DNA of 64,000 bases from Pseudocoprococcus catus (GTDB lineage: Bacteria > Bacillota > Clostridia > Lachnospirales > Lachnospiraceae). The notes under the pieces are model-generated. The model was not told where the DNA came from and did no database searches. It saw nothing but the letters and a program-made list of their open reading frames with translations. Of this stretch, positions 1 to 64,000 are shown in pieces; position 1 is the stretch's first letter, and every line of letters begins with the position of its first letter. The position numbers were made by a program, and so were the translations under genes. The DNA is taken from NCBI RefSeq assembly GCF_019734885.1, contig NZ_JAAXCM010000049.1, forward strand, positions 26,470-90,469, given 5' to 3'.

Positions 1-356
1 TCAGAAACATTTTCGAGAATTCCAAGGCTTTCTTTGCAACACTTGGCTATGCCAGTGAAGTTGCAGTTCAGTCTGATAAGACAGGTATCGCTGAAGATGC
101 TGTATCTGTACTGATCCATCAGGCAGCTCTCTACATGCCGTTTGCGGATCTTGTAGACATCGACAAAGAGATCGAACGTTTGACAAAAGAAGAAGATAAG
201 ATGAACAAAGAGATCAAGAGAGCACAGGGTATGCTTTCTAATCCGAAGTTTGTCGATAAAGCACCTGCTGATAAGGTGCAGGCAGAAAAAGATAAGTTAG
301 AGAAATATACACAGATGCTGGCACAGATCCAGGAACGTCTGGCAGCACTGAAATAA
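1..356 (+). CDS. valS: valyl-tRNA synthetase, C-terminal end (5' truncated by window)
   Basis: Only the last ~117 residues are present; the reading frame is open from base 3 to the TAA at 354-356. The tail ends in a charged coiled coil rich in Lys and Glu (from DIDKEIERL to the C-terminus), which matches the tRNA-contacting C-terminal arm of bacterial ValRS. The short stretch before it, ending in PFADLVD, also fits the segment preceding that arm in ValRS. The enzyme charges tRNA-Val in the cytoplasm. The valS-folC order is common in Firmicutes and supports the call. The catalytic domain lies outside the window, so identification rests on the tail and context. Confidence 0.87.
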   Translation, partial: RNIFENSKAFFATLGYASEVAVQSDKTGIAEDAVSVLIHQAALYMPFADLVDIDKEIERLTKEEDKMNKEIKRAQGMLSNPKFVDKAPADKVQAEKDKLEKYTQMLAQIQERLAALK

Positions 357-465
357 GAGTTTACGATTACTTGAATTAAACAATGTTTTATCCCGGATTC
401 CTCCCGGACAAGGCCATCATTGACTTTTGTCAGGGGGGAATCTTGCAGGATTGGGAGAGATAACC

Positions 466-1776
466 ATGAATTATGCAGAGGCAGAGGAATATATTAATCA
501 GATTCCTCGTTTTTCAAAAGTGAAATCAGAAGAGAATATGGATGAGATACTGGCTTTATTTGGTCATCCGGAGAAGAAGTTCGCTTATATCCATGTGGCC
601 GGAACCAATGGAAAAGGATCTGTCTGTGCATTTTTGGACAGTATGCTCCGGATGGCAGGAAAGAAGACGGGGCTCTTTACGTCACCGCATCTGATCACGA
701 CAACGGAACGGATGAAGATTAATGGCCAGAATATATCGGAAGAAGCCTTTAATGAAATTTTCGAGGAACTGCTCCATGTTGTCAAAGTGCGCGAAAAGGC
801 AGGACATCTGCATCCGACGTATTTTGAATGGCTTTATCTGATGGCGATGATCTGGTTTGACAGACAGGGGATTGAGTATGGTATCATTGAAACCGGACTT
901 GGCGGCAGATTGGATGCCACCAATCATATCGCGCAGCCTGTTTTAACCATCATTACATCCATCAGCTATGATCATATGGAAATTCTTGGATCAACCCTGA
1001 CGGAAATTGCAGGGGAGAAGGCAGGTATTTTAAAAGCAGGCGTACCGGTCATCTGTGATGGCAGTGAACCGGAAGCGGTGGCTGTTATCCGCCAAAAAGC
1101 GGCACTTTTGCACTGCCCACTGAAAGTAATTGAGCCGGAACAGGTTAAAATTCTCTTAAATCGGGGCAAAAACATTGATTTTTTATTGCAGGATAGGTAT
1201 GATAATAAGAGTTACAGGATTCATGTGCAGACAGAGGCAGTTTACCAGACCATGAACGGTTCTCTGGCGTGGATGGCTGTAAAGGAGCTGCAGAAGCAGG
1301 ACGCAGAACTGCAGCAGACGGAAGATGGTGTTCTTCTGGAGGGTATGGCGAATATGCACTGGCCGGGAAGACTGGAAGAACTGCTTCCGGGGGTCTATGT
1401 GGATGGCGCACACAATGTGGGCGGCATCAGGAAGCTCCGTGAATCCATTGCAGTTAGTTTTGCCGGCAGACCGGTATGGCTGCTTTTTGCAGTAGCCAGC
1501 GACAAGGATTACGGGGAAATGATACGAATTCTCTGCACGATTCCCGATCTAAAGGGCGTGACAGTGACTGAAATTGAGAATTATCGACGGACAGATCTTG
1601 AGACAGTTGCCTCAATATTTAAAAAGAACTGGCATGGATATGTGGGTCATTCATATAATATAAATGAAGCGATCATCACGAGTGAGCAGCAGGCGGCAAA
1701 GTATCCGAATGCTGTACTTATTTGTGCGGGATCGCTGTATCTGGCAGGCAGTGTGATCGAAGCACTGCAGCGGTAG
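466..1776 (+). CDS. folC: folylpolyglutamate synthase / dihydrofolate synthase
   Basis: Mur-ligase-superfamily enzyme that adds glutamate to folates (and often to dihydropteroate) using ATP. The P-loop HVAGTNGKGSV lies near residues 45-55, and the family signature around FTSPHL and TGLGGRLDATN follows. C-terminal domain motifs include DGAHN, which packs against the ATP site. About 436 residues is normal for FolC. I chose ATG 466, preceded by GGGAGAG, rather than the upstream TTG at 427, because the protein MNYAEAEEYI is a typical FolC start. It follows valS after a ~110 nt gap. Confidence 0.93.
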   Translation: MNYAEAEEYINQIPRFSKVKSEENMDEILALFGHPEKKFAYIHVAGTNGKGSVCAFLDSMLRMAGKKTGLFTSPHLITTTERMKINGQNISEEAFNEIFEELLHVVKVREKAGHLHPTYFEWLYLMAMIWFDRQGIEYGIIETGLGGRLDATNHIAQPVLTIITSISYDHMEILGSTLTEIAGEKAGILKAGVPVICDGSEPEAVAVIRQKAALLHCPLKVIEPEQVKILLNRGKNIDFLLQDRYDNKSYRIHVQTEAVYQTMNGSLAWMAVKELQKQDAELQQTEDGVLLEGMANMHWPGRLEELLPGVYVDGAHNVGGIRKLRESIAVSFAGRPVWLLFAVASDKDYGEMIRILCTIPDLKGVTVTEIENYRRTDLETVASIFKKNWHGYVGHSYNINEAIITSEQQAAKYPNAVLICAGSLYLAGSVIEALQR

Positions 1777-1819
1777 ATGGTGCATCGACAGGGAGAGACG
1801 GTGCAGGAAGGACGGACAG

Positions 1820-1978
1820 ATGATTAATTTTGAAGAAGAATTGAAGAAATTTAAGCCAAGCCTTGAAATTGATCAGGCGGAAGAGGCGATATATAAGAAC
1901 GATCTTCGGGATGTAACGGATATTCTGGAGGATATGATGAAGGAAGTTAAAATTGCATCAGGAAACAAGCGTTTTTAG
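1820..1978 (+). CDS. small conserved-looking acidic protein, unknown function
   Basis: A 52-residue ORF starting MINFEEELKKF and ending NKRF, with a good start context (GGAAGGACGGACAG before ATG 1820). It sits 43 nt after folC and 11 nt before the zinc-ribbon/TPR gene, so it is probably co-transcribed with both. It is rich in Glu, Asp and Lys and predicted helical, with no Cys and no membrane segment. I do not recognise a family. The tight spacing and absence of rare features argue that it is a real gene rather than chance. Confidence 0.65.
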   Translation: MINFEEELKKFKPSLEIDQAEEAIYKNDLRDVTDILEDMMKEVKIASGNKRF

Positions 1979-1989
1979 GGGGATAGCAG

Positions 1990-3522
1990 ATGAATTGCAT
2001 AAAATGTAATATGCCCCTGGAAAATGTCTATATATGCCCACATTGCGGTCATGTGGACAAGGTGGCCAAGAAGATCATATATTCATCCAACTGGCATTAT
2101 AACCAGGGACTGGCCAAGGCAAAGGTACGAGATCTGAGCGGTGCCGTTACGTCACTGAGTCAGTCATTGAAATATAACAAACGGAATACAGATGCACGTA
2201 ATCTTCTGGGGCTGATTTATTATCAGATGGGAGAGATTGTGGCAGCCCTCAGCGAGTGGGTCATCAGCGTTCATTTTCAGGAACGCAACAATATTGCGGC
2301 TGACTATATTCAGGCCATTCAGAACAATCCGGCCAAGTTAAAGGCAGCCAACAAGGTGATCCAGAAGTATAATCTGGCATTGAATTATGTGCAGGAGAAC
2401 AATGCGGATCTGGCAATTATAGAGCTGAAACGTGTTGTGAACATGAGTCCTACATATATCAGAGCCTATCAGCTGCTGGGGCTGCTTTATATGCAGAGAA
2501 AGCAGTATGCGGCGGCCAGAAAGGTACTGATGCGTGCCGTCAAGGTTGACAGGAATAATATGACCACACTTCGGTATTTGAAAGAAGTGAATCATCTCCA
2601 CGGTAAGCAGGAGAAAAATCAGCATGGACGCAAGGATGAATTCATGCAGATCAACGATCCGAACCCTATTGTTATAGAAGAGGGATCTGGACATAATTAT
2701 GCAGATTATAATACGGGATTTTTGTCATTTATCAATATTCTGATCGGTATTGTTATTGGTGCGGCGGTTATCTGGCTGCTCATTGTACCATCTATTACCA
2801 AGACAAAGGCATCCGAGTACAATCAGGCAGTTGTGGAATACAGTGCCCAGATCTCTGAGCGCAATAAGAACATTGATGATCTCCAGAATCAGATTACGGA
2901 TCTTCAGAGCAAACTGTCTCAGTATGAGTCAACCGTCGGCAATACCGTGGATGATGCCGGTGCCAGTGAGCAGAAACTGATCGAGGCTGTAGGCAGCTAT
3001 CTCCAGAACAATGTGCAGGACGCAGGTACGCTGATTGCTGAAATTGAGCCTGCAGCTATTACTAATGCCCAGGAGAAGAAGATTTACAATATTTTGAAAG
3101 AGGCGACCAAGAGCTCTGTGACAGAAACGCTGTATGCAAATGCAAAAGACAGCTTTGACAAGAAGGATTATGTGGCTGCCATCGATGGTATGACCAAAGT
3201 CCTTCGAATGGATGACAGCTATTCCTATGCCGTTTTCTATATGGGACGCAGCTATCAGATGCTTGGTGATACAGGCAATGCAGCAGGTTACTACAAACGC
3301 CTGATCCAGTCCTATCCAAACTCAGATATGGTAGACGATGCAAGAAAATATCTGGATCAGCTGGGTGACACCACAAGCATTGACCCTGTGGATATTAGCG
3401 GCGGCAGCACAAGCGACAGCAATGACAATTCAGAGGACAACAGCAGCGACAACTCTGACGACGATTTGGGAGATAACACAGACAACGGATCATTAGACAA
3501 TGGTGACGGCAGCGAAGAATAA
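1990..3522 (+). CDS. zinc-ribbon / TPR membrane protein
   Basis: A 510-residue protein of modular design. The N-terminus has a zinc ribbon (CIKC...CPHCG, residues 3-21). Residues ~35-200 hold several tetratricopeptide repeats. A single hydrophobic segment near residues 245-265 (FINILIGIVIGAAVIWLLIV) follows. A coiled coil (~275-320) and a second TPR-like region (~380-460) come next, and a low-complexity Ser/Asp/Asn tail closes the protein. The likely topology is a cytoplasmic zinc ribbon and TPR domain, one membrane pass, and an external coiled-coil/TPR domain, giving a scaffold role. No enzyme motif is visible and the partner is unknown. A strong terminator follows it. Confidence 0.8.
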   Translation: MNCIKCNMPLENVYICPHCGHVDKVAKKIIYSSNWHYNQGLAKAKVRDLSGAVTSLSQSLKYNKRNTDARNLLGLIYYQMGEIVAALSEWVISVHFQERNNIAADYIQAIQNNPAKLKAANKVIQKYNLALNYVQENNADLAIIELKRVVNMSPTYIRAYQLLGLLYMQRKQYAAARKVLMRAVKVDRNNMTTLRYLKEVNHLHGKQEKNQHGRKDEFMQINDPNPIVIEEGSGHNYADYNTGFLSFINILIGIVIGAAVIWLLIVPSITKTKASEYNQAVVEYSAQISERNKNIDDLQNQITDLQSKLSQYESTVGNTVDDAGASEQKLIEAVGSYLQNNVQDAGTLIAEIEPAAITNAQEKKIYNILKEATKSSVTETLYANAKDSFDKKDYVAAIDGMTKVLRMDDSYSYAVFYMGRSYQMLGDTGNAAGYYKRLIQSYPNSDMVDDARKYLDQLGDTTSIDPVDISGGSTSDSNDNSEDNSSDNSDDDLGDNTDNGSLDNGDGSEE

Positions 3523-3560
3523 AATTTCTTCTATAAAAATTGAATAAACAATGAAAATAC

Positions 3561-3613
3561 AAAAGAAAAAGCATGATACTCCGATTAACCGGAGCGCATG
3601 CTTTTTCTTTTTT
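3561..3613 (+). terminator. intrinsic terminator after the TPR gene
   Basis: AAAGAAAAAGCATG pairs with CATGCTTTTTCTTT, with an inner CTCCG/CGGAG stem, and the hairpin ends in a run of T. It separates the folC-TPR unit from the sporulation operon. Confidence 0.9.
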
Positions 3614-3753
3614 GGTTTGTGTGGGAGTATATTTTTCAGGAATCAGAAATCCGATAGCGAGGTGTTTTAATATAAAAAGTAATTGAATACTTTTTAAAAG
3701 AAGGCAGGTGCTTCAAATTTGTTAGTAAATCTGGAGGATTGGGAGGAGAGTTT

Positions 3754-4110
3754 ATGGAATATCGCATTGTCCGCGGCATTTTGTTTGTTTCGCCCGGGAA
3801 GGAGATTGATCATTTCCGGGCGGAAAGAATTATCAGGTATACAGAGAGTCTGCTCAGGCAGCAGCGTTTTCGGACGATGGTTTTTGATCTGGCGGATACT
3901 GTTTTTATGGACAGTGCCGGTGTGGGGATGATGATCGGGCTTTATCGGGAAATCAGGGCCTGGGGAGGTGCTGTTTTTATTATCCGTATGCAGAAGGGGA
4001 TTCGTCGGATTTATCAGATGGCGGGACTGCAGAGGATTATTCCGAGTTATGACGACGAATCGCGGTTTATGGCAGCCATGGAGGGAGGGGGAAAAGATAA
4101 TGAGGGATGA
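3754..4110 (+). CDS. spoIIAA: anti-sigma F factor antagonist SpoIIAA
   Basis: STAS-domain protein of 118 residues that releases sigma F from SpoIIAB in the forespore when dephosphorylated. The motif FMDSAGVGM holds the serine expected to be phosphorylated by SpoIIAB. Start ATG 3754 is set by GGGAGGAG five bases upstream; an in-frame TTG at 3739 would put the RBS inside the gene. Its 3' end overlaps spoIIAB by 11 nt, the usual translationally coupled layout of the spoIIA operon. Confidence 0.95.
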   Translation: MEYRIVRGILFVSPGKEIDHFRAERIIRYTESLLRQQRFRTMVFDLADTVFMDSAGVGMMIGLYREIRAWGGAVFIIRMQKGIRRIYQMAGLQRIIPSYDDESRFMAAMEGGGKDNEG

Positions 4111-4555
4111 AATGAAACTGACAATGAATGCGATTGCAGAGAATGAATATTTTGCCCGGGTTGCGGTGGCGGCTTTTTCGGCCAAGATGGATCCGACCAT
4201 GGAAGAACTTGCAGATATTAAAACAGCGGTTTCGGAAGCTGTCACGAATGCCGTCGTTCATGGTTATGACCACAAAGGAGGGATATTGGAGATTGATGCA
4301 CGGATCGAGGATGAATGGCTGGAGATTGAAATCGAGGATGAAGGGATTGGGATTGATGATGTGAAGCAGGCCATGGAACCATTGTATACATCTCGTCCGG
4401 AGGAGAATCATGCCGGTATGGGGTTTACTTTTATGGAAGCTTTTATGGATGAATTGGAGGTTGTTTCGACGCCCGGACAGGGAACAAAAGTAAAAATGCG
4501 AAAGAAAATTGAAATGCCGGCAGCAGTTCGCAGAAAAAAGAGGTCTATCAGGTGA
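4100..4555 (+). CDS. spoIIAB: anti-sigma F factor / serine kinase SpoIIAB
   Basis: GHKL-fold kinase and anti-sigma factor, ~151 residues. The N box (EAVTNAVVHGY), the G1 box (DEGIGI) and a second glycine motif (HAGMGFTFM) are all present. It phosphorylates SpoIIAA and binds sigma F. ATG 4100 follows GGAGGGG at 4083-4089. The frame is open further upstream, but that extension lies wholly over spoIIAA and is not supported by an RBS. The stop overlaps the GTG start of sigF (GTGA, 4552-4555). Confidence 0.95.
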   Translation: MRDEMKLTMNAIAENEYFARVAVAAFSAKMDPTMEELADIKTAVSEAVTNAVVHGYDHKGGILEIDARIEDEWLEIEIEDEGIGIDDVKQAMEPLYTSRPEENHAGMGFTFMEAFMDELEVVSTPGQGTKVKMRKKIEMPAAVRRKKRSIR

Positions 4556-5268
4556 CAGAAATCCGGGAGCTGCTGATGAAGGCACAGGCAGGCGACAAGG
4601 AAGCCAGAGAGCAGCTGGTTCAGAAAAACATTGGACTTGTAAAAAGTATTGTCAGTCGGTATACAGCCAGAGGTGTGGAAAAAGAGGATCTGATCCAAAT
4701 CGGGATGATCGGTCTGATAAAAGCAATCGACAATTTTGACATGACCTATGAGGTGCGTTTCTCGACCTATGCGGTGCCAATGATCGCCGGGGAAATTCGC
4801 AGATTTCTGAGGGATAATGGTGCCATTAAGGTGAGTCGTTCTATCAAGGATCATCGTGTTGCTGTCAACAGGAGCAGAGAACGGTTGATCGAAAAACTGG
4901 GAAGAGAGCCGACGATCCATGAAATTGCCGAGGATGTGGGGCTTTCTATGGAAGATATTTTGCTGGCCGTGAATTCAGGCCAGGAAGTGGCATCCCTTCA
5001 GCAGATGATTTATGAAGGGGACGGCAGCAGCATCCGTCTGATGGACAGGTTGTCCGCACACAGTGGGGAAGGAGATGCTTCACTGGATCGGATGATGCTG
5101 GCAGATTCATTATCAGCACTGGAACAAAAAGAAAGGGAACTGATTGTTCTGCGCTTCTATTATGATCAGACACAGTCACAGATTGCGAAACGGATGGGGG
5201 TATCACAAGTGCAGGTATCAAGGCTTGAGAAGAGGATCCTAAGAAAGATGAAGATGTATATCAGTTAG
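4552..5268 (+). CDS. sigF: RNA polymerase sigma-F factor (SpoIIAC)
   Basis: A 238-residue group 3 sigma factor with region 2 (DLIQIGMIGLIKAIDNFD, FSTYAVPMIAGEIRRFLRD), a short region 3 (GREPTIHEIAE) and a region 4 helix-turn-helix (YYDQTQSQIAKRMGVSQVQV). Its place directly behind spoIIAA and spoIIAB identifies it as sigma F, the first forespore sigma factor. The GTG start overlaps the spoIIAB stop by four bases, giving translational coupling with its own inhibitor. Confidence 0.96.
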   Translation: MTEIRELLMKAQAGDKEAREQLVQKNIGLVKSIVSRYTARGVEKEDLIQIGMIGLIKAIDNFDMTYEVRFSTYAVPMIAGEIRRFLRDNGAIKVSRSIKDHRVAVNRSRERLIEKLGREPTIHEIAEDVGLSMEDILLAVNSGQEVASLQQMIYEGDGSSIRLMDRLSAHSGEGDASLDRMMLADSLSALEQKERELIVLRFYYDQTQSQIAKRMGVSQVQVSRLEKRILRKMKMYIS

Positions 5269-5478
5269 CGAGCAGAGCAAGGCACTGTGTGCCAGAAAGT
5301 GCAGTTCGCAGAGAGGAATATATAGCTGTGCTATCCGCTCACGCGCCAAAGTGTGCGTCAAGCGCACACTGGGTTCTAGACCGTATGCATAGAACATCAG
5401 TCTTTTTGGGAGACTATGCGGTAGGCGAGTTATTATGAGCAAATCTTCAAAATATGCAGAAATCCGGGAGATGAGAAA
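5269..5478 (+). repeat. hairpin-rich spacer between sigF and spoVAA, repeat-like
   Basis: This ~210 nt non-coding spacer carries a series of short inverted repeats: GGCAC/GTGCC, ATAGC/GCTAT, GTGTGCG/CGCACAC, and CCGTATGCATAG closing on CTATGCGG with a TCT/AGA stem inside. No T-run follows any of them. The density of palindromes looks like an intergenic repeat family (REP-like or BOX-like) rather than an ordinary spacer. Only this copy is visible in the window, so the repeat status is inference. Confidence 0.4.
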
Positions 5479-6123
5479 ATGGAAGGTCAAAAACAGGTTG
5501 TCATTTATTTGATGGCAGATGATCATATTGAAGTTGAGGTGCAGCCGCTGACCATGGGAGATTTATGTGAAATTGTGGGAACGGACAGGAAGGTGGCGGA
5601 TTTTGTCAAACAGATGCCGGTGACCGGTCTGCAGACTCAAGAGACGGGGCGGAGTGTCCTCTCTGTTTTAATGTTGGTGGAAGCAATCACAGTGCAGGTC
5701 CAGAAGCAATTTGCGGGTATCCAGTGCCAGTGCGTGCTGCTGGGAGCGGAACAGTTGATTGTTGAATGGGGAGGCAAAAAGACGGCACTGTGGTGGGTGA
5801 CGATTTTGAAGACGGCATGCGTCAGTCTGATCATTCTGGCGGGTTCGGCTTTTACCATCATGACCTATGATCAGGATGTGGATGTGGCGGGGGTGTTTGG
5901 TCGGATTTATCAGCTGTTTGTGGGCCATGTGCCGACACAGCCCGGGATTCTTGAAGCTGCTTATGCTTTTGGTGTGGCTGCAGGTATTCTGCTGTTTTTT
6001 AATCCTTTTGTTTCGGCGGCAAAGAGAAAGGCCCCCTCTCCTGTTGAAATTGAAATGGAGAAATATGAATCAGATATCAGGGATACGATTGTCAAAATTG
6101 ATAATCGGTTAAACAAAAGATAA
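5479..6123 (+). CDS. spoVAA: stage V sporulation protein AA
   Basis: A 214-residue membrane protein with an N-terminal soluble domain (residues 1-100, starting VVIYLMADDHIEVE) and two hydrophobic segments at ~112-130 and ~160-180. It ends in a charged cytoplasmic tail. This is the architecture of SpoVAA, a part of the SpoVA channel that moves Ca-dipicolinate into the forespore. It lies one gene after sigF. The other spoVA genes seen here, spoVAB and spoVAC, are 15 kb further on. Confidence 0.85.
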   Translation: MEGQKQVVIYLMADDHIEVEVQPLTMGDLCEIVGTDRKVADFVKQMPVTGLQTQETGRSVLSVLMLVEAITVQVQKQFAGIQCQCVLLGAEQLIVEWGGKKTALWWVTILKTACVSLIILAGSAFTIMTYDQDVDVAGVFGRIYQLFVGHVPTQPGILEAAYAFGVAAGILLFFNPFVSAAKRKAPSPVEIEMEKYESDIRDTIVKIDNRLNKR

Positions 6124-6276
6124 GATGTAACTGTTCAGAGCCAAGCAAAATTTCAAAAAACAGGTATAAAATTCTTGAATTTTTAAGACTGTTTTTGAAA
6201 TTTTATTTGGCGGATACGCCACACCGACGAAATGCGTAGCATTTTGGAGGTTAGCTCTGAACAGTTACGATAAGAT
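6119..6276. mobile_element. MITE-like element with 15-bp terminal inverted repeats and 8-bp target duplication
   Basis: The element proper is 6127-6268. Its left end GTAACTGTTCAGAGC is the exact reverse complement of the right end GCTCTGAACAGTTAC. The ends are flanked by perfect direct repeats GATAAGAT at 6119-6126 and 6269-6276, the expected mark of transposition with an 8-bp duplication. The left copy includes the spoVAA stop codon. Inside, AAAATTTCAAAAA pairs with TTTTTGAAATTTT, and the right arm carries an extra small hairpin (AAATGCGTAGCATTT). There is no room for a transposase, so it must be mobilised in trans. A 46-bp part of the right arm recurs at 36998-37043. Confidence 0.85.
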
Positions 6277-6338
6277 TAAGATTTCGTTTCAATAAGCAGA
6301 AACTGAGAAACGAAGGGAAACAGGCTGTTTGACAGCCG

Positions 6339-6367
6339 TTGACAGGGGAAAAGGGTTAAGTTATAAT
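6339..6367 (+). promoter_or_regulatory. sigma-A-type promoter for the ATP-grasp gene
   Basis: TTGACA (6339-6344), a 17-base spacer, then TATAAT (6362-6367): a consensus vegetative promoter 37 bases before the ATG at 6404. Confidence 0.85.
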
Positions 6368-6403
6368 GAAAGTTACTGTAAATAGAAAGAAAGGCGATTA
6401 GCA

Positions 6404-7615
6404 ATGAATTTCAAAGAAAGAGATTTTATACCGATGCTGTTTGGCGGGGACATCAATACATACAGTGTTGCCCGTGCATTTTATGAACGTTATAAAGTGA
6501 AATCCTATACATTTGGTAAGTTTGCCACAGGTCCGAGTTACCAGAGCAGAATTATTGAATATACACCAAACCCGAAGATTGACACAGATGAAGTTTTTAT
6601 GAAGACAGTGAAGAGCTTCTGCTCCAAGCATGCAGACAAGACCGTTGTTCTGGTGGGCTGCGGTGACAGCTATGTGGCATTGATCAGCAAGCATAAGAAT
6701 GAACTGCCGAAGAATACCATTGCACCATATATTGATTTTGATTTGATGAACAGTCTCCAGCAGAAAGAGACATTCTATAAACTTTGTGAGAAACATGGCG
6801 TGGATTATCCGGGAACCATTATCCACAACAAAGAGATGGGACATGATTTTGAGATGAATTTCCCATTTCCTGTGATCTTGAAACCATCCGACAGCATTCA
6901 GTACTGGGAGCATCCTTTTGATACACAGAAGAAGGTGTACACGATTAAAGATAAGAAGGAACTGGATCAGGTGCTGGATGACATTTACGGGGCCGGTTAT
7001 ACAGGCAAACTGATCATTCAGGATATGATTCCGGGTAATGATGAGTATATGCGTGTGCTGACATCCTATTCGGATCACAACGGCAAGGTGAAAATGATGT
7101 GCCTCGGTCATGTGCTTCTTGAAGAGCATACACCGCACGGATTGGGCAATCATGCAGTCATTATCACAGAGCCGAATAAGGAACTGATGATGCGTGTCAA
7201 AGATTTGCTCGAAGAACTGCATTATGTGGGATTTTCCAATTTCGATATCAAATACGACAGAAGAGACGGCAAGTTCAAGTTCTTTGAGATCAATACAAGA
7301 CAGGGCCGAAGCAATTATTATGTGACCGGTTCCGGATTTAATGTGGCAGAATATATTGTGGAAGACTTTGTTTACGGCAAGGAACTGCCGCTGCGTTACG
7401 CCAAAGAAGAGCATCTCTGGATGGTTGTTCCAAAAGCTGTTGCCTTTAAGTATGTCAAGGATCCTGCTCTGAAGGCAAAGATGAAAAAGCTGATCAAAGA
7501 GAAGAAAGTCGTGAATCCAAGCTTCATGAAGGGAGATCTCGGTATGCCGAGACTGGCCCGTATGATCAAAACCCATCTGAGTCATTTTGAAAAGTATAAG
7601 AAGTACTATAGCTAG
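6404..7615 (+). CDS. ATP-grasp carboxylate-amine ligase (D-aspartate-ligase-like)
   Basis: A 403-residue ATP-grasp enzyme. Residues in the central domain include FPVILKPSD (nucleotide-binding Lys), the flexible-loop region, and EINTRQGRSNYY (metal-binding Glu and Asn). The family joins a carboxylate to an amine through an acyl phosphate. The closest group I recognise is the COG3919-type ligases that include D-aspartate ligases adding cross-bridge residues to peptidoglycan precursors. The gene is preceded by a consensus promoter and followed after 93 nt by a MurE-like ligase, which supports a role in cell-wall or peptide assembly. The exact substrate is inference. Confidence 0.7.
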   Translation: MNFKERDFIPMLFGGDINTYSVARAFYERYKVKSYTFGKFATGPSYQSRIIEYTPNPKIDTDEVFMKTVKSFCSKHADKTVVLVGCGDSYVALISKHKNELPKNTIAPYIDFDLMNSLQQKETFYKLCEKHGVDYPGTIIHNKEMGHDFEMNFPFPVILKPSDSIQYWEHPFDTQKKVYTIKDKKELDQVLDDIYGAGYTGKLIIQDMIPGNDEYMRVLTSYSDHNGKVKMMCLGHVLLEEHTPHGLGNHAVIITEPNKELMMRVKDLLEELHYVGFSNFDIKYDRRDGKFKFFEINTRQGRSNYYVTGSGFNVAEYIVEDFVYGKELPLRYAKEEHLWMVVPKAVAFKYVKDPALKAKMKKLIKEKKVVNPSFMKGDLGMPRLARMIKTHLSHFEKYKKYYS

Positions 7616-7708
7616 TACATCGTTTTCGAAATAACTATACCATTCACTTGCACAGATGTTTGAATTTGAACCTATACGTATGCAGTTAATTGCAAGGAGG
7701 AAATACGT

Positions 7709-9253
7709 ATGAAAAATTATATATTAAAAGAATATGCAGATTTGCTGTCTTCTGTTGATATGCTGGCAGAGGCGGAAATGATGGGCAGGGAAGAGACGGT
7801 CATTACATATCTGACGTATGATTCAAGGGCAGTGACACCGGGAACCCTTTTCATCTGCAAAGGTGCAGCCTTTAAAGAACAGTATCTGGAGAATGCAATC
7901 CGGGCAGGGGCTGTGGCTTATGTTTCTGAAGTACAATATGAAACAGAGACCAAGGTGCCGTGTCTGATTGTGAAGGATATCCGTAAAGCCATGCCGCCGC
8001 TGGCTGAGATGTATTTCAACAAAGCATGGCAGGAATTGACGGTCATCGGTTTTGGCGGTACAAAGGGAAAATCCACATCTGCTTATTATATGAAAGCCAT
8101 TGTGGATGATTATATGGCAGCCACAGGGGGCAAAGAAAGTGCTGTTTTATCATCCATCGACATATACGATGGTGTGATTCGACAGGAATCCCATATTACA
8201 ACACCGGAATCGGTGGAATTACATGAGCATATGCGCCATGCGGTAGACAGCGGTATTACTTATCTGGAGATGGAAGTTTCCAGTCAGGCGTTAAAGTATG
8301 ACCGTGTGAATAATATGCAGTTTGATGTGGCGGTTTATCTGAATATTTCAGAGGACCATATCAGTCCGATCGAGCATAAGGATTTTGAAGATTATATTTC
8401 ATCTAAGATGAAGATGTTTGCGCTGGCTAAACAGGCAGTTGTCAATCTGGATGCGGATTTTGTGGAGCGTGCCTTAAAGGCTGCAGAGGATGCCGGCAGC
8501 TTCAAGACATTCAGTCTGAAGGATCCGTCTGCGGATTTTTATGGCTACAATATTTACAAAGAAGATGGAGAAATCATTTTCTCTGTGAAATGCGATAAGT
8601 TTGATGAGACATTTTCATTGACCATGCCGGGCTTATTCAATGTGGAGAATGCCGTTGCCGTTGTGGCTGCAGCGACACTGCTGAACATTCCTCTTGAATA
8701 CATCAAGTCCGGTCTTCACAGGGCAAGATCCAGTGGCCGTATGGAACTGTATACAAGTGCCGACAAGCGCGTGACAGCGGTTGTGGACTATGCCCACAAT
8801 AAACTGAGCTTTGAGAAGTTATTCGGGTCCACAAGAGAAGAATATCCGGATCATGATATCGTGGCTATTTTCGGATGCCCGGGCTATAAGGCCTATATCC
8901 GCCGTAAGGACCTTGGTCTCATTGCCGGAGAATATTCCAAGAAGGTTTATCTCGTGGCTGAGGATCCCGGCAAGGAGCCTGTACAGCAGATTTCAGAGGA
9001 CATTGCCCAGTATGTGGCTCAGAAGAATTGTCCGTATGAGATTATCGAAGACAGAGGTGTAGCTATCCACAAAGCCATTATGGAGTGCAAGCGGCCTACC
9101 GTTCTTCTGATTACCGGCAAGGGCAATGAGACGCGACAGAAATACGGCACGATCTATGCGGATTGCCGTACAGATGTGGAATATGTCAAGGAATATCTGG
9201 AAGAATATAACCATTCACCTTCCCATGTACTGGAAAATCAGAATTTAGACTAG
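7709..9253 (+). CDS. MurE-like Mur ligase (non-DAP motif)
   Basis: A 514-residue Mur ligase. The N-terminal domain shows TYDSRAVTPGTLFICKG, the central domain has the P-loop GFGGTKGKST, then SSQALKYDR and ISEDHISP, and the C-terminal domain has VVDYAHNKLSF. In standard DAP-adding MurE the substrate loop reads DNPR; here the equivalent position is AEDPGKEP, and the preceding GCGGGR-type motif is GCPGYK. It therefore probably adds something other than meso-diaminopimelate, such as L-lysine, or acts on another UDP-muramyl substrate. Start ATG follows AAGGAGG. A separate DAP-type MurE is at 19858-21381. Confidence 0.8.
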   Translation: MKNYILKEYADLLSSVDMLAEAEMMGREETVITYLTYDSRAVTPGTLFICKGAAFKEQYLENAIRAGAVAYVSEVQYETETKVPCLIVKDIRKAMPPLAEMYFNKAWQELTVIGFGGTKGKSTSAYYMKAIVDDYMAATGGKESAVLSSIDIYDGVIRQESHITTPESVELHEHMRHAVDSGITYLEMEVSSQALKYDRVNNMQFDVAVYLNISEDHISPIEHKDFEDYISSKMKMFALAKQAVVNLDADFVERALKAAEDAGSFKTFSLKDPSADFYGYNIYKEDGEIIFSVKCDKFDETFSLTMPGLFNVENAVAVVAAATLLNIPLEYIKSGLHRARSSGRMELYTSADKRVTAVVDYAHNKLSFEKLFGSTREEYPDHDIVAIFGCPGYKAYIRRKDLGLIAGEYSKKVYLVAEDPGKEPVQQISEDIAQYVAQKNCPYEIIEDRGVAIHKAIMECKRPTVLLITGKGNETRQKYGTIYADCRTDVEYVKEYLEEYNHSPSHVLENQNLD

Positions 9254-9356
9254 TTTTTTGCGGAAAACATGATAAAATATGTAAGAGGTCAGTATGCATT
9301 CATAATGAATAAACATACACCGAGAAGCAACGAAAATTTTAAGGAGGATAAGTAAA

Positions 9357-10253
9357 ATGAAAATGAGAAAAGTATTAAGTGCTCTTCTGGTTGCAGCATG
9401 TACCCTTTCACTGGCAGCATGCGGCAGTTCCAGCAGCAAGAGTGAAACAACAGGCGCATCAGGTGAAACTGCAGGAAGCAGTGCCAACACAGCAAAGGTT
9501 ATCGATGTGGATCTGACAAGTGAAGAATATGCATTTGGTGTGGATAAAACACAGCCTGAACTGCTTGAACAGACAAACACATTTATCCAGAAGATCAAAG
9601 ATGACGGTACACTGGATGCCATCTGTGCAAAATATTTCGGTGATGGTGAACCTGAAGCTGTTGAATCAGCAGAACTTGACAGTTCCAAAGACCAGTTGGT
9701 TGTAGCTACAAATGCAGCTTTCGAGCCTTTTGAATACACAAAGGGTGACCAGTACTATGGTATTGATATGGAAATCGCCAAACTTCTTGCAGATGAACTT
9801 GGCAAAGAGCTTGTTATCCAGAACATGGATTTCGACGCGGTATGCTTATCTGTCAGCCAGCAGAAATGTGATATTGCTATGGCAGGTCTGACAATCAACG
9901 AAGAAAGACAGGAATATGTAACTTTCACAGATCCTTATTATCAGGCATCCCAGAGACTGATTGTGCCAAGTGCAGATACAACATTTGACGAATGCAAGAC
10001 AGCTGATGAAGTTGCAGCTAAACTTGGTGAATTAAGCAGCTCTGACAAGATTGGTGTTCAGGCCGGTACAACAGGTCAGTATTACGTTGAAGGCAGCGAT
10101 GATTGGGGCTTCCCGGGTCTTCCTGCTGAATGTGTAACTTATAAGAGTGGTTCCCTGGCTGTTCAGGATATGTTAAATGGCAACATCAAGTATGTCATCA
10201 TTGATGCTGCTCCTGCTGCAGCAATTACAGCATCTATCAACGCAATGCAGTAA
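9357..10253 (+). CDS. amino-acid ABC transporter binding lipoprotein, circularly permuted
   Basis: A 298-residue lipoprotein. The signal peptide ends in the lipobox LAAC with Cys22 as the lipidation site, followed by a Ser/Thr/Gly linker. Residues ~47-99 (from KVIDVDLTSEEYAFGV to AKYFGDG) look like the normal C-terminal end of a family 3 solute-binding protein. The usual N-terminal start (QLVVATNAAFEPFEY) comes only at ~113. The protein stops at YVIIDAAPAAAI...NAMQ, just where the missing tail would normally follow. The order of parts is thus rotated. It should capture a polar amino acid outside the membrane for the permease and ATPase encoded next. Confidence 0.85.
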   Translation: MKMRKVLSALLVAACTLSLAACGSSSSKSETTGASGETAGSSANTAKVIDVDLTSEEYAFGVDKTQPELLEQTNTFIQKIKDDGTLDAICAKYFGDGEPEAVESAELDSSKDQLVVATNAAFEPFEYTKGDQYYGIDMEIAKLLADELGKELVIQNMDFDAVCLSVSQQKCDIAMAGLTINEERQEYVTFTDPYYQASQRLIVPSADTTFDECKTADEVAAKLGELSSSDKIGVQAGTTGQYYVEGSDDWGFPGLPAECVTYKSGSLAVQDMLNGNIKYVIIDAAPAAAITASINAMQ

Positions 10254-10258
10254 TCTTT

Positions 10259-10289
10259 ATAACAGATGGGCCTACAACCCATCTGTTAT
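10259..10289 (+). promoter_or_regulatory. intercistronic hairpin after the binding-protein gene
   Basis: ATAACAGATGGG pairs perfectly with CCCATCTGTTAT around a 7-base loop, without a clear T-run. Hairpins here usually protect the binding-protein mRNA or reduce read-through, raising its level above the permease. Confidence 0.65.
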
Positions 10290-10324
10290 GCTGTACGAGC
10301 CTGAAAGGATAAAGAAGAGTCATT

Positions 10325-11035
10325 ATGGGAAATTTTGATCAGAAAGTTAACAAGTTTATAGAGATATTCTGGGAGCAGAATGGCTACAACAAGGTGCTTC
10401 AGGGTCTGCAGAACACCCTGATGATTGCCATTGCCGGTCTGATCATCGGCATTATTATCGGTACGATCATTGCCACTGTCCGTGTACTCCCAAAATATAA
10501 AACATTGCCGAAGGTGCTGAATGCGATCTGCAGCTTTTATGTTGCATTATTCCGCGGTACGCCTATGGTTGTTCAGCTCCTTGTCTTCTACTATGTTCTT
10601 TTACCGATTATCGGTTTGAAGATTACAGGTGTTCAGGTGGCGATGATGGTCTTTGGTCTGAACAGCGGCGCCTACATATCTGAGATTATGCGAAGTGGTA
10701 TTCAGTCTGTAGACCCGGGACAGATGGAAGCCGGACGTGCAGTGGGTTTAAGTTTTGGTACAAGTATGGTCAAAATTGTTATCCCACAGGCAGTCAAAAA
10801 TATTCTTCCGACACTGGGCAATGAATTCATTTCCCTGATCAAGGAGACATCTGTTGTCAGTTTTGTCGGTGCGGCCGACCTTTATGTAGCATTTAACTAT
10901 ATCGGCAGCAACAGCTATGAATTTATGGTTCCATATCTTGTCATGGCATTGATTTATATCGTTCTTGTGCTGATTATTTCATTATTAATCAAATTGATGG
11001 AAAGGAGCCTGAAGAAGAGTGATAGACGTAATTAA
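10325..11035 (+). CDS. amino-acid ABC transporter permease (HisM/GlnP type)
   Basis: A 236-residue inner-membrane protein with about five transmembrane segments. The first is [19 protein letters not shown] at ~36-54. The coupling loop that touches the ATPase is recognisable as [31 protein letters not shown] and [13 protein letters not shown] are further hallmarks of polar amino-acid permeases. It forms the membrane channel for the neighbouring lipoprotein and ATPase. Its 3' end overlaps the ATPase gene by 17 nt. Confidence 0.93.
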
Positions 11036-11825
11036 TCTTAAGAAAAGCTTTGGCAGTGTCGAAGTTTTAAAGGGCATCAACATGACCATCAATAAAGGCG
11101 ATATTGTGGCGATCATCGGACCATCAGGTTCCGGTAAGAGTACATTTCTCCGCTGCCTGAACTGTATGGAAGACCCGACATCAGGACAGATTATTTTTAA
11201 TGGTGTTGATATCGCGGATATGAAAGTTGATATCAATATTCACCGAAGAAAGATGGGCATGGTATTCCAGCATTTTAATCTTTTCAACAACAAAACCGTT
11301 CTTGAGAATATTATGCTGGCACCTGTTTATACCCGTTGCCAGGAACTGAAGAAAGCCAAACGTCATAACCGTCTGGCGGCATTTGGCAAGAAAGAACAGA
11401 TTCCTGTGACAACCACCAAGGAGCAGATTAAGAAAGAAGCCAGAGAACAGGCCATGAATCTGCTGAAACGTATCGGGCTGGAAGATAAGGCGAATGTCTA
11501 TCCTTCAACACTGTCCGGCGGTCAGAAACAGCGAATTGCCATTGTCCGAGCCCTGGCCATGAATCCGGATGTGATTCTTTTCGACGAACCGACATCTGCC
11601 CTGGACCCTGAAATGGTCGGAGAAGTTCTGGAGCTGATGAAACAGCTGGCAGAGGAAGGCATGACCATGGTGGTTGTTACCCATGAGATGGGATTTGCCA
11701 GAGAAGTGGCTTCCAGAGTCGTCTTCATCGATGAAGGTGTTATCAAGGAAGAAGCAGAACCGAAGGAATTCTTCGCACATCCGAAGGACGTGAGACTGAA
11801 GGAATTTCTGTCGAAGGTGCTGTAA
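11019..11825 (+). CDS. amino-acid ABC transporter ATP-binding protein
   Basis: A 268-residue ABC ATPase with Walker [11 protein letters not shown]-loop VFQHFNLF, signature LSGGQKQR, Walker [15 protein letters not shown] and H-loop VTHEM. It energises the adjacent permease. The GTG start at 11019 lies inside the end of the permease gene, with AAGGAG at 11001-11006. Between the Q-loop and the signature is an extra, basic stretch of about 30 residues (from [14 protein letters not shown] to VTTTKEQ) not present in typical HisP/GlnQ proteins. Confidence 0.94.
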
Positions 11826-11848
11826 AACTGAATTTGAAGTGATATAAG

Positions 11849-11897
11849 ACAGGCCGTCCGGTCAGCGAAGTGCTGACTGGGCGGCCTGTTTTTCTTT
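11849..11897. terminator. terminator between convergent genes
   Basis: ACAGGCCG-CC-GTCAGC pairs with GCTGAC-GG-CGGCCTGT and is followed by TTTTTCTTT on the plus strand. It ends the ABC operon. The stem includes the last codons of the minus-strand gene that stops at 11862. Confidence 0.85.
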
Positions 11898-13814
11898 ATT
11901 CTCCATATAAAATACCTTGCCTTTTGGCCGGAAAGGCAGTCGATTGCCATTGGGAATGAGAAAGGCATGTTTCCGTCGGATTTTTAGATTATCTTCGATA
12001 TAGCCGTCTGTGATTACAAGAATCGGGCCGGAAGGTGGGAAGTCTTTGGCTTTTTCCAAAGCATCAATTCCGGGCTGAAGGATTGTGCCGCCTCTGCCGG
12101 TGATTTCTACTCTGCCTGCGATATCTTCCGGGGCCATGTATCCGGCATCGGTGGCCTCGGCATCACAGAAGATTATCCGGACAAAGGGGACGTCCTTGGC
12201 AGCAGCGTAGCTGGCAGCGGCACCCAATGCTAAGCCAATCTGTGCAGAACACATGGAGCCGGAGGTGTCGATAACAACGCCAAAAGTTCGGCTTTTCAGC
12301 TCTTTTTCATGAAGCATATAGCTTGGCCTTGGTATATTCGGTGTGGAACCCTGGCGTCTGCTTGGTCTTACATAGGTGCGATGCTTTTCCAGAGGCGGGA
12401 ATTGCTCATCAAACCATCTGCCCAGCTGCACTTCCCAGGGAATAGGCGGCATGGAAAGGGCGCGGATCTCTTCAATAAGTCCGGCCGGTAGATAGCCTCT
12501 GCTGTGGGTGGTGTGATAGTCAAGTCCTTCACGCAGCGCGTTCTTGAAAAATTCATCCAGACTGATGCCTTTGTGCAGGCCTTCAAATCGGGGACTCTGA
12601 TCGCCAAACAGATCGCCTTTTCCGTATCCTCTGAAAGTGGCATGCTTTTTAAATTTCCGTATTTTTTTGACAATAAGGTCATAAATGGCTTCTGCTGACA
12701 TATTGTGCAGGCTTTCATCGTACAGCAGATCTTCCTCCGGCATGCTGCCGATATGCATGGCAAGGAGCCAATCATTAATGACATAATCGCAGGCAATATT
12801 CCAAAGATAGTGATCCCGACCCTGGCATCGTTCATGGTGGCAGAGTCCGGCATGCAGATATTCATGGGCGAGGACGAATTTCCATTCCTCAAGTGTCAGA
12901 CAACATGACGGATTGGTATATATTTCTCCGTGTACTGCATCTACAGCAGCAATGTGTATCTCATATCTGCGGCATAAATCAATGTCTTCAATAATCTTAA
13001 AAGATGAGGCCAGGCCGCCAAGAAGCGGATAGTGAGATAAGAACCATTCAGAGGCTTTGGAAATTACGGTGTCTTTCTTTTTTGAGGCGTCGTGTCCGCC
13101 GGCATGGGAAGGGGTAAGACAGCCATAGACAAGCATTTTCAGTACGCGGCTTGAAAGTTCTCTTTTACCGGCACCGTATTCTGTCAGGGCATCACTCAGC
13201 ATATGCCATGATCTTGGTGTAGAGAAAGGCTCTTCTGTTTTGGGTGCTTCGGAAAAAAGATGGTCAGGCCGCTGGATAATGTAATCAATGACCCATGGGT
13301 GAAGCTGACTGCGCTGTGCCCACTTGATCCACTGTCTTGCATCAGCCTTCATCTGAACGTGGAACATTCGGTTGATCAGGGCAGAAGACATGGTTTTGAC
13401 AATGGCAGAGTCCTGAATTCGGTTTCCGGCACCAACGACAATGCTGCCTTCCGGGAGGTGATATTCGCCGATTCTTCTTTCGTGAATAAGAGAATAGAAA
13501 GCTTTCTGAACTTCCTGGGAACAGGCATTGAGTTCATCAAGAAATAAGACATAAGGCTCTTTGCGAGCAATCATTTTCGGAGGAAGAAATTCGGAAGTTT
13601 CACCTTTGATCTGCGGAATACCGATAATATCTTCCGGTGCTAGCTGACTGCCGAGAAGCGATACACAGGGCAAGCCGATTTCAGCTGCAAATTGTTCCAC
13701 AAGTGCAGATTTTCCGATACCCGGTGCACCCCAGATAAATACAGGTCTGCTTGGAGCAACATTGAGCAATATTTCCAGCATGTCATCCTGTGTGACAGTA
13801 ATTGGTAAATTCAT
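11862..13814 (-). CDS. MoxR-like AAA+ ATPase fused to metallopeptidase-like and VWA-like domains (DUF2201 type)
   Basis: A 650-residue fusion. Residues ~1-240 form an AAA+ module: Walker A WGAPGIGKSA, Walker B VLFLDELN, sensor region GAGNR and arginine-finger region INRM. Residues ~265-480 resemble the putative metallopeptidase domain of DUF2201 proteins, with HEYLHAGLCHH (an HExxH motif) near residue 330. Residues ~515-630 form a VWA-like domain with the metal-site motif DTSGSM. In many bacteria the ATPase and the DUF2201 protein are separate neighbouring genes. By analogy with MoxR-VWA pairs it may act as a chaperone that remodels a protein partner. It is probably co-transcribed with the Cys-rich gene 23 nt upstream. 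Confidence 0.8.
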   Translation of the reverse strand: MNLPITVTQDDMLEILLNVAPSRPVFIWGAPGIGKSALVEQFAAEIGLPCVSLLGSQLAPEDIIGIPQIKGETSEFLPPKMIARKEPYVLFLDELNACSQEVQKAFYSLIHERRIGEYHLPEGSIVVGAGNRIQDSAIVKTMSSALINRMFHVQMKADARQWIKWAQRSQLHPWVIDYIIQRPDHLFSEAPKTEEPFSTPRSWHMLSDALTEYGAGKRELSSRVLKMLVYGCLTPSHAGGHDASKKKDTVISKASEWFLSHYPLLGGLASSFKIIEDIDLCRRYEIHIAAVDAVHGEIYTNPSCCLTLEEWKFVLAHEYLHAGLCHHERCQGRDHYLWNIACDYVINDWLLAMHIGSMPEEDLLYDESLHNMSAEAIYDLIVKKIRKFKKHATFRGYGKGDLFGDQSPRFEGLHKGISLDEFFKNALREGLDYHTTHSRGYLPAGLIEEIRALSMPPIPWEVQLGRWFDEQFPPLEKHRTYVRPSRRQGSTPNIPRPSYMLHEKELKSRTFGVVIDTSGSMCSAQIGLALGAAASYAAAKDVPFVRIIFCDAEATDAGYMAPEDIAGRVEITGRGGTILQPGIDALEKAKDFPPSGPILVITDGYIEDNLKIRRKHAFLIPNGNRLPFRPKGKVFYMENKEKQAAQSALR

Positions 13815-13837
13815 AGAATCCTCTTTCTGGTGTTGTT

Positions 13838-14023
13838 TCAGGCAGTGATTTGACTGCGCTGTTGTTCATTATAGCGTTTCTTCTGGTTAATATGGCGGAC
13901 TTTGGCTCTTGGATAATATTTGCTGCAGTGCTGACAGTAAGTCTTGTGCTCGGCAGCACGACCCTTTGAACATTCGCCGCGGCAGATATAAAATTTGCAT
14001 GGTGTTTCTCTGTATTTGCTCAT
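13838..14023 (-). CDS. small Cys-rich (zinc-finger-like) protein
   Basis: A 61-residue basic protein with five cysteines and several histidines (CKFYICRGEC, then CQHCSKYY), compatible with one or two zinc sites. A strong GGAGG precedes the ATG. The tail is rich in Arg, Lys and Gln. It lies just upstream of the AAA+/DUF2201 fusion on the same strand, suggesting a functional partner or nucleic-acid-binding accessory. Function unknown. Confidence 0.75.
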   Translation of the reverse strand: MSKYRETPCKFYICRGECSKGRAAEHKTYCQHCSKYYPRAKVRHINQKKRYNEQQRSQITA

Positions 14024-14179
14024 GGTATTTTCCTCCGGGGGCCAGTTAAGGAACAGTCTTCTGGCTGGTTAAATCTAATTGTTGCGTGCTCTTTGATTAC
14101 AGAGTATAGCATGGATGAATGGAAAAAACATTGAACTGTTAGTTGAAAATGATAGAAGCTGGAAATTTGAGTGGATATT

Positions 14180-14219
14180 CAAGCAGGCCATCACATGTGG
14201 AAATGTGATGGCCTGCTTG
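14180..14219. repeat. perfect 17-bp palindrome, REP-like
   Basis: CAAGCAGGCCATCACAT pairs without mismatch to ATGTGATGGCCTGCTTG around the 6-base loop GTGGAA. No T-run follows on either strand, so it is not a textbook terminator, although it sits between two minus-strand genes and could trim the Rpn transcript. Confidence 0.6.
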
Positions 14220-14272
14220 GAAATGTAAGCGTTTTACAACAGTTTTATAAACTTATATTTGACTTTGAGAAA

Positions 14273-15201
14273 TTATAGATTATGTTTTTTCAGGACATCC
14301 AGTACAAAATCTATGGATTGCTCACAGAGAGCAGCAATTTCTTCTGGTGATTTGTTTTGTGCATGATAGGAAAGAATTAGGGAAGTGAGAAGTTTGTCAG
14401 CACGTTCCTTTTCTTTAGTAATATCTTGTTCTGCTTGGCGTAAACCATTTTCAAACCCTTCTTCATAACTAATCTCTTTCTCGGAAGCAATGTGTGCGGC
14501 ACTATCATATTCTTTGAATAACATATCGGTAACCTCCGCCCTGTGTTCACGTAAAATATCGGCGAGTATGTCCTTTTCAATGCATTCAGTAATTGTTTCT
14601 TCTATTGCGTCACCCAGTGAAAGTCCGTCAGAAATCTTTTGGCGAAGCGCGGCCACAAATAATGAATACTGATGGAGCAGTGGGCAGCGGTTCATGATTT
14701 TGGCGCTGTGTCCGGCATTGATATTAATCATATGAGCAGTAAATTCTGCGGATGAAACTTTAGAAGCGTTTGTTCCGGCCATGCTGTCAGTCAATTTAAG
14801 GATTACTTCATCTGCGGCTTTTTTAATCCGTTATAAAAGACATAATAGCGTGGGACTGGAATGGTCAATAACTTACTGGAATACATATCCAGACGATTCT
14901 TTTCAATAAATTTCTTTAATGCAGCACTGGTGTAAATCAAACCGCGAAGCGGCATATTCGGATTATAAGAACTCTGATGCTCAAACATGTTCAGATTCCA
15001 GTCAAGCAGGAATGATAAATCATTTTTCATTCCCATATACAGGAAATCGTTCATGGTATAGAATTCCATGGCATCAGTCTCATGATAATTACTGTCGTTG
15101 ATGGCATTATAAAGCGAAAGTGCAGCGTTCTTATCATTGAAAATAAATCGGAAAAGGCTGTCCTTGTATTTACGGTTGTAATAGATATTTTCCTGCGACA
15201 T
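14273..15201 (-). pseudogene. Rpn-family recombination-promoting nuclease/putative transposase, split by a -1 frameshift
   Basis: Two frames together give one PD-(D/E)XK Rpn-type protein of about 309 residues. The first frame (start 15201, stop 14803-14805) holds the N-terminus and active-site region (FLLDWNLNMFEHQSS, PNMPLRGLIY, PRYYVFYNG). The second frame, open to 14273, continues with ADEVILKLTDSM and the C-terminal HMININAGHS..., CIEKDILADIL and SEKEISYEEGFENG motifs. The switch point is A AAA AAG (plus strand 14818-14824) in exactly the phase that a -1 slip needs. Thus it is either a gene inactivated by loss of one A or one expressed by programmed frameshifting. Family members promote RecA-independent recombination. 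Confidence 0.8.
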
Positions 15202-15337
15202 TAATAGATTCTCCTTTAATTGTACTCAAAACTCACCGGTGGTGCAACTATTATATATCGATTTGAATAAACAGTTTGTCGCAACGTGTAGATGGAAAAA
15301 TATTAAATTTTGATGCGGGAAATAGCGTTTTGAAAAG

Positions 15338-15715
15338 ATGAATTTATATGTTGAATCCTATCATATGATGCTACATGATGATGGAATGACTTATAGTCTG
15401 AAATCACCTTATGAAAGGGGCCAGGGTCTTCATATGGGAATATCATTTTTTATGAAGTTAGAACGGTATAAGGCGTATTTTGAAGTTTTAAAATATTATA
15501 GTTATTTAGAAGGTGATATCAATGGAAGGAGAATTTCTCCGATAGTCGTGCCATCAAGAGACTATAGAAAATTTATGGAGGATCGTCAAATTGAATTGAC
15601 GGATTGGGAGAAATCAGTATTGGTTTATAACAATCCAATTGCATCTTATGACCATAAGATGTGTTATCATGAGCATGTGTCGCCTACACGAAAAGGAAAA
15701 AGTATATATGATTGA
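15338..15715 (+). CDS. hypothetical protein upstream of rtcB
   Basis: A 125-residue protein, rich in Tyr, His and Met, with no membrane segment and no family I recognise. It starts at ATG 15338 with only a weak purine-rich RBS. It lies 81 nt before rtcB on the same strand, so co-transcription with the RNA ligase is likely. The tail YHEHVSPTRKGKS is basic. Its AT-rich coding and weak start fit an accessory gene. Confidence 0.55.
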   Translation: MNLYVESYHMMLHDDGMTYSLKSPYERGQGLHMGISFFMKLERYKAYFEVLKYYSYLEGDINGRRISPIVVPSRDYRKFMEDRQIELTDWEKSVLVYNNPIASYDHKMCYHEHVSPTRKGKSIYD

Positions 15716-15796
15716 CTGCGGATGTGGTTTTAAAAGTGGTCGTTTAGGGTGTTTATGCCTGGAAACAAAAGAAGAATTTTATGTATGAGGTGTATG

Positions 15797-16966
15797 ATGT
15801 TAATCAAAGGAAAATATACAACAGCGCAGGTTTATACAACTAAAAATGTTGAGACAGTGATTGAAGATTATGCTGCATCACAGATTCAGGCACTCTGTGA
15901 TCAGCCGATAAATGAAGGATGTCAGATCGCCGTGATGCCGGATGTGCATGCGGGAATCGTTGGGACAATTGGATATACTCAGACTGTCGGCAAAGCGATC
16001 ATGCCGAATGTGGTCGGGATTGATATCGGCTGCGGGATGACATTAGCACGGGTAAAAGGACGAATTAAGGATTTTCAGAAACTGGATACGGTGATAAGGG
16101 AGAAGGTTCCGGCGGGATTTGCTATAAGAGACGATGCACTTCGCATGGCTGATGAAATAGATCTTTCAGAAATGCATTGCTATAAAAATATACAGGCAGA
16201 CAAAGCATATCGGTCGATTGGTACGCTGGGCGGCGGCAATCATTTTATAGAGGTGGATCAGGGAGAAGATGGAGATTTTTATCTTGTGATTCATTCCGGA
16301 AGCAGGCATCTTGGGATTGAGGTGACGAATTTTTATATCAATCAGGGTGAGAAAGTACTGAAGGAAAAAGGTTGTTCAGTTCCTCATGAGACAACATATC
16401 TTGAAGGACAGCTGATGCAGGAATATCTTGAAGATTTGCAGATTGTACAGAAGTATGCGGATATTAACAGACAGGCGATATTGGCAGAGGTTATAAAAGG
16501 AATGAAGTGGAAGGTTCAGGACACTTACAGCTGTATTCATAACTATGTGGAGTCAGCAGACACAACATTTACCGGTACACCAATCATTCGAAAAGGTGCT
16601 ATTTCAGCAAAAGCAGGAGAAAAGGTGATTATTCCGGTGAATATGCAGGCAGGGATCATTCTTGGAACAGGACTGGGAAATGATGCATGGAATCAGTCGG
16701 CACCCCATGGAGCGGGACGGCTTTATAAGCGTTCAGCTGTGAAGGAGCATTTTACGGTGTCGCAGTTTAAAAAAGCAATGCAGGGGATTTATTCTACCTG
16801 TATCGATGAGGGGACACTTGATGAAGCACCATTTGCTTATCGGTGTATGGATGACATACTTGAAGTAATTGGGGAGACTGTGTGTGTCGATCAGATTATT
16901 CGGCCAATCTATAATTTTAAGGCTGGAAGAAAGAAAAAGCGAAATACTTTGAAAGATGAGAAATAG
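15797..16966 (+). CDS. rtcB: RtcB-type RNA ligase
   Basis: A ~390-residue RtcB, the GTP-dependent ligase that joins RNA 3'-phosphate or 2',3'-cyclic phosphate ends to 5'-OH ends. Metal and GMP-site motifs visible are MPDVHAG, GIDIGCGM (conserved Cys), LGGGNHFIE, VIHSGSRHLG and the nucleotide-transfer histidine in APHGAGR. It belongs to the shorter bacterial subgroup. The frame is open from 15749, but GAGGTG at 15787-15792 supports a start at ATG 15794 or 15797. Two metallophosphoesterase genes follow, so this may be an RNA end-processing and repair cluster. Confidence 0.9.
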   Translation: MLIKGKYTTAQVYTTKNVETVIEDYAASQIQALCDQPINEGCQIAVMPDVHAGIVGTIGYTQTVGKAIMPNVVGIDIGCGMTLARVKGRIKDFQKLDTVIREKVPAGFAIRDDALRMADEIDLSEMHCYKNIQADKAYRSIGTLGGGNHFIEVDQGEDGDFYLVIHSGSRHLGIEVTNFYINQGEKVLKEKGCSVPHETTYLEGQLMQEYLEDLQIVQKYADINRQAILAEVIKGMKWKVQDTYSCIHNYVESADTTFTGTPIIRKGAISAKAGEKVIIPVNMQAGIILGTGLGNDAWNQSAPHGAGRLYKRSAVKEHFTVSQFKKAMQGIYSTCIDEGTLDEAPFAYRCMDDILEVIGETVCVDQIIRPIYNFKAGRKKKRNTLKDEK

Positions 16967-17014
16967 ACAAATATCAGATAGATTAGCAGTCAGGCTATCA
17001 GAAAGCAGGTAAAA

Positions 17015-17956
17015 TTGGCTGAGTATATAACAGGGGATTGTCACGGTGATTTTCAAAAGGTTGAAGTGTTTTGCAGACGGATGCAGACAACAATCGAAGA
17101 TTGTATGATTATTCTTGGTGATGCGGGAATTAATTACTGTATGGATCATCGGGATACGGAGAGAAAAAAGTATTTGGCAGGGCTTCCGATTACAGTTTTT
17201 TGTGTATATGGTAATCATGAGGAAAGACCTTCTTCCATTTCTTCTTACAGGAAGAAGAAATGGAAAAATGGCACCGTTTATTTTGAGCCGGAATATCCGA
17301 ATCTGATCTTTGCGAAAGACGGTGAAATCTATGAATTTTCAGGCAAAAAGGTATTGGTTATTGGTGGTGCCGGCAGTCCGGATAAGGCCTATCGAATGAT
17401 GACCGGTCTGCCGTGGTTTGAAGATGAACAGCCGAATGAATCAATCAAAAATTATACGGAGCAGCAAATAGTAGAAAGCCGTTGGAAAGTAGATTATGTG
17501 TTGTCTCATACATGTCCGCTGGTGTATAGGCCTGAAAAATCATTATATACTTTATCAGACCCCAAATCGATAGACTTATCAACAGAAAGATGGCTGGAAA
17601 CACTTGCGGCAAACCTGCAGTATGAGCGATGGTATTTTTGACATTATCATGATAATCGGGTTTATGTGGATGCAGAAATGCTTTACGATGCGATTAAGCT
17701 GCTTGGATTGAAAGAAACGCTTCAGAAACAGGGAAGGCCGGAATATCGAAAAGATGAGGCGGTTATTTTTTCAACGAAGATCAATGGCATGGAAGTCGAT
17801 GGATATGGTACAATTAAGCAAGTACATGCTTATGGAACAAAAATGATGGACCGGGAAGTTACCTATGATATTTATGGGATCAAAAGCGGCGGTGCCGGGG
17901 CAAAGGAATTGTTTGAGAACATAGCGGAATCGCAGTTGATGTCTGCGATTTTATAG
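17015..17956 (+). pseudogene. metallophosphoesterase interrupted by an in-frame TGA
   Basis: Calcineurin-like phosphoesterase motifs GDCHGDF, ILGDAG, YGNHE and LSHTCP appear in order. The frame then reads YERWYF-TGA-HYHDN: the stop at 17639-17641 stands where the family has Gly of GHYHD. The same frame continues for another 104 codons to 17956 with a plausible C-terminal domain. A single G to T change (GGA to TGA) would explain it. The start is TTG 17015 after AGCAGGT. The N-terminal part alone would lack the last metal-binding histidines and should be inactive. Confidence 0.75.
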
Positions 17957-18009
17957 ACGATTGACTAAAATTAAGAACAGATGAGATTTTGAGAGAGGAG
18001 TGACAGGCA

Positions 18010-18597
18010 ATGAAGTATTATATCAGTGATTTACATTTATTTCATGAAAACGCCATTGCCTTTGATCCTCGGCCATTTGCGTCATTGCAGGAAATGCATG
18101 ATACGATTTTAAAGAACTGGAATGACCGTGTGACCAATGGGGATATGGTATATATTTTAGGTGATGTGAGCATGCGCGGCAAAAAGGAAGAGCTGATTGC
18201 ATTCGTGGCTCAGTTAAAAGGGCGTAAAGTGTTGATCAAGGGGAATCATGATGACGTTTCTGATTACCGTTATCAGCAGTTGTTTCATGAAATCTGCGAT
18301 TATAAAGAAATGCATGACACGATTGGTAAGGAGCATTATAGTCTGGTTTTGAGCCATTATCCGATTTTCAGTTGGAGGAACATGGGACGAGGAAGAATTC
18401 TCCTGTATGGGCATACCCATGAGAGTGAGGAAGACAGGTTTTATCAGAAGTGTCTGTCCGAGATGAGGGCGAATGACTGCCGGCATGTCTATGAAGCGGA
18501 AGAATTAAGAGCCTATAACGTTGGATGTATGCGGGATTATATGAATTATACGCCGAGAACGTTGGAAGAAATTCTGAATTCAAGGAGTAAGGTGTAA
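18010..18597 (+). CDS. metallophosphoesterase
   Basis: A 195-residue calcineurin-like phosphoesterase with all five motifs: SDLHLFH, ILGDVSM, KGNHD, LSHYPI and YGHTHE. AGGAG precedes ATG 18010. Family members of this size hydrolyse phosphodiesters or phosphoproteins. The substrate cannot be told from sequence, but its place behind rtcB and the broken paralogue suggests RNA-end or nucleotide processing. Confidence 0.88.
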   Translation: MKYYISDLHLFHENAIAFDPRPFASLQEMHDTILKNWNDRVTNGDMVYILGDVSMRGKKEELIAFVAQLKGRKVLIKGNHDDVSDYRYQQLFHEICDYKEMHDTIGKEHYSLVLSHYPIFSWRNMGRGRILLYGHTHESEEDRFYQKCLSEMRANDCRHVYEAEELRAYNVGCMRDYMNYTPRTLEEILNSRSKV

Positions 18598-18599
18598 AG

Positions 18600-18722
18600 A
18601 ATGATTTATTTAATAACAATGGAAGGAATCTATCCATTCCGGCAGGCAGTCTTTACATGAAAAGTGAAGATGTTTTGTACGAGATTAAAAAGATCCAGCA
18701 GGAAGAGGCATTTGTGAGATGA
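18600..18722 (+). pseudogene. possible gene remnant after the phosphoesterase
   Basis: One frame reads ...NLSIPAGSLYMKSEDVLYEI... and ends near 18722, without a convincing start of its own. A 21-codon ORF (MKSEDVL) could be its start but is very short. It looks like the eroded end of a larger gene. The parent family is not recognised. Confidence 0.25.
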
Positions 18723-18724
18723 AC

Positions 18725-18755
18725 AAAGGGGCGTATCATTGTGATACGCCCCTTT
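18725..18755. terminator. bidirectional terminator
   Basis: AAAGGGGCGTATCA pairs perfectly with TGATACGCCCCTTT around TTG. It lies between the plus-strand phosphoesterase cluster and the minus-strand arginase gene. Confidence 0.8.
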
Positions 18756-18781
18756 ACTGTATCAAAAAGATTCAATAGATT

Positions 18782-19627
18782 TTACAATCCCTGCACATGT
18801 TCCACCAGTCTGGATACAAATCCAGCCGTAATATCATCCTTGTCCAGTTCATGATTAAATTCAACGATATCCATCGCCTGAACCGGCAGCCGTGTCAGCA
18901 GCTCATCCATCATCAGGAAGACGTCGTCTTCATTGAAACCTTCCGGAACGGGAACGGAGACGCCAGGCATCAGTTTCGGATCCATGGAATCAATATCGAA
19001 GCTGACATGAACAGCCGGGCAGTGGCTGAGATAGTCAATACTTTCGTTCAGACAGTTCTGAAGACCGTGTTCCATAATATAATCCCATTTATAATAACGA
19101 ATATGGTGTTCTTTGAGAATTTCTGCTTCCGGCGGATCAATGTCACGCAGGCCAAGCATAACAATGTTGCCTGATTTTAACTTGATGCTGTCATCCAGAA
19201 AATGTGTCAGGGAAGGTTCACCAAGTCCCAGGAGTGCAGCCACCGGCATTCCGTGAATATTGCCGGTAACCGTTGTCTTGTCAGTGTTGATATCCGGGTG
19301 CGCATCAATCCAGATCAGCCCGGTTTCGCCTTTGGTATAAACGGATGTAGCGGATACAGAACCCATGGCGGCACTGTGATCTCCGGCAATCATCAGAGGG
19401 CGATGCCCAGATGTTAGAATATGGTAACCTTGCTTGGCAATGCCTTCGCAGGTAGCGCATACACTTTCGAGATTCTTCAGATTGGCACGGAAAGGTCCCT
19501 TACACGTGATTTCTGGAACTTTATTCATTTGAAGATTTTTAAAATTTTCTGTTAAATAGTCGATACTTTTGATTAATCCCTTTGCACCGACGCCGTAGTG
19601 GGTCGGACAGCCGTATAATTCAAACAT
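18782..19627 (-). CDS. arginase/agmatinase-family ureohydrolase
   Basis: A 281-residue ureohydrolase. The binuclear Mn ligands are present in AGDHSAAMG, WIDAHPDIN, HGMP and SFDIDSMDP, and the conserved Glu follows in VEFNHELD. The reaction releases urea from arginine, agmatine or a related guanidino compound. Loop residues around the first Asp motif resemble arginases (NIHGMP), but I cannot fix the substrate. The start is ATG 19627 with GGAGG six bases upstream; the apparent longer frame begins inside that RBS. Confidence 0.87.
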   Translation of the reverse strand: MFELYGCPTHYGVGAKGLIKSIDYLTENFKNLQMNKVPEITCKGPFRANLKNLESVCATCEGIAKQGYHILTSGHRPLMIAGDHSAAMGSVSATSVYTKGETGLIWIDAHPDINTDKTTVTGNIHGMPVAALLGLGEPSLTHFLDDSIKLKSGNIVMLGLRDIDPPEAEILKEHHIRYYKWDYIMEHGLQNCLNESIDYLSHCPAVHVSFDIDSMDPKLMPGVSVPVPEGFNEDDVFLMMDELLTRLPVQAMDIVEFNHELDKDDITAGFVSRLVEHVQGL

Positions 19628-19857
19628 GATTGCCTCCAATAAATCAATGTCTGTGATCGAATGAGATATCAGACATTTCTTAAGTTTACTGCACTATAAC
19701 ACGGGTCAACTGGTCTGTCAATTTAATGGAATAAAGCCTATAGGACATGAAATGCATAAAAAAATGTATAAATATGGAAATATACACTTACATTGGAAGT
19801 GAGTCAAACATCATCCTGAAACATAATATAGTATAACCCCATTTTTGGAGTTATGTC

Positions 19858-21381
19858 ATGATTTTGAAAGCATTGTTTGAAGGGATTCCGGCAGTATTGT
19901 GTCAGGGCAGCTGGGATACTGATATAGCATCCATTGCAATGTGTTCGAAAGAGGTAACAAATAACAGCCTGTTCATCTGCATTAAGGGTATGGAGCAGGA
20001 TGGCCATCAATATATTCAAGAAGCAGCAGAGAGAGGAGCAGCAGCATGCCTGGTTGAAGAGGCTTTCTGGAAGAAGTCGGCATCCATGCATGGAAATCTG
20101 AAGCAGCCTGAGAAAAAGACATCCGCATATGGGAAACTGAAGCTGCCTGAGCAAATGACGATTGTATCTGTGCAAAATACGCGAGAAGCAGCAGCCTGGG
20201 CGGCAGCTGCTTTTTATCGTTATCCGTCAAAGGAATTAAAAGTGATCGGGATTACCGGCACAAAGGGAAAAACATCCACAACGTTTATGATCCGGGATAT
20301 TCTGGAAGCCGCCGGGTATAAAACGGGCCTTCTGGGCACAATAGATTATGAGATTGGTGAAGAGAAAAAACGGGCGGAGCGGACAACACCGGAGGCGATT
20401 GATGTTCAGCGTTATCTGAGAAAAATGGCAGACAGCGGATGCCGTTTTGCAGTGATGGAAGTCTCTTCTCAAGGATTAAAACTTCACCGCTCGGATGGCA
20501 TTTTATTTGATATGGGGGTTTTTACGAATCTTGGAAGAGATCATATCGGCCCGAAAGAACATAAAGATATGGCGGAATATGCGCATTATAAAAGTCTACT
20601 GTTTCAAAAGTGCTGCTTTGGGATCGGCAACATAGATGATCCCTATTATAGGGAAATATTTAAAGATGCCTCATGTCAGGTTTGTACCTATAGCTGTAGG
20701 CAAAAAGCGGATGTTCAGGCTTCAGATATAATGTTAGTCAACCGTAACGGACAATTGGGTACATTTTTTAAAGTCAATGGGGAAGAATATGCAGTATCAG
20801 CACCGGGGGAGTTTTCTGTTTATAATGCAGTGGCGGCAATCACCGTATGCAGACACTATGGTATTGATCAGGAGATTATCCGAAAAGCACTGAAGACAAT
20901 CAGTGTTCCCGGAAGGGTGGAAGTTATTGACAATGACAGGGGATATCTGCTTCTGATCGATTATGCCCATAATGCCATGAGTCTGAAAAATATACTGGAG
21001 ACGATGCGCCGGTATCATCCTAGACAACTGTGGGTTCTTTTCGGATGCGGCGGAGGCAGATCAGCAGCAAGGCGCAGAGAGATGGGCCGTGTGGCAGGAA
21101 AATATGCAGACTTTACAGTGATTACATCGGATAATCCAAGATATGAGGAACCGGAGCGGATTATGCAGACAATTGAGGAGGGAATGAAGGAAACAAAGGG
21201 ACAATATCAAATGATGGTTGATCGTAAAGAAGCCATGCGGTTTATGCTGGCACAGGGACGGCCGGGAGATATTTTGATCCTGGCGGGAAAGGGCCATGAA
21301 CAGTATCAGGAGATCAAAGGAGACTATTTGCCGTTCAATGAAAGAAAAATTGCGCAGGAAATCCTGGCGGATCTTGACTAA
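19858..21381 (+). CDS. murE: UDP-MurNAc-L-Ala-D-Glu:meso-diaminopimelate ligase
   Basis: A 507-residue MurE, adding the third residue of the peptidoglycan stem in the cytoplasm. It has P-loop GITGTKGKTST, TTPEAIDVQRYL, SSQGLKLHR, FTNLGRDHIGPKEH, DYAHNAMSL and the DAP-recognition motif TSDNPRYEEP, with GCGGGRSAARR before it. Residues ~80-100 hold a short tandem-like duplication (GNLKQPEKKTSAY / GKLKLPEQMT), a linker oddity. spoVAB follows after 69 nt. As the DNPR motif is intact, this is the main MurE, in contrast to the variant at 7709-9253. Confidence 0.92.
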   Translation: MILKALFEGIPAVLCQGSWDTDIASIAMCSKEVTNNSLFICIKGMEQDGHQYIQEAAERGAAACLVEEAFWKKSASMHGNLKQPEKKTSAYGKLKLPEQMTIVSVQNTREAAAWAAAAFYRYPSKELKVIGITGTKGKTSTTFMIRDILEAAGYKTGLLGTIDYEIGEEKKRAERTTPEAIDVQRYLRKMADSGCRFAVMEVSSQGLKLHRSDGILFDMGVFTNLGRDHIGPKEHKDMAEYAHYKSLLFQKCCFGIGNIDDPYYREIFKDASCQVCTYSCRQKADVQASDIMLVNRNGQLGTFFKVNGEEYAVSAPGEFSVYNAVAAITVCRHYGIDQEIIRKALKTISVPGRVEVIDNDRGYLLLIDYAHNAMSLKNILETMRRYHPRQLWVLFGCGGGRSAARRREMGRVAGKYADFTVITSDNPRYEEPERIMQTIEEGMKETKGQYQMMVDRKEAMRFMLAQGRPGDILILAGKGHEQYQEIKGDYLPFNERKIAQEILADLD

Positions 21382-21450
21382 TACATCATTTTCGAAATAA
21401 CGATGTATTTAGAAGGCTGCAGAAAAAGTTTTAATGGAGGAACAGAGAAA

Positions 21451-21867
21451 ATGAAGGCATTGATTTTATGGGGGATCGGTATGTCGGGCGGAATCGCAGT
21501 GGCGGCGGGATTATTTACCTTCCTTGTAATTACGGGAATTCCCCATCGGTTAATGACGATCACTCACACGACGGCCTATGGCGGATGGTATGAATGGATG
21601 TTTGTGCTGGGTGGTGCGCTTGGTAATGCAGTCTGGCTGACAGATACAGCAGTAAAAATACCGGCAGGGATGTTTCTGGCAGGTGCAGCAGGCCTTTTGG
21701 TCGGGATATTTATCGGGTGTCTGATCGGAGCGATTGCAGAGGTGCTGGATGCGTTGCCGGTGTTTTTCAAAAGAATCGGTATCCGTCAGGGCATCGGTGT
21801 CGTCATTTTCTGGATGGCCGTCGGCAAAACACTGGGGGCCTGGATGTGGTATTTTATATTGACATAA
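21451..21867 (+). CDS. spoVAB: stage V sporulation protein AB
   Basis: A ~138-residue membrane protein with about four hydrophobic helices. Motifs GIAVAAGLFTFLVITGIPHR and LGGALGNAVW match the SpoVAB family, a component of the SpoVA dipicolinate channel. The start is ATG 21451 after GGAGG at 21436-21440. It is followed by spoVAC after 78 nt and preceded by murE. Confidence 0.85.
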   Translation: MKALILWGIGMSGGIAVAAGLFTFLVITGIPHRLMTITHTTAYGGWYEWMFVLGGALGNAVWLTDTAVKIPAGMFLAGAAGLLVGIFIGCLIGAIAEVLDALPVFFKRIGIRQGIGVVIFWMAVGKTLGAWMWYFILT

Positions 21868-21945
21868 ATGCCAGTATAAAATAGAAGCAGGTATAGATTG
21901 AAGAATATGGAGGCGGGATACTGATTGATCAGAAGAAAGGTGTGA

Positions 21946-22479
21946 ATGAAACAGATGGAAAGTGAAAAGCAGACAAAAAATGAAAAACAAACAAAAGGTG
22001 AAAAACGGATGGAAGATGAAAAACAGGCTGCCAGGAAGAGGCGGGATAAACGATATAATGATTACGTGAAACAGGTAACACCGAAACATAACTGCCTTTT
22101 AAATATGCTGAAAGCATTTGTTAGCGGAGGCTTCATTTGCGCCATCGGGCAGATGTTTTCGGATTGGTACGGCAGTATGGGACTTATGAAGGATGAGGTG
22201 TCAGGATATACAACGCTGTCGTTAATATTGATCAGTGTGATCCTGACATGTCTGAACTGGGTGGGGCCCATCACAAAATTTGCCGGTGCGGGCTATCTGG
22301 TGCCGATTACAGGCTTTGCCAATTCGGTGGCAGCATGTGCACTGGAATTTAAAGCTGAAGGAGAAGTTTTTGGTGTGGGCTGCAAGATATTTACCATTGC
22401 AGGCCCGGTGATCCTGTACGGCATTGTCACCAGCTGGGTACTGGGAGCAATTTATTGGGTGGTGCAGATGTTTGCTTAG
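21946..22479 (+). CDS. spoVAC: stage V sporulation protein AC
   Basis: A 177-residue membrane protein with the SpoVAC core: KQVTPKHN, LKAFVSGGFICAIGQ, GAGYLVPITGFANSV and a C-terminal membrane segment. SpoVAC is a mechanosensitive part of the spore Ca-dipicolinate channel. The N-terminus carries an unusual charged repeat (EKQTKNEKQTKGEKRMEDEKQ) of about 25 residues, encoded by short direct DNA repeats. spoVAD and spoVAE, normally next, are missing; a regulatory leader for glmS follows instead. Confidence 0.87.
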   Translation: MKQMESEKQTKNEKQTKGEKRMEDEKQAARKRRDKRYNDYVKQVTPKHNCLLNMLKAFVSGGFICAIGQMFSDWYGSMGLMKDEVSGYTTLSLILISVILTCLNWVGPITKFAGAGYLVPITGFANSVAACALEFKAEGEVFGVGCKIFTIAGPVILYGIVTSWVLGAIYWVVQMFA

Positions 22480-22505
22480 GATAATATCAGGGAAGTGCGC
22501 CGCAA

Positions 22506-22559
22506 TCAGGTCTGCAGATGAAGAGAAAACTGTCAGGTCTGCAGATGAAGAGAAAACTT
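22506..22559 (+). repeat. tandem 27-bp duplication upstream of the glmS promoter
   Basis: The unit TCAGGTCTGCAGATGAAGAG plus AAAACT (22506-22531) is repeated exactly at 22533-22558, a 27-bp period with 26 matching bases. The second copy ends on the first base of the -35 box. Confidence 0.9.
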
Positions 22560-22586
22560 GACAAAACAGCTGACTTGTTATAGTAT
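22558..22586 (+). promoter_or_regulatory. sigma-A-type promoter of glmS
   Basis: TTGACA (22558-22563), 17-base spacer, TATAGT (22581-22586). Transcription would start near 22593, giving a ~280 nt leader that contains the glmS ribozyme. Confidence 0.88.
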
Positions 22587-22594
22587 ACAAAAGA

Positions 22595-22610
22595 AACTTT
22601 GATAACTGAA
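22595..22610 (+). promoter_or_regulatory. rrn-boxA-like sequence in the glmS leader
   Basis: AACTTTGATAACTGAA matches, at 15 of 16 positions, AACTTTGATAATTGAA in the rRNA-operon leader at 63925-63940. In Firmicutes rRNA leaders a similar motif (CTTTGAAAACT type) is the boxA antitermination signal. Confidence 0.5.
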
Positions 22611-22633
22611 TAGATGGATTCACCATAATTTTT

Positions 22634-22775
22634 TCTTTAAGCGCCATGTACCGGAGTGATCCGGTTAACGAGGAGAAGGGTGATCGAAGATTCGGCGGAT
22701 GCCCTTTCGCACATCCCGGTGCGGATATATTGACAAATATGCAGGCAACTGCAAAACAAAACAATATAACGGGAA
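22634..22775 (+). ncRNA. glmS ribozyme riboswitch
   Basis: The core of the GlcN6P-dependent self-cleaving glmS ribozyme is clear. AAGCGCC gives the cleavage site before G22641. TTAACGAGG and GGGTGATCGAAG follow, then the invariant TTCGGCGGATGCCC. P3 forms from GCAC/GTGC and a long-range P4 from ATATTG/CAATAT. High glucosamine-6-phosphate triggers cleavage and decay of the glmS mRNA, a feedback loop on cell-wall sugar synthesis. It stands ~100 nt before the glmS start. Confidence 0.95.
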
Positions 22776-22875
22776 CTGATGAGATCAGATAGTGAAGCAT
22801 CAAAGATGATTATGAGACGTATGAGGCTGGCAAAACAGCTGAGTACATGAATATATAGATTAGTGAGGAAAAATT

Positions 22876-24696
22876 ATGTGTGGAATAGTAGGTTATACAG
22901 GTAAACAGAGTGTTGCAAAGCAGATTCTGGATGCATTGGAACTGCTGGAGTATCGTGGTTATGACAGTGCCGGTATGGCAATTGTTGATGAGATAAACGG
23001 TCAGGTGCAGATCCGCAAGCGTGCCGGAAGAGTAGCAGACCTTGAAAAGGTATGGAAGGCTAATCCGGTGAATGGTATTTGCGGTATTGGTCATACACGT
23101 TGGGCAACCCATGGCGGTGTCAGCGATGTGAATGCACATCCGCATCGTGCAGGACGTGTCACATTGGTTCACAATGGTATTATTGAGAATTATGAAGAGC
23201 TGAAGGATCATTTTGGCCTGGCGGATGAACTGATTTCTGATACAGACAGTGAAGTTGTTGCTGCGGTATTGAACCGTTTTTATACAGGTGATCCGCACGA
23301 AGCACTTTTCCAGACAGTGAAATGCCTAAAAGGTACTTTTGCCCTTGTGGTTATTTTTGATGATATCCCGGATGTGATTTTTGCTATCCGTAATGTCAGC
23401 CCAATCGTTGCCGCTTATCGTGAAGACGGTACCATGCTGGCATCTGATGTGGCTGCTCTTGGCGGTCAGGCAACAAGCTATATGGTAGTTCCTGAATATC
23501 ACGTCGTTGAACTGCATACAGATGACATCCGTGTTTATAATATGAAGAATGAACTTTGCGAGGCAGAATTCCTGGATATTGACTGGGATACAACAAGAGC
23601 AGGCAAAGGCAACTATCCATTCTATATGGAGAAAGAAATCATGGAACAGCCGGAAGCAATCAAGGCAACACTGGCACCTAGATATGTGGATGGACGCATT
23701 TCTCTGGAAGCAGACGGTGTGCCGGATGATGTTCTGAAGAACTGTGAACGTGTCTGCGTGGTAGCATGCGGTACAGCAATGCATGCCGGTCTGGTTGCAC
23801 AGTCTCTGGTACGTTCAATCCTTCGTATGCATATGGATGTGGAATACGCATCTGAGTTTATGTATATGGATCCTGTCATTGATGACAAGACACTGGTTCT
23901 GGCAATTTCCCAGTCCGGTGAAACCATTGACACACTGGAAGCGCTGAAGTATGCAAGAAGCCAGGGTGCGAAGAGTATTGCAGTGATCAATGTAAAGGGT
24001 TCTTCTATCGCCCGTGAAAGTGATTATGTTATGTACACCTATGCAGGACCTGAGATTGCTGTTGCAAGTACAAAGGCTTATACAACTCAGATCGCTGCAT
24101 TATTTGCATTGATCGGCCGTATGGCAGTTGTGCGCGGTGCCTTTAATGAAGAACAGGAGAAATCCTTTGTTGATGCATTGATGCAGGCTCCGGACGCCAT
24201 TCAGAAGGTATTGGACAGAAAAGAAGAGATGCATCACATTGCCAGAGGCCTTCTGGAAGCCAAAGATGCTTTCATGCTGGGACGCGGTCTTGATTATGCT
24301 ATCCTTCTTGAAGGTGCATTGAAGCTGAAGGAAGTTTCTTATATTCATACAGAAGCTTATGCATCCGGTGAATTAAAGCATGGTACAATTGCACTGATTA
24401 CAGAGAAGACACCGGTTGTTGCTCTTGTGACACAGGAACGTGTCCGCGATAAGGAGCTTTCTAACATCAGAGAGGTTCAGTCCCGTGGTGCAAGTGTTGT
24501 GGTACTGGTGAAGGATAGTATTGATCTGGCAGATGCAGATTATACACATGTGTTCACACTTCCTGCCATGGATGATGTGGCAATGGCATTCCCTGCCTCA
24601 GCAGCACTGCAGCTGCTGGCATATTATGTATCCATGGACAGAGGTCTGGATGTTGATAAGCCAAGAAACCTGGCAAAAGTTGTTACAGTAGAATAA
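22876..24696 (+). CDS. glmS: glutamine-fructose-6-phosphate aminotransferase (isomerizing)
   Basis: A 606-residue enzyme making glucosamine-6-phosphate from fructose-6-phosphate and glutamine. The N-terminal class II glutamine amidotransferase domain begins MCGIVGY with catalytic Cys2 after Met removal, and has RYDSAGMA-type and HTRWATHG motifs. Two SIS isomerase domains follow (CGTAMHAG, SQSGETIDTLEA; then LEGALKLKEVSYIHTEAY and the C-terminal tail NLAKVVTVE). Control is by the ribozyme leader upstream. Confidence 0.97.
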   Translation: MCGIVGYTGKQSVAKQILDALELLEYRGYDSAGMAIVDEINGQVQIRKRAGRVADLEKVWKANPVNGICGIGHTRWATHGGVSDVNAHPHRAGRVTLVHNGIIENYEELKDHFGLADELISDTDSEVVAAVLNRFYTGDPHEALFQTVKCLKGTFALVVIFDDIPDVIFAIRNVSPIVAAYREDGTMLASDVAALGGQATSYMVVPEYHVVELHTDDIRVYNMKNELCEAEFLDIDWDTTRAGKGNYPFYMEKEIMEQPEAIKATLAPRYVDGRISLEADGVPDDVLKNCERVCVVACGTAMHAGLVAQSLVRSILRMHMDVEYASEFMYMDPVIDDKTLVLAISQSGETIDTLEALKYARSQGAKSIAVINVKGSSIARESDYVMYTYAGPEIAVASTKAYTTQIAALFALIGRMAVVRGAFNEEQEKSFVDALMQAPDAIQKVLDRKEEMHHIARGLLEAKDAFMLGRGLDYAILLEGALKLKEVSYIHTEAYASGELKHGTIALITEKTPVVALVTQERVRDKELSNIREVQSRGASVVVLVKDSIDLADADYTHVFTLPAMDDVAMAFPASAALQLLAYYVSMDRGLDVDKPRNLAKVVTVE

Positions 24697-24800
24697 AGTG
24701 TTTAGAGCCCGGCATACCGGCCAATGGTTTGCCTTTCGGCTTGAAATCAATTTTGTATGGTGAATCTGTCTTATGTCGAAGTAAATATGTCAAAGTAAAT

Positions 24801-24845
24801 AAAAGGAAGCGATCAGAATCTGCGGATTTTGGTCGCTTCCTTTTT
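24801..24845. terminator. bidirectional terminator between glmS and aroA
   Basis: AAAAGGAAGCGA pairs with TCGCTTCCTTTTT around a long loop. It serves convergent glmS (+) and aroA (-). Confidence 0.85.
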
Positions 24846-24871
24846 GGTTGGATGATAAATGTGTGCAAAAA

Positions 24872-26176
24872 TTATTTCAGATAGTTTTGACAGATCGCAT
24901 CCAGTACGTCAAAATAATTTTCAAATGTTTTCCGGCAGCAAAGCGGGTTGCTGATGATGATACCCGGTGTGCGAAGTCCTGTTAGTGAGAAGGCCATGGC
25001 CACACGGTGGTCATCATAGGTTTCAATGGTGGCCACATGCGGGGTGCCGGGTTCAATATAGATATCATTGCCTTGAATTGCTGCATGGATACCCATTCGG
25101 GAAAGATTTTCCACGATCGCAGCCATGCGGTCACTTTCCTGAAGACGGATATGGCCGATGCCGCGGATAAAAGTCGGACTGTCGGCAAATGGCGCAATAG
25201 CAGCCATGGTCAAAGCCTGGTCGGAAAAGCTGCTCATATCGATATCGATGCCGTGGAGTCTGCCCTGTGCAGGACCGGTCAGACGGATACCTTCCGGTGT
25301 ATCCTCAGCACTGCAGCCCATTTCCTCGAAGGTGCGAAGCAGTGCAATATCTCCCTGCAGGGAATCAAAGTGAACGTGTCGGACAAGGACATTGCCGCCG
25401 GAGAGGACAGCCATGCCGTAGAAATAGGCGGCAGCTGATACATCCGGTTCAATCTGATAATTCTGTGACTGATAAGCGGCATTTCCCGGGATTCGCCATG
25501 TCTGATCGTCAGAAACAGAAATTTCGACACCAAACTGACGCATCATGGCGGTGGTCATATGAATATAGGAAAAACCATGATTGCCGGTGATATGAATGGC
25601 AAAATCATGATCCATCATCACAGCGGCCATGAGAAGGGCACTTAAGAACTGACTGCTGTCGCCGATATCTACAGTGGCCTCTGAAGCGGTGATACCTTCT
25701 GAATAGATGGTAAAAGGAAAATAACCTTCCTTTTCATGGCAGTCAATGCGGCAGCCCAGATCTGTTAAAGTGTTTAAAAGGGCAGCCATGGGACGCTTCT
25801 TCATCTGTTCGGAAGCATCCAGATGCCAGATACCTTTGGCACAGCCCAACATGGCTGTCAGGAAACGGGCAGCGGTTCCGGCACTTCCAACATTGATAGC
25901 GGCTGTTTCTTTCGGTATGCGGCCGCCAAGACCTGTGACGCGAACGGTATGAGCCGGTTCATCAACCACGACATCAAAACCAAGATCCTTTAAACACTGC
26001 AGGAAGTGCCTGGAATCGTCACTGAACAGGGCGCCTTTCAGCAGCGTTTCACCATTGGCAAGGGCAGCCAGCATCAGAGCGCGGTTGGTAATGCTTTTGG
26101 AACCCGGCGCATCGATGGTCAGCTCAAAAGGATGTGTCGGATGGCTAAAAATCGGTTGTACTTCATATATATTCAT
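24872..26176 (-). CDS. aroA: 3-phosphoshikimate 1-carboxyvinyltransferase (EPSP synthase)
   Basis: A 434-residue enzyme of the shikimate pathway joining PEP and shikimate-3-phosphate. Motifs: APGSKSITNRALMLAALA (substrate and PEP binding), NVGSAGTAARFLTAML, SSQFLSALL, and near the C-terminus LQESDRM and DHRVAMAF. GGAGG precedes the ATG on the minus strand. It is transcribed divergently from the acetylglutamate-kinase-like gene. The GSAG variant in the PEP-binding loop differs from the GNAGT of E. coli AroA; its effect on inhibitor sensitivity cannot be judged from sequence. Confidence 0.95.
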   Translation of the reverse strand: MNIYEVQPIFSHPTHPFELTIDAPGSKSITNRALMLAALANGETLLKGALFSDDSRHFLQCLKDLGFDVVVDEPAHTVRVTGLGGRIPKETAAINVGSAGTAARFLTAMLGCAKGIWHLDASEQMKKRPMAALLNTLTDLGCRIDCHEKEGYFPFTIYSEGITASEATVDIGDSSQFLSALLMAAVMMDHDFAIHITGNHGFSYIHMTTAMMRQFGVEISVSDDQTWRIPGNAAYQSQNYQIEPDVSAAAYFYGMAVLSGGNVLVRHVHFDSLQGDIALLRTFEEMGCSAEDTPEGIRLTGPAQGRLHGIDIDMSSFSDQALTMAAIAPFADSPTFIRGIGHIRLQESDRMAAIVENLSRMGIHAAIQGNDIYIEPGTPHVATIETYDDHRVAMAFSLTGLRTPGIIISNPLCCRKTFENYFDVLDAICQNYLK

Positions 26177-26281
26177 GGGAATCCTCCTGGATCATTTTAA
26201 TAGGATAGTTCAGAACGGTGATGACCGGCGCTGAACAGTAACATTGTACCACAGAATTTTGGGAAGGGGTATGTATTTGTA

Positions 26282-26311
26282 TTGCAATTTTATACAAAAT
26301 ATGGGTATAAT
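26282..26311 (+). promoter_or_regulatory. promoter of the acetylglutamate-kinase-like gene
   Basis: TTGCAA (26282-26287), 18-base spacer, TATAAT (26306-26311). It leaves a ~110 nt leader. Confidence 0.65.
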
Positions 26312-26428
26312 GATAATGTATGTTCTGCGGCCGGAATGAATTGGTGGACAGGACAGGGAGAATGAGGCACAGCAGATCAATGCGAACATTCGCCCATAGA
26401 ATCCGTAAGCATGAAAAGAGGATAAGAA

Positions 26429-27172
26429 ATGGATCATAATTTATACCATGAAATAGAAGATAAGGCACAGATTCTAGTAGATTCTCTGCCATATATCAGA
26501 GATTTTAACCAGAAGATTATTATTATCAGTTTCGGATGCAGCAATATCCTGACCGATGAGGAAGAACAGGAAGTTATGCGTGACATTGCGTTGATGAAAT
26601 CCATCGGTATGCGTCCGATTGTTGTTCACGATACCAAGATGGGACATGACAAATTCCGAGAGAACAAACGTATTGCCAAGATGATTGAATTCTGCGGGGT
26701 AAAGGCAGTGGGTATCTGCGGTATCGATTTGCAGACTATTCATATGACACTGGACAATGATTATATTCCGGTTATTACGCCGAATGATATTGACAATGAG
26801 GACACACCGATTCTGCCGGAAGAGGCTGCGAAGGAAATTGCCGTGTCAACCGGTGCAGAGAAGGTGCTTTTCCTGGGCAAAGAAGACGGCATCAGAGATG
26901 ATGAAGGCCATATTATTTCACAGATGACCTGTGATGAGGTGGTCAAGATGTATGTAGCAGGAAAGTTTGAGGGAAGACTGCTTCAGAAAGTGACCTATGC
27001 CCTTCAGATGATTGAGCAGGGGGTGCCGAGGGTGCATATTCTGGGATCAAAGATGGCCCATGCGCTGTTGGTGGAGATTTTCAGTATTATCGGCGTGGGT
27101 ACAGTGATTATGCCTGACAAAGAACATTATTATCCACATGAATTGAAGAAGAGAGCGGCCGCTGCAAAGTAA
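26429..27172 (+). CDS. amino-acid-kinase-family protein, acetylglutamate-kinase-like
   Basis: A 247-residue member of the amino acid kinase fold. The overall order of motifs fits N-acetylglutamate kinase: a strand then ISFGCSNILTDEEEQEVMRDIALMKSIGMRPIVVH, central VTYALQMIEQGVPRVHILG, and a C-terminal end near GTVIMPD. However, true ArgB begins with IKYGG or VKIGG, and here that phosphate loop is ISFGC, lacking the conserved Lys and Gly-Gly. A kinase role is therefore doubtful; a regulatory or altered-substrate paralogue is possible. No other arginine genes are adjacent. Confidence 0.65.
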   Translation: MDHNLYHEIEDKAQILVDSLPYIRDFNQKIIIISFGCSNILTDEEEQEVMRDIALMKSIGMRPIVVHDTKMGHDKFRENKRIAKMIEFCGVKAVGICGIDLQTIHMTLDNDYIPVITPNDIDNEDTPILPEEAAKEIAVSTGAEKVLFLGKEDGIRDDEGHIISQMTCDEVVKMYVAGKFEGRLLQKVTYALQMIEQGVPRVHILGSKMAHALLVEIFSIIGVGTVIMPDKEHYYPHELKKRAAAAK

Positions 27173-27232
27173 TATCGGACGGACTTTGCCGGGATTATAC
27201 ATAGGATACAAAGCGTATTGATAAGCAATAAG

Positions 27233-27270
27233 AGAAGCTGATGCACAGAGAATAAGGCATCAGCTTTTCT
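27233..27270 (+). terminator. intrinsic terminator
   Basis: AGAAGCTGATGC pairs with GCATCAGCTTTTCT around a 12-base loop, after the kinase-like gene. Confidence 0.8.
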
Positions 27271-27375
27271 GTGCTCTGAATTTATGAAAACAGATATTTT
27301 TCAAGAAAAAATCATAAGAAAAAACAGTCGGGAAATGTCAGTAAAATGTATGCGACAAATGGTGCAAATCGTATG

Positions 27376-27404
27376 TTGACATTACGTTTCATTAAAATGA
27401 TAAT
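27376..27404 (+). promoter_or_regulatory. promoter of the dehydratase/activase operon
   Basis: TTGACA (27376-27381), 17-base spacer, GATAAT (27399-27404), about 90 nt before the first gene. Confidence 0.82.
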
Positions 27405-27490
27405 ATAGTGTGCAGGAGGCGGAAAAGGCCGCTGACGCAAAGAAAAAGTGAAATGAATTTTAGATGTGCATACACAGAAAGGATATAGAG

Positions 27491-28447
27491 ATGAAGGAAA
27501 GAAACAGTACGGCAGCCATCAGTGTGAAGGCACCTGTGATCGGACTGCCAAGGGCGATGCTGTATGATCGTTATGAAGTGTTGTGGAAGTCATTTTTTTC
27601 AGCGTTGGGTATGAAGGGTATTGTCAGCAAGCCTACCAATAAAGCGATGATTGAAGCGGGCTCAGCACTGGCAATTGATGAAGCCTGTCTTTCCACTAAG
27701 ATTTATCTGGGCCATATTCAGTCGCTGATCGGAAAGTGTGATTATATTCTTGTTCCGAGAATCAGCAATTTCGGTCTGCACCGGAATATGTGTACGAAGT
27801 TTGAATCACTATATGACGTTGTCTGTAATGTGTTCCGTAATACGGATCAGAAGTTTGTTGCCTACAATGTAGATGCCCTTCAGAAGATTGATGAAGAGAA
27901 GGCTTTTGTGGATCTCGGAACAGCTCTCGGCTATGATAGGAAGACGGCACAGAAGGCTTATAAGAGGGCGAAGAGGAACGAAAGTGAAGACTGGAAGAAG
28001 AAGGTTCACGAAGAGGAAGCTTTGTATAAGTCACAGAGTATTAAGGTATTGATCGTTGCCCACAGCTATGTGTTAGGCGATGCTTACATCGGACAGCCTG
28101 TTATTGATTACCTGAAGGGTATGGAAGTGACGCCGATCCGCGCAGATGTTGTAGATCGTAAGGAAGCACTGAAGCAGAGTGCGAAGGTATCAAAGACGCT
28201 GAAGTGGGAGCTGAGCCGTGAACTGATGGGCAGTATCCAGATGCATCGTGACAAGGTGGATGGTCTGATTCTCCTCAGCGCATTTCCGTGCGGACCGGAT
28301 TCTATGGTGAATGAGATGATCATTCGTAAGTTCACCGGACTTCCGATTCTGAATATTGTTTTGGACAATCAGGATGGTACCGCCGGACTGGAGACGAGAC
28401 TTGAGAGCTTCACGGATATCCTGAAGCTGAAGAAGGGGGTACTGTAA
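27491..28447 (+). CDS. 2-hydroxyacyl-CoA dehydratase-like protein, first subunit
   Basis: A 318-residue protein of the HgdB/DUF2229 type. It shows IGLPRAMLYDRYEVLW near the N-terminus, conserved Cys in DEACLSTKIYLGH, YILVPRI, and the C-terminal FPCGPDSM...LDNQDGTAGLETRLESF. Such proteins hold a [4Fe-4S] (or double-cubane) cluster with Cys and are reduced by an ATP-driven activase. The start is ATG 27491 after AAAGGA rather than the ATG 27 bases upstream. The next gene overlaps the stop by one base (TAATG). Confidence 0.78.
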   Translation: MKERNSTAAISVKAPVIGLPRAMLYDRYEVLWKSFFSALGMKGIVSKPTNKAMIEAGSALAIDEACLSTKIYLGHIQSLIGKCDYILVPRISNFGLHRNMCTKFESLYDVVCNVFRNTDQKFVAYNVDALQKIDEEKAFVDLGTALGYDRKTAQKAYKRAKRNESEDWKKKVHEEEALYKSQSIKVLIVAHSYVLGDAYIGQPVIDYLKGMEVTPIRADVVDRKEALKQSAKVSKTLKWELSRELMGSIQMHRDKVDGLILLSAFPCGPDSMVNEMIIRKFTGLPILNIVLDNQDGTAGLETRLESFTDILKLKKGVL

Positions 28448-29520
28448 TGGACATAGGAAAAAAGAAGGTGTCATTTCCAATGGTAGCTAATTACGACAGT
28501 GTGGTTCGCTACTTTGTGGAATGCGGTCTGGACGCGCAGTTTATCATGCCGCCGAAGATGACAAGGCGGACACTGGAGATTGGTTCGAGATACAGCCCGG
28601 ATTATGTCTGTGCACCTTTTAAAAGCACATTAGGAAGTATGATCGATGCACTGGAAGCAGGTGCAGATACCCTGGTTATGACCATGGGATTATGCCGCCT
28701 GGGTTATTACGGCGAACTTCAGGAACAGATTATCCGTGATCTCGGCTATAATTTTGAGATGATCAATCTGGCAGAATATACAACGGGCAAGAACAGAGAT
28801 TATCTGAAGGCGCTGCGCCGGATCAATCCGAAGATGAGTCTGGCAAAGTTTACACTGGCCGCTGCAGAGGGTCTGAAGATGGTGGAATATATCGATGAGA
28901 TTGAGGCAGAATACTACAGAAATTGCGGTTTTGAACTCAACAAAGGTGACTATAAGAAAGCGTTGGACAGATTTTATCTGGCGATGAATATGGCGAAGTC
29001 CAAGAAGGATGTGGAGGAAGGCTATCGCGAAGCAAAACGTGAATTTAACCGTATTCCGATGGACAAGCCGGAGCAGCCTTTAAGAGTGGGTATCGTCGGA
29101 GAATATTTTACCATCATGGATCCTTTCTCCAATCTGGATCTTGAACAGAAGCTGGCGGATATGGGTGTGGAAGTGCATCGCTGGATGAATATTACCAATC
29201 GAAATCTGCACTATAAGGGACAGAAGAATCTTGGCGTTCAGATTGCCGAATATTGTCAGTATGAGATGGGACCGACATCCACAGCCAATATCTGGTGTGC
29301 GAAGAATTATGCGGTCAATGGCTTTGATGGTATCGTTCATGTGAAATCTGCAGGCTGTACACCGGAGATTGACGTTATGCCGATTCTTCAGAATATCAGT
29401 GCGGATTATAAGATACCGGTATTATACCTAACTTACGATTCACAGACAAGTGATACGGGACTTGAGACCCGTGTGGAAGCATTTTACGACATGATAAGTA
29501 TGAGAAAGAAGGTTGTCTAA
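28447..29520 (+). CDS. 2-hydroxyacyl-CoA dehydratase-like protein, second subunit
   Basis: A 357-residue protein similar in plan to its upstream neighbour: SFPMVANYDSV, CAPFKSTLGSMIDALEAGADTLVM, GLCRLGYYG, then GIVGEYFTIMDPFSN and a Cys in SAGCTPEIDVMPILQN. It ends LTYDSQTSDTGLETRVEAF, the same ending seen in the first subunit. These features match the HgdB-type clusters of atypical (double-cubane-like) dehydratase systems. The third gene starts on the base after its stop, indicating tight coupling. The chemical substrate is unknown. Confidence 0.78.
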   Translation: MDIGKKKVSFPMVANYDSVVRYFVECGLDAQFIMPPKMTRRTLEIGSRYSPDYVCAPFKSTLGSMIDALEAGADTLVMTMGLCRLGYYGELQEQIIRDLGYNFEMINLAEYTTGKNRDYLKALRRINPKMSLAKFTLAAAEGLKMVEYIDEIEAEYYRNCGFELNKGDYKKALDRFYLAMNMAKSKKDVEEGYREAKREFNRIPMDKPEQPLRVGIVGEYFTIMDPFSNLDLEQKLADMGVEVHRWMNITNRNLHYKGQKNLGVQIAEYCQYEMGPTSTANIWCAKNYAVNGFDGIVHVKSAGCTPEIDVMPILQNISADYKIPVLYLTYDSQTSDTGLETRVEAFYDMISMRKKVV

Positions 29521-30492
29521 ATGGAAGAGGCATATCTTGGTGTTGATATAGGTTCGATTTCGACCAAAGGTGTTATTATAGATAAAAATTACAAGATTCT
29601 GGCCAGTGAATATATCTGGACAGAAGGCGACCCGATGGGCGCAGCGAGAAAACTGATCGAGCTTCTGGAGAAGCAGTTTGACAAAGAGAAATATCAGATC
29701 GTGGCAACAGGTACGACAGGCAGTGCCAGAAAGCTGGTAGGTGCCATGCTGGGCGCAACCATGGTGAAGAATGAGATCACGGCCCATGCAGTGGGAACAA
29801 CTACACTTTATCCGGATGTACGGACGATTCTTGAGATTGGCGGACAGGATTCCAAGATTATCCTTGTGGAAAACGGCGTTGCTGTGGATTATGCGATGAA
29901 TACGTTGTGTGCAGCCGGAACAGGTTCTTTCCTTTCAAGCCAGGCAAAGCGTCTGGGCGTGGAAGTCGAAGATTTCGGCAAGATCGCTCTGACATCCAAA
30001 CACCCTACGCAGTTGGCGGCAAGATGTACGGTTTTTGCGGAATCGGATCTGGTGCATAAGATCCAGATGGGCCATACCAAAGAGGATATTATTGCCGGTC
30101 TCTGCCGTTCTGTTGTCAACAACTATCTGAACAATGTAGGTAAAGGCAAGAAGATTGTTTCGCCGGTTGTATTCCAGGGCGGTGTGAGCAAGAATATCGG
30201 TGTTGTGGAGGCTTTTAAGAAGGCGCTGGGCTGCGATATCATCGTGGATGAGAACGGACATCTCATGGGTGCCCTCGGTATTGCGATTTTGGCCGGAAAG
30301 GGCAATAAGAAGAAAGTCTTTGATTTCTCTGTTGAAGATATGGTATTTAAGACAAGAGAGATCAACTGCGGACGCTGTCCGAATAATTGCGAGATCATCT
30401 GTGTATACAGAGATGACATGCTGATCGATTCATGGGGCAACCGATGCGATAAAGGTGCACTCAAAGCGGGCACACGTACCGGTGTCAAATAG
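29521..30492 (+). CDS. acyl-CoA dehydratase activase (BadF/BcrA/HgdC type ATPase)
   Basis: A 323-residue ASKHA-fold ATPase. The phosphate loops LGVDIGSISTKGV and ATGTTGSARKLVG, and IGGQDSKII, are typical. Two Cys that bind the shared [4Fe-4S] cluster of the homodimer are in NTLCAAGTGSF and AARCTVFAESD. A C-terminal extension adds CGRCPNNCEI, a possible second cluster or zinc site. It would drive low-potential electrons into the two proteins encoded before it. In many anaerobes these three parts are fused in one very long protein. Confidence 0.87.
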   Translation: MEEAYLGVDIGSISTKGVIIDKNYKILASEYIWTEGDPMGAARKLIELLEKQFDKEKYQIVATGTTGSARKLVGAMLGATMVKNEITAHAVGTTTLYPDVRTILEIGGQDSKIILVENGVAVDYAMNTLCAAGTGSFLSSQAKRLGVEVEDFGKIALTSKHPTQLAARCTVFAESDLVHKIQMGHTKEDIIAGLCRSVVNNYLNNVGKGKKIVSPVVFQGGVSKNIGVVEAFKKALGCDIIVDENGHLMGALGIAILAGKGNKKKVFDFSVEDMVFKTREINCGRCPNNCEIICVYRDDMLIDSWGNRCDKGALKAGTRTGVK

Positions 30493-30493
30493 C

Positions 30494-30530
30494 AAAAAGG
30501 CATTTCTCTTCATTGGGGAAATGCCTTTTG
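30494..30530. terminator. bidirectional terminator
   Basis: AAAAGGCATTTC pairs with GAAATGCCTTTT, between the activase (+) and the convergent yitT-like gene (-). Confidence 0.85.
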
Positions 30531-30564
30531 TATATTTAGAACATCTGGAAGTATGTCCTGTTTA

Positions 30565-31431
30565 TTAGTGATATTCCTTCTGCAGGGAGAAACCGCGGCC
30601 GCGAACTTCACGGACTTCATTGATGGTAATGAAGGCGTTGGGGTCAATGGCGCGGATCAGCTCCTGAAGTTTAAAAAGTTCACGGGGGGAGACAACCGTC
30701 AGTACAGCATAGGTTGGCCGGCCGGTATAACCGCCTTCGATAGAAAGGAGGGTTGTTCCGCGATCCAGATCTGTCTGGATTTTTTTGTTAATTTGCTGAT
30801 ACTCCGGACTGATGATCTTCAGCTGAATCTGACGTTTGCCGTTGATGAGCAGGCGATCCAGGATAACGGTGTAAAGAACAACCAGAAGGATGCCGTAGAG
30901 CACTTGTTCTCTGTCCGAAATGAAAATCTGCAGGATGAGTATGCAGAAATCAAATAAATACAGACTGACGGAAACCGGGAAACCGAGCTTCTTCTCAATG
31001 ACAAGGGGTGGAATATCCATACCGCCTGTGGAGGCACCGGCCTGAATAACAAGCCCGAGTCCAATACCGATACCTGCACCGGCAAAAAGGGTGGCAAGCA
31101 TCCTGTCATCTGTCAGAGGGCCTACACGGCTGGACAGCAGCTGCAGAATGCTTAAGAAAAACGGATACTCAAATGTGCTGAGGATTGTTGTCAGGGCAAA
31201 GGCCTTTCCAAGAACCCAGGCACCGAGAAGGAACATGGCAATATTGAAGACATAGACAAAGGCTGTGATCGGTATATGGAACATATATTGACCGAAAAGC
31301 GCCAGTCCTGTTGTGCCGCCGGTGATCAGATTATTCGGAAGAATAAAAAAGGCAACAGCGACAGTATAAATCAGATTGCCCAGGGAAATGATCAAAAAAT
31401 TGTGAAGGGTTTTTGAGATGTTCTTTTGCAT
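30565..31431 (-). CDS. YitT family membrane protein (DUF161/DUF2179)
   Basis: A 288-residue membrane protein with about five to six N-terminal transmembrane helices (ILPNNLITGGTTGLALFGQ, GIGLGLVIQAGASTGGMDI) and a C-terminal cytoplasmic DUF2179 domain (RGTTLLSIEGGYTGRPTYAVLTVVSPREL). The family is common in Firmicutes, with transport or sensing roles suggested but not settled. AAGGAG precedes the ATG. A terminator-like hairpin stands ~30 nt upstream of the start on the same strand. Confidence 0.9.
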   Translation of the reverse strand: MQKNISKTLHNFLIISLGNLIYTVAVAFFILPNNLITGGTTGLALFGQYMFHIPITAFVYVFNIAMFLLGAWVLGKAFALTTILSTFEYPFFLSILQLLSSRVGPLTDDRMLATLFAGAGIGIGLGLVIQAGASTGGMDIPPLVIEKKLGFPVSVSLYLFDFCILILQIFISDREQVLYGILLVVLYTVILDRLLINGKRQIQLKIISPEYQQINKKIQTDLDRGTTLLSIEGGYTGRPTYAVLTVVSPRELFKLQELIRAIDPNAFITINEVREVRGRGFSLQKEYH

Positions 31432-31460
31432 GCTGTGTTACTCCTTTGCTGTGATAAAAC

Positions 31461-31493
31461 AAAAAAGGAAGATGAATAAAATCCATCTTCCTT
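31461..31493 (-). terminator. terminator-like hairpin in the yitT leader (possible attenuator)
   Basis: Read on the minus strand, AAGGAAGATG pairs with CATCTTCCTT and is followed by TTTTGTTTT, then the yitT RBS and ATG. No minus-strand gene lies between it and a terminator at 31872-31941, so it should act on the yitT leader itself. Confidence 0.55.
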
Positions 31494-31538
31494 CAATAAA
31501 TATAGTGATAAAAAATATTCCGTTGTCTGAATGCGTGG

Positions 31539-31544
31539 TATAAT
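31539..31544 (+). promoter_or_regulatory. extended -10 promoter for the small Cys-rich gene
   Basis: TGGTATAAT is an extended -10 element about 100 nt before the 31646 gene; no good -35 is visible. Confidence 0.5.
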
Positions 31545-31645
31545 AGACACATGGAAAAACCTTCTTTTAAACAAGTAATAGTCATTAATGGATTTAGTTT
31601 ACACCAAAATAGCACAAATGTAAATATTATTTTTGAGGGAGACGG

Positions 31646-31849
31646 ATGATGAACAAGAAAATAGAAAAGAAAAGAATCTCAAGCTGCGATATATGTATGA
31701 ATTATACTTATGATGAAGATTATGAGTGCTATACCTGTGAAGTGGATCTGGATGAGGATGAGATGGCCCATTTCATGCAGGATACCTACTATAACTGCCC
31801 GTATTTTCAGATGGGGGATGAGTATAAGATTGTGCGTAAGCAGATGTAG
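31646..31849 (+). CDS. small Cys-rich protein, DUF6472-like
   Basis: A 67-residue acidic protein with CDICMNYTYDEDYECYTCEVDLDEDEM and a later NCPYFQ, giving five Cys that could bind a metal. The pattern resembles a small Clostridia family (DUF6472) as I remember it. GAGGGAGACGG precedes the ATG pair at 31646/31649. It is a single-gene unit between its own promoter and a very strong terminator. Function unknown. Confidence 0.75.
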   Translation: MMNKKIEKKRISSCDICMNYTYDEDYECYTCEVDLDEDEMAHFMQDTYYNCPYFQMGDEYKIVRKQM

Positions 31850-31871
31850 TGCAGCATCAGCCGATAGATAC

Positions 31872-31941
31872 AAAAGGACTGCCGATTCGATGATCAAAGA
31901 TTTATCAGTAAAGCTTTGATCATCGAATCGGCAGTCCTTTT
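31872..31941. terminator. very long bidirectional terminator
   Basis: A 28-base arm from AAAAGGACTGCC (31872-31899) pairs without mismatch to 31914-31941, ending GGCAGTCCTTTT. It separates the small Cys-rich gene and the minus-strand deacylase gene. Confidence 0.88.
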
Positions 31942-31975
31942 ATGGGATCAATTTAATCGAAGGCGTCTGCTCATA

Positions 31976-32527
31976 CTAAAGGTTCACATACAGGACATTA
32001 TGGTCTGTATATGGCAGAAATTTGTTCAGAACATCATTGGTAGACAATGTCAGGCTGGAGGTGTTGATGCATGGGTGGCATCCGATCAATGGCTGATCGA
32101 CAACTTCCTGATCCATGACAAGCTGAACATGATGATCGTGATCATTCATCAGTCCGAGAATACTTGCAGAGCCCGGAGTCAGATCAAGGTAGGCTTTCAT
32201 ATATTCCGGCGGAGCAAAAGATAATCGGGATGAGTTGATCTGCTTGCAGAAATCCCGTGTGATGAATTTCTTGCGTCCCGGCATCATCAGAAGGTAAAAC
32301 TTGGTTTTCTGTGAGTTGCAGAGAAAAAGGTTCTTGCAAATTTCAACGCCGAGGAGTCTGTCAACATCCTGACATTCATCAATGGTGTTCATAGCGTCAT
32401 GGTCAATTCGGACAAAAGGTATATTCAGTTCTTCAAGAAGGTCGTAAACGCGGTTTTCTTTTTCGAGACGCTCATCCGTAGGACGTGTGGTATAAATTGT
32501 AGGATCTATATGTTTTCTGTCAGTCAT
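31976..32527 (-). CDS. YbaK/ProX-type aminoacyl-tRNA deacylase
   Basis: A 183-residue YbaK-domain protein, related to free-standing prolyl-tRNA editing proteins (PrdX/ProXp). Visible features: IPFVRIDHDAMNTIDE near the N-terminus, the conserved Lys in GVEICKNLFLCN, LTPGSASILGLMND, and the C-terminal HPCINTSSLTLSTNDVLNKFLP. Such enzymes hydrolyse mischarged Ala- or Cys-tRNA. It is a monocistronic unit by position. Confidence 0.85.
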   Translation of the reverse strand: MTDRKHIDPTIYTTRPTDERLEKENRVYDLLEELNIPFVRIDHDAMNTIDECQDVDRLLGVEICKNLFLCNSQKTKFYLLMMPGRKKFITRDFCKQINSSRLSFAPPEYMKAYLDLTPGSASILGLMNDHDHHVQLVMDQEVVDQPLIGCHPCINTSSLTLSTNDVLNKFLPYTDHNVLYVNL

Positions 32528-32816
32528 TTAAATCGCCTCTTTCTTCCTATTAAAATGTATTAATCTATATCATGGATACTACTATACAGCGTTTTTTTCA
32601 AAAATCAAGAGGCATATTGGCAAAGGAGCAGATAAGAAAAGAGATTCGGAAAAAGGATGACCAATAAAAACGACATTTTGAAAAGAAATATGTATAAAAG
32701 AAACAAACTGGTTCTACCAGTAAATGGCAAAGTATTGAGCAAAAAATACTGTGCAGGGAAAATAAAAAGGTGTATAATAGGCATTACGGAAATTTTTCGG
32801 TACAACGGAGGTAAAA

Positions 32817-33482
32817 ATGAGCAGACGATATGATACGATTATTTTTGACCTGGATGGAACACTGTTAAATACATTGGAGGATCTGGCAGATGGTGTCAAT
32901 GCAGCGCTGAAGCATTTTGGAAGACCGGAGCGGACATTGGATGAAGTCCGTCAGTTTGTCGGCAACGGCGTGCTGAATCTGATGGACAGGGCAGTGCCGG
33001 AAGGAAAGGAAGCAAAGGATTTTCAGGCAATCTATGAGTGGTTTAAAGCCTACTATGCCGCACATTCAGAGGTGAAAACACGTGCTTATGACGGAATACC
33101 TGAACTTTTGAAGCAGCTGCAGGCAGAACACTTCAAGATGGCCATTGTGTCCAACAAGTTTCATGACGCCGTATGTCAGCTCAGCAGATGTTATTTCGGA
33201 GAGCTGCTTCCGGTATCTATTGGTGAGAATGAGGCTGCCGGGATCAGGAAGAAACCTGCGCCGGACACAGTTTTTACAGCTTTGGAACGTCTGGGTTCTA
33301 CCGTTGAACATGCTGTATACATCGGAGATTCTGAGGTAGATGCTGCGACAGCCCGCAATGCAGGAATGGACTGTATACTGGTGAGCTGGGGATTCAGAGA
33401 ACGTGAACTGCTGGCATCATTTAAACCGATGGCGATTGCGGACAAACCTGCAGATATTCTGGAGATATTGAGTCATCAGTAA
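32817..33482 (+). CDS. HAD-family phosphatase, phosphoglycolate-phosphatase-like
   Basis: A 221-residue HAD hydrolase with motif I IIFDLDGTLLNT, a helical cap, motif II VSNK, motif III Lys in RKKPAPD, and motif IV YIGDSEVDAATARNAGM. This matches the Gph/PpaX group. The substrate may be phosphoglycolate, another small phosphate ester or pyrophosphate. An extended -10 (TGTATAAT, near 32768-32775) lies ~45 nt upstream. The 289 nt before it hold no gene I can support. Confidence 0.85.
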   Translation: MSRRYDTIIFDLDGTLLNTLEDLADGVNAALKHFGRPERTLDEVRQFVGNGVLNLMDRAVPEGKEAKDFQAIYEWFKAYYAAHSEVKTRAYDGIPELLKQLQAEHFKMAIVSNKFHDAVCQLSRCYFGELLPVSIGENEAAGIRKKPAPDTVFTALERLGSTVEHAVYIGDSEVDAATARNAGMDCILVSWGFRERELLASFKPMAIADKPADILEILSHQ

Positions 33483-33591
33483 TTTACAGCGAATGTATGT
33501 AGATTGAGGAATTTTTGAAAGGGTTCGTTTATGATGTCATACGAAGCAAGAGACATATGTATACAGTATGAAGTATGAATTTGCAAAACGC

Positions 33592-33643
33592 TGTCAATGG
33601 CATTGACATTCTATCAAAAGCACAATATAATACTAAATATTGT
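33592..33643 (+). promoter_or_regulatory. nrdD promoter overlapped by two inverted repeats
   Basis: TTGACA (33603-33608), 17-base spacer, TATAAT (33626-33631). The -35 lies within TGTCAATG-G-CATTGACA (33592-33608). The -10 lies under ACAATAT-N8-ATATTGT (33622-33643), whose AT-rich halves resemble NrdR boxes. This suggests direct repression of nrdD. Confidence 0.75.
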
Positions 33644-33784
33644 ATCATATGAGATAGAAAATACCATATATACGAACATAAAGCAAATTGAAAATAAAGT
33701 ATGAAAGATGTAAATGTGACCTTTCCCCATGAAAACAGTGAAGATATGAGGAATTAAAATATATAACAGAGGGAGCGTAAACGG

Positions 33785-36115
33785 ATGATAGAGAAGATAC
33801 AAAAAAGGAACGGCCAGATGGTGGCGTTTGATTCAGTGAAGATTCTGAATGCTATCAGCAGAGCAAATATGGCAGTTGAAGATGAGGTGATGGATCCGGC
33901 AGATCTGTCTTACCTGACACAGAAAGTGTGCAGTCGGCTGAATCCGGATGAGGTTGTTACAGTTGAGCATGTACAGGATGTTGTGGAGGAGACATTGATC
34001 CGGTTTGATTATGCGAAGACTGCCAAGGCATACATTCTCTATCGTGCTGAGCATACGAAGATCCGCCAGACGGAATCTGATCTGATGGATATTTATTCTA
34101 AGCTGACTTATTCCAGTGCCATGGATGAAGATATCAAGCGTGAGAACGCGAATATTGATGGTGATACAGCCATGGGTACAATGCTGAAATACGGTTCAGA
34201 GGGCGCGAAGTATTTCGTTGATAATTATGTTTTGCCGAAGGATATCGCAGCAGCCCATATCAATGGTGATATCCATATTCATGACAAGGATTTCTATATG
34301 CTGACAGAAACATGTTGTCAGATCGATCTGATCAAGCTGTTTAAGAATGGTTTTTCAACCGGTCACGGTCATTTGAGAGAGCCTCAGTCCATTATCAGCT
34401 ATGCAGCACTGGCATGTATCACAATCCAGGCCAATCAGAACGAGATGCATGGCGGACAGAGCATTCCGAATTTCGACTATGCCATGGCAGACGGCGTGAA
34501 GAAGACGTATGCCAAGGAATATTATACATGGCTGGCAGCCAGCATGAGATTAGAGACTGGCATTGATGATGATCAGGCAGCTGCTATTGTTGCCCGTGCG
34601 AAATCCGAGATTACAGAGGAACTGCGTATTGCCAATATGGATGCTTACGGCAGAGCTTTGCTGGATCTGAAACCAGAGGGAATTTCAGAAGAATATTTAA
34701 AGAAGGCGCATGATTTTGCTGTTGCTGAAGCATTGAAGACGACAGAGAAGCAGACGCATCAGGCAATGGAAGCACTGATCCACAATCTGAATACCATGAA
34801 TTCCCGTGCCGGTGCCCAGGTGCCGTTTAGTTCTGTCAATTACGGTACAGATACATCGGAGGAAGCCAGAATGGTGGTTAGAAATCTGCTGACAGCCACA
34901 GAGGATGGTCTTGGCGGCGGAGAGACACCAATTTTCCCGGTTCAGATTTTCAAGGTTAAGGAAGGTGTGAATTTCAATCCGGGTGATCCGAACTATGACC
35001 TGTTCCAGTTGGCTTTAAAGACTTCTGCGCAGCGTCTGTTCCCAAACTTCAGTTTTATTGATGCGCCGTTTAATCTTCAGTATTATCGTCCGGGTGATTA
35101 TAATACAGAAGTTGCTTACATGGGTTGCCGTACAAGGGTTATGGGCAATGTCTACGATCCGACCAAGGAAGTAACCTGCGGCAGAGGCAATTTAAGCTTC
35201 ACATCCATTAACCTGCCACGTCTGGGTATCGAAGCCCATGGCGACATTGACAAGTTTTTCAAGTCATTGGATGATATGATAGATCTTGTTATCCGTCAGC
35301 TGATGCACCGTTTCAAGATTCAGTGTTCCAAGGTTGTCAGAAACTATCCGTTCCTGATGGGACAGGGTATCTGGATTGATTCAGAACATCTGGATATGGA
35401 TGACAGTGTAGCAGAGGTTCTGAAGCATGGTACATTGAGCGTCGGATTCATTGGTCTGGCAGAGACATTGAAGGCACTGACAGGCAAGCATCATGGTGAA
35501 TCAGAAGCATCCCAGAAGCTGGGACTTGAGATCATCGGTCATATGCGCAATCGTATGGATGAAGAATCCCGGAAGACAGGCCTGAACTTTACATTGCTGG
35601 CAACACCTGCAGAAGGTTTAAGCGGTCGTTTTGTCCGGATTGATCAGAAGAAATACGGCAAGATTCCGGGCGTAACAGACAGAGAGTACTATACTAACTC
35701 ATTCCATGTGCCTGTTTATTATCCGATTAAGGCTTATAAGAAAATTCAGCTGGAGGCACCTTATCATGCACTGACCAATGCGGGACATATCAGCTATGTC
35801 GAGTTGGACGGTGACACATGTAAGAACCTGAAGGCATTTGAATCTGTGATCCGATACATGAAGGAGCAAGGCATCGGTTATGGTTCCGTGAACCATCCGG
35901 TAGACCGTGATCCGGTGTGTGGATACACAGGCGTTATAGATGATATCTGTCCGCGATGCGGACGTAAAGAAGGAGAACCGGTCAGCCTGGCTTTCCTTAA
36001 GGAACTCAGAAAGAAATATCCGAATGTACCGGTGTACACGGATGAAGAAATTATGGCAGGAGGAATTGAACATGACTGGAGAAGAACTCAGGAATGCGGA
36101 TGCAGCAGCAAATAG
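33785..36115 (+). CDS. nrdD: anaerobic (class III) ribonucleoside-triphosphate reductase, large part
   Basis: A 776-residue protein. Residues 1-95 form an ATP-cone (IQKRNGQMVAFDSVKI...). The catalytic barrel contains HIHDKDFYMLTETCCQ, GGQSIPNFDYAMADGV and GCRTRVMGN. The C-terminus carries the zinc site (VCGYTGVIDDICPRCGR). In ordinary NrdD the glycyl-radical motif RxxGYL follows the zinc site directly. Here instead come ~50 other residues ending RRTQECGCSSK. The radical motif lies in the next, overlapping gene. Its promoter has palindromes consistent with NrdR control. nrdG follows. Confidence 0.93.
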   Translation: MIEKIQKRNGQMVAFDSVKILNAISRANMAVEDEVMDPADLSYLTQKVCSRLNPDEVVTVEHVQDVVEETLIRFDYAKTAKAYILYRAEHTKIRQTESDLMDIYSKLTYSSAMDEDIKRENANIDGDTAMGTMLKYGSEGAKYFVDNYVLPKDIAAAHINGDIHIHDKDFYMLTETCCQIDLIKLFKNGFSTGHGHLREPQSIISYAALACITIQANQNEMHGGQSIPNFDYAMADGVKKTYAKEYYTWLAASMRLETGIDDDQAAAIVARAKSEITEELRIANMDAYGRALLDLKPEGISEEYLKKAHDFAVAEALKTTEKQTHQAMEALIHNLNTMNSRAGAQVPFSSVNYGTDTSEEARMVVRNLLTATEDGLGGGETPIFPVQIFKVKEGVNFNPGDPNYDLFQLALKTSAQRLFPNFSFIDAPFNLQYYRPGDYNTEVAYMGCRTRVMGNVYDPTKEVTCGRGNLSFTSINLPRLGIEAHGDIDKFFKSLDDMIDLVIRQLMHRFKIQCSKVVRNYPFLMGQGIWIDSEHLDMDDSVAEVLKHGTLSVGFIGLAETLKALTGKHHGESEASQKLGLEIIGHMRNRMDEESRKTGLNFTLLATPAEGLSGRFVRIDQKKYGKIPGVTDREYYTNSFHVPVYYPIKAYKKIQLEAPYHALTNAGHISYVELDGDTCKNLKAFESVIRYMKEQGIGYGSVNHPVDRDPVCGYTGVIDDICPRCGRKEGEPVSLAFLKELRKKYPNVPVYTDEEIMAGGIEHDWRRTQECGCSSK

Positions 36116-36248
36116 TGCAGTAGTAGGTGAAGGCGTGAAATTTGAAAGAATCCGTCGAATCACAGGTTACCTTGTAGGCACAACAGACCGATTCAACGAC
36201 GCAAAACGTGCAGAAGAACACGACCGCGTAAAACATGGCCTGAACTAA
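36072..36248 (+). CDS. detached glycyl-radical domain of NrdD
   Basis: A 58-residue protein starting MTGEELRNAD. It contains RIRRITGYLVGTTDRFNDAKRAEEHDRVKHG in order, the conserved C-terminal glycyl-radical loop of NrdD (RxTGYL, N-x-K-x-x-E, RVKH). AGGAGG at 36058-36063 stands eight bases before ATG 36072, so it is translated independently. It overlaps the end of nrdD by 44 nt in the +1 frame. It should associate with NrdD, receive the radical from NrdG, and complete the active site, much as GrcA/YfiD acts as a spare part for pyruvate formate-lyase. Confidence 0.85.
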   Translation: MTGEELRNADAAANSAVVGEGVKFERIRRITGYLVGTTDRFNDAKRAEEHDRVKHGLN

Positions 36249-36319
36249 GGAACATATAAACTATTAGTTAAGTGATAGTGCTAGACATATACTTGGCTAA
36301 AATATAACCTACACACAAG

Positions 36320-36353
36320 AAAAATCGGCTGCCCGGTAGCGGCCGATTTTTCT
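36320..36353 (+). terminator. intrinsic terminator between nrdD and nrdG
   Basis: AAAAATCGGC pairs with GCCGATTTTT and ends in TCT. It would make nrdG expression partly independent of nrdD. Confidence 0.8.
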
Positions 36354-36461
36354 GGTATCAGAGATTGTATAGAAAGACAGATAATTTTGAGACATAAAAA
36401 ACTGTAGCGGGAACTATGGAGGTTTCAAAATTATCGTCAACATAGAAACAGGAGAAGAAAA

Positions 36462-36995
36462 ATGGACAACTGGGAAGCCGAAACACTCAATATCAGCGGA
36501 ATTGTAGATGATTCTATTGTGGATGGGCCGGGCCTGCGGTATACTATATTTGTGCAGGGATGTCCGCATGGATGTCCGAAATGCCACAATCCGCAGACAC
36601 ACAGTTTTGAAGAGAACAAGCGTGTAACCCTTGGTCAACTCATGTCAGAAATCAAGGAGAATCCACTGTTGTACGGGGTAACTTTTTCAGGCGGAGAGCC
36701 TTTCTGCCAGCCGGGGCCGCTGGCGATTCTTGGTCAGCAGATAAAGAAGGCAGGCATGCATTTAATGTGTTACAGTGGTTATACGTATGAGCAGCTTTTG
36801 AAAAGAGCAGAGACAGAGCCGGATGTGACCGCATTACTCGATGTAGTGGATGTTCTGGTGGATGGCCCATTTCTGATTGTTGAACGTGATTTGGAACTTT
36901 TATACAGGGGCAGCAGGAATCAGCGTCTGATCGATCTGAAAGCGATGCGTGAAAAAGGAGACAGATCGCATGTGATTTTGTGGCAGGAAATGTAG
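36462..36995 (+). CDS. nrdG: anaerobic ribonucleotide reductase activating protein (radical SAM)
   Basis: A 177-residue radical SAM enzyme with the cluster motif CPHGCPKCHN (CxxxCxxC), SGGEPFCQP (SAM contact) and DVLVDGPF. It generates the glycyl radical on the NrdD complex using SAM and a [4Fe-4S] cluster. Its expected substrate glycine is in the small protein encoded at 36072-36248. The start ATG follows GGAGAAGAAA. A partial copy of the MITE begins two bases after its stop. Confidence 0.95.
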   Translation: MDNWEAETLNISGIVDDSIVDGPGLRYTIFVQGCPHGCPKCHNPQTHSFEENKRVTLGQLMSEIKENPLLYGVTFSGGEPFCQPGPLAILGQQIKKAGMHLMCYSGYTYEQLLKRAETEPDVTALLDVVDVLVDGPFLIVERDLELLYRGSRNQRLIDLKAMREKGDRSHVILWQEM

Positions 36996-36997
36996 CG

Positions 36998-37043
36998 CAC
37001 CGACGAAATGCGTAGCATTTTGGAGGTTAGCTCTGAACAGTTA
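36998..37043 (+). repeat. partial copy of the MITE right arm
   Basis: CACCGACGAAATGCGTAGCA and the bases to CTCTGAACAGTTA (46 bases) match 6222-6267 exactly. The left arm and outer end (C after TTA) are missing, so it is a truncated copy or a decayed insertion just after nrdG. Confidence 0.85.
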
Positions 37044-37075
37044 TATAATATGATAATTTATGGGGGGATGTAGGC

Positions 37076-37591
37076 ATGCATCATATTTATACCGGGGATG
37101 GAAAGGGCAAGACAACAGCAGCGGTAGGGCTGGCGGTACGGTGTGCAGGAAGCGGCAGAAGAGTGCTTTTTACACAATTTCTTAAACCGACGAAATCCGG
37201 TGAAATAGAAGCCATGGAAGATATGGAGAATATGCAGATCTGGCTTTGTCCGGCAGAGTTTGGTTTCACCTGGCAGATGACGGATGAAGAGAAGGAAGAA
37301 GCAAAAGATATTTATGAACGTTATATATGGGATATTACCCGAATGGTTTTACAGGGGAATTTCTCTATGCTTGTGATGGATGAAGTGATTGGTGCATGCA
37401 GTGCAGGACTTGTGAATGAGGATGAACTGATGGAGATGCTGGAACAATTTCCGGATGATATGGAGGTTGTTCTGACGGGACGTAATCCATCAGAGCAGTT
37501 GTGTGACTGGGCAGATTATCTTACGGAAATGAAGAAAATTAAACATCCTTTTGATAAAGGCGTCAAGGCTCGCAAGGGTATTGAATATTAA
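37076..37591 (+). CDS. cobO: cob(I)yrinic acid a,c-diamide adenosyltransferase
   Basis: A 171-residue CobA/CobO/BtuR-type enzyme that transfers the adenosyl group from ATP to cobalt(I) corrinoids. The P-loop is YTGDGKGKTTAAVGLAVR. VMDEVIGACSAGLV is the Walker-B-like segment, and VVLTGRNPSEQL the C-terminal motif. No other cobalamin genes are nearby, so it may serve salvage. GGGGGGATG lies just before the start. Confidence 0.92.
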   Translation: MHHIYTGDGKGKTTAAVGLAVRCAGSGRRVLFTQFLKPTKSGEIEAMEDMENMQIWLCPAEFGFTWQMTDEEKEEAKDIYERYIWDITRMVLQGNFSMLVMDEVIGACSAGLVNEDELMEMLEQFPDDMEVVLTGRNPSEQLCDWADYLTEMKKIKHPFDKGVKARKGIEY

Positions 37592-37631
37592 CAGCAGAGG
37601 CATTCGGCCTGAGTAAAAGGATGGTAGAGAG

Positions 37632-38264
37632 ATGTTTGAGACATTAAAGGGCAGAATACCAAAGTCCATTGACGAAGAAGAATATCGCAAGTTTGCAGTG
37701 ATGGTGGCTCTGGTAAAACAGGACGACGGACTGAATGTTGTCTTCGAAAAACGTGCAGGCGGTTTGAAACGACAGCCGGGAGAGATCTGTCTGCCGGGCG
37801 GTGCGCGCGATGGTAATGAATCATCAGAAGAGAATGCCATCCGTGAGATGATGGAAGAATTGAAGGTATCCAGAGAACAGATTCATATGATTGCACAGAT
37901 GGATACACTTTATACGGCTTATGACAACAAAGTTTCTGTATACCTGTGTGAATTGACGGATTATGAAATGACTTATAATGCAGATGAGGTAGCAGAAATT
38001 TTTACAGTGCCGCTAAAGTTTTTTATGGAAACAGAACCAGTGGCATATGTGAATACTGTCAGGTTGCTGCCTCCGGATAACTTTCCGTATGAGCAGATAC
38101 CGGGAGGCCGGAATTATCACTGGCGGGATGGACATAAGAAAGTCTATTTTTATTATTATAAAGACTGGATTATCTGGGGGCTGACGGCTTATGTATTGCG
38201 CGGTGTTGTGCGGACGTTGAAAGCGGAGTTGCCGGGGATAGAGTGTGGAAAGCTAGTTGTATAA
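37632..38264 (+). CDS. NUDIX hydrolase, CoA-pyrophosphatase-like
   Basis: A 210-residue NUDIX protein. The Nudix box is recognisable with GGARDGNESSEENAIREMMEEL, in the position GxnE...REUxEE with a slight variation (REMMEEL). The preceding VVFEKRAGGLKRQPGEICLPGG matches the NudL/CoA pyrophosphatase signature (UPF0035). Probable substrate: CoA or acyl-CoA pyrophosphate bond, or a dinucleotide. It follows cobO by 40 nt and is probably in the same transcript. Confidence 0.83.
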   Translation: MFETLKGRIPKSIDEEEYRKFAVMVALVKQDDGLNVVFEKRAGGLKRQPGEICLPGGARDGNESSEENAIREMMEELKVSREQIHMIAQMDTLYTAYDNKVSVYLCELTDYEMTYNADEVAEIFTVPLKFFMETEPVAYVNTVRLLPPDNFPYEQIPGGRNYHWRDGHKKVYFYYYKDWIIWGLTAYVLRGVVRTLKAELPGIECGKLVV

Positions 38265-38308
38265 AAACTGACTAATAGGTACAATGAAAAGATGAAAAGA
38301 GGCATGAT

Positions 38309-38857
38309 ATGAAAAATTATACAGGAAAGGTGACGGATGTTGACAATAACGGCAATCCGATCAAGAAGAAATCAACTGGTAAGAATGGCAAGAAATCTGG
38401 TTTTAAGAAGCCGGCGGCAGCGAAGAAATCATCAGGTAAAAAGCCGTTGAAGGATATTACGGCTGTGATGACGAAGAAGCCGGTGCGCAAAATTGTGGAG
38501 TACTATTATTTCTTTGATGAAGAGATGGATGCCAGAAAACTGCAGTCAGCGGTAGGCGAAAAATGGTTTGAAAAGGCAGATATCTGGCCGGAACTGAATC
38601 TGATGGAAGTGGAGATGAATTTTGATTCTCTGATTTTCCAGAATGCAGAGGAGTGTTTTATAGATCCGGCAGACCAGCAGTGGTTTGAGGAGCAAGGTAT
38701 TAAGACAAAGTACCAGATTAGTTATGACACCGGTGATATTGAGGCGGTTCGGGAAGTACTTCACAACATTATGGCTGCCCTCGGCGGAAGAATCTGCAGC
38801 GATACAGACGATTTTGAACCGAGCTGCACGGCGGATACACTGGACAAGCTTATATGA
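38309..38857 (+). CDS. conserved-looking hypothetical protein with Lys-rich N-terminus
   Basis: A 182-residue protein. Residues 1-50 are Lys-, Ser- and Gly-rich low complexity (KKKSTGKNGKKSGFKK) and probably disordered. The rest is acidic and contains EYYYFFDEEMDARKLQSAVG and a C-terminal NIMAALGGRICSDTDDFEP. No family is recognised and no membrane segment seen. The final base overlaps the next gene (ATGA). Confidence 0.7.
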   Translation: MKNYTGKVTDVDNNGNPIKKKSTGKNGKKSGFKKPAAAKKSSGKKPLKDITAVMTKKPVRKIVEYYYFFDEEMDARKLQSAVGEKWFEKADIWPELNLMEVEMNFDSLIFQNAEECFIDPADQQWFEEQGIKTKYQISYDTGDIEAVREVLHNIMAALGGRICSDTDDFEPSCTADTLDKLI

Positions 38858-39744
38858 ATTCACAGCAGATAGCGTATTTTCTTGAGGTTGTCAGACAGGG
38901 AAGCTTTACAAAGGCTGCCCAGGTGCTGTATACGTCACAGCCGTCTTTAAGCCGTCAGATCGCGCGGCTGGAAGATGAGTTTGGGGCGGAACTTTTTTGC
39001 CGGTCAAGAACAGGAGCTGTTTTATCACCGATCGGGAAGAAATATTACGATTTATTTGTCGAGATGGAAAAACGTCTGGCGGAATTGTCTATGGAGGCGA
39101 AGAGAGAATCTCTGCGGTTTGAGAAGCGCGTTCATATGGGAGTGCCGGAAGGGTGGGATGTTCTTCCATTGATTGAGAAAATGGAAGCGTTACTGGCAGA
39201 GCGTCGGGAAGAACTGAAAATGACTTTTTCAGCTTATAGCTACCGTTTGCTGCTGTCCCAGCTTCGCAATCACCAGATTGACGGATGTATCTGTCCGAAG
39301 GGGCTGATTGTGCCATTGGAGCATATGTCCTTCCTCGATTTACCGCCCCTTCAGAATGTGCTGCTGTATTCCAGAAAGCATCGTTCGCCTGAAAATGGCT
39401 TGGAATATACTCTGAAGGATTTTAGAAAGGAAAAACTGTTGTTGCTTGAGCAGGAGGATACTTCTATTCCGAAGGCGTATCAGCTGGGCTTTCTCCAGGA
39501 TAAAGGCATTATTCCTGAGACAAAAGAATACCACAATATTGATTCGATCCTGTTGGATGTGAGTTTGGACAAAGGCTTTGCCATCTCAGATATCTGGTCA
39601 AGGGGCGCATTTGACAGGAATCTGTCCTGTTTGAAACTGGACCAGAAAATGCCCATCTGCGTGGCATGGCCGGAGAATCATTCCTTTGATGAGATGCGGC
39701 TGTTTGCCGATTTGTTTAAAGAGAGCATGGAGTCTCTGCAGTAA
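38854..39744 (+). CDS. LysR-family transcriptional regulator
   Basis: A 296-residue LysR-type regulator. The N-terminal winged helix-turn-helix is typical (AYFLEVVRQGSFTKAAQVLYTSQPSLSRQIARLEDEFG). The rest is a ligand-binding domain like that of periplasmic binding proteins. It overlaps the preceding gene by four bases. Usually such regulators control a divergent neighbour; none is present, and an eroded dehydrogenase lies downstream, perhaps a former target. Confidence 0.92.
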   Translation: MNSQQIAYFLEVVRQGSFTKAAQVLYTSQPSLSRQIARLEDEFGAELFCRSRTGAVLSPIGKKYYDLFVEMEKRLAELSMEAKRESLRFEKRVHMGVPEGWDVLPLIEKMEALLAERREELKMTFSAYSYRLLLSQLRNHQIDGCICPKGLIVPLEHMSFLDLPPLQNVLLYSRKHRSPENGLEYTLKDFRKEKLLLLEQEDTSIPKAYQLGFLQDKGIIPETKEYHNIDSILLDVSLDKGFAISDIWSRGAFDRNLSCLKLDQKMPICVAWPENHSFDEMRLFADLFKESMESLQ

Positions 39745-39913
39745 TGCAGGGACTTATTTTAGCCTGCAAAGCAGACTTGAATGCTGTTTCGAATGTATAG
39801 GCAAATCTGACATACGTATTAATTGTGGAAATTTTAGCATACATTTTTAGTTATATATGACATGAATGAATGGGTATTTTACAGTGGCCTGACCGGATGG
39901 ATCAGATGAGATT

Positions 39914-40081
39914 GCAACATTTGATCAGGAATTCATGAAGACATGCAATGAGCATATCTGCAGAAGCGTTCCAAAGGCAGAAGCAGTAGATCAGGCCAAT
40001 GCAATTCTGTTCTTCGCAAGCGACCTTTCAAAAGCGACAACAGGTCAGGCACTTGTTGTTGACTATGGCTGCAATCTGTAA
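39914..40081 (+). pseudogene. remnant of a short-chain dehydrogenase (C-terminal 55 residues)
   Basis: The frame reads ATFDQEFMKTCNEHICRSV... and ends with ILFFASDLSKATTGQALVVDYG, which is the typical SDR C-terminus (FxxSDxSxxxTGQxLxVDGG). No N-terminal Rossmann half precedes it and an in-frame TGA occurs near 39893. It is a deletion remnant. Confidence 0.75.
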
Positions 40082-40093
40082 AAAATAAAATAT

Positions 40094-40152
40094 AAAAAAG
40101 AGGTATCTACCCTTTCGAAAATGAAAAGTGAAGGGGAGATACCTCTTTTTTT
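40094..40152. terminator. bidirectional terminator
   Basis: AAAAAAGAGGTATCT pairs with AGATACCTCTTTTTTT, with partial inner pairing CCCTTTC/GAAGGGG. It serves the convergent methyltransferase gene on the minus strand. Confidence 0.85.
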
Positions 40153-40165
40153 CTGTAAAGGTGTA

Positions 40166-41032
40166 TTAAAGTTCCCAGCGACCGGATGCGCCGCATGGTA
40201 AGACGAGGCTGTTGCCAGATACCGGAAGGCCGACTTCGTCAGCAACAACATGGCCGCCGTGGTTGGCTTTGACAGCAGTTGAGAGCATGTAAGTCAGAAC
40301 GGCCGGCTGAAGTCCGGTTGTGTAGGAGTTTACAAGGAAGAACAGCGGATTGTCGCTGAGCAGTTTCTCGCATAACTGGATGAATGGGTAAATGGATGTC
40401 TCAATCTTCCAGATTTCGCCCTTAGGGCCGCGGCCGTAGGATGGTGGGTCCATGATGATGGCATCATAGTGATTGCCGCGTCGGATCTCGCGTTCTACAA
40501 ACTTCTGGCAGTCGTCAACAATCCAGCGGACGCTTGTCTCAGGCAGTCCGGAGAGCTTGGCATTTTCCTTGGCCCAGCCCACCATGCCTTTAGAAGCGTC
40601 TACATGGGTTACATGGGCGCCTGCTTTGGCTGCGGCACATGTGGCACCGCCTGTGTAGGCAAAAAGGTTTAGAATCTTCACAGGGCGGTTGGCTTTCTTA
40701 ATGATAGAAGAGAACCAGTCCCAGTTGGCAGCCTGTTCCGGGAACAGGCCGGTGTGCTTGAAGCTGAATGGCTTCAGGTTGAAAGAAAGTCCGAGATGAT
40801 GGTATTGGATCGTCCATTGCTCAGGCAGGTCAAAAAACTCCCATTCGCCGCCGCCTTTATTGCTGCGGTGGTAATGGCCGTTCATCTTCTTCCAGCGTTT
40901 ATCCGTTTTTGGTGTATTCCAGATGACCTGCGGGTCTGGGCGTACAAGAATGTACTGTCCCCAGCGTTCAAGCTTTTCGCCGCCACAGGTATCGATGACT
41001 TCATAATCTTTCCAATTATCAGCAGTCCACAT
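40166..41032 (-). CDS. class I SAM-dependent methyltransferase (rRNA cytosine-5 type)
   Basis: A ~288-residue methyltransferase. SAM-binding motif I is ILNLFAYTGGATCAAAKAG, motif II THVDASKG, and catalytic motif IV MDPPSYGRGP. These resemble the RlmI/RlmK group of 23S rRNA methyltransferases, though the N-terminal PUA domain is absent. The start is ATG 41032, with GGAGG five bases upstream; the long upstream frame is open by chance. Substrate is inferred. Confidence 0.82.
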   Translation of the reverse strand: MWTADNWKDYEVIDTCGGEKLERWGQYILVRPDPQVIWNTPKTDKRWKKMNGHYHRSNKGGGEWEFFDLPEQWTIQYHHLGLSFNLKPFSFKHTGLFPEQAANWDWFSSIIKKANRPVKILNLFAYTGGATCAAAKAGAHVTHVDASKGMVGWAKENAKLSGLPETSVRWIVDDCQKFVEREIRRGNHYDAIIMDPPSYGRGPKGEIWKIETSIYPFIQLCEKLLSDNPLFFLVNSYTTGLQPAVLTYMLSTAVKANHGGHVVADEVGLPVSGNSLVLPCGASGRWEL

Positions 41033-41413
41033 AATATCCTCCATAATATATAAAATCAATAGGTCCGTGGTTACAGACGCTATATCCGATAAAAGCAGGG
41101 TGCTATACGTGTGTATGTGCAATCCTTGCTTATTATAGTATAAATAATGCAGCGTGTTTTTACAATATATAAATACAATTGAATTGAATATCAATTAGAT
41201 GAAGTTTTTGATAGGGGTGCAAGGATGCGGACGGTAGGTGCTTTCAGGAGGCAGTTGGATGCGGATAGATAGTATTATTATAGAAGAAACAGAAAAAGCG
41301 TATGATTCGGAATATATTTACCGGTACGGAACGTGCGTGTTTGCCTTAACAGACAAAACTTTTTGTGTATACAAACAAATACATAAAAAGTTTGAGCTTT
41401 TTCAAAAAAACAC

Positions 41414-41442
41414 TTGCATTCCTGTGCTTTATGGTATATACT
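41414..41442 (+). promoter_or_regulatory. main promoter of the S10 ribosomal operon
   Basis: TTGCAT (41414-41419), 17-base spacer, TATACT (41437-41442). It stands 246 nt before rpsJ. Confidence 0.8.
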
Positions 41443-41687
41443 AAAAAAGCTTGTGACATTGATAGCTATGAAGCGTGAGGTTGCTGCGAGGGTTGCGCAG
41501 GTGTTCCGTGGAGCGAATGTCAAGTTTGAAAACTGGCGACAAGTCACTGTACAAAGTTAACAAGGTCTGTCTATAAGAGAATGTAAGACAGAATAAGTGT
41601 GTGTTGATATCAGGAAACACACGGGAAAGTGTACAGTCACCGCTTGTCGTACTTGATGAATAGTGCGAAAAGGAGGCGGCTTTTTTT
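41443..41687 (+). promoter_or_regulatory. long 5' leader of the S10 operon
   Basis: About 240 nt without a supported gene. GACATT...AATGTC (around 41456-41522) can close a multi-hairpin structure, and other GC-rich segments follow, ending at AAAAGGAGGCGG before rpsJ. Such length suggests autogenous control by a ribosomal protein, such as L4, but no known leader motif was recognised with certainty. The stretch 41045-41413 upstream holds only the minus-strand promoter area and no gene I can support. Confidence 0.5.
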
Positions 41688-42005
41688 ATGGCAAGTCAAG
41701 TAATGAGAATTACACTCAAAGCGTATGATCACAAATTAATCGATCAGAGCGCTGGTAAAATTATCGAAACTGTAAAGAAAACAGGATCTAAGGTGAGCGG
41801 TCCAGTTCCTCTTCCAACAAAGAAGGAAGTTGTTACAATCTTAAGAGCAGTTCACAAATACAAAGATTCCAGAGAACAGTTTGAACAGCGTACACATAAG
41901 AGACTGATCGATATCATCGCTCCAAATCAGAAAACAGTTGATGCATTATCCAGACTGGAAATGCCTGCTGGCGTTTACATCGACATCAAGATGAAAACAA
42001 AATAA
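41688..42005 (+). CDS. rpsJ: 30S ribosomal protein S10
   Basis: A 105-residue S10, also the NusE antitermination factor. Motifs [20 protein letters not shown] and [12 protein letters not shown] are diagnostic. First gene of the S10 operon; strong AGGAGG upstream. Confidence 0.97.
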
Positions 42006-42133
42006 TAACATTGAAAACAATCCTTAGGTATTGGGTTGATATAGATTCTGACGAAAGTCGAAGATGTACTCAATGCGTCTAGGATGAACGCAATAGCGTT
42101 CCGCTGTAGATTTAAACAGGAGGTGCATTCTTT

Positions 42134-42763
42134 ATGAAGAAAGCAATTTTGACAACGAAAGTTGGTATGACTCAGGTCTTCAGTGAAGACGGAGTTTTAA
42201 CACCGGTAACAGTTCTTCAGGCTGGCCCTTGTGTAGTAACACAGGTTAAGACAGTTGAGAATGATGGTTACAGTGCAGTCCAGGTTGGTTTTGGCGACAT
42301 CAGAGAAAAACTGGTCAACAAACCAAAGAAAGGCCATTTTGCAAAAGCTGGCGTAACAGCTAAGAGATTTCTTAAGGAATTCAGACTGGAAGATGCTGAA
42401 AGCTATACTTTAGGTCAGGAAATCAAAGCAGACGTATTCGCTGCTGGTGACAAAGTAGATGCAACAGCTAAATCAAAAGGTAAAGGCTTCCAGGGTGCAA
42501 TCAAGAGACATGGACAGTCCAGAGGACCTATGGCTCATGGTTCCAAATATCACAGACATGCAGGTTCTAACGGATCAGCAACAACTCCGGGCCGTGTATT
42601 CAAAGGCAAACATATGCCAGGTCACATGGGTGCAGTAAGAGTTACAGTTCAGAACCTTGAGGTTGTAAGCGTTGACGCTGAAAAGAACCTTATCCTGGTT
42701 AAGGGCGCAGTACCTGGACCAAAGAAATCTTTAGTAATGCTGAAAGAATCAGTAAAAGCTTAA
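42134..42763 (+). CDS. rplC: 50S ribosomal protein L3
   Basis: A 209-residue L3. It starts [16 protein letters not shown] and contains the conserved [11 protein letters not shown] and [15 protein letters not shown] region reaching the peptidyl transferase centre. A 128-nt gap separates it from rpsJ. Confidence 0.97.
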
Positions 42764-42790
42764 TTGGTTTGAGAAAGGAGGACATTACAG

Positions 42791-43411
42791 ATGGCAAAGT
42801 TATCTGTTTACAATATTGAAGGTAATCAGGTTGGAGAAATCGAACTGAATGATGCCGTATTTGGTGTAGAAGTTAATGAAAATCTCATGCACAAGGCAGT
42901 AGTTGCTCAGCTTGCAGCATCCCGTCAGGGAACACAGAGCGCAAAGACACGTTCTGAAGTAAGCGGCGGCGGCAGAAAGCCATGGAGACAGAAAGGAACA
43001 GGTCATGCAAGACAGGGTTCAACAAGATCTCCACAGTGGACAGGCGGTGGCGTAGTATTCGCTCCAAAGCCAAGAGATTACTCAATCAAATTAAACAAGA
43101 AAGAAAGAAGACTGGCTATTAAGTCTGCATTAACAACAAAGGTTAATGAAAGCAAGCTTATCGTTCTTGATTCTTTCGAACTTGACGAAATCAAAACAAA
43201 GAAATTCGTAGCAGTTATGAATAACTTAAAGGCTGAAAAAGCTCTGGTTGTTTTGAATGAAAAGAACGACAACGTTATCAAATCCGCTAACAACGTTCCT
43301 ACAGTAAAGACTGCTCTTACAAATACTATTAACGTATATGACATTCTGAAGTACGATACACTTGTACTGACACAGGATGCAGTTGCAACAATTCAGGAGG
43401 TTTATGCATAA
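42791..43411 (+). CDS. rplD: 50S ribosomal protein L4
   Basis: A 206-residue L4. The exit-tunnel extension is visible as [25 protein letters not shown]4 often controls its own operon. Its stop overlaps the rplW start by one base. Confidence 0.97.
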
Positions 43412-43710
43412 TGGCAGATTTAAAATATTATGATGTCATCCTCAAACCAGTCATCACTGAAAAGAGTATGAATGCAATGGCTGATAAGAAGTATACATTC
43501 CTGGTTCATCCGGATGCAACAAAGTCTCAGGTTAAAGAAGCTGTTGAAAAAATGTTCGCTGGAACAAAGGTAGCAAGTGTTAATACTATGAACTACGATG
43601 GTAAGACAAAGAGACGTGGTATGACATTTGGTAAGACAGCAAAGACAAAGAAAGCTATCGTTAAACTGACAGCTGAAAGTGCTGACATCGAAATCTTCGA
43701 AGGCCTTTAA
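43411..43710 (+). CDS. rplW: 50S ribosomal protein L23
   Basis: A 99-residue L23 at the tunnel exit, docking site for trigger factor and [19 protein letters not shown] and [11 protein letters not shown] match the family. Confidence 0.97.
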
Positions 43711-43787
43711 GATCAGGCCGTAAGGCACAACGAATTATATGCAAATAAGCATGACAATAAATCAGACACTTGAAAGGAGTGAACGAA

Positions 43788-44630
43788 ATGGGTATCAGAA
43801 CATATAACCCATATACACCTTCCAGAAGACATATGACCGGTTCCGATTTCTCTGAGATCACAAAGTCAACACCAGAGAAGTCCCTTACAGTATCCAAGAA
43901 CAGCAAAGCTGGTCGTAATGCTCAGGGTAAAATTACAGTAAGACATCGCGGCGGCGGTGCTAAGAGAAAATACAGAATCATTGATTTTAAGAGATATAAA
44001 GATGGTATTCCTGCAACTGTTAAGTCTATCGAATACGATCCAAACAGAACAGCAAATATCGCTCTGATCTGCTATGCAGATGGTCAGAAAGCATATATCA
44101 TCGCTCCTAACGGCTTACAGGTTGGCGCAGTTCTTATGAACGGACCTGAAGCAGAAATCAAGCTTGGTAACTGCTTACCACTGGCTCAGATTCCTGTAGG
44201 TACAATGGTACACAACGTAGAGCTTCATCCTGGTAAGGGCGGACAGCTTGTTCGTTCCGCTGGTAACGCAGCTCAGCTGATGGCTAAAGAAGGCAAATAT
44301 GCTACATTAAGACTGCCATCAGGTGAAATGAGACTTGTTCCTATCCAGGCAAGAGCTACTGTTGGACAGGTTGGCAACATTGATCACGAACTGATCAATA
44401 TCGGTAAAGCAGGACGTAAGCGTCACATGGGTATCAGACCTACTGTTCGTGGTTCCGTAATGAACCCTAATGACCATCCACACGGTGGTGGTGAAGGTCG
44501 TGCGCCTATCGGTCGTTCCGGTCCTATGACTCCATGGGGTAAACCAGCTCTGGGTTATAAGACTCGTAAGAAGAATAAACAGTCTAACAAGATGATCGTA
44601 AGAAGACGCGACGGAAGCATGATTAAATAA
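43788..44630 (+). CDS. rplB: 50S ribosomal protein L2
   Basis: A 280-residue L2, starting [30 protein letters not shown] and the C-terminal [15 protein letters not shown] hold residues near the peptidyl transferase centre. ATG 43788 is chosen, with AAAGGAG upstream, over an upstream in-frame start. Confidence 0.97.
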
Positions 44631-44642
44631 GGAGGTTAGATT

Positions 44643-44921
44643 ATGGCCAGATCACTTAAAAAAGGACCATTTGCAGATGAGAGCTTACTTAAAAAAGTAG
44701 ACGCTATGAACGCAGCAGGCGATAAGTCAGTTATCAAGACATGGTCACGCCGTTCAACTATTTTCCCACAGATGGTTTCACATACAATCGCAGTACACGA
44801 TGGCAGAAAACATGTTCCAGTATATATCACAGAAGATATGGTTGGTCACAAATTAGGTGAATTTGTAGCAACAAGAACATACAGAGGACATGGTAAAGAC
44901 GAAAAGAAATCAAGACGTTAA
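44643..44921 (+). CDS. rpsS: 30S ribosomal protein S19
   Basis: A 92-residue S19, [16 protein letters not shown], with [12 protein letters not shown] and [25 protein letters not shown]; 12 nt after rplB. Confidence 0.97.
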
Positions 44922-44950
44922 GATTATAGTTTGAAAGGAGGCTTTCATCC

Positions 44951-45337
44951 ATGGCTAAAGGACATAGATCCCAGATCAAGAGAGAAAGAAACAGCAATAA
45001 GGACACAAGACCAAGCGCAAAGCTGTCTTTTGCAAGAATTCCTGTTCAGAAAGCTTGTTTCGTTCTTGACGCAATCAGAGGCAAGGATGTAGAAACAGCA
45101 TTAGCAATTTTAGCATACAACCCAAGATATGCTTCAACAGTTATCGATAAATTATTAAAATCAGCAATTGCAAACGCAGAGAACAACAATGGTATGGACA
45201 GAAGCAAACTCTTCATCGAAGAGTGCTACGCAAGCAATGGCCCGATCATGAAGAGAATTCAGCCTAGAGCACAGGGCAGAGCTTACAGAATCGAAAAGAG
45301 AATGAGTCATATCACAATCGTGCTGAATGAAAGATAA
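44951..45337 (+). CDS. rplV: 50S ribosomal protein L22
   Basis: A 128-residue L22 with PVQKACFVLDAIRGK and the tunnel-lining beta-hairpin region PRAQGRAYRIEKR. The N-terminus (MAKGHRSQIKRERN) is longer and more basic than in E. coli. Confidence 0.96.
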   Translation: MAKGHRSQIKRERNSNKDTRPSAKLSFARIPVQKACFVLDAIRGKDVETALAILAYNPRYASTVIDKLLKSAIANAENNNGMDRSKLFIEECYASNGPIMKRIQPRAQGRAYRIEKRMSHITIVLNER

Positions 45338-45350
45338 GGAGGAGTAAGCA

Positions 45351-46013
45351 ATGGGACAGAAAGTTAATCCTCACGGCCTCAGAGTCGGTGTTATTAAGGA
45401 TTGGAATTCCAGATGGTATGCTGATGCTGATTTTGCTGATAATCTGATCGAAGACCACAAGATCAGAACATACCTTAAGAAGAGATTATACAGTGCCGGT
45501 GTTTCCAAGATTGAAATCGAAAGAGCATCTGACAGAGTAAAAGTAATCGTATATACAGCTAAACCAGGCGTTGTAATCGGACGTCAGGGTTCTGAAATCG
45601 AAAAAGTTAAAGCAGAACTGAAACAGTTCACAAACAAAAAGCTTTTAATTGATATCAAAGAAGTTAAAATGCCTGAATGTGACGCTCAGCTTGTTGCAGA
45701 AAACATTGCTGCACAGCTTGAAAACCGTATCTCCTTCAGACGTGCTATGAAGTCTTCTATGCAGAAGACAATGCGTTCAAGAGGCGGCGTTAAAGGTATC
45801 AAAACTAGCGTAAGCGGACGTCTGGGCGGTGCTGATATGGCTCGTACAGAGTTCTACAGCGAAGGTACTATTCCACTTCAGACATTAAGAGCAGACATCG
45901 ATTATGGCTTCGCAGAAGCTAACACAACTTACGGTAAAGTTGGTGTTAAGACATGGATCTACCATGGCGAAGTTCTTCCAGTAAAGGGCAATAAGGAAGG
46001 GAGCGATAAATAA
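45351..46013 (+). CDS. rpsC: 30S ribosomal protein S3
   Basis: A 220-residue S3 with the KH domain ([17 protein letters not shown]) and a C-terminal domain ([20 protein letters not shown]). Part of the mRNA entry site. Its stop overlaps rplP by one base. Confidence 0.97.
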
Positions 46014-46450
46014 TGTTAATGCCAAAAAGAGTAAAACGTCGTAAGCAGTTCCGTGGCTCCATGGCCGGAAAAGCACAGCGTGGTAATAAAATTTCTTATG
46101 GTGAATACGGTATCGTTGCACTGGAACCTGCTTGGATCAAATCCAACCAGATCGAGGCAGCCCGTGTTGCCATGACACGTTACATCAAACGTGGTGGTAA
46201 AGTTTGGATTAAAATTTTCCCTGATAAACCTGTAACTACAAAACCAGCTGAAACACGTATGGGTTCCGGTAAAGGTACACTGGAATACTGGGTAGCAGTT
46301 GTTAAGCCAGGTCGCGTAATGTTCGAAATCGCAGGCGTTCCTGAAGAAGTTGCAAAAGAAGCTCTTCGTCTGGCTACTCATAAGCTCCCTGTTAAATGCA
46401 AAATCGTTTCTCGCGCAGATTTAGAAGGCGGTGATAACAGTGAAAACTAA
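46013..46450 (+). CDS. rplP: 50S ribosomal protein L16
   Basis: A 145-residue L16, starting [17 protein letters not shown]. It contains the conserved GEYGIVALE and [20 protein letters not shown], near the A-site tRNA. Confidence 0.97.
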
Positions 46451-46649
46451 TGAATATGTAAAAGATTTAAATACAAAGTCTGTTGACGAATTAACTCAGG
46501 CATTAGTAGAAGCTAAGAAGGAACTCTTTAATCTGAGATTCCAGAATGCTACTAACCAGTTAGAAAACACAAGCAGAATCAAAGAAGTTCGCAAAAATAT
46601 TGCCAGAATTCAGACAGTGATCACTGAAAAGGCTAACGCTGCTGAATAA
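46440..46649 (+). CDS. rpmC: 50S ribosomal protein L29
   Basis: A ~69-residue L29 with [26 protein letters not shown]. The start is taken as GTG 46440 with AAGGCGG upstream; GTG 46431 is a less likely alternative. It overlaps rplP by 11 nt. Confidence 0.95.
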
Positions 46650-46675
46650 TTTGGCGGAGAAAGGAGACTATTGTC

Positions 46676-46933
46676 GTGGAAGAAAGAAATCTTAGAAAGA
46701 CAAGAGTAGGTAGAGTTGTCAGCAACAAAATGGACAAAACAATTGTTGTTGCCATTGAAGACCGTGTAAAACATCCTCTGTACAAGAAGATCGTAGATAG
46801 AACATACAAATTAAAAGCTCACGATGAAAACAACGAATGCAACATCGGTGACAGAGTTAAAGTAATGGAGACAAGACCTTTATCAAAAGATAAGAGATGG
46901 AGACTTGTTGAAATTGTCGAAAAAGCTAAATAA
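46676..46933 (+). CDS. rpsQ: 30S ribosomal protein S17
   Basis: An 85-residue S17 with [19 protein letters not shown] and [23 protein letters not shown] start after AGAAAGGAG. Confidence 0.96.
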
Positions 46934-46963
46934 TTAGTTCAGTAGAATTCAGGAGGTAAAGTC

Positions 46964-47332
46964 ATGATTCAACAGGAGACAAGACTTCGTGTTGCTGATA
47001 ATACAGGCGCAAAAGAACTGCTCTGCATCCGCGTTATGGGTGGTTCAACAAGAAGATATGCCAACATTGGTGATGTGATTGTTGCTACTGTTAAAGATGC
47101 AACACCAGGCGGAGTTGTTAAAAAAGGCGATGTTGTAAAAGCTGTTGTTGTTCGTACAGTTAAAGGCGCTCGCCGTAAAGATGGTTCATATATCAGATTC
47201 GACGAAAATGCTGCTGTTATCATCAAAGATGACGGAAACCCAAGAGGTACGCGTATCTTTGGACCAGTAGCAAGAGAGTTACGTGAAAAACAGTTCATGA
47301 AGATCGTTTCACTGGCACCAGAAGTTCTGTAA
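46964..47332 (+). CDS. rplN: 50S ribosomal protein L14
   Basis: A 122-residue L14, [24 protein letters not shown], ending VSLAPEVL. Normal length and sequence. Confidence 0.97.
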
Positions 47333-47345
47333 GGAGGTGGCGACC

Positions 47346-47669
47346 GTGTCAGCAACAATGAGAATTAAAAAAGGCGATATGGTTCAGATTATCGCTGGTA
47401 AAGATAAAGGCAAGTCCGGTAAAATTATTGCTATCAACCATAAAAAAGGCGTTGTATACGTTGAAGGTCTCAACATGATCACCAAACATACAAAACCTTC
47501 TATGGCTAATCAGCAGGGCGGTATCATCCATACAGAAGGTCCTATCGATGCTTCAAACGTTATGTACCTTTACAATGGTAAGCCGGCAAGAATTCAGTAT
47601 CAGATCGTTGACGGTAAAAAAGTTCGTGCAGCAAAGGTTAAAGATCAGGCTGCAGTAGTAATTGATTAA
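47346..47669 (+). CDS. rplX: 50S ribosomal protein L24
   Basis: A ~107-residue L24 with the KOW motif ([20 protein letters not shown]) and [16 protein letters not shown]. The start is GTG 47346, seven bases behind AAGGAGG; GTG 47337 lies within the RBS and ATG 47358 is the other option. Confidence 0.94.
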
Positions 47670-47691
47670 TTGACGAAAGGAGGACATGACG

Positions 47692-48231
47692 GTGAACAGA
47701 TTACAGGAAAAATACAACAATGAGATCGTTCCAGCAATGATCGAAAAGTTTGGTTATAAGAATATCATGCAGGTTCCAAAGCTCAACAAGATCGTTATCA
47801 ACATGGGCGTTGGCGAAGCAAAAGACAACTCCAAAGTATTGGATTCAGCAGTTAAAGATCTTGAGATCATCGCAGGTCAGAAAGCTGTTGTCACAAAGGC
47901 TAAAAAATCTATCGCTAACTTCAAGATCAGAGAAGGCCTTCCAATCGGTTGTAAAGTAACATTAAGAGGCGAAAAAATGTATGATTTCGCAGATCGTCTG
48001 ATCAACCTGGCACTGCCACGAGTACGTGACTTCAGAGGTGTCAGCGCAAACTCCTTCGATGGCAGAGGTAACTATGCCCTTGGTATCAAAGAGCAGCTGA
48101 TCTTCCCTGAAATCGAATACGATAAGGTAGACAAAGTCAGAGGTATGGATGTTATCTTCGTTACAACAGCCAACACTGATGAAGAAGCTCGTGAATTAAT
48201 CCGTTTATTCGGTATGCCATACGTAAAATAA
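47692..48231 (+). CDS. rplE: 50S ribosomal protein L5
   Basis: A 179-residue L5 with [15 protein letters not shown] and the conserved [28 protein letters not shown] at 47678-47685 favours GTG 47692 over ATG 47686, which is too close to it. Confidence 0.94.
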
Positions 48232-48245
48232 GGAGGTAGTGTTTC

Positions 48246-48431
48246 ATGGCTAAGACAGCAATGAAAATCAAACAGCAGCGCAAACCTAAATTCTCCACAA
48301 GAGAATACAATCGTTGCAGAATTTGCGGACGTCCACACGCTTACTTAAGAAAGTATGGTATCTGCAGAATTTGTTTCCGTGAATTAGCTTACAAGGGCGA
48401 AATTCCGGGTGTTAAGAAAGCAAGCTGGTAA
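48246..48431 (+). CDS. rpsN: 30S ribosomal protein S14, zinc-binding type
   Basis: A 61-residue S14 of the short zinc form, with CRICGRPH and CRICF giving two CxxC pairs. Zinc-free paralogues elsewhere in the genome are possible. Spacing to rplE is 14 nt. Confidence 0.96.
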
Positions 48432-48455
48432 GATTAGGAAGGGAGGAACCTTAGA

Positions 48456-48851
48456 ATGACAGATCCAATCGCAGATATGCTGACAAGAATCCGTAATGCG
48501 AACACTGCAAAACATGATACAGTTGATGTTCCTGCATCAAAGATCAAAACAGAGATCGCAAGAATCCTTTTAGATGAAGGTTATATCAAAGCATACGAAA
48601 TCGTAGAAGACGGCGTTGTTAAAACAATTAAGATCACACTGAAATATGGTGCTGATAAGAACCAGAAGGTTATCTCTGGACTTAAGAGAATCTCCAAACC
48701 TGGTCTTCGTGTATACGCAGGTGTAGAAAATATGCCTAAGGTACTTGGCGGTTTAGGTATCGCTATCATTTCCACAAACAAAGGTATCGTTACAGATAAA
48801 GAAGCAAGAGCCATGAACGTTGGCGGCGAAGTTTTAGCATTTGTTTGGTAA
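48456..48851 (+). CDS. rpsH: 30S ribosomal protein S8
   Basis: A 131-residue S8, [16 protein letters not shown] to [10 protein letters not shown]8 is the feedback repressor of the spc operon in E. coli. A 204-nt gap with a promoter follows. Confidence 0.97.
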
Positions 48852-48953
48852 TTAAAAGATAAAACGCAGAGCATAGGGCAAGGGATGCGGATAAGCAAAA
48901 ACTGCTTATTCGGCCTGTGTGCAATGCAATCTGCTTTAAGAATCGCTTAAAGC

Positions 48954-48982
48954 TTGAAATCGATATTATATTCTAGTATAAT
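48954..48982 (+). promoter_or_regulatory. internal promoter before rplF
   Basis: TTGAAA (48954-48959), 17-base spacer, TATAAT (48977-48982), ~70 nt before rplF. Upstream (48932-48953) GCTTTAAG/CTTAAAGC and GATAAGCA/TGCTTATT form small hairpins with no T-run. Confidence 0.75.
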
Positions 48983-49055
48983 ATATAAGTCAAATTTACA
49001 AATCTACTGAAAACGGAGCGGAATGCTCCTGCAATTTAAGTAAGGAGGTACGGGC

Positions 49056-49598
49056 ATGTCACGAATCGGAAGAATGCCAATCGCTATTCCTGCAGGCGTT
49101 ACTGTTGAGATAGCAGAAAATAATAATGTGACTGTAAAAGGTCCTAAAGGAACTCTTGCTAGAGCTTTAGCACCTGAAATGGAGATTAAAATCGAAGATG
49201 GTCACGTTGTAGTTACAAGACCAAACGATTTAAAGAAGATGAAATCATTACACGGATTAACCAGAACACTCATCCACAACATGGTTGTTGGTGTTACTGA
49301 AGGTTACACAAAGAAACTTGAAGTAAACGGTGTAGGTTACAGAGCTCAGAAACAGGGTAAGACTCTTGTATTATCATTAGGTTATTCACATCCTGTAGAA
49401 ATGACTGATCCGGAAGGTGTTACAACAACTCTTGAAGGTCAGAACATTATCATTGTATCAGGTATCGACAAAGAAAAAGTTGGCCAGTACGCTGCTGAAA
49501 TCAGAGACAAGAGAAGACCTGAACCATATAAGGGCAAAGGTATCAAGTATGCTGATGAAGTAATCAGACGTAAGGTTGGTAAGACTGGTAAGAAATAA
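49056..49598 (+). CDS. rplF: 50S ribosomal protein L6
   Basis: A 180-residue L6, [15 protein letters not shown], with [12 protein letters not shown] and [21 protein letters not shown]. First gene after the internal promoter. Confidence 0.97.
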
Positions 49599-49617
49599 TT
49601 AAAGGAGAGTGAATAGA

Positions 49618-49986
49618 ATGGTTAACAAACAATCCAGAAGTGAGATTCGTGTTAAAAAACATAGAAGACTGCGTCATCATTTAGTAGGCACTGCACAGCG
49701 CCCACGTTTATCTGTGTTTAGAAGTAATAATCATATATACGCTCAGATTATCGACGATACTGTTGGTAATACACTTGTAGCTGCTTCCACAATGGAAAAA
49801 GCAATCAAAGACGAATTACAGTATACAGACAATGTTGCAGCTGCTGCAGCTGTAGGTACTGCTGTTGCTAAAAAGGCTCTTGAAAAAGGTATTACAGAAG
49901 TTGTCTTCGATAGAGGCGGATTTATTTATCAGGGTAAGATTCAGGCTTTAGCTGATGCAGCTAGAGAAGCTGGTCTTAAATTCTAG
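49618..49986 (+). CDS. rplR: 50S ribosomal protein L18
   Basis: A ~122-residue L18 binding 5S r[23 protein letters not shown] and [26 protein letters not shown] are typical. ATG 49618 is used; GTG 49609 touches the RBS. Confidence 0.96.
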
Positions 49987-50003
49987 CACAGGGAGGAGAA
50001 CAC

Positions 50004-50513
50004 ATGAAACGTACAATTATTGATGCTAGTCAATTAGAATTAACAGAAAAAGTAGTGTCAATTAAACGTGTAACTAAAGTTGTAAAAGGTGGACGTAACA
50101 TGAGATTTGCAGCTTTAGTAGTTGTTGGTGACGGCAACGGACATGTTGGCGCTGGTTTAGGTAAAGCAACTGAAATTCCTGAAGCAATCCGCAAAGGAAA
50201 AGAAGATGCAATCAAGAAATTAATCGAAGTTCCACTTGATGAGAACTTAAGTATTACACATGATAATTTAGGAAAGTTCGGTGGTGCTTCCGTTCTCCTG
50301 AAGAGAGCTCCTCAGGGTACTGGTATCATCGCAGGTGGTCCTGCACGTAACGTGCTGGAACTTGCCGGCTACAAGAACATCCGTACAAAATCTCTTGGTT
50401 CCAACAACAAACAGAACGTTGTTCTTGCTACAATCGAGGGCCTCAGCAATCTTGTAACTCCAGAAGAAGTTGCTAAGAAGCGCGGCAAATCCATCGAAGA
50501 GATTTTAGGTTAA
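50004..50513 (+). CDS. rpsE: 30S ribosomal protein S5
   Basis: A 169-residue S5 with [22 protein letters not shown] and [25 protein letters not shown] sequence. Functions in decoding fidelity. Confidence 0.97.
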
Positions 50514-50526
50514 GGAGGCGTTTGTA

Positions 50527-50709
50527 ATGGCAGAGAAATTAAAGATTACTTTAGTTAAATCTACAATTGGTGCAATTCCTAAACATAAGAAAACTGTTGA
50601 AGCTCTTGGTCTTAAGAAGCTGAACAAGACAGTTGAATTACCGGACAATGCAGCAACAAGAGGCATGGTTGCACAGGTTAAGCATTTAGTAAAAGTAGAA
50701 GAAATCTAA
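50527..50709 (+). CDS. rpmD: 50S ribosomal protein L30
   Basis: A 60-residue L30, [24 protein letters not shown]. Normal length. Confidence 0.96.
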
Positions 50710-50734
50710 TTCAGATTGCAAGGAGGTGCACGTA

Positions 50735-51175
50735 ATGAACTTATCAGAATTAAAACCAGCTGCAGGTTCCACACACAGCGCTAACTTCAGAGTAGGCCGT
50801 GGTCATGGTTCAGGCAATGGTAAGACTGCAGGTAAGGGTCACAAAGGTCAGAAGGCACGTTCCGGCGCTCCAAGACCAGGTTTTGAAGGTGGCCAGATGC
50901 CTTTATACAGAAGACTTCCTAAGAGAGGCTTCACAAACAGAAATACAAAAGATATCGTAAGCATCAATATCACAGAATTAAACAGATTCGAAGATGGTAC
51001 TGTTGTTACAATCGAAACATTAGTTGAAAACGGCGTTATCAAAAACCCTAAAGACGGCGTTAAGATCCTTGGCAACGGTGAGCTTACAAAGAAATTAACA
51101 GTTAAAGCAAACGCATTCAGTGCGAGTGCTGCAGAAAAGATTCAGGCTCTTGGTGGAACTACAGAGGTGATCTAA
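50735..51175 (+). CDS. rplO: 50S ribosomal protein L15
   Basis: A ~146-residue L15 with [23 protein letters not shown] and [18 protein letters not shown] 50735 follows AAGGAGG by eight bases. The stop overlaps the secY start by one base. Confidence 0.96.
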
Positions 51176-52503
51176 TGGCTAATACCAATTCAAATGGTGC
51201 AAGTCTCAAAAATATATTAAAAGTCCCTGATATTCAGAAAAGACTTTTATTTACATTTTTGATTCTGGTTGTCGTCAGGTTTGGTGCTCAGATACCAATT
51301 CCTGGCGTAAGCCGGGATGTCTTTGCTTCATGGTTTGCCAACCAGTCAAATGGAGCAATGGATCTTTTTGATATGATGACCGGTGGTTCATTCAGTCAGA
51401 TGTCAATATTTGCACTGAGTATTACACCATACATCACATCATCAATCATTATGCAGCTGATGACCATCATTATTCCTTCTCTCGAAGAGATGCAGAAGGA
51501 TCAGGATGGACGTGAGAAGATGAAAGAGTATACTTTTTATCTTTCTATCGTATTGGCTGCCATCCAGTCTCTTGCTATGGGTATCGGATTCTACCGTGGT
51601 GGATATCTGGCATCTAAGAATGCACTGGGTTTGGTTATTGTGGTCGTTGCACTTGTTACAGGTGCCTGCGTACTGATTTATCTCGGTAAAGAGATCACAA
51701 AGCACGGCGTTGGAAATGGTGTCTCCATGATCCTTTTATTCAACATCATTTCAAGACTGCCGCAGGATTTCAAAACACTGTATGATACATTCATGAGCGG
51801 CAAGAACATTGTTAAAGCTGGTCTTGCTCTCATCATTATTGTTGCTGTTATCTTGTTCATGTTTGTTTTTGTTGTTTATCTGCAGGATGCTTACATCAAG
51901 ATTCCTGTACAGAATTCATCAAAGGTTCAGGGTAGACGCAGCGTGGGAAGCGTTGGTGATTATATTCCTTTTAAAGTGAATTCAGCAAACGTTATCCCTG
52001 TTATCTTTGCCGGTTCATTAATGTCACTGCCAAGTCTGATCACAACATTTGCTGGTAAGACTCCAAGTGGTATTTTCGGTGAGATTGTCAAAGTTTTGAA
52101 CCAGAATAACTGGTTTAATATGTCAGCTCCGGTTTACAGTATCGGTGTTATCATCTATATTGTACTGGTTGTTGCTTTTGCTTATTTCTATACATCCATT
52201 ACATTCAACCCTGTTGAAGTAGCGGAACGTCTGAAAGAAAGAGGCAGTTTTATTCCAGGTCACAGACCTGGCAAGCAGACAGCAGAATATTTGCAGTCTG
52301 TATCAAACAGCACGATTGTGATCGGTGCTGTTGGTCTTCTGATTGTTGCACTGGTACCTATCATTTTCTCAGGTTTATTCGGTGCCGATGTATCCTTTGG
52401 CGGTACATCATTGATCATTATTGTTGGTGTTATTATTGAAACAATCAGACAGATCGATTCAAAAGTTGAACAGAGACACTTGACTGGTATTTTCAGCAAG
52501 TAA
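51175..52503 (+). CDS. secY: preprotein translocase subunit SecY
   Basis: A 442-residue protein-conducting channel with ten predicted membrane helices. IPIPGVSRDVF, SIFALSITPYITSSIIMQLM, and the cytoplasmic loop with RGSFIPGHRPGKQTAEYL are diagnostic. It forms the SecYEG complex and exports signal-peptide proteins. Confidence 0.97.
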   Translation: MANTNSNGASLKNILKVPDIQKRLLFTFLILVVVRFGAQIPIPGVSRDVFASWFANQSNGAMDLFDMMTGGSFSQMSIFALSITPYITSSIIMQLMTIIIPSLEEMQKDQDGREKMKEYTFYLSIVLAAIQSLAMGIGFYRGGYLASKNALGLVIVVVALVTGACVLIYLGKEITKHGVGNGVSMILLFNIISRLPQDFKTLYDTFMSGKNIVKAGLALIIIVAVILFMFVFVVYLQDAYIKIPVQNSSKVQGRRSVGSVGDYIPFKVNSANVIPVIFAGSLMSLPSLITTFAGKTPSGIFGEIVKVLNQNNWFNMSAPVYSIGVIIYIVLVVAFAYFYTSITFNPVEVAERLKERGSFIPGHRPGKQTAEYLQSVSNSTIVIGAVGLLIVALVPIIFSGLFGADVSFGGTSLIIIVGVIIETIRQIDSKVEQRHLTGIFSK

Positions 52504-52626
52504 GTTCGATTTTACAACAGATGTATAACAATGCAAAGATTCAGCGTTCGATTTATCGAAGGCTGAATACTTGCTGTTATAAAGTTACTATTAATTAATT
52601 GTTGGACATATGATTGGAGGATAATT

Positions 52627-53271
52627 ATGAAAATAATTATGCTTGGAGCACCGGGTGCCGGTAAAGGTACTCAGGCTAAAATGATTGCCGAAAAATGCGG
52701 AATCCCACATATATCAACCGGAGATATTTTCAGAGCCAACATCAAGAATGGTACTGAACTGGGCGCTAAAGCCAAAGAATACATGGATAAAGGCCTCCTT
52801 GTACCGGATGAACTGGTCTGCGATCTCGTCGTTGATAGAATTCAACAAGCTGACTGTGAAAAAGGCTATATTCTGGATGGTTTCCCAAGAACAATTCCTC
52901 AGGCGGAAGCACTGGAAGCAGCCCTTAATGCTATTGAACAAAAGCTGGATTATGCGATTGATATCGATGTTCCAGATGAGAATATAATCAATAGAATGTC
53001 CGGTCGCCGTGCTTGTGTTGGATGTGGAGCAACTTATCATGTCGTATTCAATCCTACAAAGGTTGAAGGTAAATGTGATGTGTGCGGTGAATCGCTCATT
53101 CTCAGAGATGATGACAAACCGGAAACAGTTAAGAAACGTCTGGATGTTTATCATACTCAGACACAGCCATTGATTGACTTCTATTCAGCAAGAAAAGTAC
53201 TTGTTGAAGTAGACGGTACACAGTCAATGGACAAAGTCTTCGAAGATATCATGAAGATTCTGGGAGAATAA
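52627..53271 (+). CDS. adk: adenylate kinase, zinc-lid type
   Basis: A 214-residue enzyme interconverting ATP+AMP and 2 ADP. P-loop [15 protein letters not shown] site [18 protein letters not shown]. The lid bears CVGCGATYH and CDVC, the zinc-binding form common in Gram-positives. The 123-nt gap after secY holds an ATTCAGC/GCTGAAT hairpin (about 52540-52567), no gene. Confidence 0.97.
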
Positions 53272-53272
53272 T

Positions 53273-54025
53273 ATGGCAGTAACAGTAAAGTCTGAGAAGC
53301 AGATTGCACTTATGCGTGAAGCTGGAAGATTGCTGGCCATTACCCATGAGGAACTGCACAAGGCATTAAAACCGGGAATGACAACACTTGATATTGACAG
53401 ACTGGGAGAAGAGATTATCCGTGATTTCGGCTGCGTTCCGAATTTCAAGAATTATAACGGATTTCCGGCTTCCATCTGTGTATCCATTAATGATGAGGTT
53501 GTTCACGGTATCCCAACTGATAAGAGAGTCCTGAAAGAAGGAGATATCGTCAGTCTGGATGCAGGGCTCATTTACAAAGGCTATCATTCAGATGCAGCCA
53601 GAACATGGGGAGTCGGAGAAATCAGTGCAGAAGCACAGAGACTGATTGACGTAACCAGAGAAAGCTTTTTTAAAGGTATCAGTTTTGCAAAAGAAGGGAA
53701 TCATTTACATGAGATTTCCGCTGCTATCCAGGATTATGTTGAAGGAAACGGTTTTTCAGTGGTTCGTGATCTTGTAGGTCATGGAATCGGAACGCATCTT
53801 CATGAGGATCCGGAGATTCCGAACTTCAGAACGAAGGGAAGAGGCATTCGCCTGATGGCGGGCATGACATTGGCAATCGAGCCGATGGTCAATGCCGGTA
53901 CATGGGAAGTTGCCTGTGAAGATGATGACTGGACAATTGTAACAGATGATGGTTCTTTATCTGCACATTATGAGAATACAATTCTTGTAACAAAAGACGG
54001 ATGTGAGATACTGACGCTTCGATAG
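53273..54025 (+). CDS. map: methionine aminopeptidase, type I
   Basis: A 250-residue metalloprotease removing initiator Met. Metal ligands: SLDAGLIYKGYHSDAART (two Asp), GHGIGTHLHEDPEIPNF (His), MTLAIEPMV (Glu) and the final HYENTILVT (Glu). It begins two bases after adk. Confidence 0.97.
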   Translation: MAVTVKSEKQIALMREAGRLLAITHEELHKALKPGMTTLDIDRLGEEIIRDFGCVPNFKNYNGFPASICVSINDEVVHGIPTDKRVLKEGDIVSLDAGLIYKGYHSDAARTWGVGEISAEAQRLIDVTRESFFKGISFAKEGNHLHEISAAIQDYVEGNGFSVVRDLVGHGIGTHLHEDPEIPNFRTKGRGIRLMAGMTLAIEPMVNAGTWEVACEDDDWTIVTDDGSLSAHYENTILVTKDGCEILTLR

Positions 54026-54031
54026 GTGATA

Positions 54032-54313
54032 ATGATGAAGAATAAAACGTTATCAGACAGATATCCAAAAGGTCAGCTGGTAAGATCCAGACAGGGAAGA
54101 GACCAGAACAAACTTTATATTGTCACAGCTTCAGATGATCAATTTCTCTATGTGGCAAACGGTATAAAGTGGACGGTATCGAATCCCAAAAGAAAAAATC
54201 CGGTGCATACGCAAAAGATTAATATTCGGATGGATGCAGAGATTACCGATTCAGATATTGTAAAAGCAATTCAAACCTTTGAAAACAGGAAAGAAAATCA
54301 GGAGGACAAATAA
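54032..54313 (+). CDS. KOW-domain RNA-binding protein
   Basis: A ~93-residue basic protein with YPKGQLVRSRQGRDQNKLYIV near the N-terminus, like the KOW/L14e-type domain of small Firmicutes proteins found between map and infA. Ribosome-associated or RNA-binding function is inferred. GGTGAT precedes ATG 54032/54035. It ends one base before infA. Confidence 0.8.
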   Translation: MMKNKTLSDRYPKGQLVRSRQGRDQNKLYIVTASDDQFLYVANGIKWTVSNPKRKNPVHTQKINIRMDAEITDSDIVKAIQTFENRKENQEDK

Positions 54314-54532
54314 ATGTCAAAAGCAGATGTCATCGAAGTTGAAGGCGTAGTTGTTGAGAAGCTGCCAAATGCCATGTTCAAAGTTGAACTTGAGAATAAA
54401 CATGTTGTTTTGGCACATATCAGCGGCAAGCTCAGAATGAATTTTATTAAAATCTTACCGGGAGATAAGGTAACGATTGAACTTTCCCCATATGATCTGA
54501 CTAAGGGCAGAATTATTTGGAGAGATAAGTAA
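54314..54532 (+). CDS. infA: translation initiation factor IF-1
   Basis: A 72-residue S1-type OB fold: [50 protein letters not shown]. Binds the ribosomal A site during initiation. Normal length; AGGAGG lies inside the previous gene. Confidence 0.97.
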
Positions 54533-54549
54533 AATAAGAAAAAAACTGC

Positions 54550-54578
54550 TTGATTTCTATATTTTCATATGATATAAT
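54550..54578 (+). promoter_or_regulatory. promoter of the rpmJ-rpsM-rpoA operon
   Basis: TTGATT (54550-54555), 17-base spacer, TATAAT (54573-54578). The leader after it contains a CCGTTC/GAACGG hairpin near 54625-54642 before the rpmJ RBS. Confidence 0.8.
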
Positions 54579-54686
54579 AGTCGGCGAGCGTTCTAAAATG
54601 GAATGAGCAGCCGATACATGGCCACCGTTCTAAGAGGAACGGGGTTGCGTATGTGGATGTACATTCTATGAAAGGAGAGATTTATA

Positions 54687-54800
54687 ATGAAGGTAAGATC
54701 TTCTGTAAAGCCTATCTGCGAGAAATGCAAGGTTATCAAGAGAAAAGGAAGCGTCAGAATTATCTGCGAGAATCCTAAGCACAAACAGAGACAGGGTTAA
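54687..54800 (+). CDS. rpmJ: 50S ribosomal protein L36
   Basis: A 37-residue protein, [19 protein letters not shown], with a zinc site (CEKC, later C and H in CENPKH). AAAGGAGAG lies upstream. It is below the usual length for automatic ORF calls but unmistakable. Confidence 0.95.
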
Positions 54801-55095
54801 TTTTACTCTGTATTTCTGTCTGTAGTAACAGTATTGCCTTATTCCGGCAATCGATGTTATGCGGCTGCAGTGGGATACACCTGGATGGGTGTAAGCCTCA
54901 CTATTATATAAAATTTATTGATCACGCTAGATCAACGTGTCGTCATGACCGTCAAAATGGCGATGCAATTTACTAATATAAGAACAAGAATAAATATAAG
55001 AACAGTGGGAAGCGCTGTAAGCATTTCACCGCACATAGCAATATGTGTGTTACAGTTTTGCCCCTGTTTAGGACAACTATCGGAGGTGTAATTAC
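54801..55095 (+). promoter_or_regulatory. long rpmJ-rpsM spacer, likely leader
   Basis: A 295-nt non-coding spacer within the operon. It contains several possible stems, such as TTGCC-TTATTCC-GGCAA (54834-54850) and TACACCTGGATGGGTGTA (54874-54891). It ends with GGAGGTG before rpsM. Its length and structure suggest ribosomal-protein feedback control, for example by S4 or S13, but I cannot assign it to a known leader family. Confidence 0.45.
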
Positions 55096-55467
55096 ATGGC
55101 TCGTATCAGTGGTGTTGACTTACCAAGAGATAAACGAATTGAAATCGGCCTTACTTATGTATATGGTATCGGTAGAGCAACTTCAAACCGCCTTTTAAAG
55201 GAAGCTGGAGTTAATCCAGACACACGTGTTAGAGACTTAACAGATGAAGAAGTTGGTAAAATCCGTGATGCAATCGATGCAGACAGCATCTTAATCGAAG
55301 GTGATCTTCGTAGAGAGATCGCAATTAATATCAAGAGATTACAGGAAATTGGTTGCTACAGAGGCATCCGTCACAGAAAAGGTCTTCCAGTTCGTGGTCA
55401 GAAGACAAAGACAAACGCAAGAACTCGTAAGGGTCCTAAGAAGACAGTAGCAAACAAGAAGAAGTAA
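55096..55467 (+). CDS. rpsM: 30S ribosomal protein S13
   Basis: A 123-residue S13, [19 protein letters not shown], with [17 protein letters not shown]. Contacts tRNA and forms the head bridge with the 50S subunit. Confidence 0.97.
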
Positions 55468-55486
55468 TTCAGGAGGTTAATGATCA

Positions 55487-55882
55487 ATGGCTAAGAAAGT
55501 GACAAAGAAAGTTACAAAGAAGCGTGTCAGAAAAAACGTTGAACGTGGTCAGGCACATATTCAGTCATCTTTTAATAATACAATTGTTACACTTACAGAT
55601 ACAGAAGGCAATGCTTTATCATGGGCAAGTGCTGGTGGTCTTGGCTTCAGAGGCAGCCGTAAGTCAACTCCTTATGCTGCACAGATGGCAGCAGAGACAG
55701 CTGCAAAGGCTGCACTTATTCATGGTCTGAAGTCAGTAGAAGTTATGGTTAAGGGTCCTGGTTCAGGTCGTGAAGCCGCAATCCGTGCATTACAGGCATG
55801 TGGTATTGAAGTTACAAGCATCAGAGACGTAACACCTGTTCCTCATAACGGATGCCGTCCGCCAAAACGCAGAAGAGTCTAA
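55487..55882 (+). CDS. rpsK: 30S ribosomal protein S11
   Basis: A 131-residue S11, with [20 protein letters not shown] and [13 protein letters not shown] at the C-terminus. Confidence 0.97.
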
Positions 55883-55900
55883 TAGGAGGGTGTAATAGAT

Positions 55901-56494
55901 ATGGCTAGAGAAATGGTTCCAGTTTTAAAAAGATGTAGAAGCCTTGGACTTGACCCACTCTACCTTGGTGTAGATAAGAAGTCCAACAGACAGTCTATTA
56001 GAGGCAATAGAAAGAAATCCGAGTACGGTAATCAGTTAAGAGAAAAACAGAAAGCTAAATTCATCTATGGTGTTCTGGAAAAACCTTTCAGAAACTACTT
56101 TGCTAAAGCAAGCCAGATGAAAGGCCAGACAGGTGAAAACCTCATGGTTATGTTGGAATGCCGTCTTGATAATATTATTTTCAGACTTGGTTTTGCAAGA
56201 ACACGTAAAGAAGCAAGACAGATCGTAGATCACAAGCATGTTTCTGTAAATGGCAAGCTTGTTAATATTCCTTCTTATCAGGTAAAACCTGGCGATGTTG
56301 TTGAAATCAGAGAAAAATTCAAAACTTCACAGAGATACAAAGACATTCTTGAGATGGCCGGCGGCAGAATGGTTCCTGAATGGCTCGAAGCAGATCAGGA
56401 AAACCTGAAAGGTGAAGTTAAAGCTCTTCCATTAAGAGAGCAGATCGATGTTCCTGTTGACGAAATGCTTATCGTTGAGTTGTATTCTAAATAA
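55901..56494 (+). CDS. rpsD: 30S ribosomal protein S4
   Basis: A 197-residue S4 with [31 protein letters not shown], an S4 RNA-binding domain, in order. No zinc Cys pair at the N-terminus, so the C-minus form. Confidence 0.97.
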
Positions 56495-56568
56495 TAATTT
56501 TTAGCTTGTTTGACAGGCTGATGGACTACCCTCAATTAGTTTTAAACCCATAAAGGAGGGCCAATTTA

Positions 56569-57528
56569 GTGTTTTATTTTGAAAAACCGAAAATAGAGAT
56601 TGCAGAGATATCAGAAGATAACAAATACGGACGTTTTGTAGTTGAGCCTTTAGAGAGAGGTTATGGAATTACTCTTGGTAATTCCTTAAGAAGAATCATG
56701 CTTTCCTCTCTCCCAGGTGCTGCTGTCAGTCATGTAAAGATTGACGGTGTTGTCCATGAGTTCAGTGCAATTCCTGGCGTTAAGGAAGACGTTACTGAAA
56801 TTATCATGAACATCAAAAGTCTGGCAATCAAGAATACAAGTCTGACCAATGAGCCAAAAACAGCTTATATTGAATACGAAGGCGAAGGCGTCGTTACAGC
56901 GGCCGATATTCAGGTTGATCAGGATATCGAAATCATGAATCCGGATCAGGTGATTGCTACATTAAGTGGCGGTGCTGATTGCAAACTCTATATGGAGCTT
57001 ACAATTACAAAGGGCAGAGGTTATGTCAGCTCAGATAAGAATAAGAGTGATGACTTACCAATCGGTGTGCTTGCTGTAGATTCTATCTATACACCTGTTG
57101 AGCGTGTCAATATGACTGTTGAGAATACACGTGTAGGTCAGGTGACAGATTATGACAAGCTCACTCTTGATGTCTATACTAATGGTACACTTGGACCAGA
57201 CGAGGCTGTAAGTCTTGCTGCCAAAGTGTTAAGCGACCACCTGAATCTTTTCATTGATCTTTCTGAAAACGCCAAGACTGCTGAAGTTATGGTAGAAAAA
57301 GAAGACAATGAGAAAGAAAAAGTTCTTGAAATGAATATTGATGAGCTTGAATTATCCGTTCGTTCATATAACTGCCTGAAACGTGCTGGTATCAATACGG
57401 TTGAGGAGTTAACAAACAGAACAGCTGAAGATATGATGAAGGTAAGAAATCTTGGACGTAAATCACTTGAAGAAGTTCTTGCCAAACTGAAAGAACTTGG
57501 ACTTCAGCTGAATCCGAGTGACGAATAA
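56569..57528 (+). CDS. rpoA: DNA-directed RNA polymerase subunit alpha
   Basis: A 319-residue alpha subunit. The N-terminal domain has [24 protein letters not shown]. The C-terminal domain includes [22 protein letters not shown] and [15 protein letters not shown], which bind UP elements and regulators. GTG start after AAAGGAGGG. Confidence 0.97.
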
Positions 57529-57570
57529 TTCGCTCCGTTAGAATTTATCGATTTTTAAGGAGGATATACA

Positions 57571-58095
57571 ATGGCAGGCTATAGAAAACTTGGAAGAACT
57601 TCCAGTCAGCGTAAAGCTTTGCTCAGAAATCAGGTAACTGATCTGTTATGCTACGGCAAGATTAAGACTACTGAAGCAAAAGCAAAAGAAATCAGAAAGA
57701 TTGCCGAAGGCTTAATTGCACTTGGTGTTAAAGAAAAAGATAACTTTGATGAAGTAACTGTTCAGGCTAAGGTTGTTCGTAAGGACGCTAACGGCAAGAG
57801 AGTTAAAGAAGATGGCAAAGTTGTTTTTGACACAGTTGAAAAGACAATCAAAAAAGACAGACCATCCCGTTTACATGCTAGAAAGCAGATGGCAAAGGTT
57901 CTTTACACAAGAAAAGACATCCCTGCAGCTGCTGCTAAGAAGAAAGCCAATACTAAAGAGATCAATCTTCAGGATAAGTTATTTGGCGAATTAGCTGAAA
58001 AGTATGCTACACGTAACGGTGGTTACACAAGAATCGTCAAGATCGGTGAACGTAAAGGCGATGCAGCTATGGAAGTTATCATTGAATTAGTTTAA
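57571..58095 (+). CDS. rplQ: 50S ribosomal protein L17, extended form
   Basis: A 174-residue L17 starting MAGYRKLGRTSSQRKALLRNQ, longer than the ~120 of B. subtilis. The extra ~50 residues form a Lys-rich insertion in the middle (VVRKDANGKRVKEDGKVVFD), before the normal C-terminal RNGGYTRIVKIGERKGDAAMEVIIELV. Last gene of the alpha operon. Confidence 0.96.
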   Translation: MAGYRKLGRTSSQRKALLRNQVTDLLCYGKIKTTEAKAKEIRKIAEGLIALGVKEKDNFDEVTVQAKVVRKDANGKRVKEDGKVVFDTVEKTIKKDRPSRLHARKQMAKVLYTRKDIPAAAAKKKANTKEINLQDKLFGELAEKYATRNGGYTRIVKIGERKGDAAMEVIIELV

Positions 58096-58116
58096 TTCTG
58101 GTATATAGACAAATCG

Positions 58117-58173
58117 AAGGGGCTGTTGTAAGATATGCTTAGCGTATTTTACAAGGCCTCTTTTCTTTTTTTG
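58117..58173 (+). terminator. terminator of the ribosomal supercluster
   Basis: An imperfect stem (GGGGC-TTGTAAGATATGC / GCGTATTTTACAA-GCCTC) is followed by TTTTCTTTTTTT. Confidence 0.8.
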
Positions 58174-58316
58174 TTATTTGGAAGTTTTTCATCTTTGGGA
58201 TGAAGATATGAGGGATTTGTGCAGAATATGAAGGCTATATGCGTGAAGAGAAAGTGATAGATATGAAAGACTGCCAAATGACTGAAAAGGACAGAGAATT
58301 TACAGGAGGAGAAAAG

Positions 58317-59213
58317 ATGGGAAAGATTATCCAGGCCCTGCATCTGATTCACGATTATGTGCAGAAAGATGAGAATGGCAATATTGAATCAAAGAATAGA
58401 GTCCTGCGGGATATCTCTGTGGATATAGAATCCGGTAGTTTTGTTGTTTTACTTGGGCATAATGGTTCCGGCAAATCGACATTGGCACGGCATCTGAATG
58501 CTCTGCTCCAGCCTACAGAGGGAACAGTGTGGATTGACGGACACGATACAAAAAATCAGCAGGAGTGGCTGGAAATAAGAAAGACCGCCGGTATGGTTTT
58601 TCAGAATCCGGATAATCAGATCATCGCCAGTGTAGTGGAAGAGGATGTGGCGTTTGGACCGGAGAATATGGGAGTACCCACAGAAGAAATCTGGCAGCGT
58701 GTGGCAAAGAGTCTTGAGAGTGTGGATATGACTGTGTATCGCTATCATTCACCGAATAAATTATCCGGTGGACAGAAACAGAGGATTGCCATTGCCGGTA
58801 TTATGGCTATGCATCCCTCCTGTATGGTATTGGATGAGGCGACAGCTATGCTTGATCCTGCAGGACGCAGAGAGGTACTGGAGGCCGTTCATCGACTGAA
58901 TAAAGAAGAAAAGGTAACAGTGATTCTCATCACCCATCATATGGATGAGGCCGTGGATGCAGATCGTGTACTCGTTATGGATAAGGGACAAATTGCCATG
59001 GATGGCACACCAAAAGAGGTCTTTTCCAGAGTAGAGGAGCTTCAAAAGCTTGAATTGGATGTTCCGCAGATCACGGAGTTGGCATGGCAGCTGAAGCAAC
59101 AGGGAATGCCACTTTCAGACGGCATTTTGACCCAGGAACGATTTATTCAGGAATTAGAGCAGATACTGCAGCATAGAGGAAGGGGGATGCAAGGTGTCAC
59201 TGATTCAATTTGA
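58317..59213 (+). CDS. ecfA1: ECF transporter ATPase EcfA1
   Basis: A ~298-residue ABC ATPase of energy-coupling-factor vitamin and metal importers. Walker A LGHNGSGKST, Q-loop MVFQNPDNQIIASVVEEDVAFGP, signature LSGGQKQR, Walker B MVLDEATAMLDP. ATG 58317 follows AGGAGGAG; the frame upstream is open to 58239 but lacks an RBS. It is partner to ecfA2 and ecfT and works with separate S-components coded elsewhere. Confidence 0.93.
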   Translation: MGKIIQALHLIHDYVQKDENGNIESKNRVLRDISVDIESGSFVVLLGHNGSGKSTLARHLNALLQPTEGTVWIDGHDTKNQQEWLEIRKTAGMVFQNPDNQIIASVVEEDVAFGPENMGVPTEEIWQRVAKSLESVDMTVYRYHSPNKLSGGQKQRIAIAGIMAMHPSCMVLDEATAMLDPAGRREVLEAVHRLNKEEKVTVILITHHMDEAVDADRVLVMDKGQIAMDGTPKEVFSRVEELQKLELDVPQITELAWQLKQQGMPLSDGILTQERFIQELEQILQHRGRGMQGVTDSI

Positions 59214-60069
59214 GAATGTCAACTATATATATGGCGTTGGAACTACTTTTGAGAAGCAGGCGTTAAAAAACATTTGTTTTACCGTTGAATCTGGAAGCTT
59301 TATCGGGCTGATCGGGCATACCGGATCAGGTAAGTCAACGCTGATCCAGCATATGAATGGATTGATCAGGCCAACCTCCGGCAAAATTTATTTTCACGAT
59401 GAGGATATCACAGCGGATGGCTACAAGAAAAAGGGATTGCGTTCGAAGGTTGGGATTGTTTTTCAGTATCCGGAATATCAGTTATTTGAGATTGATGTAT
59501 TGGCGGATGTGGCTTTTGGCCCGAAGAATCTGGGATTATCTCAGGAAGAGGCAAAAAAGCGGGCGATTGAGGCACTTCAGTTGGTGGGCATTAAAGAAGA
59601 GCAATATACATTATCGCCCTTTGAATTATCAGGCGGTCAGAAACGCCGTGTGGCTATTGCAGGTGTTCTGGCCATGCAGCCGGAAGTGTTGATTCTTGAT
59701 GAACCGGCGGCGGGGCTGGATCCCGGGAGTCGGAGAGAAATTCTGGATACCATTGCACATTTATATAAAGAAACGGGCATGACGGTTATTTTATCCTCTC
59801 ATTCCATGGAGGACATGGCAGAATATGCCAGACGATTGCTGGTAATGAACCAGGGTGAACTGGTAATGGACGGAACCCCGAAGGAGATATTTGGACGTTA
59901 TAAAGAATTGGAGAAAATGGGACTTTCAGCACCGAAGATGACGTATCTTATGCACAGCCTTGCGGAAAAAGGATATGATTTATCCACAGATATTTTGACG
60001 GTATCGGATGCTGCAGGGGAAATTCTCAATTTATGGAGGAAGACGAGAATGGAGGACGGCGAGAAATGA
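59194..60069 (+). CDS. ecfA2: ECF transporter ATPase EcfA2
   Basis: A 291-residue second ATPase of the ECF module: Walker A IGHTGSGKST, Q-loop VFQYPEYQLFE, signature LSGGQKRR, Walker B LILDEPAAGLDP. GTG start 59194 overlaps ecfA1 by 20 nt. ATGA overlap with ecfT at its end. Confidence 0.94.
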   Translation: MSLIQFENVNYIYGVGTTFEKQALKNICFTVESGSFIGLIGHTGSGKSTLIQHMNGLIRPTSGKIYFHDEDITADGYKKKGLRSKVGIVFQYPEYQLFEIDVLADVAFGPKNLGLSQEEAKKRAIEALQLVGIKEEQYTLSPFELSGGQKRRVAIAGVLAMQPEVLILDEPAAGLDPGSRREILDTIAHLYKETGMTVILSSHSMEDMAEYARRLLVMNQGELVMDGTPKEIFGRYKELEKMGLSAPKMTYLMHSLAEKGYDLSTDILTVSDAAGEILNLWRKTRMEDGEK

Positions 60070-60866
60070 TACGAGACATAACCATTGGACAATATTATCC
60101 CCAGTCTTCTGTGATCCATCGTCTGGATCCGAGAGTAAAACTGCTCGGAACGGTTTTATTTGTCTTATCTGTTTTTTTGATCCACAGTGTCCCGGCTTTT
60201 ATCATCGTGACAGCAGTTATGGCAGTGATGATTGTTTTATCAAAAGTTCCGGTTAGTTTTATGCTGAAAGGGCTGAAATCCATTTTTATTATCGTTCTCT
60301 TAACATTTTGTTTCAGCCTTTTTCTGACGCCGGGAGACAGTTTATTCAAGATCGGTTTTTTGAATGCCACTGTACAGGGATTAAAGACAGGTCTTTATAT
60401 GGTCATGCGTCTGAGTTATCTGATTATTGGCTCATCTCTGATGACATTGACCACAACACCGAACCAGCTGACAGATGGTCTTGAAAAAGGGTTGGGCTGT
60501 TTAAACAGGGTGCATGTGCCGGTACATGAGGTGGCGATGATGATGTCTATTGCCCTTCGATTTATTCCGATTTTACTGGAAGAAATGGACAGAATCATGA
60601 AGGCACAGCAGGCCAGAGGGGCAGACTTTGAGAGTGGTAATCTGATTCAGAGAGCAAAAGGGCTTGTACCGCTTCTGGTGCCGCTTTTTATCGCCGCAAT
60701 CCGACGCGCCAATGATCTGGCTATGGCCATGGAAGCCCGCTGTTATCACGGCGGACAGGGCCGTACAAAGATGAAGCCGCTGCATTATGAGAAAAGAGAC
60801 CGGATGGCTTATTTGCTAATGGCTGTTTATATGATTGCCATTTGTGTGCTGAGAGGAGTGATGTAA
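60066..60866 (+). CDS. ecfT: ECF transporter transmembrane component EcfT
   Basis: A ~266-residue membrane protein starting MIRDITIGQYYP. It has SVIHRLDPRVKLLGT, about five membrane segments, and the two ATPase-coupling motifs ARGADFES and ARCYHGGQGRTKM (A-R-G and A-R-C/G types). It couples EcfA1/EcfA2 to vitamin-specific S subunits. Start chosen at the ATGA overlap. Confidence 0.94.
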   Translation: MIRDITIGQYYPQSSVIHRLDPRVKLLGTVLFVLSVFLIHSVPAFIIVTAVMAVMIVLSKVPVSFMLKGLKSIFIIVLLTFCFSLFLTPGDSLFKIGFLNATVQGLKTGLYMVMRLSYLIIGSSLMTLTTTPNQLTDGLEKGLGCLNRVHVPVHEVAMMMSIALRFIPILLEEMDRIMKAQQARGADFESGNLIQRAKGLVPLLVPLFIAAIRRANDLAMAMEARCYHGGQGRTKMKPLHYEKRDRMAYLLMAVYMIAICVLRGVM

Positions 60867-60868
60867 TT

Positions 60869-61606
60869 GTGCATAGAATTAAACTGACGGTGGCTTATGA
60901 CGGCACAAACTACTGCGGATGGCAGGTGCAGCCAAACGGTGTTTCTGTACAGTCAATACTTCAAAAAGCTATAGAAAATCTACTGGGGGAGAAAACCGAT
61001 GTGACAGGCGCCAGCCGGACAGACTCAGGTGTACATGCTTTGGGTCAGGTGGTTGTTTTTGATACAGACAAAAATATCCCGGATTGGAAGTATGCCCTGG
61101 CCATTAATCAGCGTCTTCCGAAGGATATTGTGGTGCAGAAATCCGAGGAAGTACCGCTGGATTTTCATCCCCGCTATACGGATGTGGAGAAAACGTATGA
61201 ATACCGGATTTTGAACCGGCGGACACAGCTGCCAAAGGAAAGATTGTACAGTTATTTTGTGCCGAAAAAGCTGAATGTGGCTAAGATGCGTGAGGCTGGG
61301 GATTATCTGGTGGGAGAACATGATTTTAAATCCTTTTGCTCTCAGAAGACGAAAGTGCTGAGCACTGTGAGAACCATCTATTCTCTTGAACTGATTGAAG
61401 AGGGAGATATTGTGACACTGCGTGTCAGCGGCAATGGCTTTCTGTACAATATGGTGCGTATTATCGCCGGTGTATTGATTAAGGTCGGACTGGAACAGAA
61501 AGAACCGGAGGAAGTTAAAGAAGCAGTAGAATATCCGATAGGAAGTGCCGCCGGACCGACGGCACCTGCCCACGGATTGACACTGGTGGAGATTAAGTAT
61601 CCATAA
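60869..61606 (+). CDS. truA: tRNA pseudouridine(38-40) synthase TruA
   Basis: A ~245-residue pseudouridine synthase. The catalytic Asp is in GASRTDSGVHALGQ; FCSQKTKV and GNGFLYNMVRIIAG are further TruA motifs. The start is GTG 60869, ten bases after GAGGAG and directly behind ecfT. The ecfA1-A2-T-truA order is usual in Firmicutes. Confidence 0.95.
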   Translation: MHRIKLTVAYDGTNYCGWQVQPNGVSVQSILQKAIENLLGEKTDVTGASRTDSGVHALGQVVVFDTDKNIPDWKYALAINQRLPKDIVVQKSEEVPLDFHPRYTDVEKTYEYRILNRRTQLPKERLYSYFVPKKLNVAKMREAGDYLVGEHDFKSFCSQKTKVLSTVRTIYSLELIEEGDIVTLRVSGNGFLYNMVRIIAGVLIKVGLEQKEPEEVKEAVEYPIGSAAGPTAPAHGLTLVEIKYP

Positions 61607-61628
61607 AATTTGCATATGCATCAATAGG

Positions 61629-61672
61629 ACAAGCGGCTGCTTCTTTTATCCCGAAGCAGCCGCTTGTTTTTT
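61629..61672. terminator. bidirectional terminator
   Basis: ACAAGCGGCTGCTTC pairs with GAAGCAGCCGCTTGT, then TTTTTT. It stands between truA (+) and the membrane protein (-). Confidence 0.9.
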
Positions 61673-61684
61673 ATCATTTTGTGT

Positions 61685-63532
61685 TTAATTATTTGGTTGT
61701 TGGGTTTGTTTTTCGCAGGTAACAATGTCTTTACCGTAAGCGGTAATATGGACGTTGTCACCTTTTTTTAACAGCAGCATGTCTTCGTGAGCAGCTGCTT
61801 TTGCACGATAAAAGGTATCATCATCGGCAATCAGGTAGATATAGGTGTTGCCGCTGATATCAATATATTTGATATCGGCAATGGTAATATCAGCTTCATG
61901 ATCGGCGGCAGTCGGTTCTTCAATATCAGTGCTGTTTCCGGTATTATTGGAAGTATCACTGTTTCCGGCAGCATCTTCTGAATAATGATTGCTGCTGCCG
62001 GATTGAGATGAATCGGATATATCTCCGGATTCAATACCAAGAAGCCGTTTGTATCGGGTCAGACATTCAGCCTGAGAAGAAGCTGTTGTAACAATATTGT
62101 ATTGTTCCACATTAACGGCTGCGTAAAGCTTTACAAGGCCGCTGGCGTCCTTTAAGACCGGATGTCCCTCTACATTAATCAGAGACGGAAAACTGGCCTG
62201 ATAGCCCTTTTCCTGAACTTCACCCTCAGCTGCTGACATGGCAGATTTCTCATCAGCACCGGCAATATTGTAATAATGCGCTTCACCTGTACGCTCATTG
62301 GCCAGCAGAAAACCGATATTGGAACTGTCTCCGTTGACGGATGTGACACCTGTATAAATCCAGATATCGCCGTTTTTAGAAACATAACCGTAATCGGAGA
62401 CAGGCACATCATCATTTTCATCATTGTCATCTGTTTCATAGGTGGTTACACGTTTACAGCCTTTTTTGCCGACCAGGCTATTCATAAAACCATTCTGCAG
62501 TGTTCCGAACCAGTTGTATTGTTCACAGAGAAGATCGCCTTCGGCCACTACATCTACCCAGTTTGGTACATCGGCTAACGCATAGCGTGTCAAATCACCG
62601 GTTGACGGGTCAAGTACAATGGCACCTGTAACGGTTTTACCTCCGAAAAGAGATATGGTATTCTGATAAACGGACATGATATAATAGGGTTTTCCAGCTT
62701 CATCGATTTCGAAATGAAGATTGCCAAGCAGCAATGTCGGATAATGAAAACGGATATATCGGGCAGTATCCTGATGAAAATAAGCGGATGGAACATAAAT
62801 CATCGGCTGTTCACATTCTGCATAGGAAGCAGACATGGATACAGGATCAACAGTGACATAACCTGGTACACCTTCTGATTTGTTGCCGATCCATTTGAAA
62901 AAGCCTGCATAATCAAGGGCTGCTACTTTTACCGGTTTTCCTTTATAATCAATCTGTGTGTAATCATCAGACACATTAAATTGGCTGACAACATTGGATA
63001 AAGAACCGATTTCACGGTCACCAAGCATACGGGCAGAGGCTGTGTCCATCAATGCAATGGAATCGGTGCCAAGAGATTCGGATAAATCATCAGAAAAAAC
63101 AGCTTCCCTGACATTAAGAATGGAAGCATATTTCTGAGCTGAAAAAATGGGCGATCCAGTAAGAGAAACCAGAAGCAGTCCGACAATAACAATTATAGGA
63201 AGAAGAAAAAGGCGGCATTCACCTCCGCATATATCCTGCCAGGTTTTATCGCCGGATGCCTGATCCTGCATGCGGCTGGCAGCTTCGCTGACAATGGTCA
63301 GTGATTTGACAGCGGCAAAAGCAAATAATGCAATAATCACAGTCAGCCAGAATGGAATGGATTGTGGGTTCACCGGTGTCAGAAAGAAATAGAAGCTGAT
63401 AAATGCAATAACAGCAACAGCAGCCAGACCATTCAGGAAGGCATGGGCCTGAGCTGATACAAAAGTCCTTTGACCAGATGCCAGGTGTCTGACTTTTTTC
63501 TTTTTGGTAAAACGATGTTTCTTTAAGTTCAT
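61685..63532 (-). CDS. large membrane protein of unknown function
   Basis: A ~615-residue protein starting MNLKKHRFTKKKKV. A basic N-terminus precedes two membrane segments at ~30-80 and a third near 120-140 (LFLLPIIVIVGLLLVSLTG). A long extracytoplasmic domain follows (~150-480, containing SMSASYAECEQPMIYVPSAYFH and repeated hydrophobic strands). Then comes a Ser/Asn/Asp-rich linker (~500-540) and a small C-terminal beta domain (~545-610, ITIADIKYIDISGNTYIYLI) resembling an OB-like or SH3-like fold. I do not recognise a named family. Start ATG 63532 follows GAAGGAG. It sits alone between truA and an rRNA operon. Confidence 0.65.
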   Translation of the reverse strand: MNLKKHRFTKKKKVRHLASGQRTFVSAQAHAFLNGLAAVAVIAFISFYFFLTPVNPQSIPFWLTVIIALFAFAAVKSLTIVSEAASRMQDQASGDKTWQDICGGECRLFLLPIIVIVGLLLVSLTGSPIFSAQKYASILNVREAVFSDDLSESLGTDSIALMDTASARMLGDREIGSLSNVVSQFNVSDDYTQIDYKGKPVKVAALDYAGFFKWIGNKSEGVPGYVTVDPVSMSASYAECEQPMIYVPSAYFHQDTARYIRFHYPTLLLGNLHFEIDEAGKPYYIMSVYQNTISLFGGKTVTGAIVLDPSTGDLTRYALADVPNWVDVVAEGDLLCEQYNWFGTLQNGFMNSLVGKKGCKRVTTYETDDNDENDDVPVSDYGYVSKNGDIWIYTGVTSVNGDSSNIGFLLANERTGEAHYYNIAGADEKSAMSAAEGEVQEKGYQASFPSLINVEGHPVLKDASGLVKLYAAVNVEQYNIVTTASSQAECLTRYKRLLGIESGDISDSSQSGSSNHYSEDAAGNSDTSNNTGNSTDIEEPTAADHEADITIADIKYIDISGNTYIYLIADDDTFYRAKAAAHEDMLLLKKGDNVHITAYGKDIVTCEKQTQQPNN

Positions 63533-63753
63533 AATAAAAGACTCCTTCAATTTGATATTTTCTATTATATTAAAAGTTGAACATAAAATATAGACAGAAT
63601 ATAGAGAAATAGACAAATGTAATTATCTAAGTCGGAGAACAGGAATCACGGATTGATTAAAATCGGTCAATCTGTTAACAAGGCATCTGCAGACAGCGCA
63701 TCAATTTATAAGATACAATAATCGAAAAAATTAAAAAAACTTAAAAATAGGTG

Positions 63754-63782
63754 TTGACAGATGCTGGAAGAGATGATATTAT
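63754..63782 (+). promoter_or_regulatory. rRNA operon promoter P1
   Basis: TTGACA (63754-63759), 17-base spacer, TATTAT (63777-63782). Upstream is an A/T-rich tract (AAAAAATTAAAAAAACTTAA) like an UP element. Confidence 0.82.
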
Positions 63783-63866
63783 ATACAAGCTGTCAGCGGG
63801 AACAACGCGAAACAGTACAGAATCAGTCAGATCAAAAAGAAATTTGAAAATAAATGAAAAAAGTTA

Positions 63867-63895
63867 TTGACAAACTTCTTCTGATTTGATAAAAT
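63867..63895 (+). promoter_or_regulatory. rRNA operon promoter P2 and boxA-like leader
   Basis: TTGACA (63867-63872), 17-base spacer, TAAAAT (63890-63895). The leader then shows AACTTTGATAATTGAA (63925-63940), a boxA-like signal, and AATTCCTAAAAAGAATTTTT, typical of the region before 16S rRNA. The 16S gene itself lies beyond the window. 63533-63753 holds no gene. Confidence 0.8.
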
Positions 63896-64000
63896 AGACA
63901 AGCTGCTTCAAACGAGCGGCAACGAACTTTGATAATTGAACAACAAAACAATCCCGAAAATTCCTAAAAAGAATTTTTAAGAACACAAACCAAAGTAAAA

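Follow-up and report, generated by a model that had tools for sequence, protein, structure and literature searches.

A circularly permuted family 3 binding lipoprotein and the probable recurrence of its rotation among Clostridia

The window analysed here, a stretch of 64,000 nucleotides from Pseudocoprococcus catus, carries a gene for a binding lipoprotein of family 3 (SBP_bac_3) in which the order of the segments is unusual. This raises the question whether the gene encodes an intact, circularly permuted receptor or a damaged one, and, if permuted, how and how often such rotation has arisen. The best explanation, to which a probability of roughly 0.8 is assigned, is a rotated family 3 lipoprotein with a predicted two-lobed fold that likely passes an amino acid to the adjoining permease and ATPase.

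Cassette and segment order of the window protein

The lipoprotein gene is followed by genes for a permease and an ATP-binding protein (Table 1). The nearest equivalog models (for instance GlnH and ArtI; cystine permease and GlnP; GlnQ) leave all three cassette genes below cut-off, so the ligand can be named only as of the polar amino acid type. No riboswitch or other Rfam family scores above gathering beside the cassette, and hence the RNA gives no clue to the ligand; promoter-like matches (10 against 6.0 expected) were given no weight. Among Pfam families the window protein, P0001, matches PF00497 and PF10613 only, the former with 115.6 bits (gathering score 26.4) and in two stretches. Cys22 of its LAAC motif, which we take to be the lipobox, is invariant in 25 of 25 sequences in one alignment and in 43 of 43 in another.

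Table 1. Features of the receptor cassette, of the g308 locus that occurs in two orders, of receptor-permease fusions and of other parts of the window. Locations without a locus label are window positions.
Feature	Location	Strand	Basis or remark
Presumed ribosome-binding site AAGGAGG	9341-9347	+	sequence reading; motif
Family 3 (SBP_bac_3) binding lipoprotein, 298 aa, P0001	9357-10253	+	ORF, start ATG 9357
Lipoprotein signal peptide, up to presumed lipobox Cys22 (LAAC)	9357-9422	+
T segment, residues 46-95, equivalent to canonical C-terminal strand-strand-helix-helix, here first	9492-9641	+
Closure linker, residues 96-112, DGEPEAVESAELDSSKD, from canonical C-terminal segment to canonical N-terminus	9642-9692	+
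N segment, residues 113-203, canonical N-terminal part of lobe 1, to first hinge strand	9693-9965	+
C segment, residues 231-298, lobe 2 core	10047-10250	+
Permease	10325-11035	+	domain matches (BPD_transp_1, HEQRo_perm_3TM)
ATP-binding protein, overlapping the permease	11019-11825	+	domain match (ABC_tran); nearest NCBIfam model GlnQ, below cut-off
Terminator-like hairpin 3' of the cassette	11846-11892	+	20-pair stem, then T-rich tail; pattern match only
g308: upstream reading frames and signal peptide	L221 17-2347 = L244 5336-3002
g308: T block, 149 bp, moved	L221 2350-2498 = L244 2426-2278
g308: N and C	L221 2551-3065 = L244 2966-2437
g308: aligned blocks after the receptor segments, permease and ATPase	L221 3109-3172, 3547-5063 = L244 2235-2171, 1844-327
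CTN-permease fusions, frames of 510-556 aa	L061, L062, L063, L066, L067, L068, L155, L157, L162, L170
650-aa ORF	11862-13814	-
Two adjoining same-strand frames	14273-15201	-
glmS ribozyme	22629-22778	+
S10-Clostridia leader	41460-41542	+

Three segments were distinguished: N, the part of lobe 1 that lies between the canonical N-terminus and the first hinge strand; C, the core of lobe 2; and T, which starts at the second crossover and extends as far as the canonical C-terminus. Canonical relatives read NCT, whereas the window protein reads TNC, with every segment present once and shifted only cyclically, as in a circular permutant. The original prediction had placed a canonical tail ahead of the canonical N-terminal start, and several kinds of comparison bear this out. 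By phmmer against the PDB, residues 11-174 of AncQR (4zv1) correspond to residues 113-290 of P0001 and residues 183-233 to residues 46-96, so that the canonical C-terminal part stands first in the chain; AncCDT-1 (5t0w) gives the same shifted pattern. PF00497 positions 97-131 (C6:35832-36110) likewise lie upstream of positions 1-98 (C6:36165-36521) in the window's genome, which is not the canonical domain order. The match of T exceeds chance: taken alone it has i-E 0.001 with 4zv1 and 0.0029 with 5t0w, but a T profile built from relatives, P0001 among them, scores 92 bits on P0001, and T is located identically in the 24 other sequences aligned with it. The chain had also been said to stop at IDAAPAAAI, which proved incorrect: eight more residues (TASINAMQ) follow, the last predicted helix spans 284-297, and the cut thus falls after that helix. 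The chain ends at the crossing by which canonical relatives return to lobe 1.

AlphaFold2 models P0001 as one confident globular domain. A model that put the first segment elsewhere would have spoken against the original prediction; residues 46-95 were instead modelled as strand-strand-helix-helix (block pLDDT 87-98), and by predicted secondary structure, confidence and homology T would occupy the canonical C-terminal place. As to the idea of one complete fold, order and completeness stand by sequence, and the single fold is a matter of prediction (AlphaFold2). Alignments of the model with solved structures are partial and sequential, most spanning model residues 106-298; some begin at model residues 64-67 (5t0w_D, 9e2b_A, 3vv5_A), with chain ranges that start near the canonical N-terminal region, and the Foldseek matches of more than 200 columns are 6svf and 9e2b. 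No solved permuted relative was recognised among the structural matches, of which 6svf and 9e2b are listed without ranges. From GlnBP/LAO-type structures we take T179, R184, T238/T239 and D283 to be the alpha-amino-acid binding positions; all are invariant in 25 aligned sequences, and conservation of the binding-site positions is much alike across the three cyclic orders (TNC, CTN and NCT). Going by GlnBP structures, presumably none of them lies within T. P0001 probably still binds an amino acid.

Authenticity of the rotated gene

The TNC order of P0001 is not due to a frameshift or an assembly error, because full-length TNC relatives are present in many assemblies. Chimeric proteins of the order CTNCT do seem to be present in public metagenome sets, and one might suppose on that account that a canonical protein has lost its 3' end through frameshift, truncation or misassembly and lies beside a fused foreign fragment. 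This is very nearly out of the question. A true C-terminus lost to a nearby frameshift, the other outcome against which the original prediction was set, was not found: the permease gene begins 71 bp after the stop, in a compact cassette, and eight protein clusters head the homologue list with 98% identity over 100% of the length. Copies of 79-83% identity occur in five other genomes and one of 80% in the isolate Faecalicatena contorta, and 25 aligned rows have a mean column identity of 65%. It is also improbable, if less so, that T acts in trans, packing on a neighbouring molecule to give a domain-swapped dimer and no closed monomer. Thermotoga maritima ArgBP, whose C-terminal helix is swapped in the dimer, is one of the best structural matches, and the PDB contains truncated and mutant forms of it; against this stand the confident single-chain model and a closure linker of 17 residues in all 14 window-clade rows listed.

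Full-length TNC matches were found in 25 of 250 family genomes; identity is 40% in one of them, G029, and 49-100% in the other 24, among which is the genome of the window itself. Of 417 loci 80 were kept, and the carriers named there include Dorea, Faecalicatena contorta, Mediterraneibacter massiliensis, Blautia, Sporofaciens musculi, [Ruminococcus] torques and Acetivibrio mesophilus. Canonical paralogues (L001, L002, L004) are encoded in the same genome as P0001, but these are distant from it; for the window clade, which sits on a long branch, no unpermuted orthologue or syntenic locus was found. One protein first read as TTNC (P0043) proved to be a window-type protein that has lost a short internal stretch.

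Segment orders among relatives

Partial matches in the family genomes led to proteins of a further order, CTN, in which lobe 2 comes first, T follows and lobe 1 stands last, ending at the first hinge strand. A CTN protein also gives a confident AlphaFold2 model (pLDDT 84.1, pTM 0.73). Although the segment profiles were made exclusively from proteins of the orders TNC and CTN, they still read canonical proteins as NCT (34 rows). Over loci L001-L320, counted as ORF rows, TNC was met 139 times, CTN 97 times and NCT 69 times (124, 75 and 65 different proteins, respectively), counts that are not frequencies, as sampling was steered by TNC and CTN queries. The other orders there were NT (5), TN (2), NCTNCT (2), NCTNCTNCT (2) and TNTNCTN (1), and the non-cyclic orders TCN, CNT and NTC were each met 0 times over the same loci. 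A comparison of 20 sequences was rerun with 14, L058 (which held a stop) and five permease fusions being omitted.

Distant CTN forms occur at L317, in another class, and at L108 6554-7354, where a receptor lies directly 3' of a TNC cassette; its residues 171-264 correspond to residues 68-160 of the canonical L001 protein and its residues 66-143 to L001 216-292. Some architectures are more elaborate. L168 1510-3654 (G230) encodes a 715-aa Ser/Thr protein kinase with a C-terminal TNC-rotated binding domain that likely serves as a sensor on the outside (kinase 62-333, T 453-500, N 519-609, weak C 674-707), while the 1000-aa protein of L236 706-3705 (G298) contains several incomplete receptor segments in the order TNTNCTN.

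TNC and CTN, present in 25 and 51 of the 250 family genomes by match coordinates, share none of them (hypergeometric p 0.0024, which ignores relatedness). G194 (tandem), G166 (partial) and G208 were excluded from CTN in this count, the last containing L167, a CTN-permease reading that is broken upstream. Such non-overlap would fit equivalent roles of the two forms.

Within one genus, g308 of family f45, a single locus is found in both orders. L221 (TNC) and L244 (NCT) are syntenic at the DNA level, and a block of about 150 bp that forms the 3' end of the gene in the NCT form stands directly behind the signal peptide in the TNC form (Table 1). The same cassette thus occupies the same place in both orders, in a lineage other than that of the window. 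Other loci of the genus are TNC (L218, L219) or NCT (L220, L248).

Ancestral order and route of rotation

A survey of the phylum gave matches at E <= 1e-40 in 103 of 348 genomes, 99 of them outside the class. Canonical coordinates only were found in 97 of these 99, the remainder being one CTN (G804) and one tandem (G1010), which favours NCT as the ancestral order. By profile, 34 loci that the survey and its follow-up supplied (four within the class, some overlapping) comprise NCT 26, NT 4, CTN 2 and NCTNCT 2.

Tandem receptors fused to permeases occur as NCTNCTNCT (G194), NCTNCT (P0243; G1010) and CTNCTN (P0245), so the duplication required by the standard permutation model is at hand, and rotation would most simply proceed by tandem duplication followed by trimming. 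Orders seen among 360 proteins include CTNCT (50), NCTN (11), TNCTN (1, P0172) and TNCT (1, P0246, on a 1.3-kb contig), of which the last three were given no weight as intermediates. The 50 CTNCT proteins, 'one and a half receptors' of 381-427 aa among P0124-P0271, come from metagenome sets. As a duplication intermediate this form was rejected. The two ends of P0124 were found at no single place among the matches listed (397 genomes); its identity is 78% with a gene of order CTN (G001, positions 1-268) and 93% with one of order NCT (G026, 163-391). With its halves matching two separate genes, it looks like a metagenome assembly chimera of CTN and NCT. Several other CTNCT proteins have identical halves in common.

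Phylogenetic analysis and closure linkers

Receptor segments were first rearranged into canonical order, and 80 rows were used for the main tree, with window-clade TNC drawn at random to 12 and main CTN to 18, named special rows added, and long or odd sequences (L168, L174, L250, L237, L034, L247, L173, L166, L052) omitted. This tree shows 8 order changes, gain and loss not being told apart in any of these counts, and its well supported branches make 4 of them unavoidable for TNC and 3 for CTN; neither TNC nor CTN forms a single clade in any of 200 bootstrap trees (0%). Without T the changes are again 8 and the forced numbers the same, and an AU test, which covered TNC only, rejects a single TNC clade (p 4.8e-7). 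The permease tree, available for 77 of the 80 loci, has 11 order changes, forces 4 for TNC but only 2 for CTN, and likewise rejects a single TNC clade (p 4.0e-7). A separate tree was made from 225 rows thinned to 126 at 80% identity, omitting low scores, other orders (L001, L036, the second ORF of L108, L167, L169, L236) and the copies of the window, L003/L009.

Closure linkers differ between groups. Window-clade linkers read about DGEPxAVxSAxLDxSKD, those of L212-L217 and L035 about GxAHDLxFQxNxEGKE, those of genus g308 have 24 residues, and those of CTN proteins are often DDTKGKxPYESPxDVDRSNG, besides other types. L211 adjoins the window clade in the 126-row tree, yet has an unlike linker of 20 residues. 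Since L035 has its linker type in common with L212-L217, the cautious count of TNC origins is three and not four. Rotation in Clostridia thus likely arose several times from canonical NCT, at the TNC crossover and at the CTN crossover, as trees and linkers suggest.

Whether the canonical proteins could instead be later reversions from a single old rotated or duplicated ancestor, with no repeated rotation, was considered. Tandem arrays are present and the order-change counts do not separate gain from loss; but the matches outside the class are nearly all canonical, the linkers are unlike between groups, and within g308 the NCT rows L220, L248 and L244 branch outside the three TNC rows (one branch weak, 94/24), so that a single ancestor is unlikely. 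Repeated rotation leaves the question of its effect. Chain order may be an evolvable, selected trait of clostridial amino-acid Venus-flytrap receptors, in which repeated opening at either hinge crossover, with the old ends sealed on lobe 1, shifts the membrane anchor (in CTN-permease fusions, the transporter) away from lobe 1 and onto the hinge, so retuning closing and docking; this proposal is tentative and somewhat short of even odds. It is just as conceivable that rotation is neutral for tethering and hinge mechanics and survives through close termini and a tolerant fold, given the about equal conservation of binding-site positions in all orders and the like cassettes of TNC and NCT. Neutrality accords less well with cuts found only at the two inter-lobe crossovers, with the separation of TNC and CTN genomes (p value as above, relatedness ignored) and with the CTN-permease fusions, in which the hinge strand leads straight to the permease.

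Proposed effect on tethering and hinge

By the known fold, the TNC and CTN cuts would be the two inter-lobe chain crossovers, no other cut having been seen. The old N- and C-termini of P0001, neighbours on lobe 1, would be joined by the constant-length linker, and the second crossover between the lobes would be where the chain is open. Pull from the lipid anchor would in that case be felt by the hinge strand with which T begins, and no longer by the beginning of lobe 1. Of the two hinge crossovers one would lose continuity, and motion or docking may be retuned. All 10 listed CTN-permease fusions (Table 1) have the hinge strand QVIIV or QVIVV, about 10 residues and then the permease start.

Comparison with known systems

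Natural permutation of binding proteins is already known, from TpMglB-2 and from glycine betaine-binding proteins. TpMglB-2 (Tp0684, 'Type Ic / Cluster Bc') is described in PMC4990184 as a naturally circularly permuted, lipid-anchored binding protein with a topology that has homologues in Gram-positive bacteria, and its authors raise tethering as a possible reason. It is a type I sugar receptor in which three N-lobe strands have moved and a fourth crossover was added, whereas P0001 is of family 3 and amino-acid type, is cut at a lobe crossover and matches no type I sugar-binding family in Pfam. CPSARST (PMC2395249) lists as permuted the glycine betaine-binding proteins (2b4l OpuAC, 1r9l, 1sw1), molybdate-binding proteins and CysB, a set with less than 24% sequence identity and other ligands. 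Unlike these, relatives of P0001 mix orders within one sequence family and even one genus; no OpuAC family match was found for P0001 in Pfam or NCBIfam.

HisJ, GlnH and ArgBP (1wdn, 4zv1, 4prs) share predicted fold, binding positions and cassette partners with P0001, but have the order N-C-T where P0001 has T-N-C. In the tandem SBD1-SBD2 of GlnPQ (6h30) the tail of the first domain is followed by lobe 1 of the second, the same succession as in the rotated protein, and residues 58-215 of P0001 correspond to 6h30 187-340 (phmmer against the PDB); GlnPQ, however, has two complete canonical domains and P0001 one set of segments. The saposin/swaposin pair and the DNA methyltransferases, whose folds are unrelated, are treated in PMC3320104 as natural permutations under the duplication model, with documented intermediates for the methyltransferases. 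Searches of open-licence PMC papers turned up no permuted receptor of family 3, nor any account of the recurrence, the hinge cut sites or the two-order locus, and the available text of PMC9732360 and PMC10601554 yielded nothing on natural permutation of such receptors.

The interest lies in the recurrence and the two-order locus above the single protein. If true, these receptors would form a natural matched series in which chain order differs and the conserved binding positions do not, a single genus supplying both orders at a syntenic locus. Such a series would make it testable how natural permutation arises, by duplication intermediates or by direct block transfer, and whether the receptors of ABC importers open and close as the anchor and the continuity of the hinge dictate. 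It bears on annotation, because profile tools read rotated proteins as split matches, and on biosensor design, because permuted binding proteins there are made by hand.

Other features of the window

Elsewhere in the window (Table 1), the 650-aa ORF on the reverse strand combines an AAA domain (24-150) with a DUF2201 metallopeptidase-like/VWA-like part (252-603). The two adjoining frames beyond it, neither with a Pfam match, look like one broken gene. A glmS ribozyme and an S10-Clostridia leader lie farther along on the forward strand.
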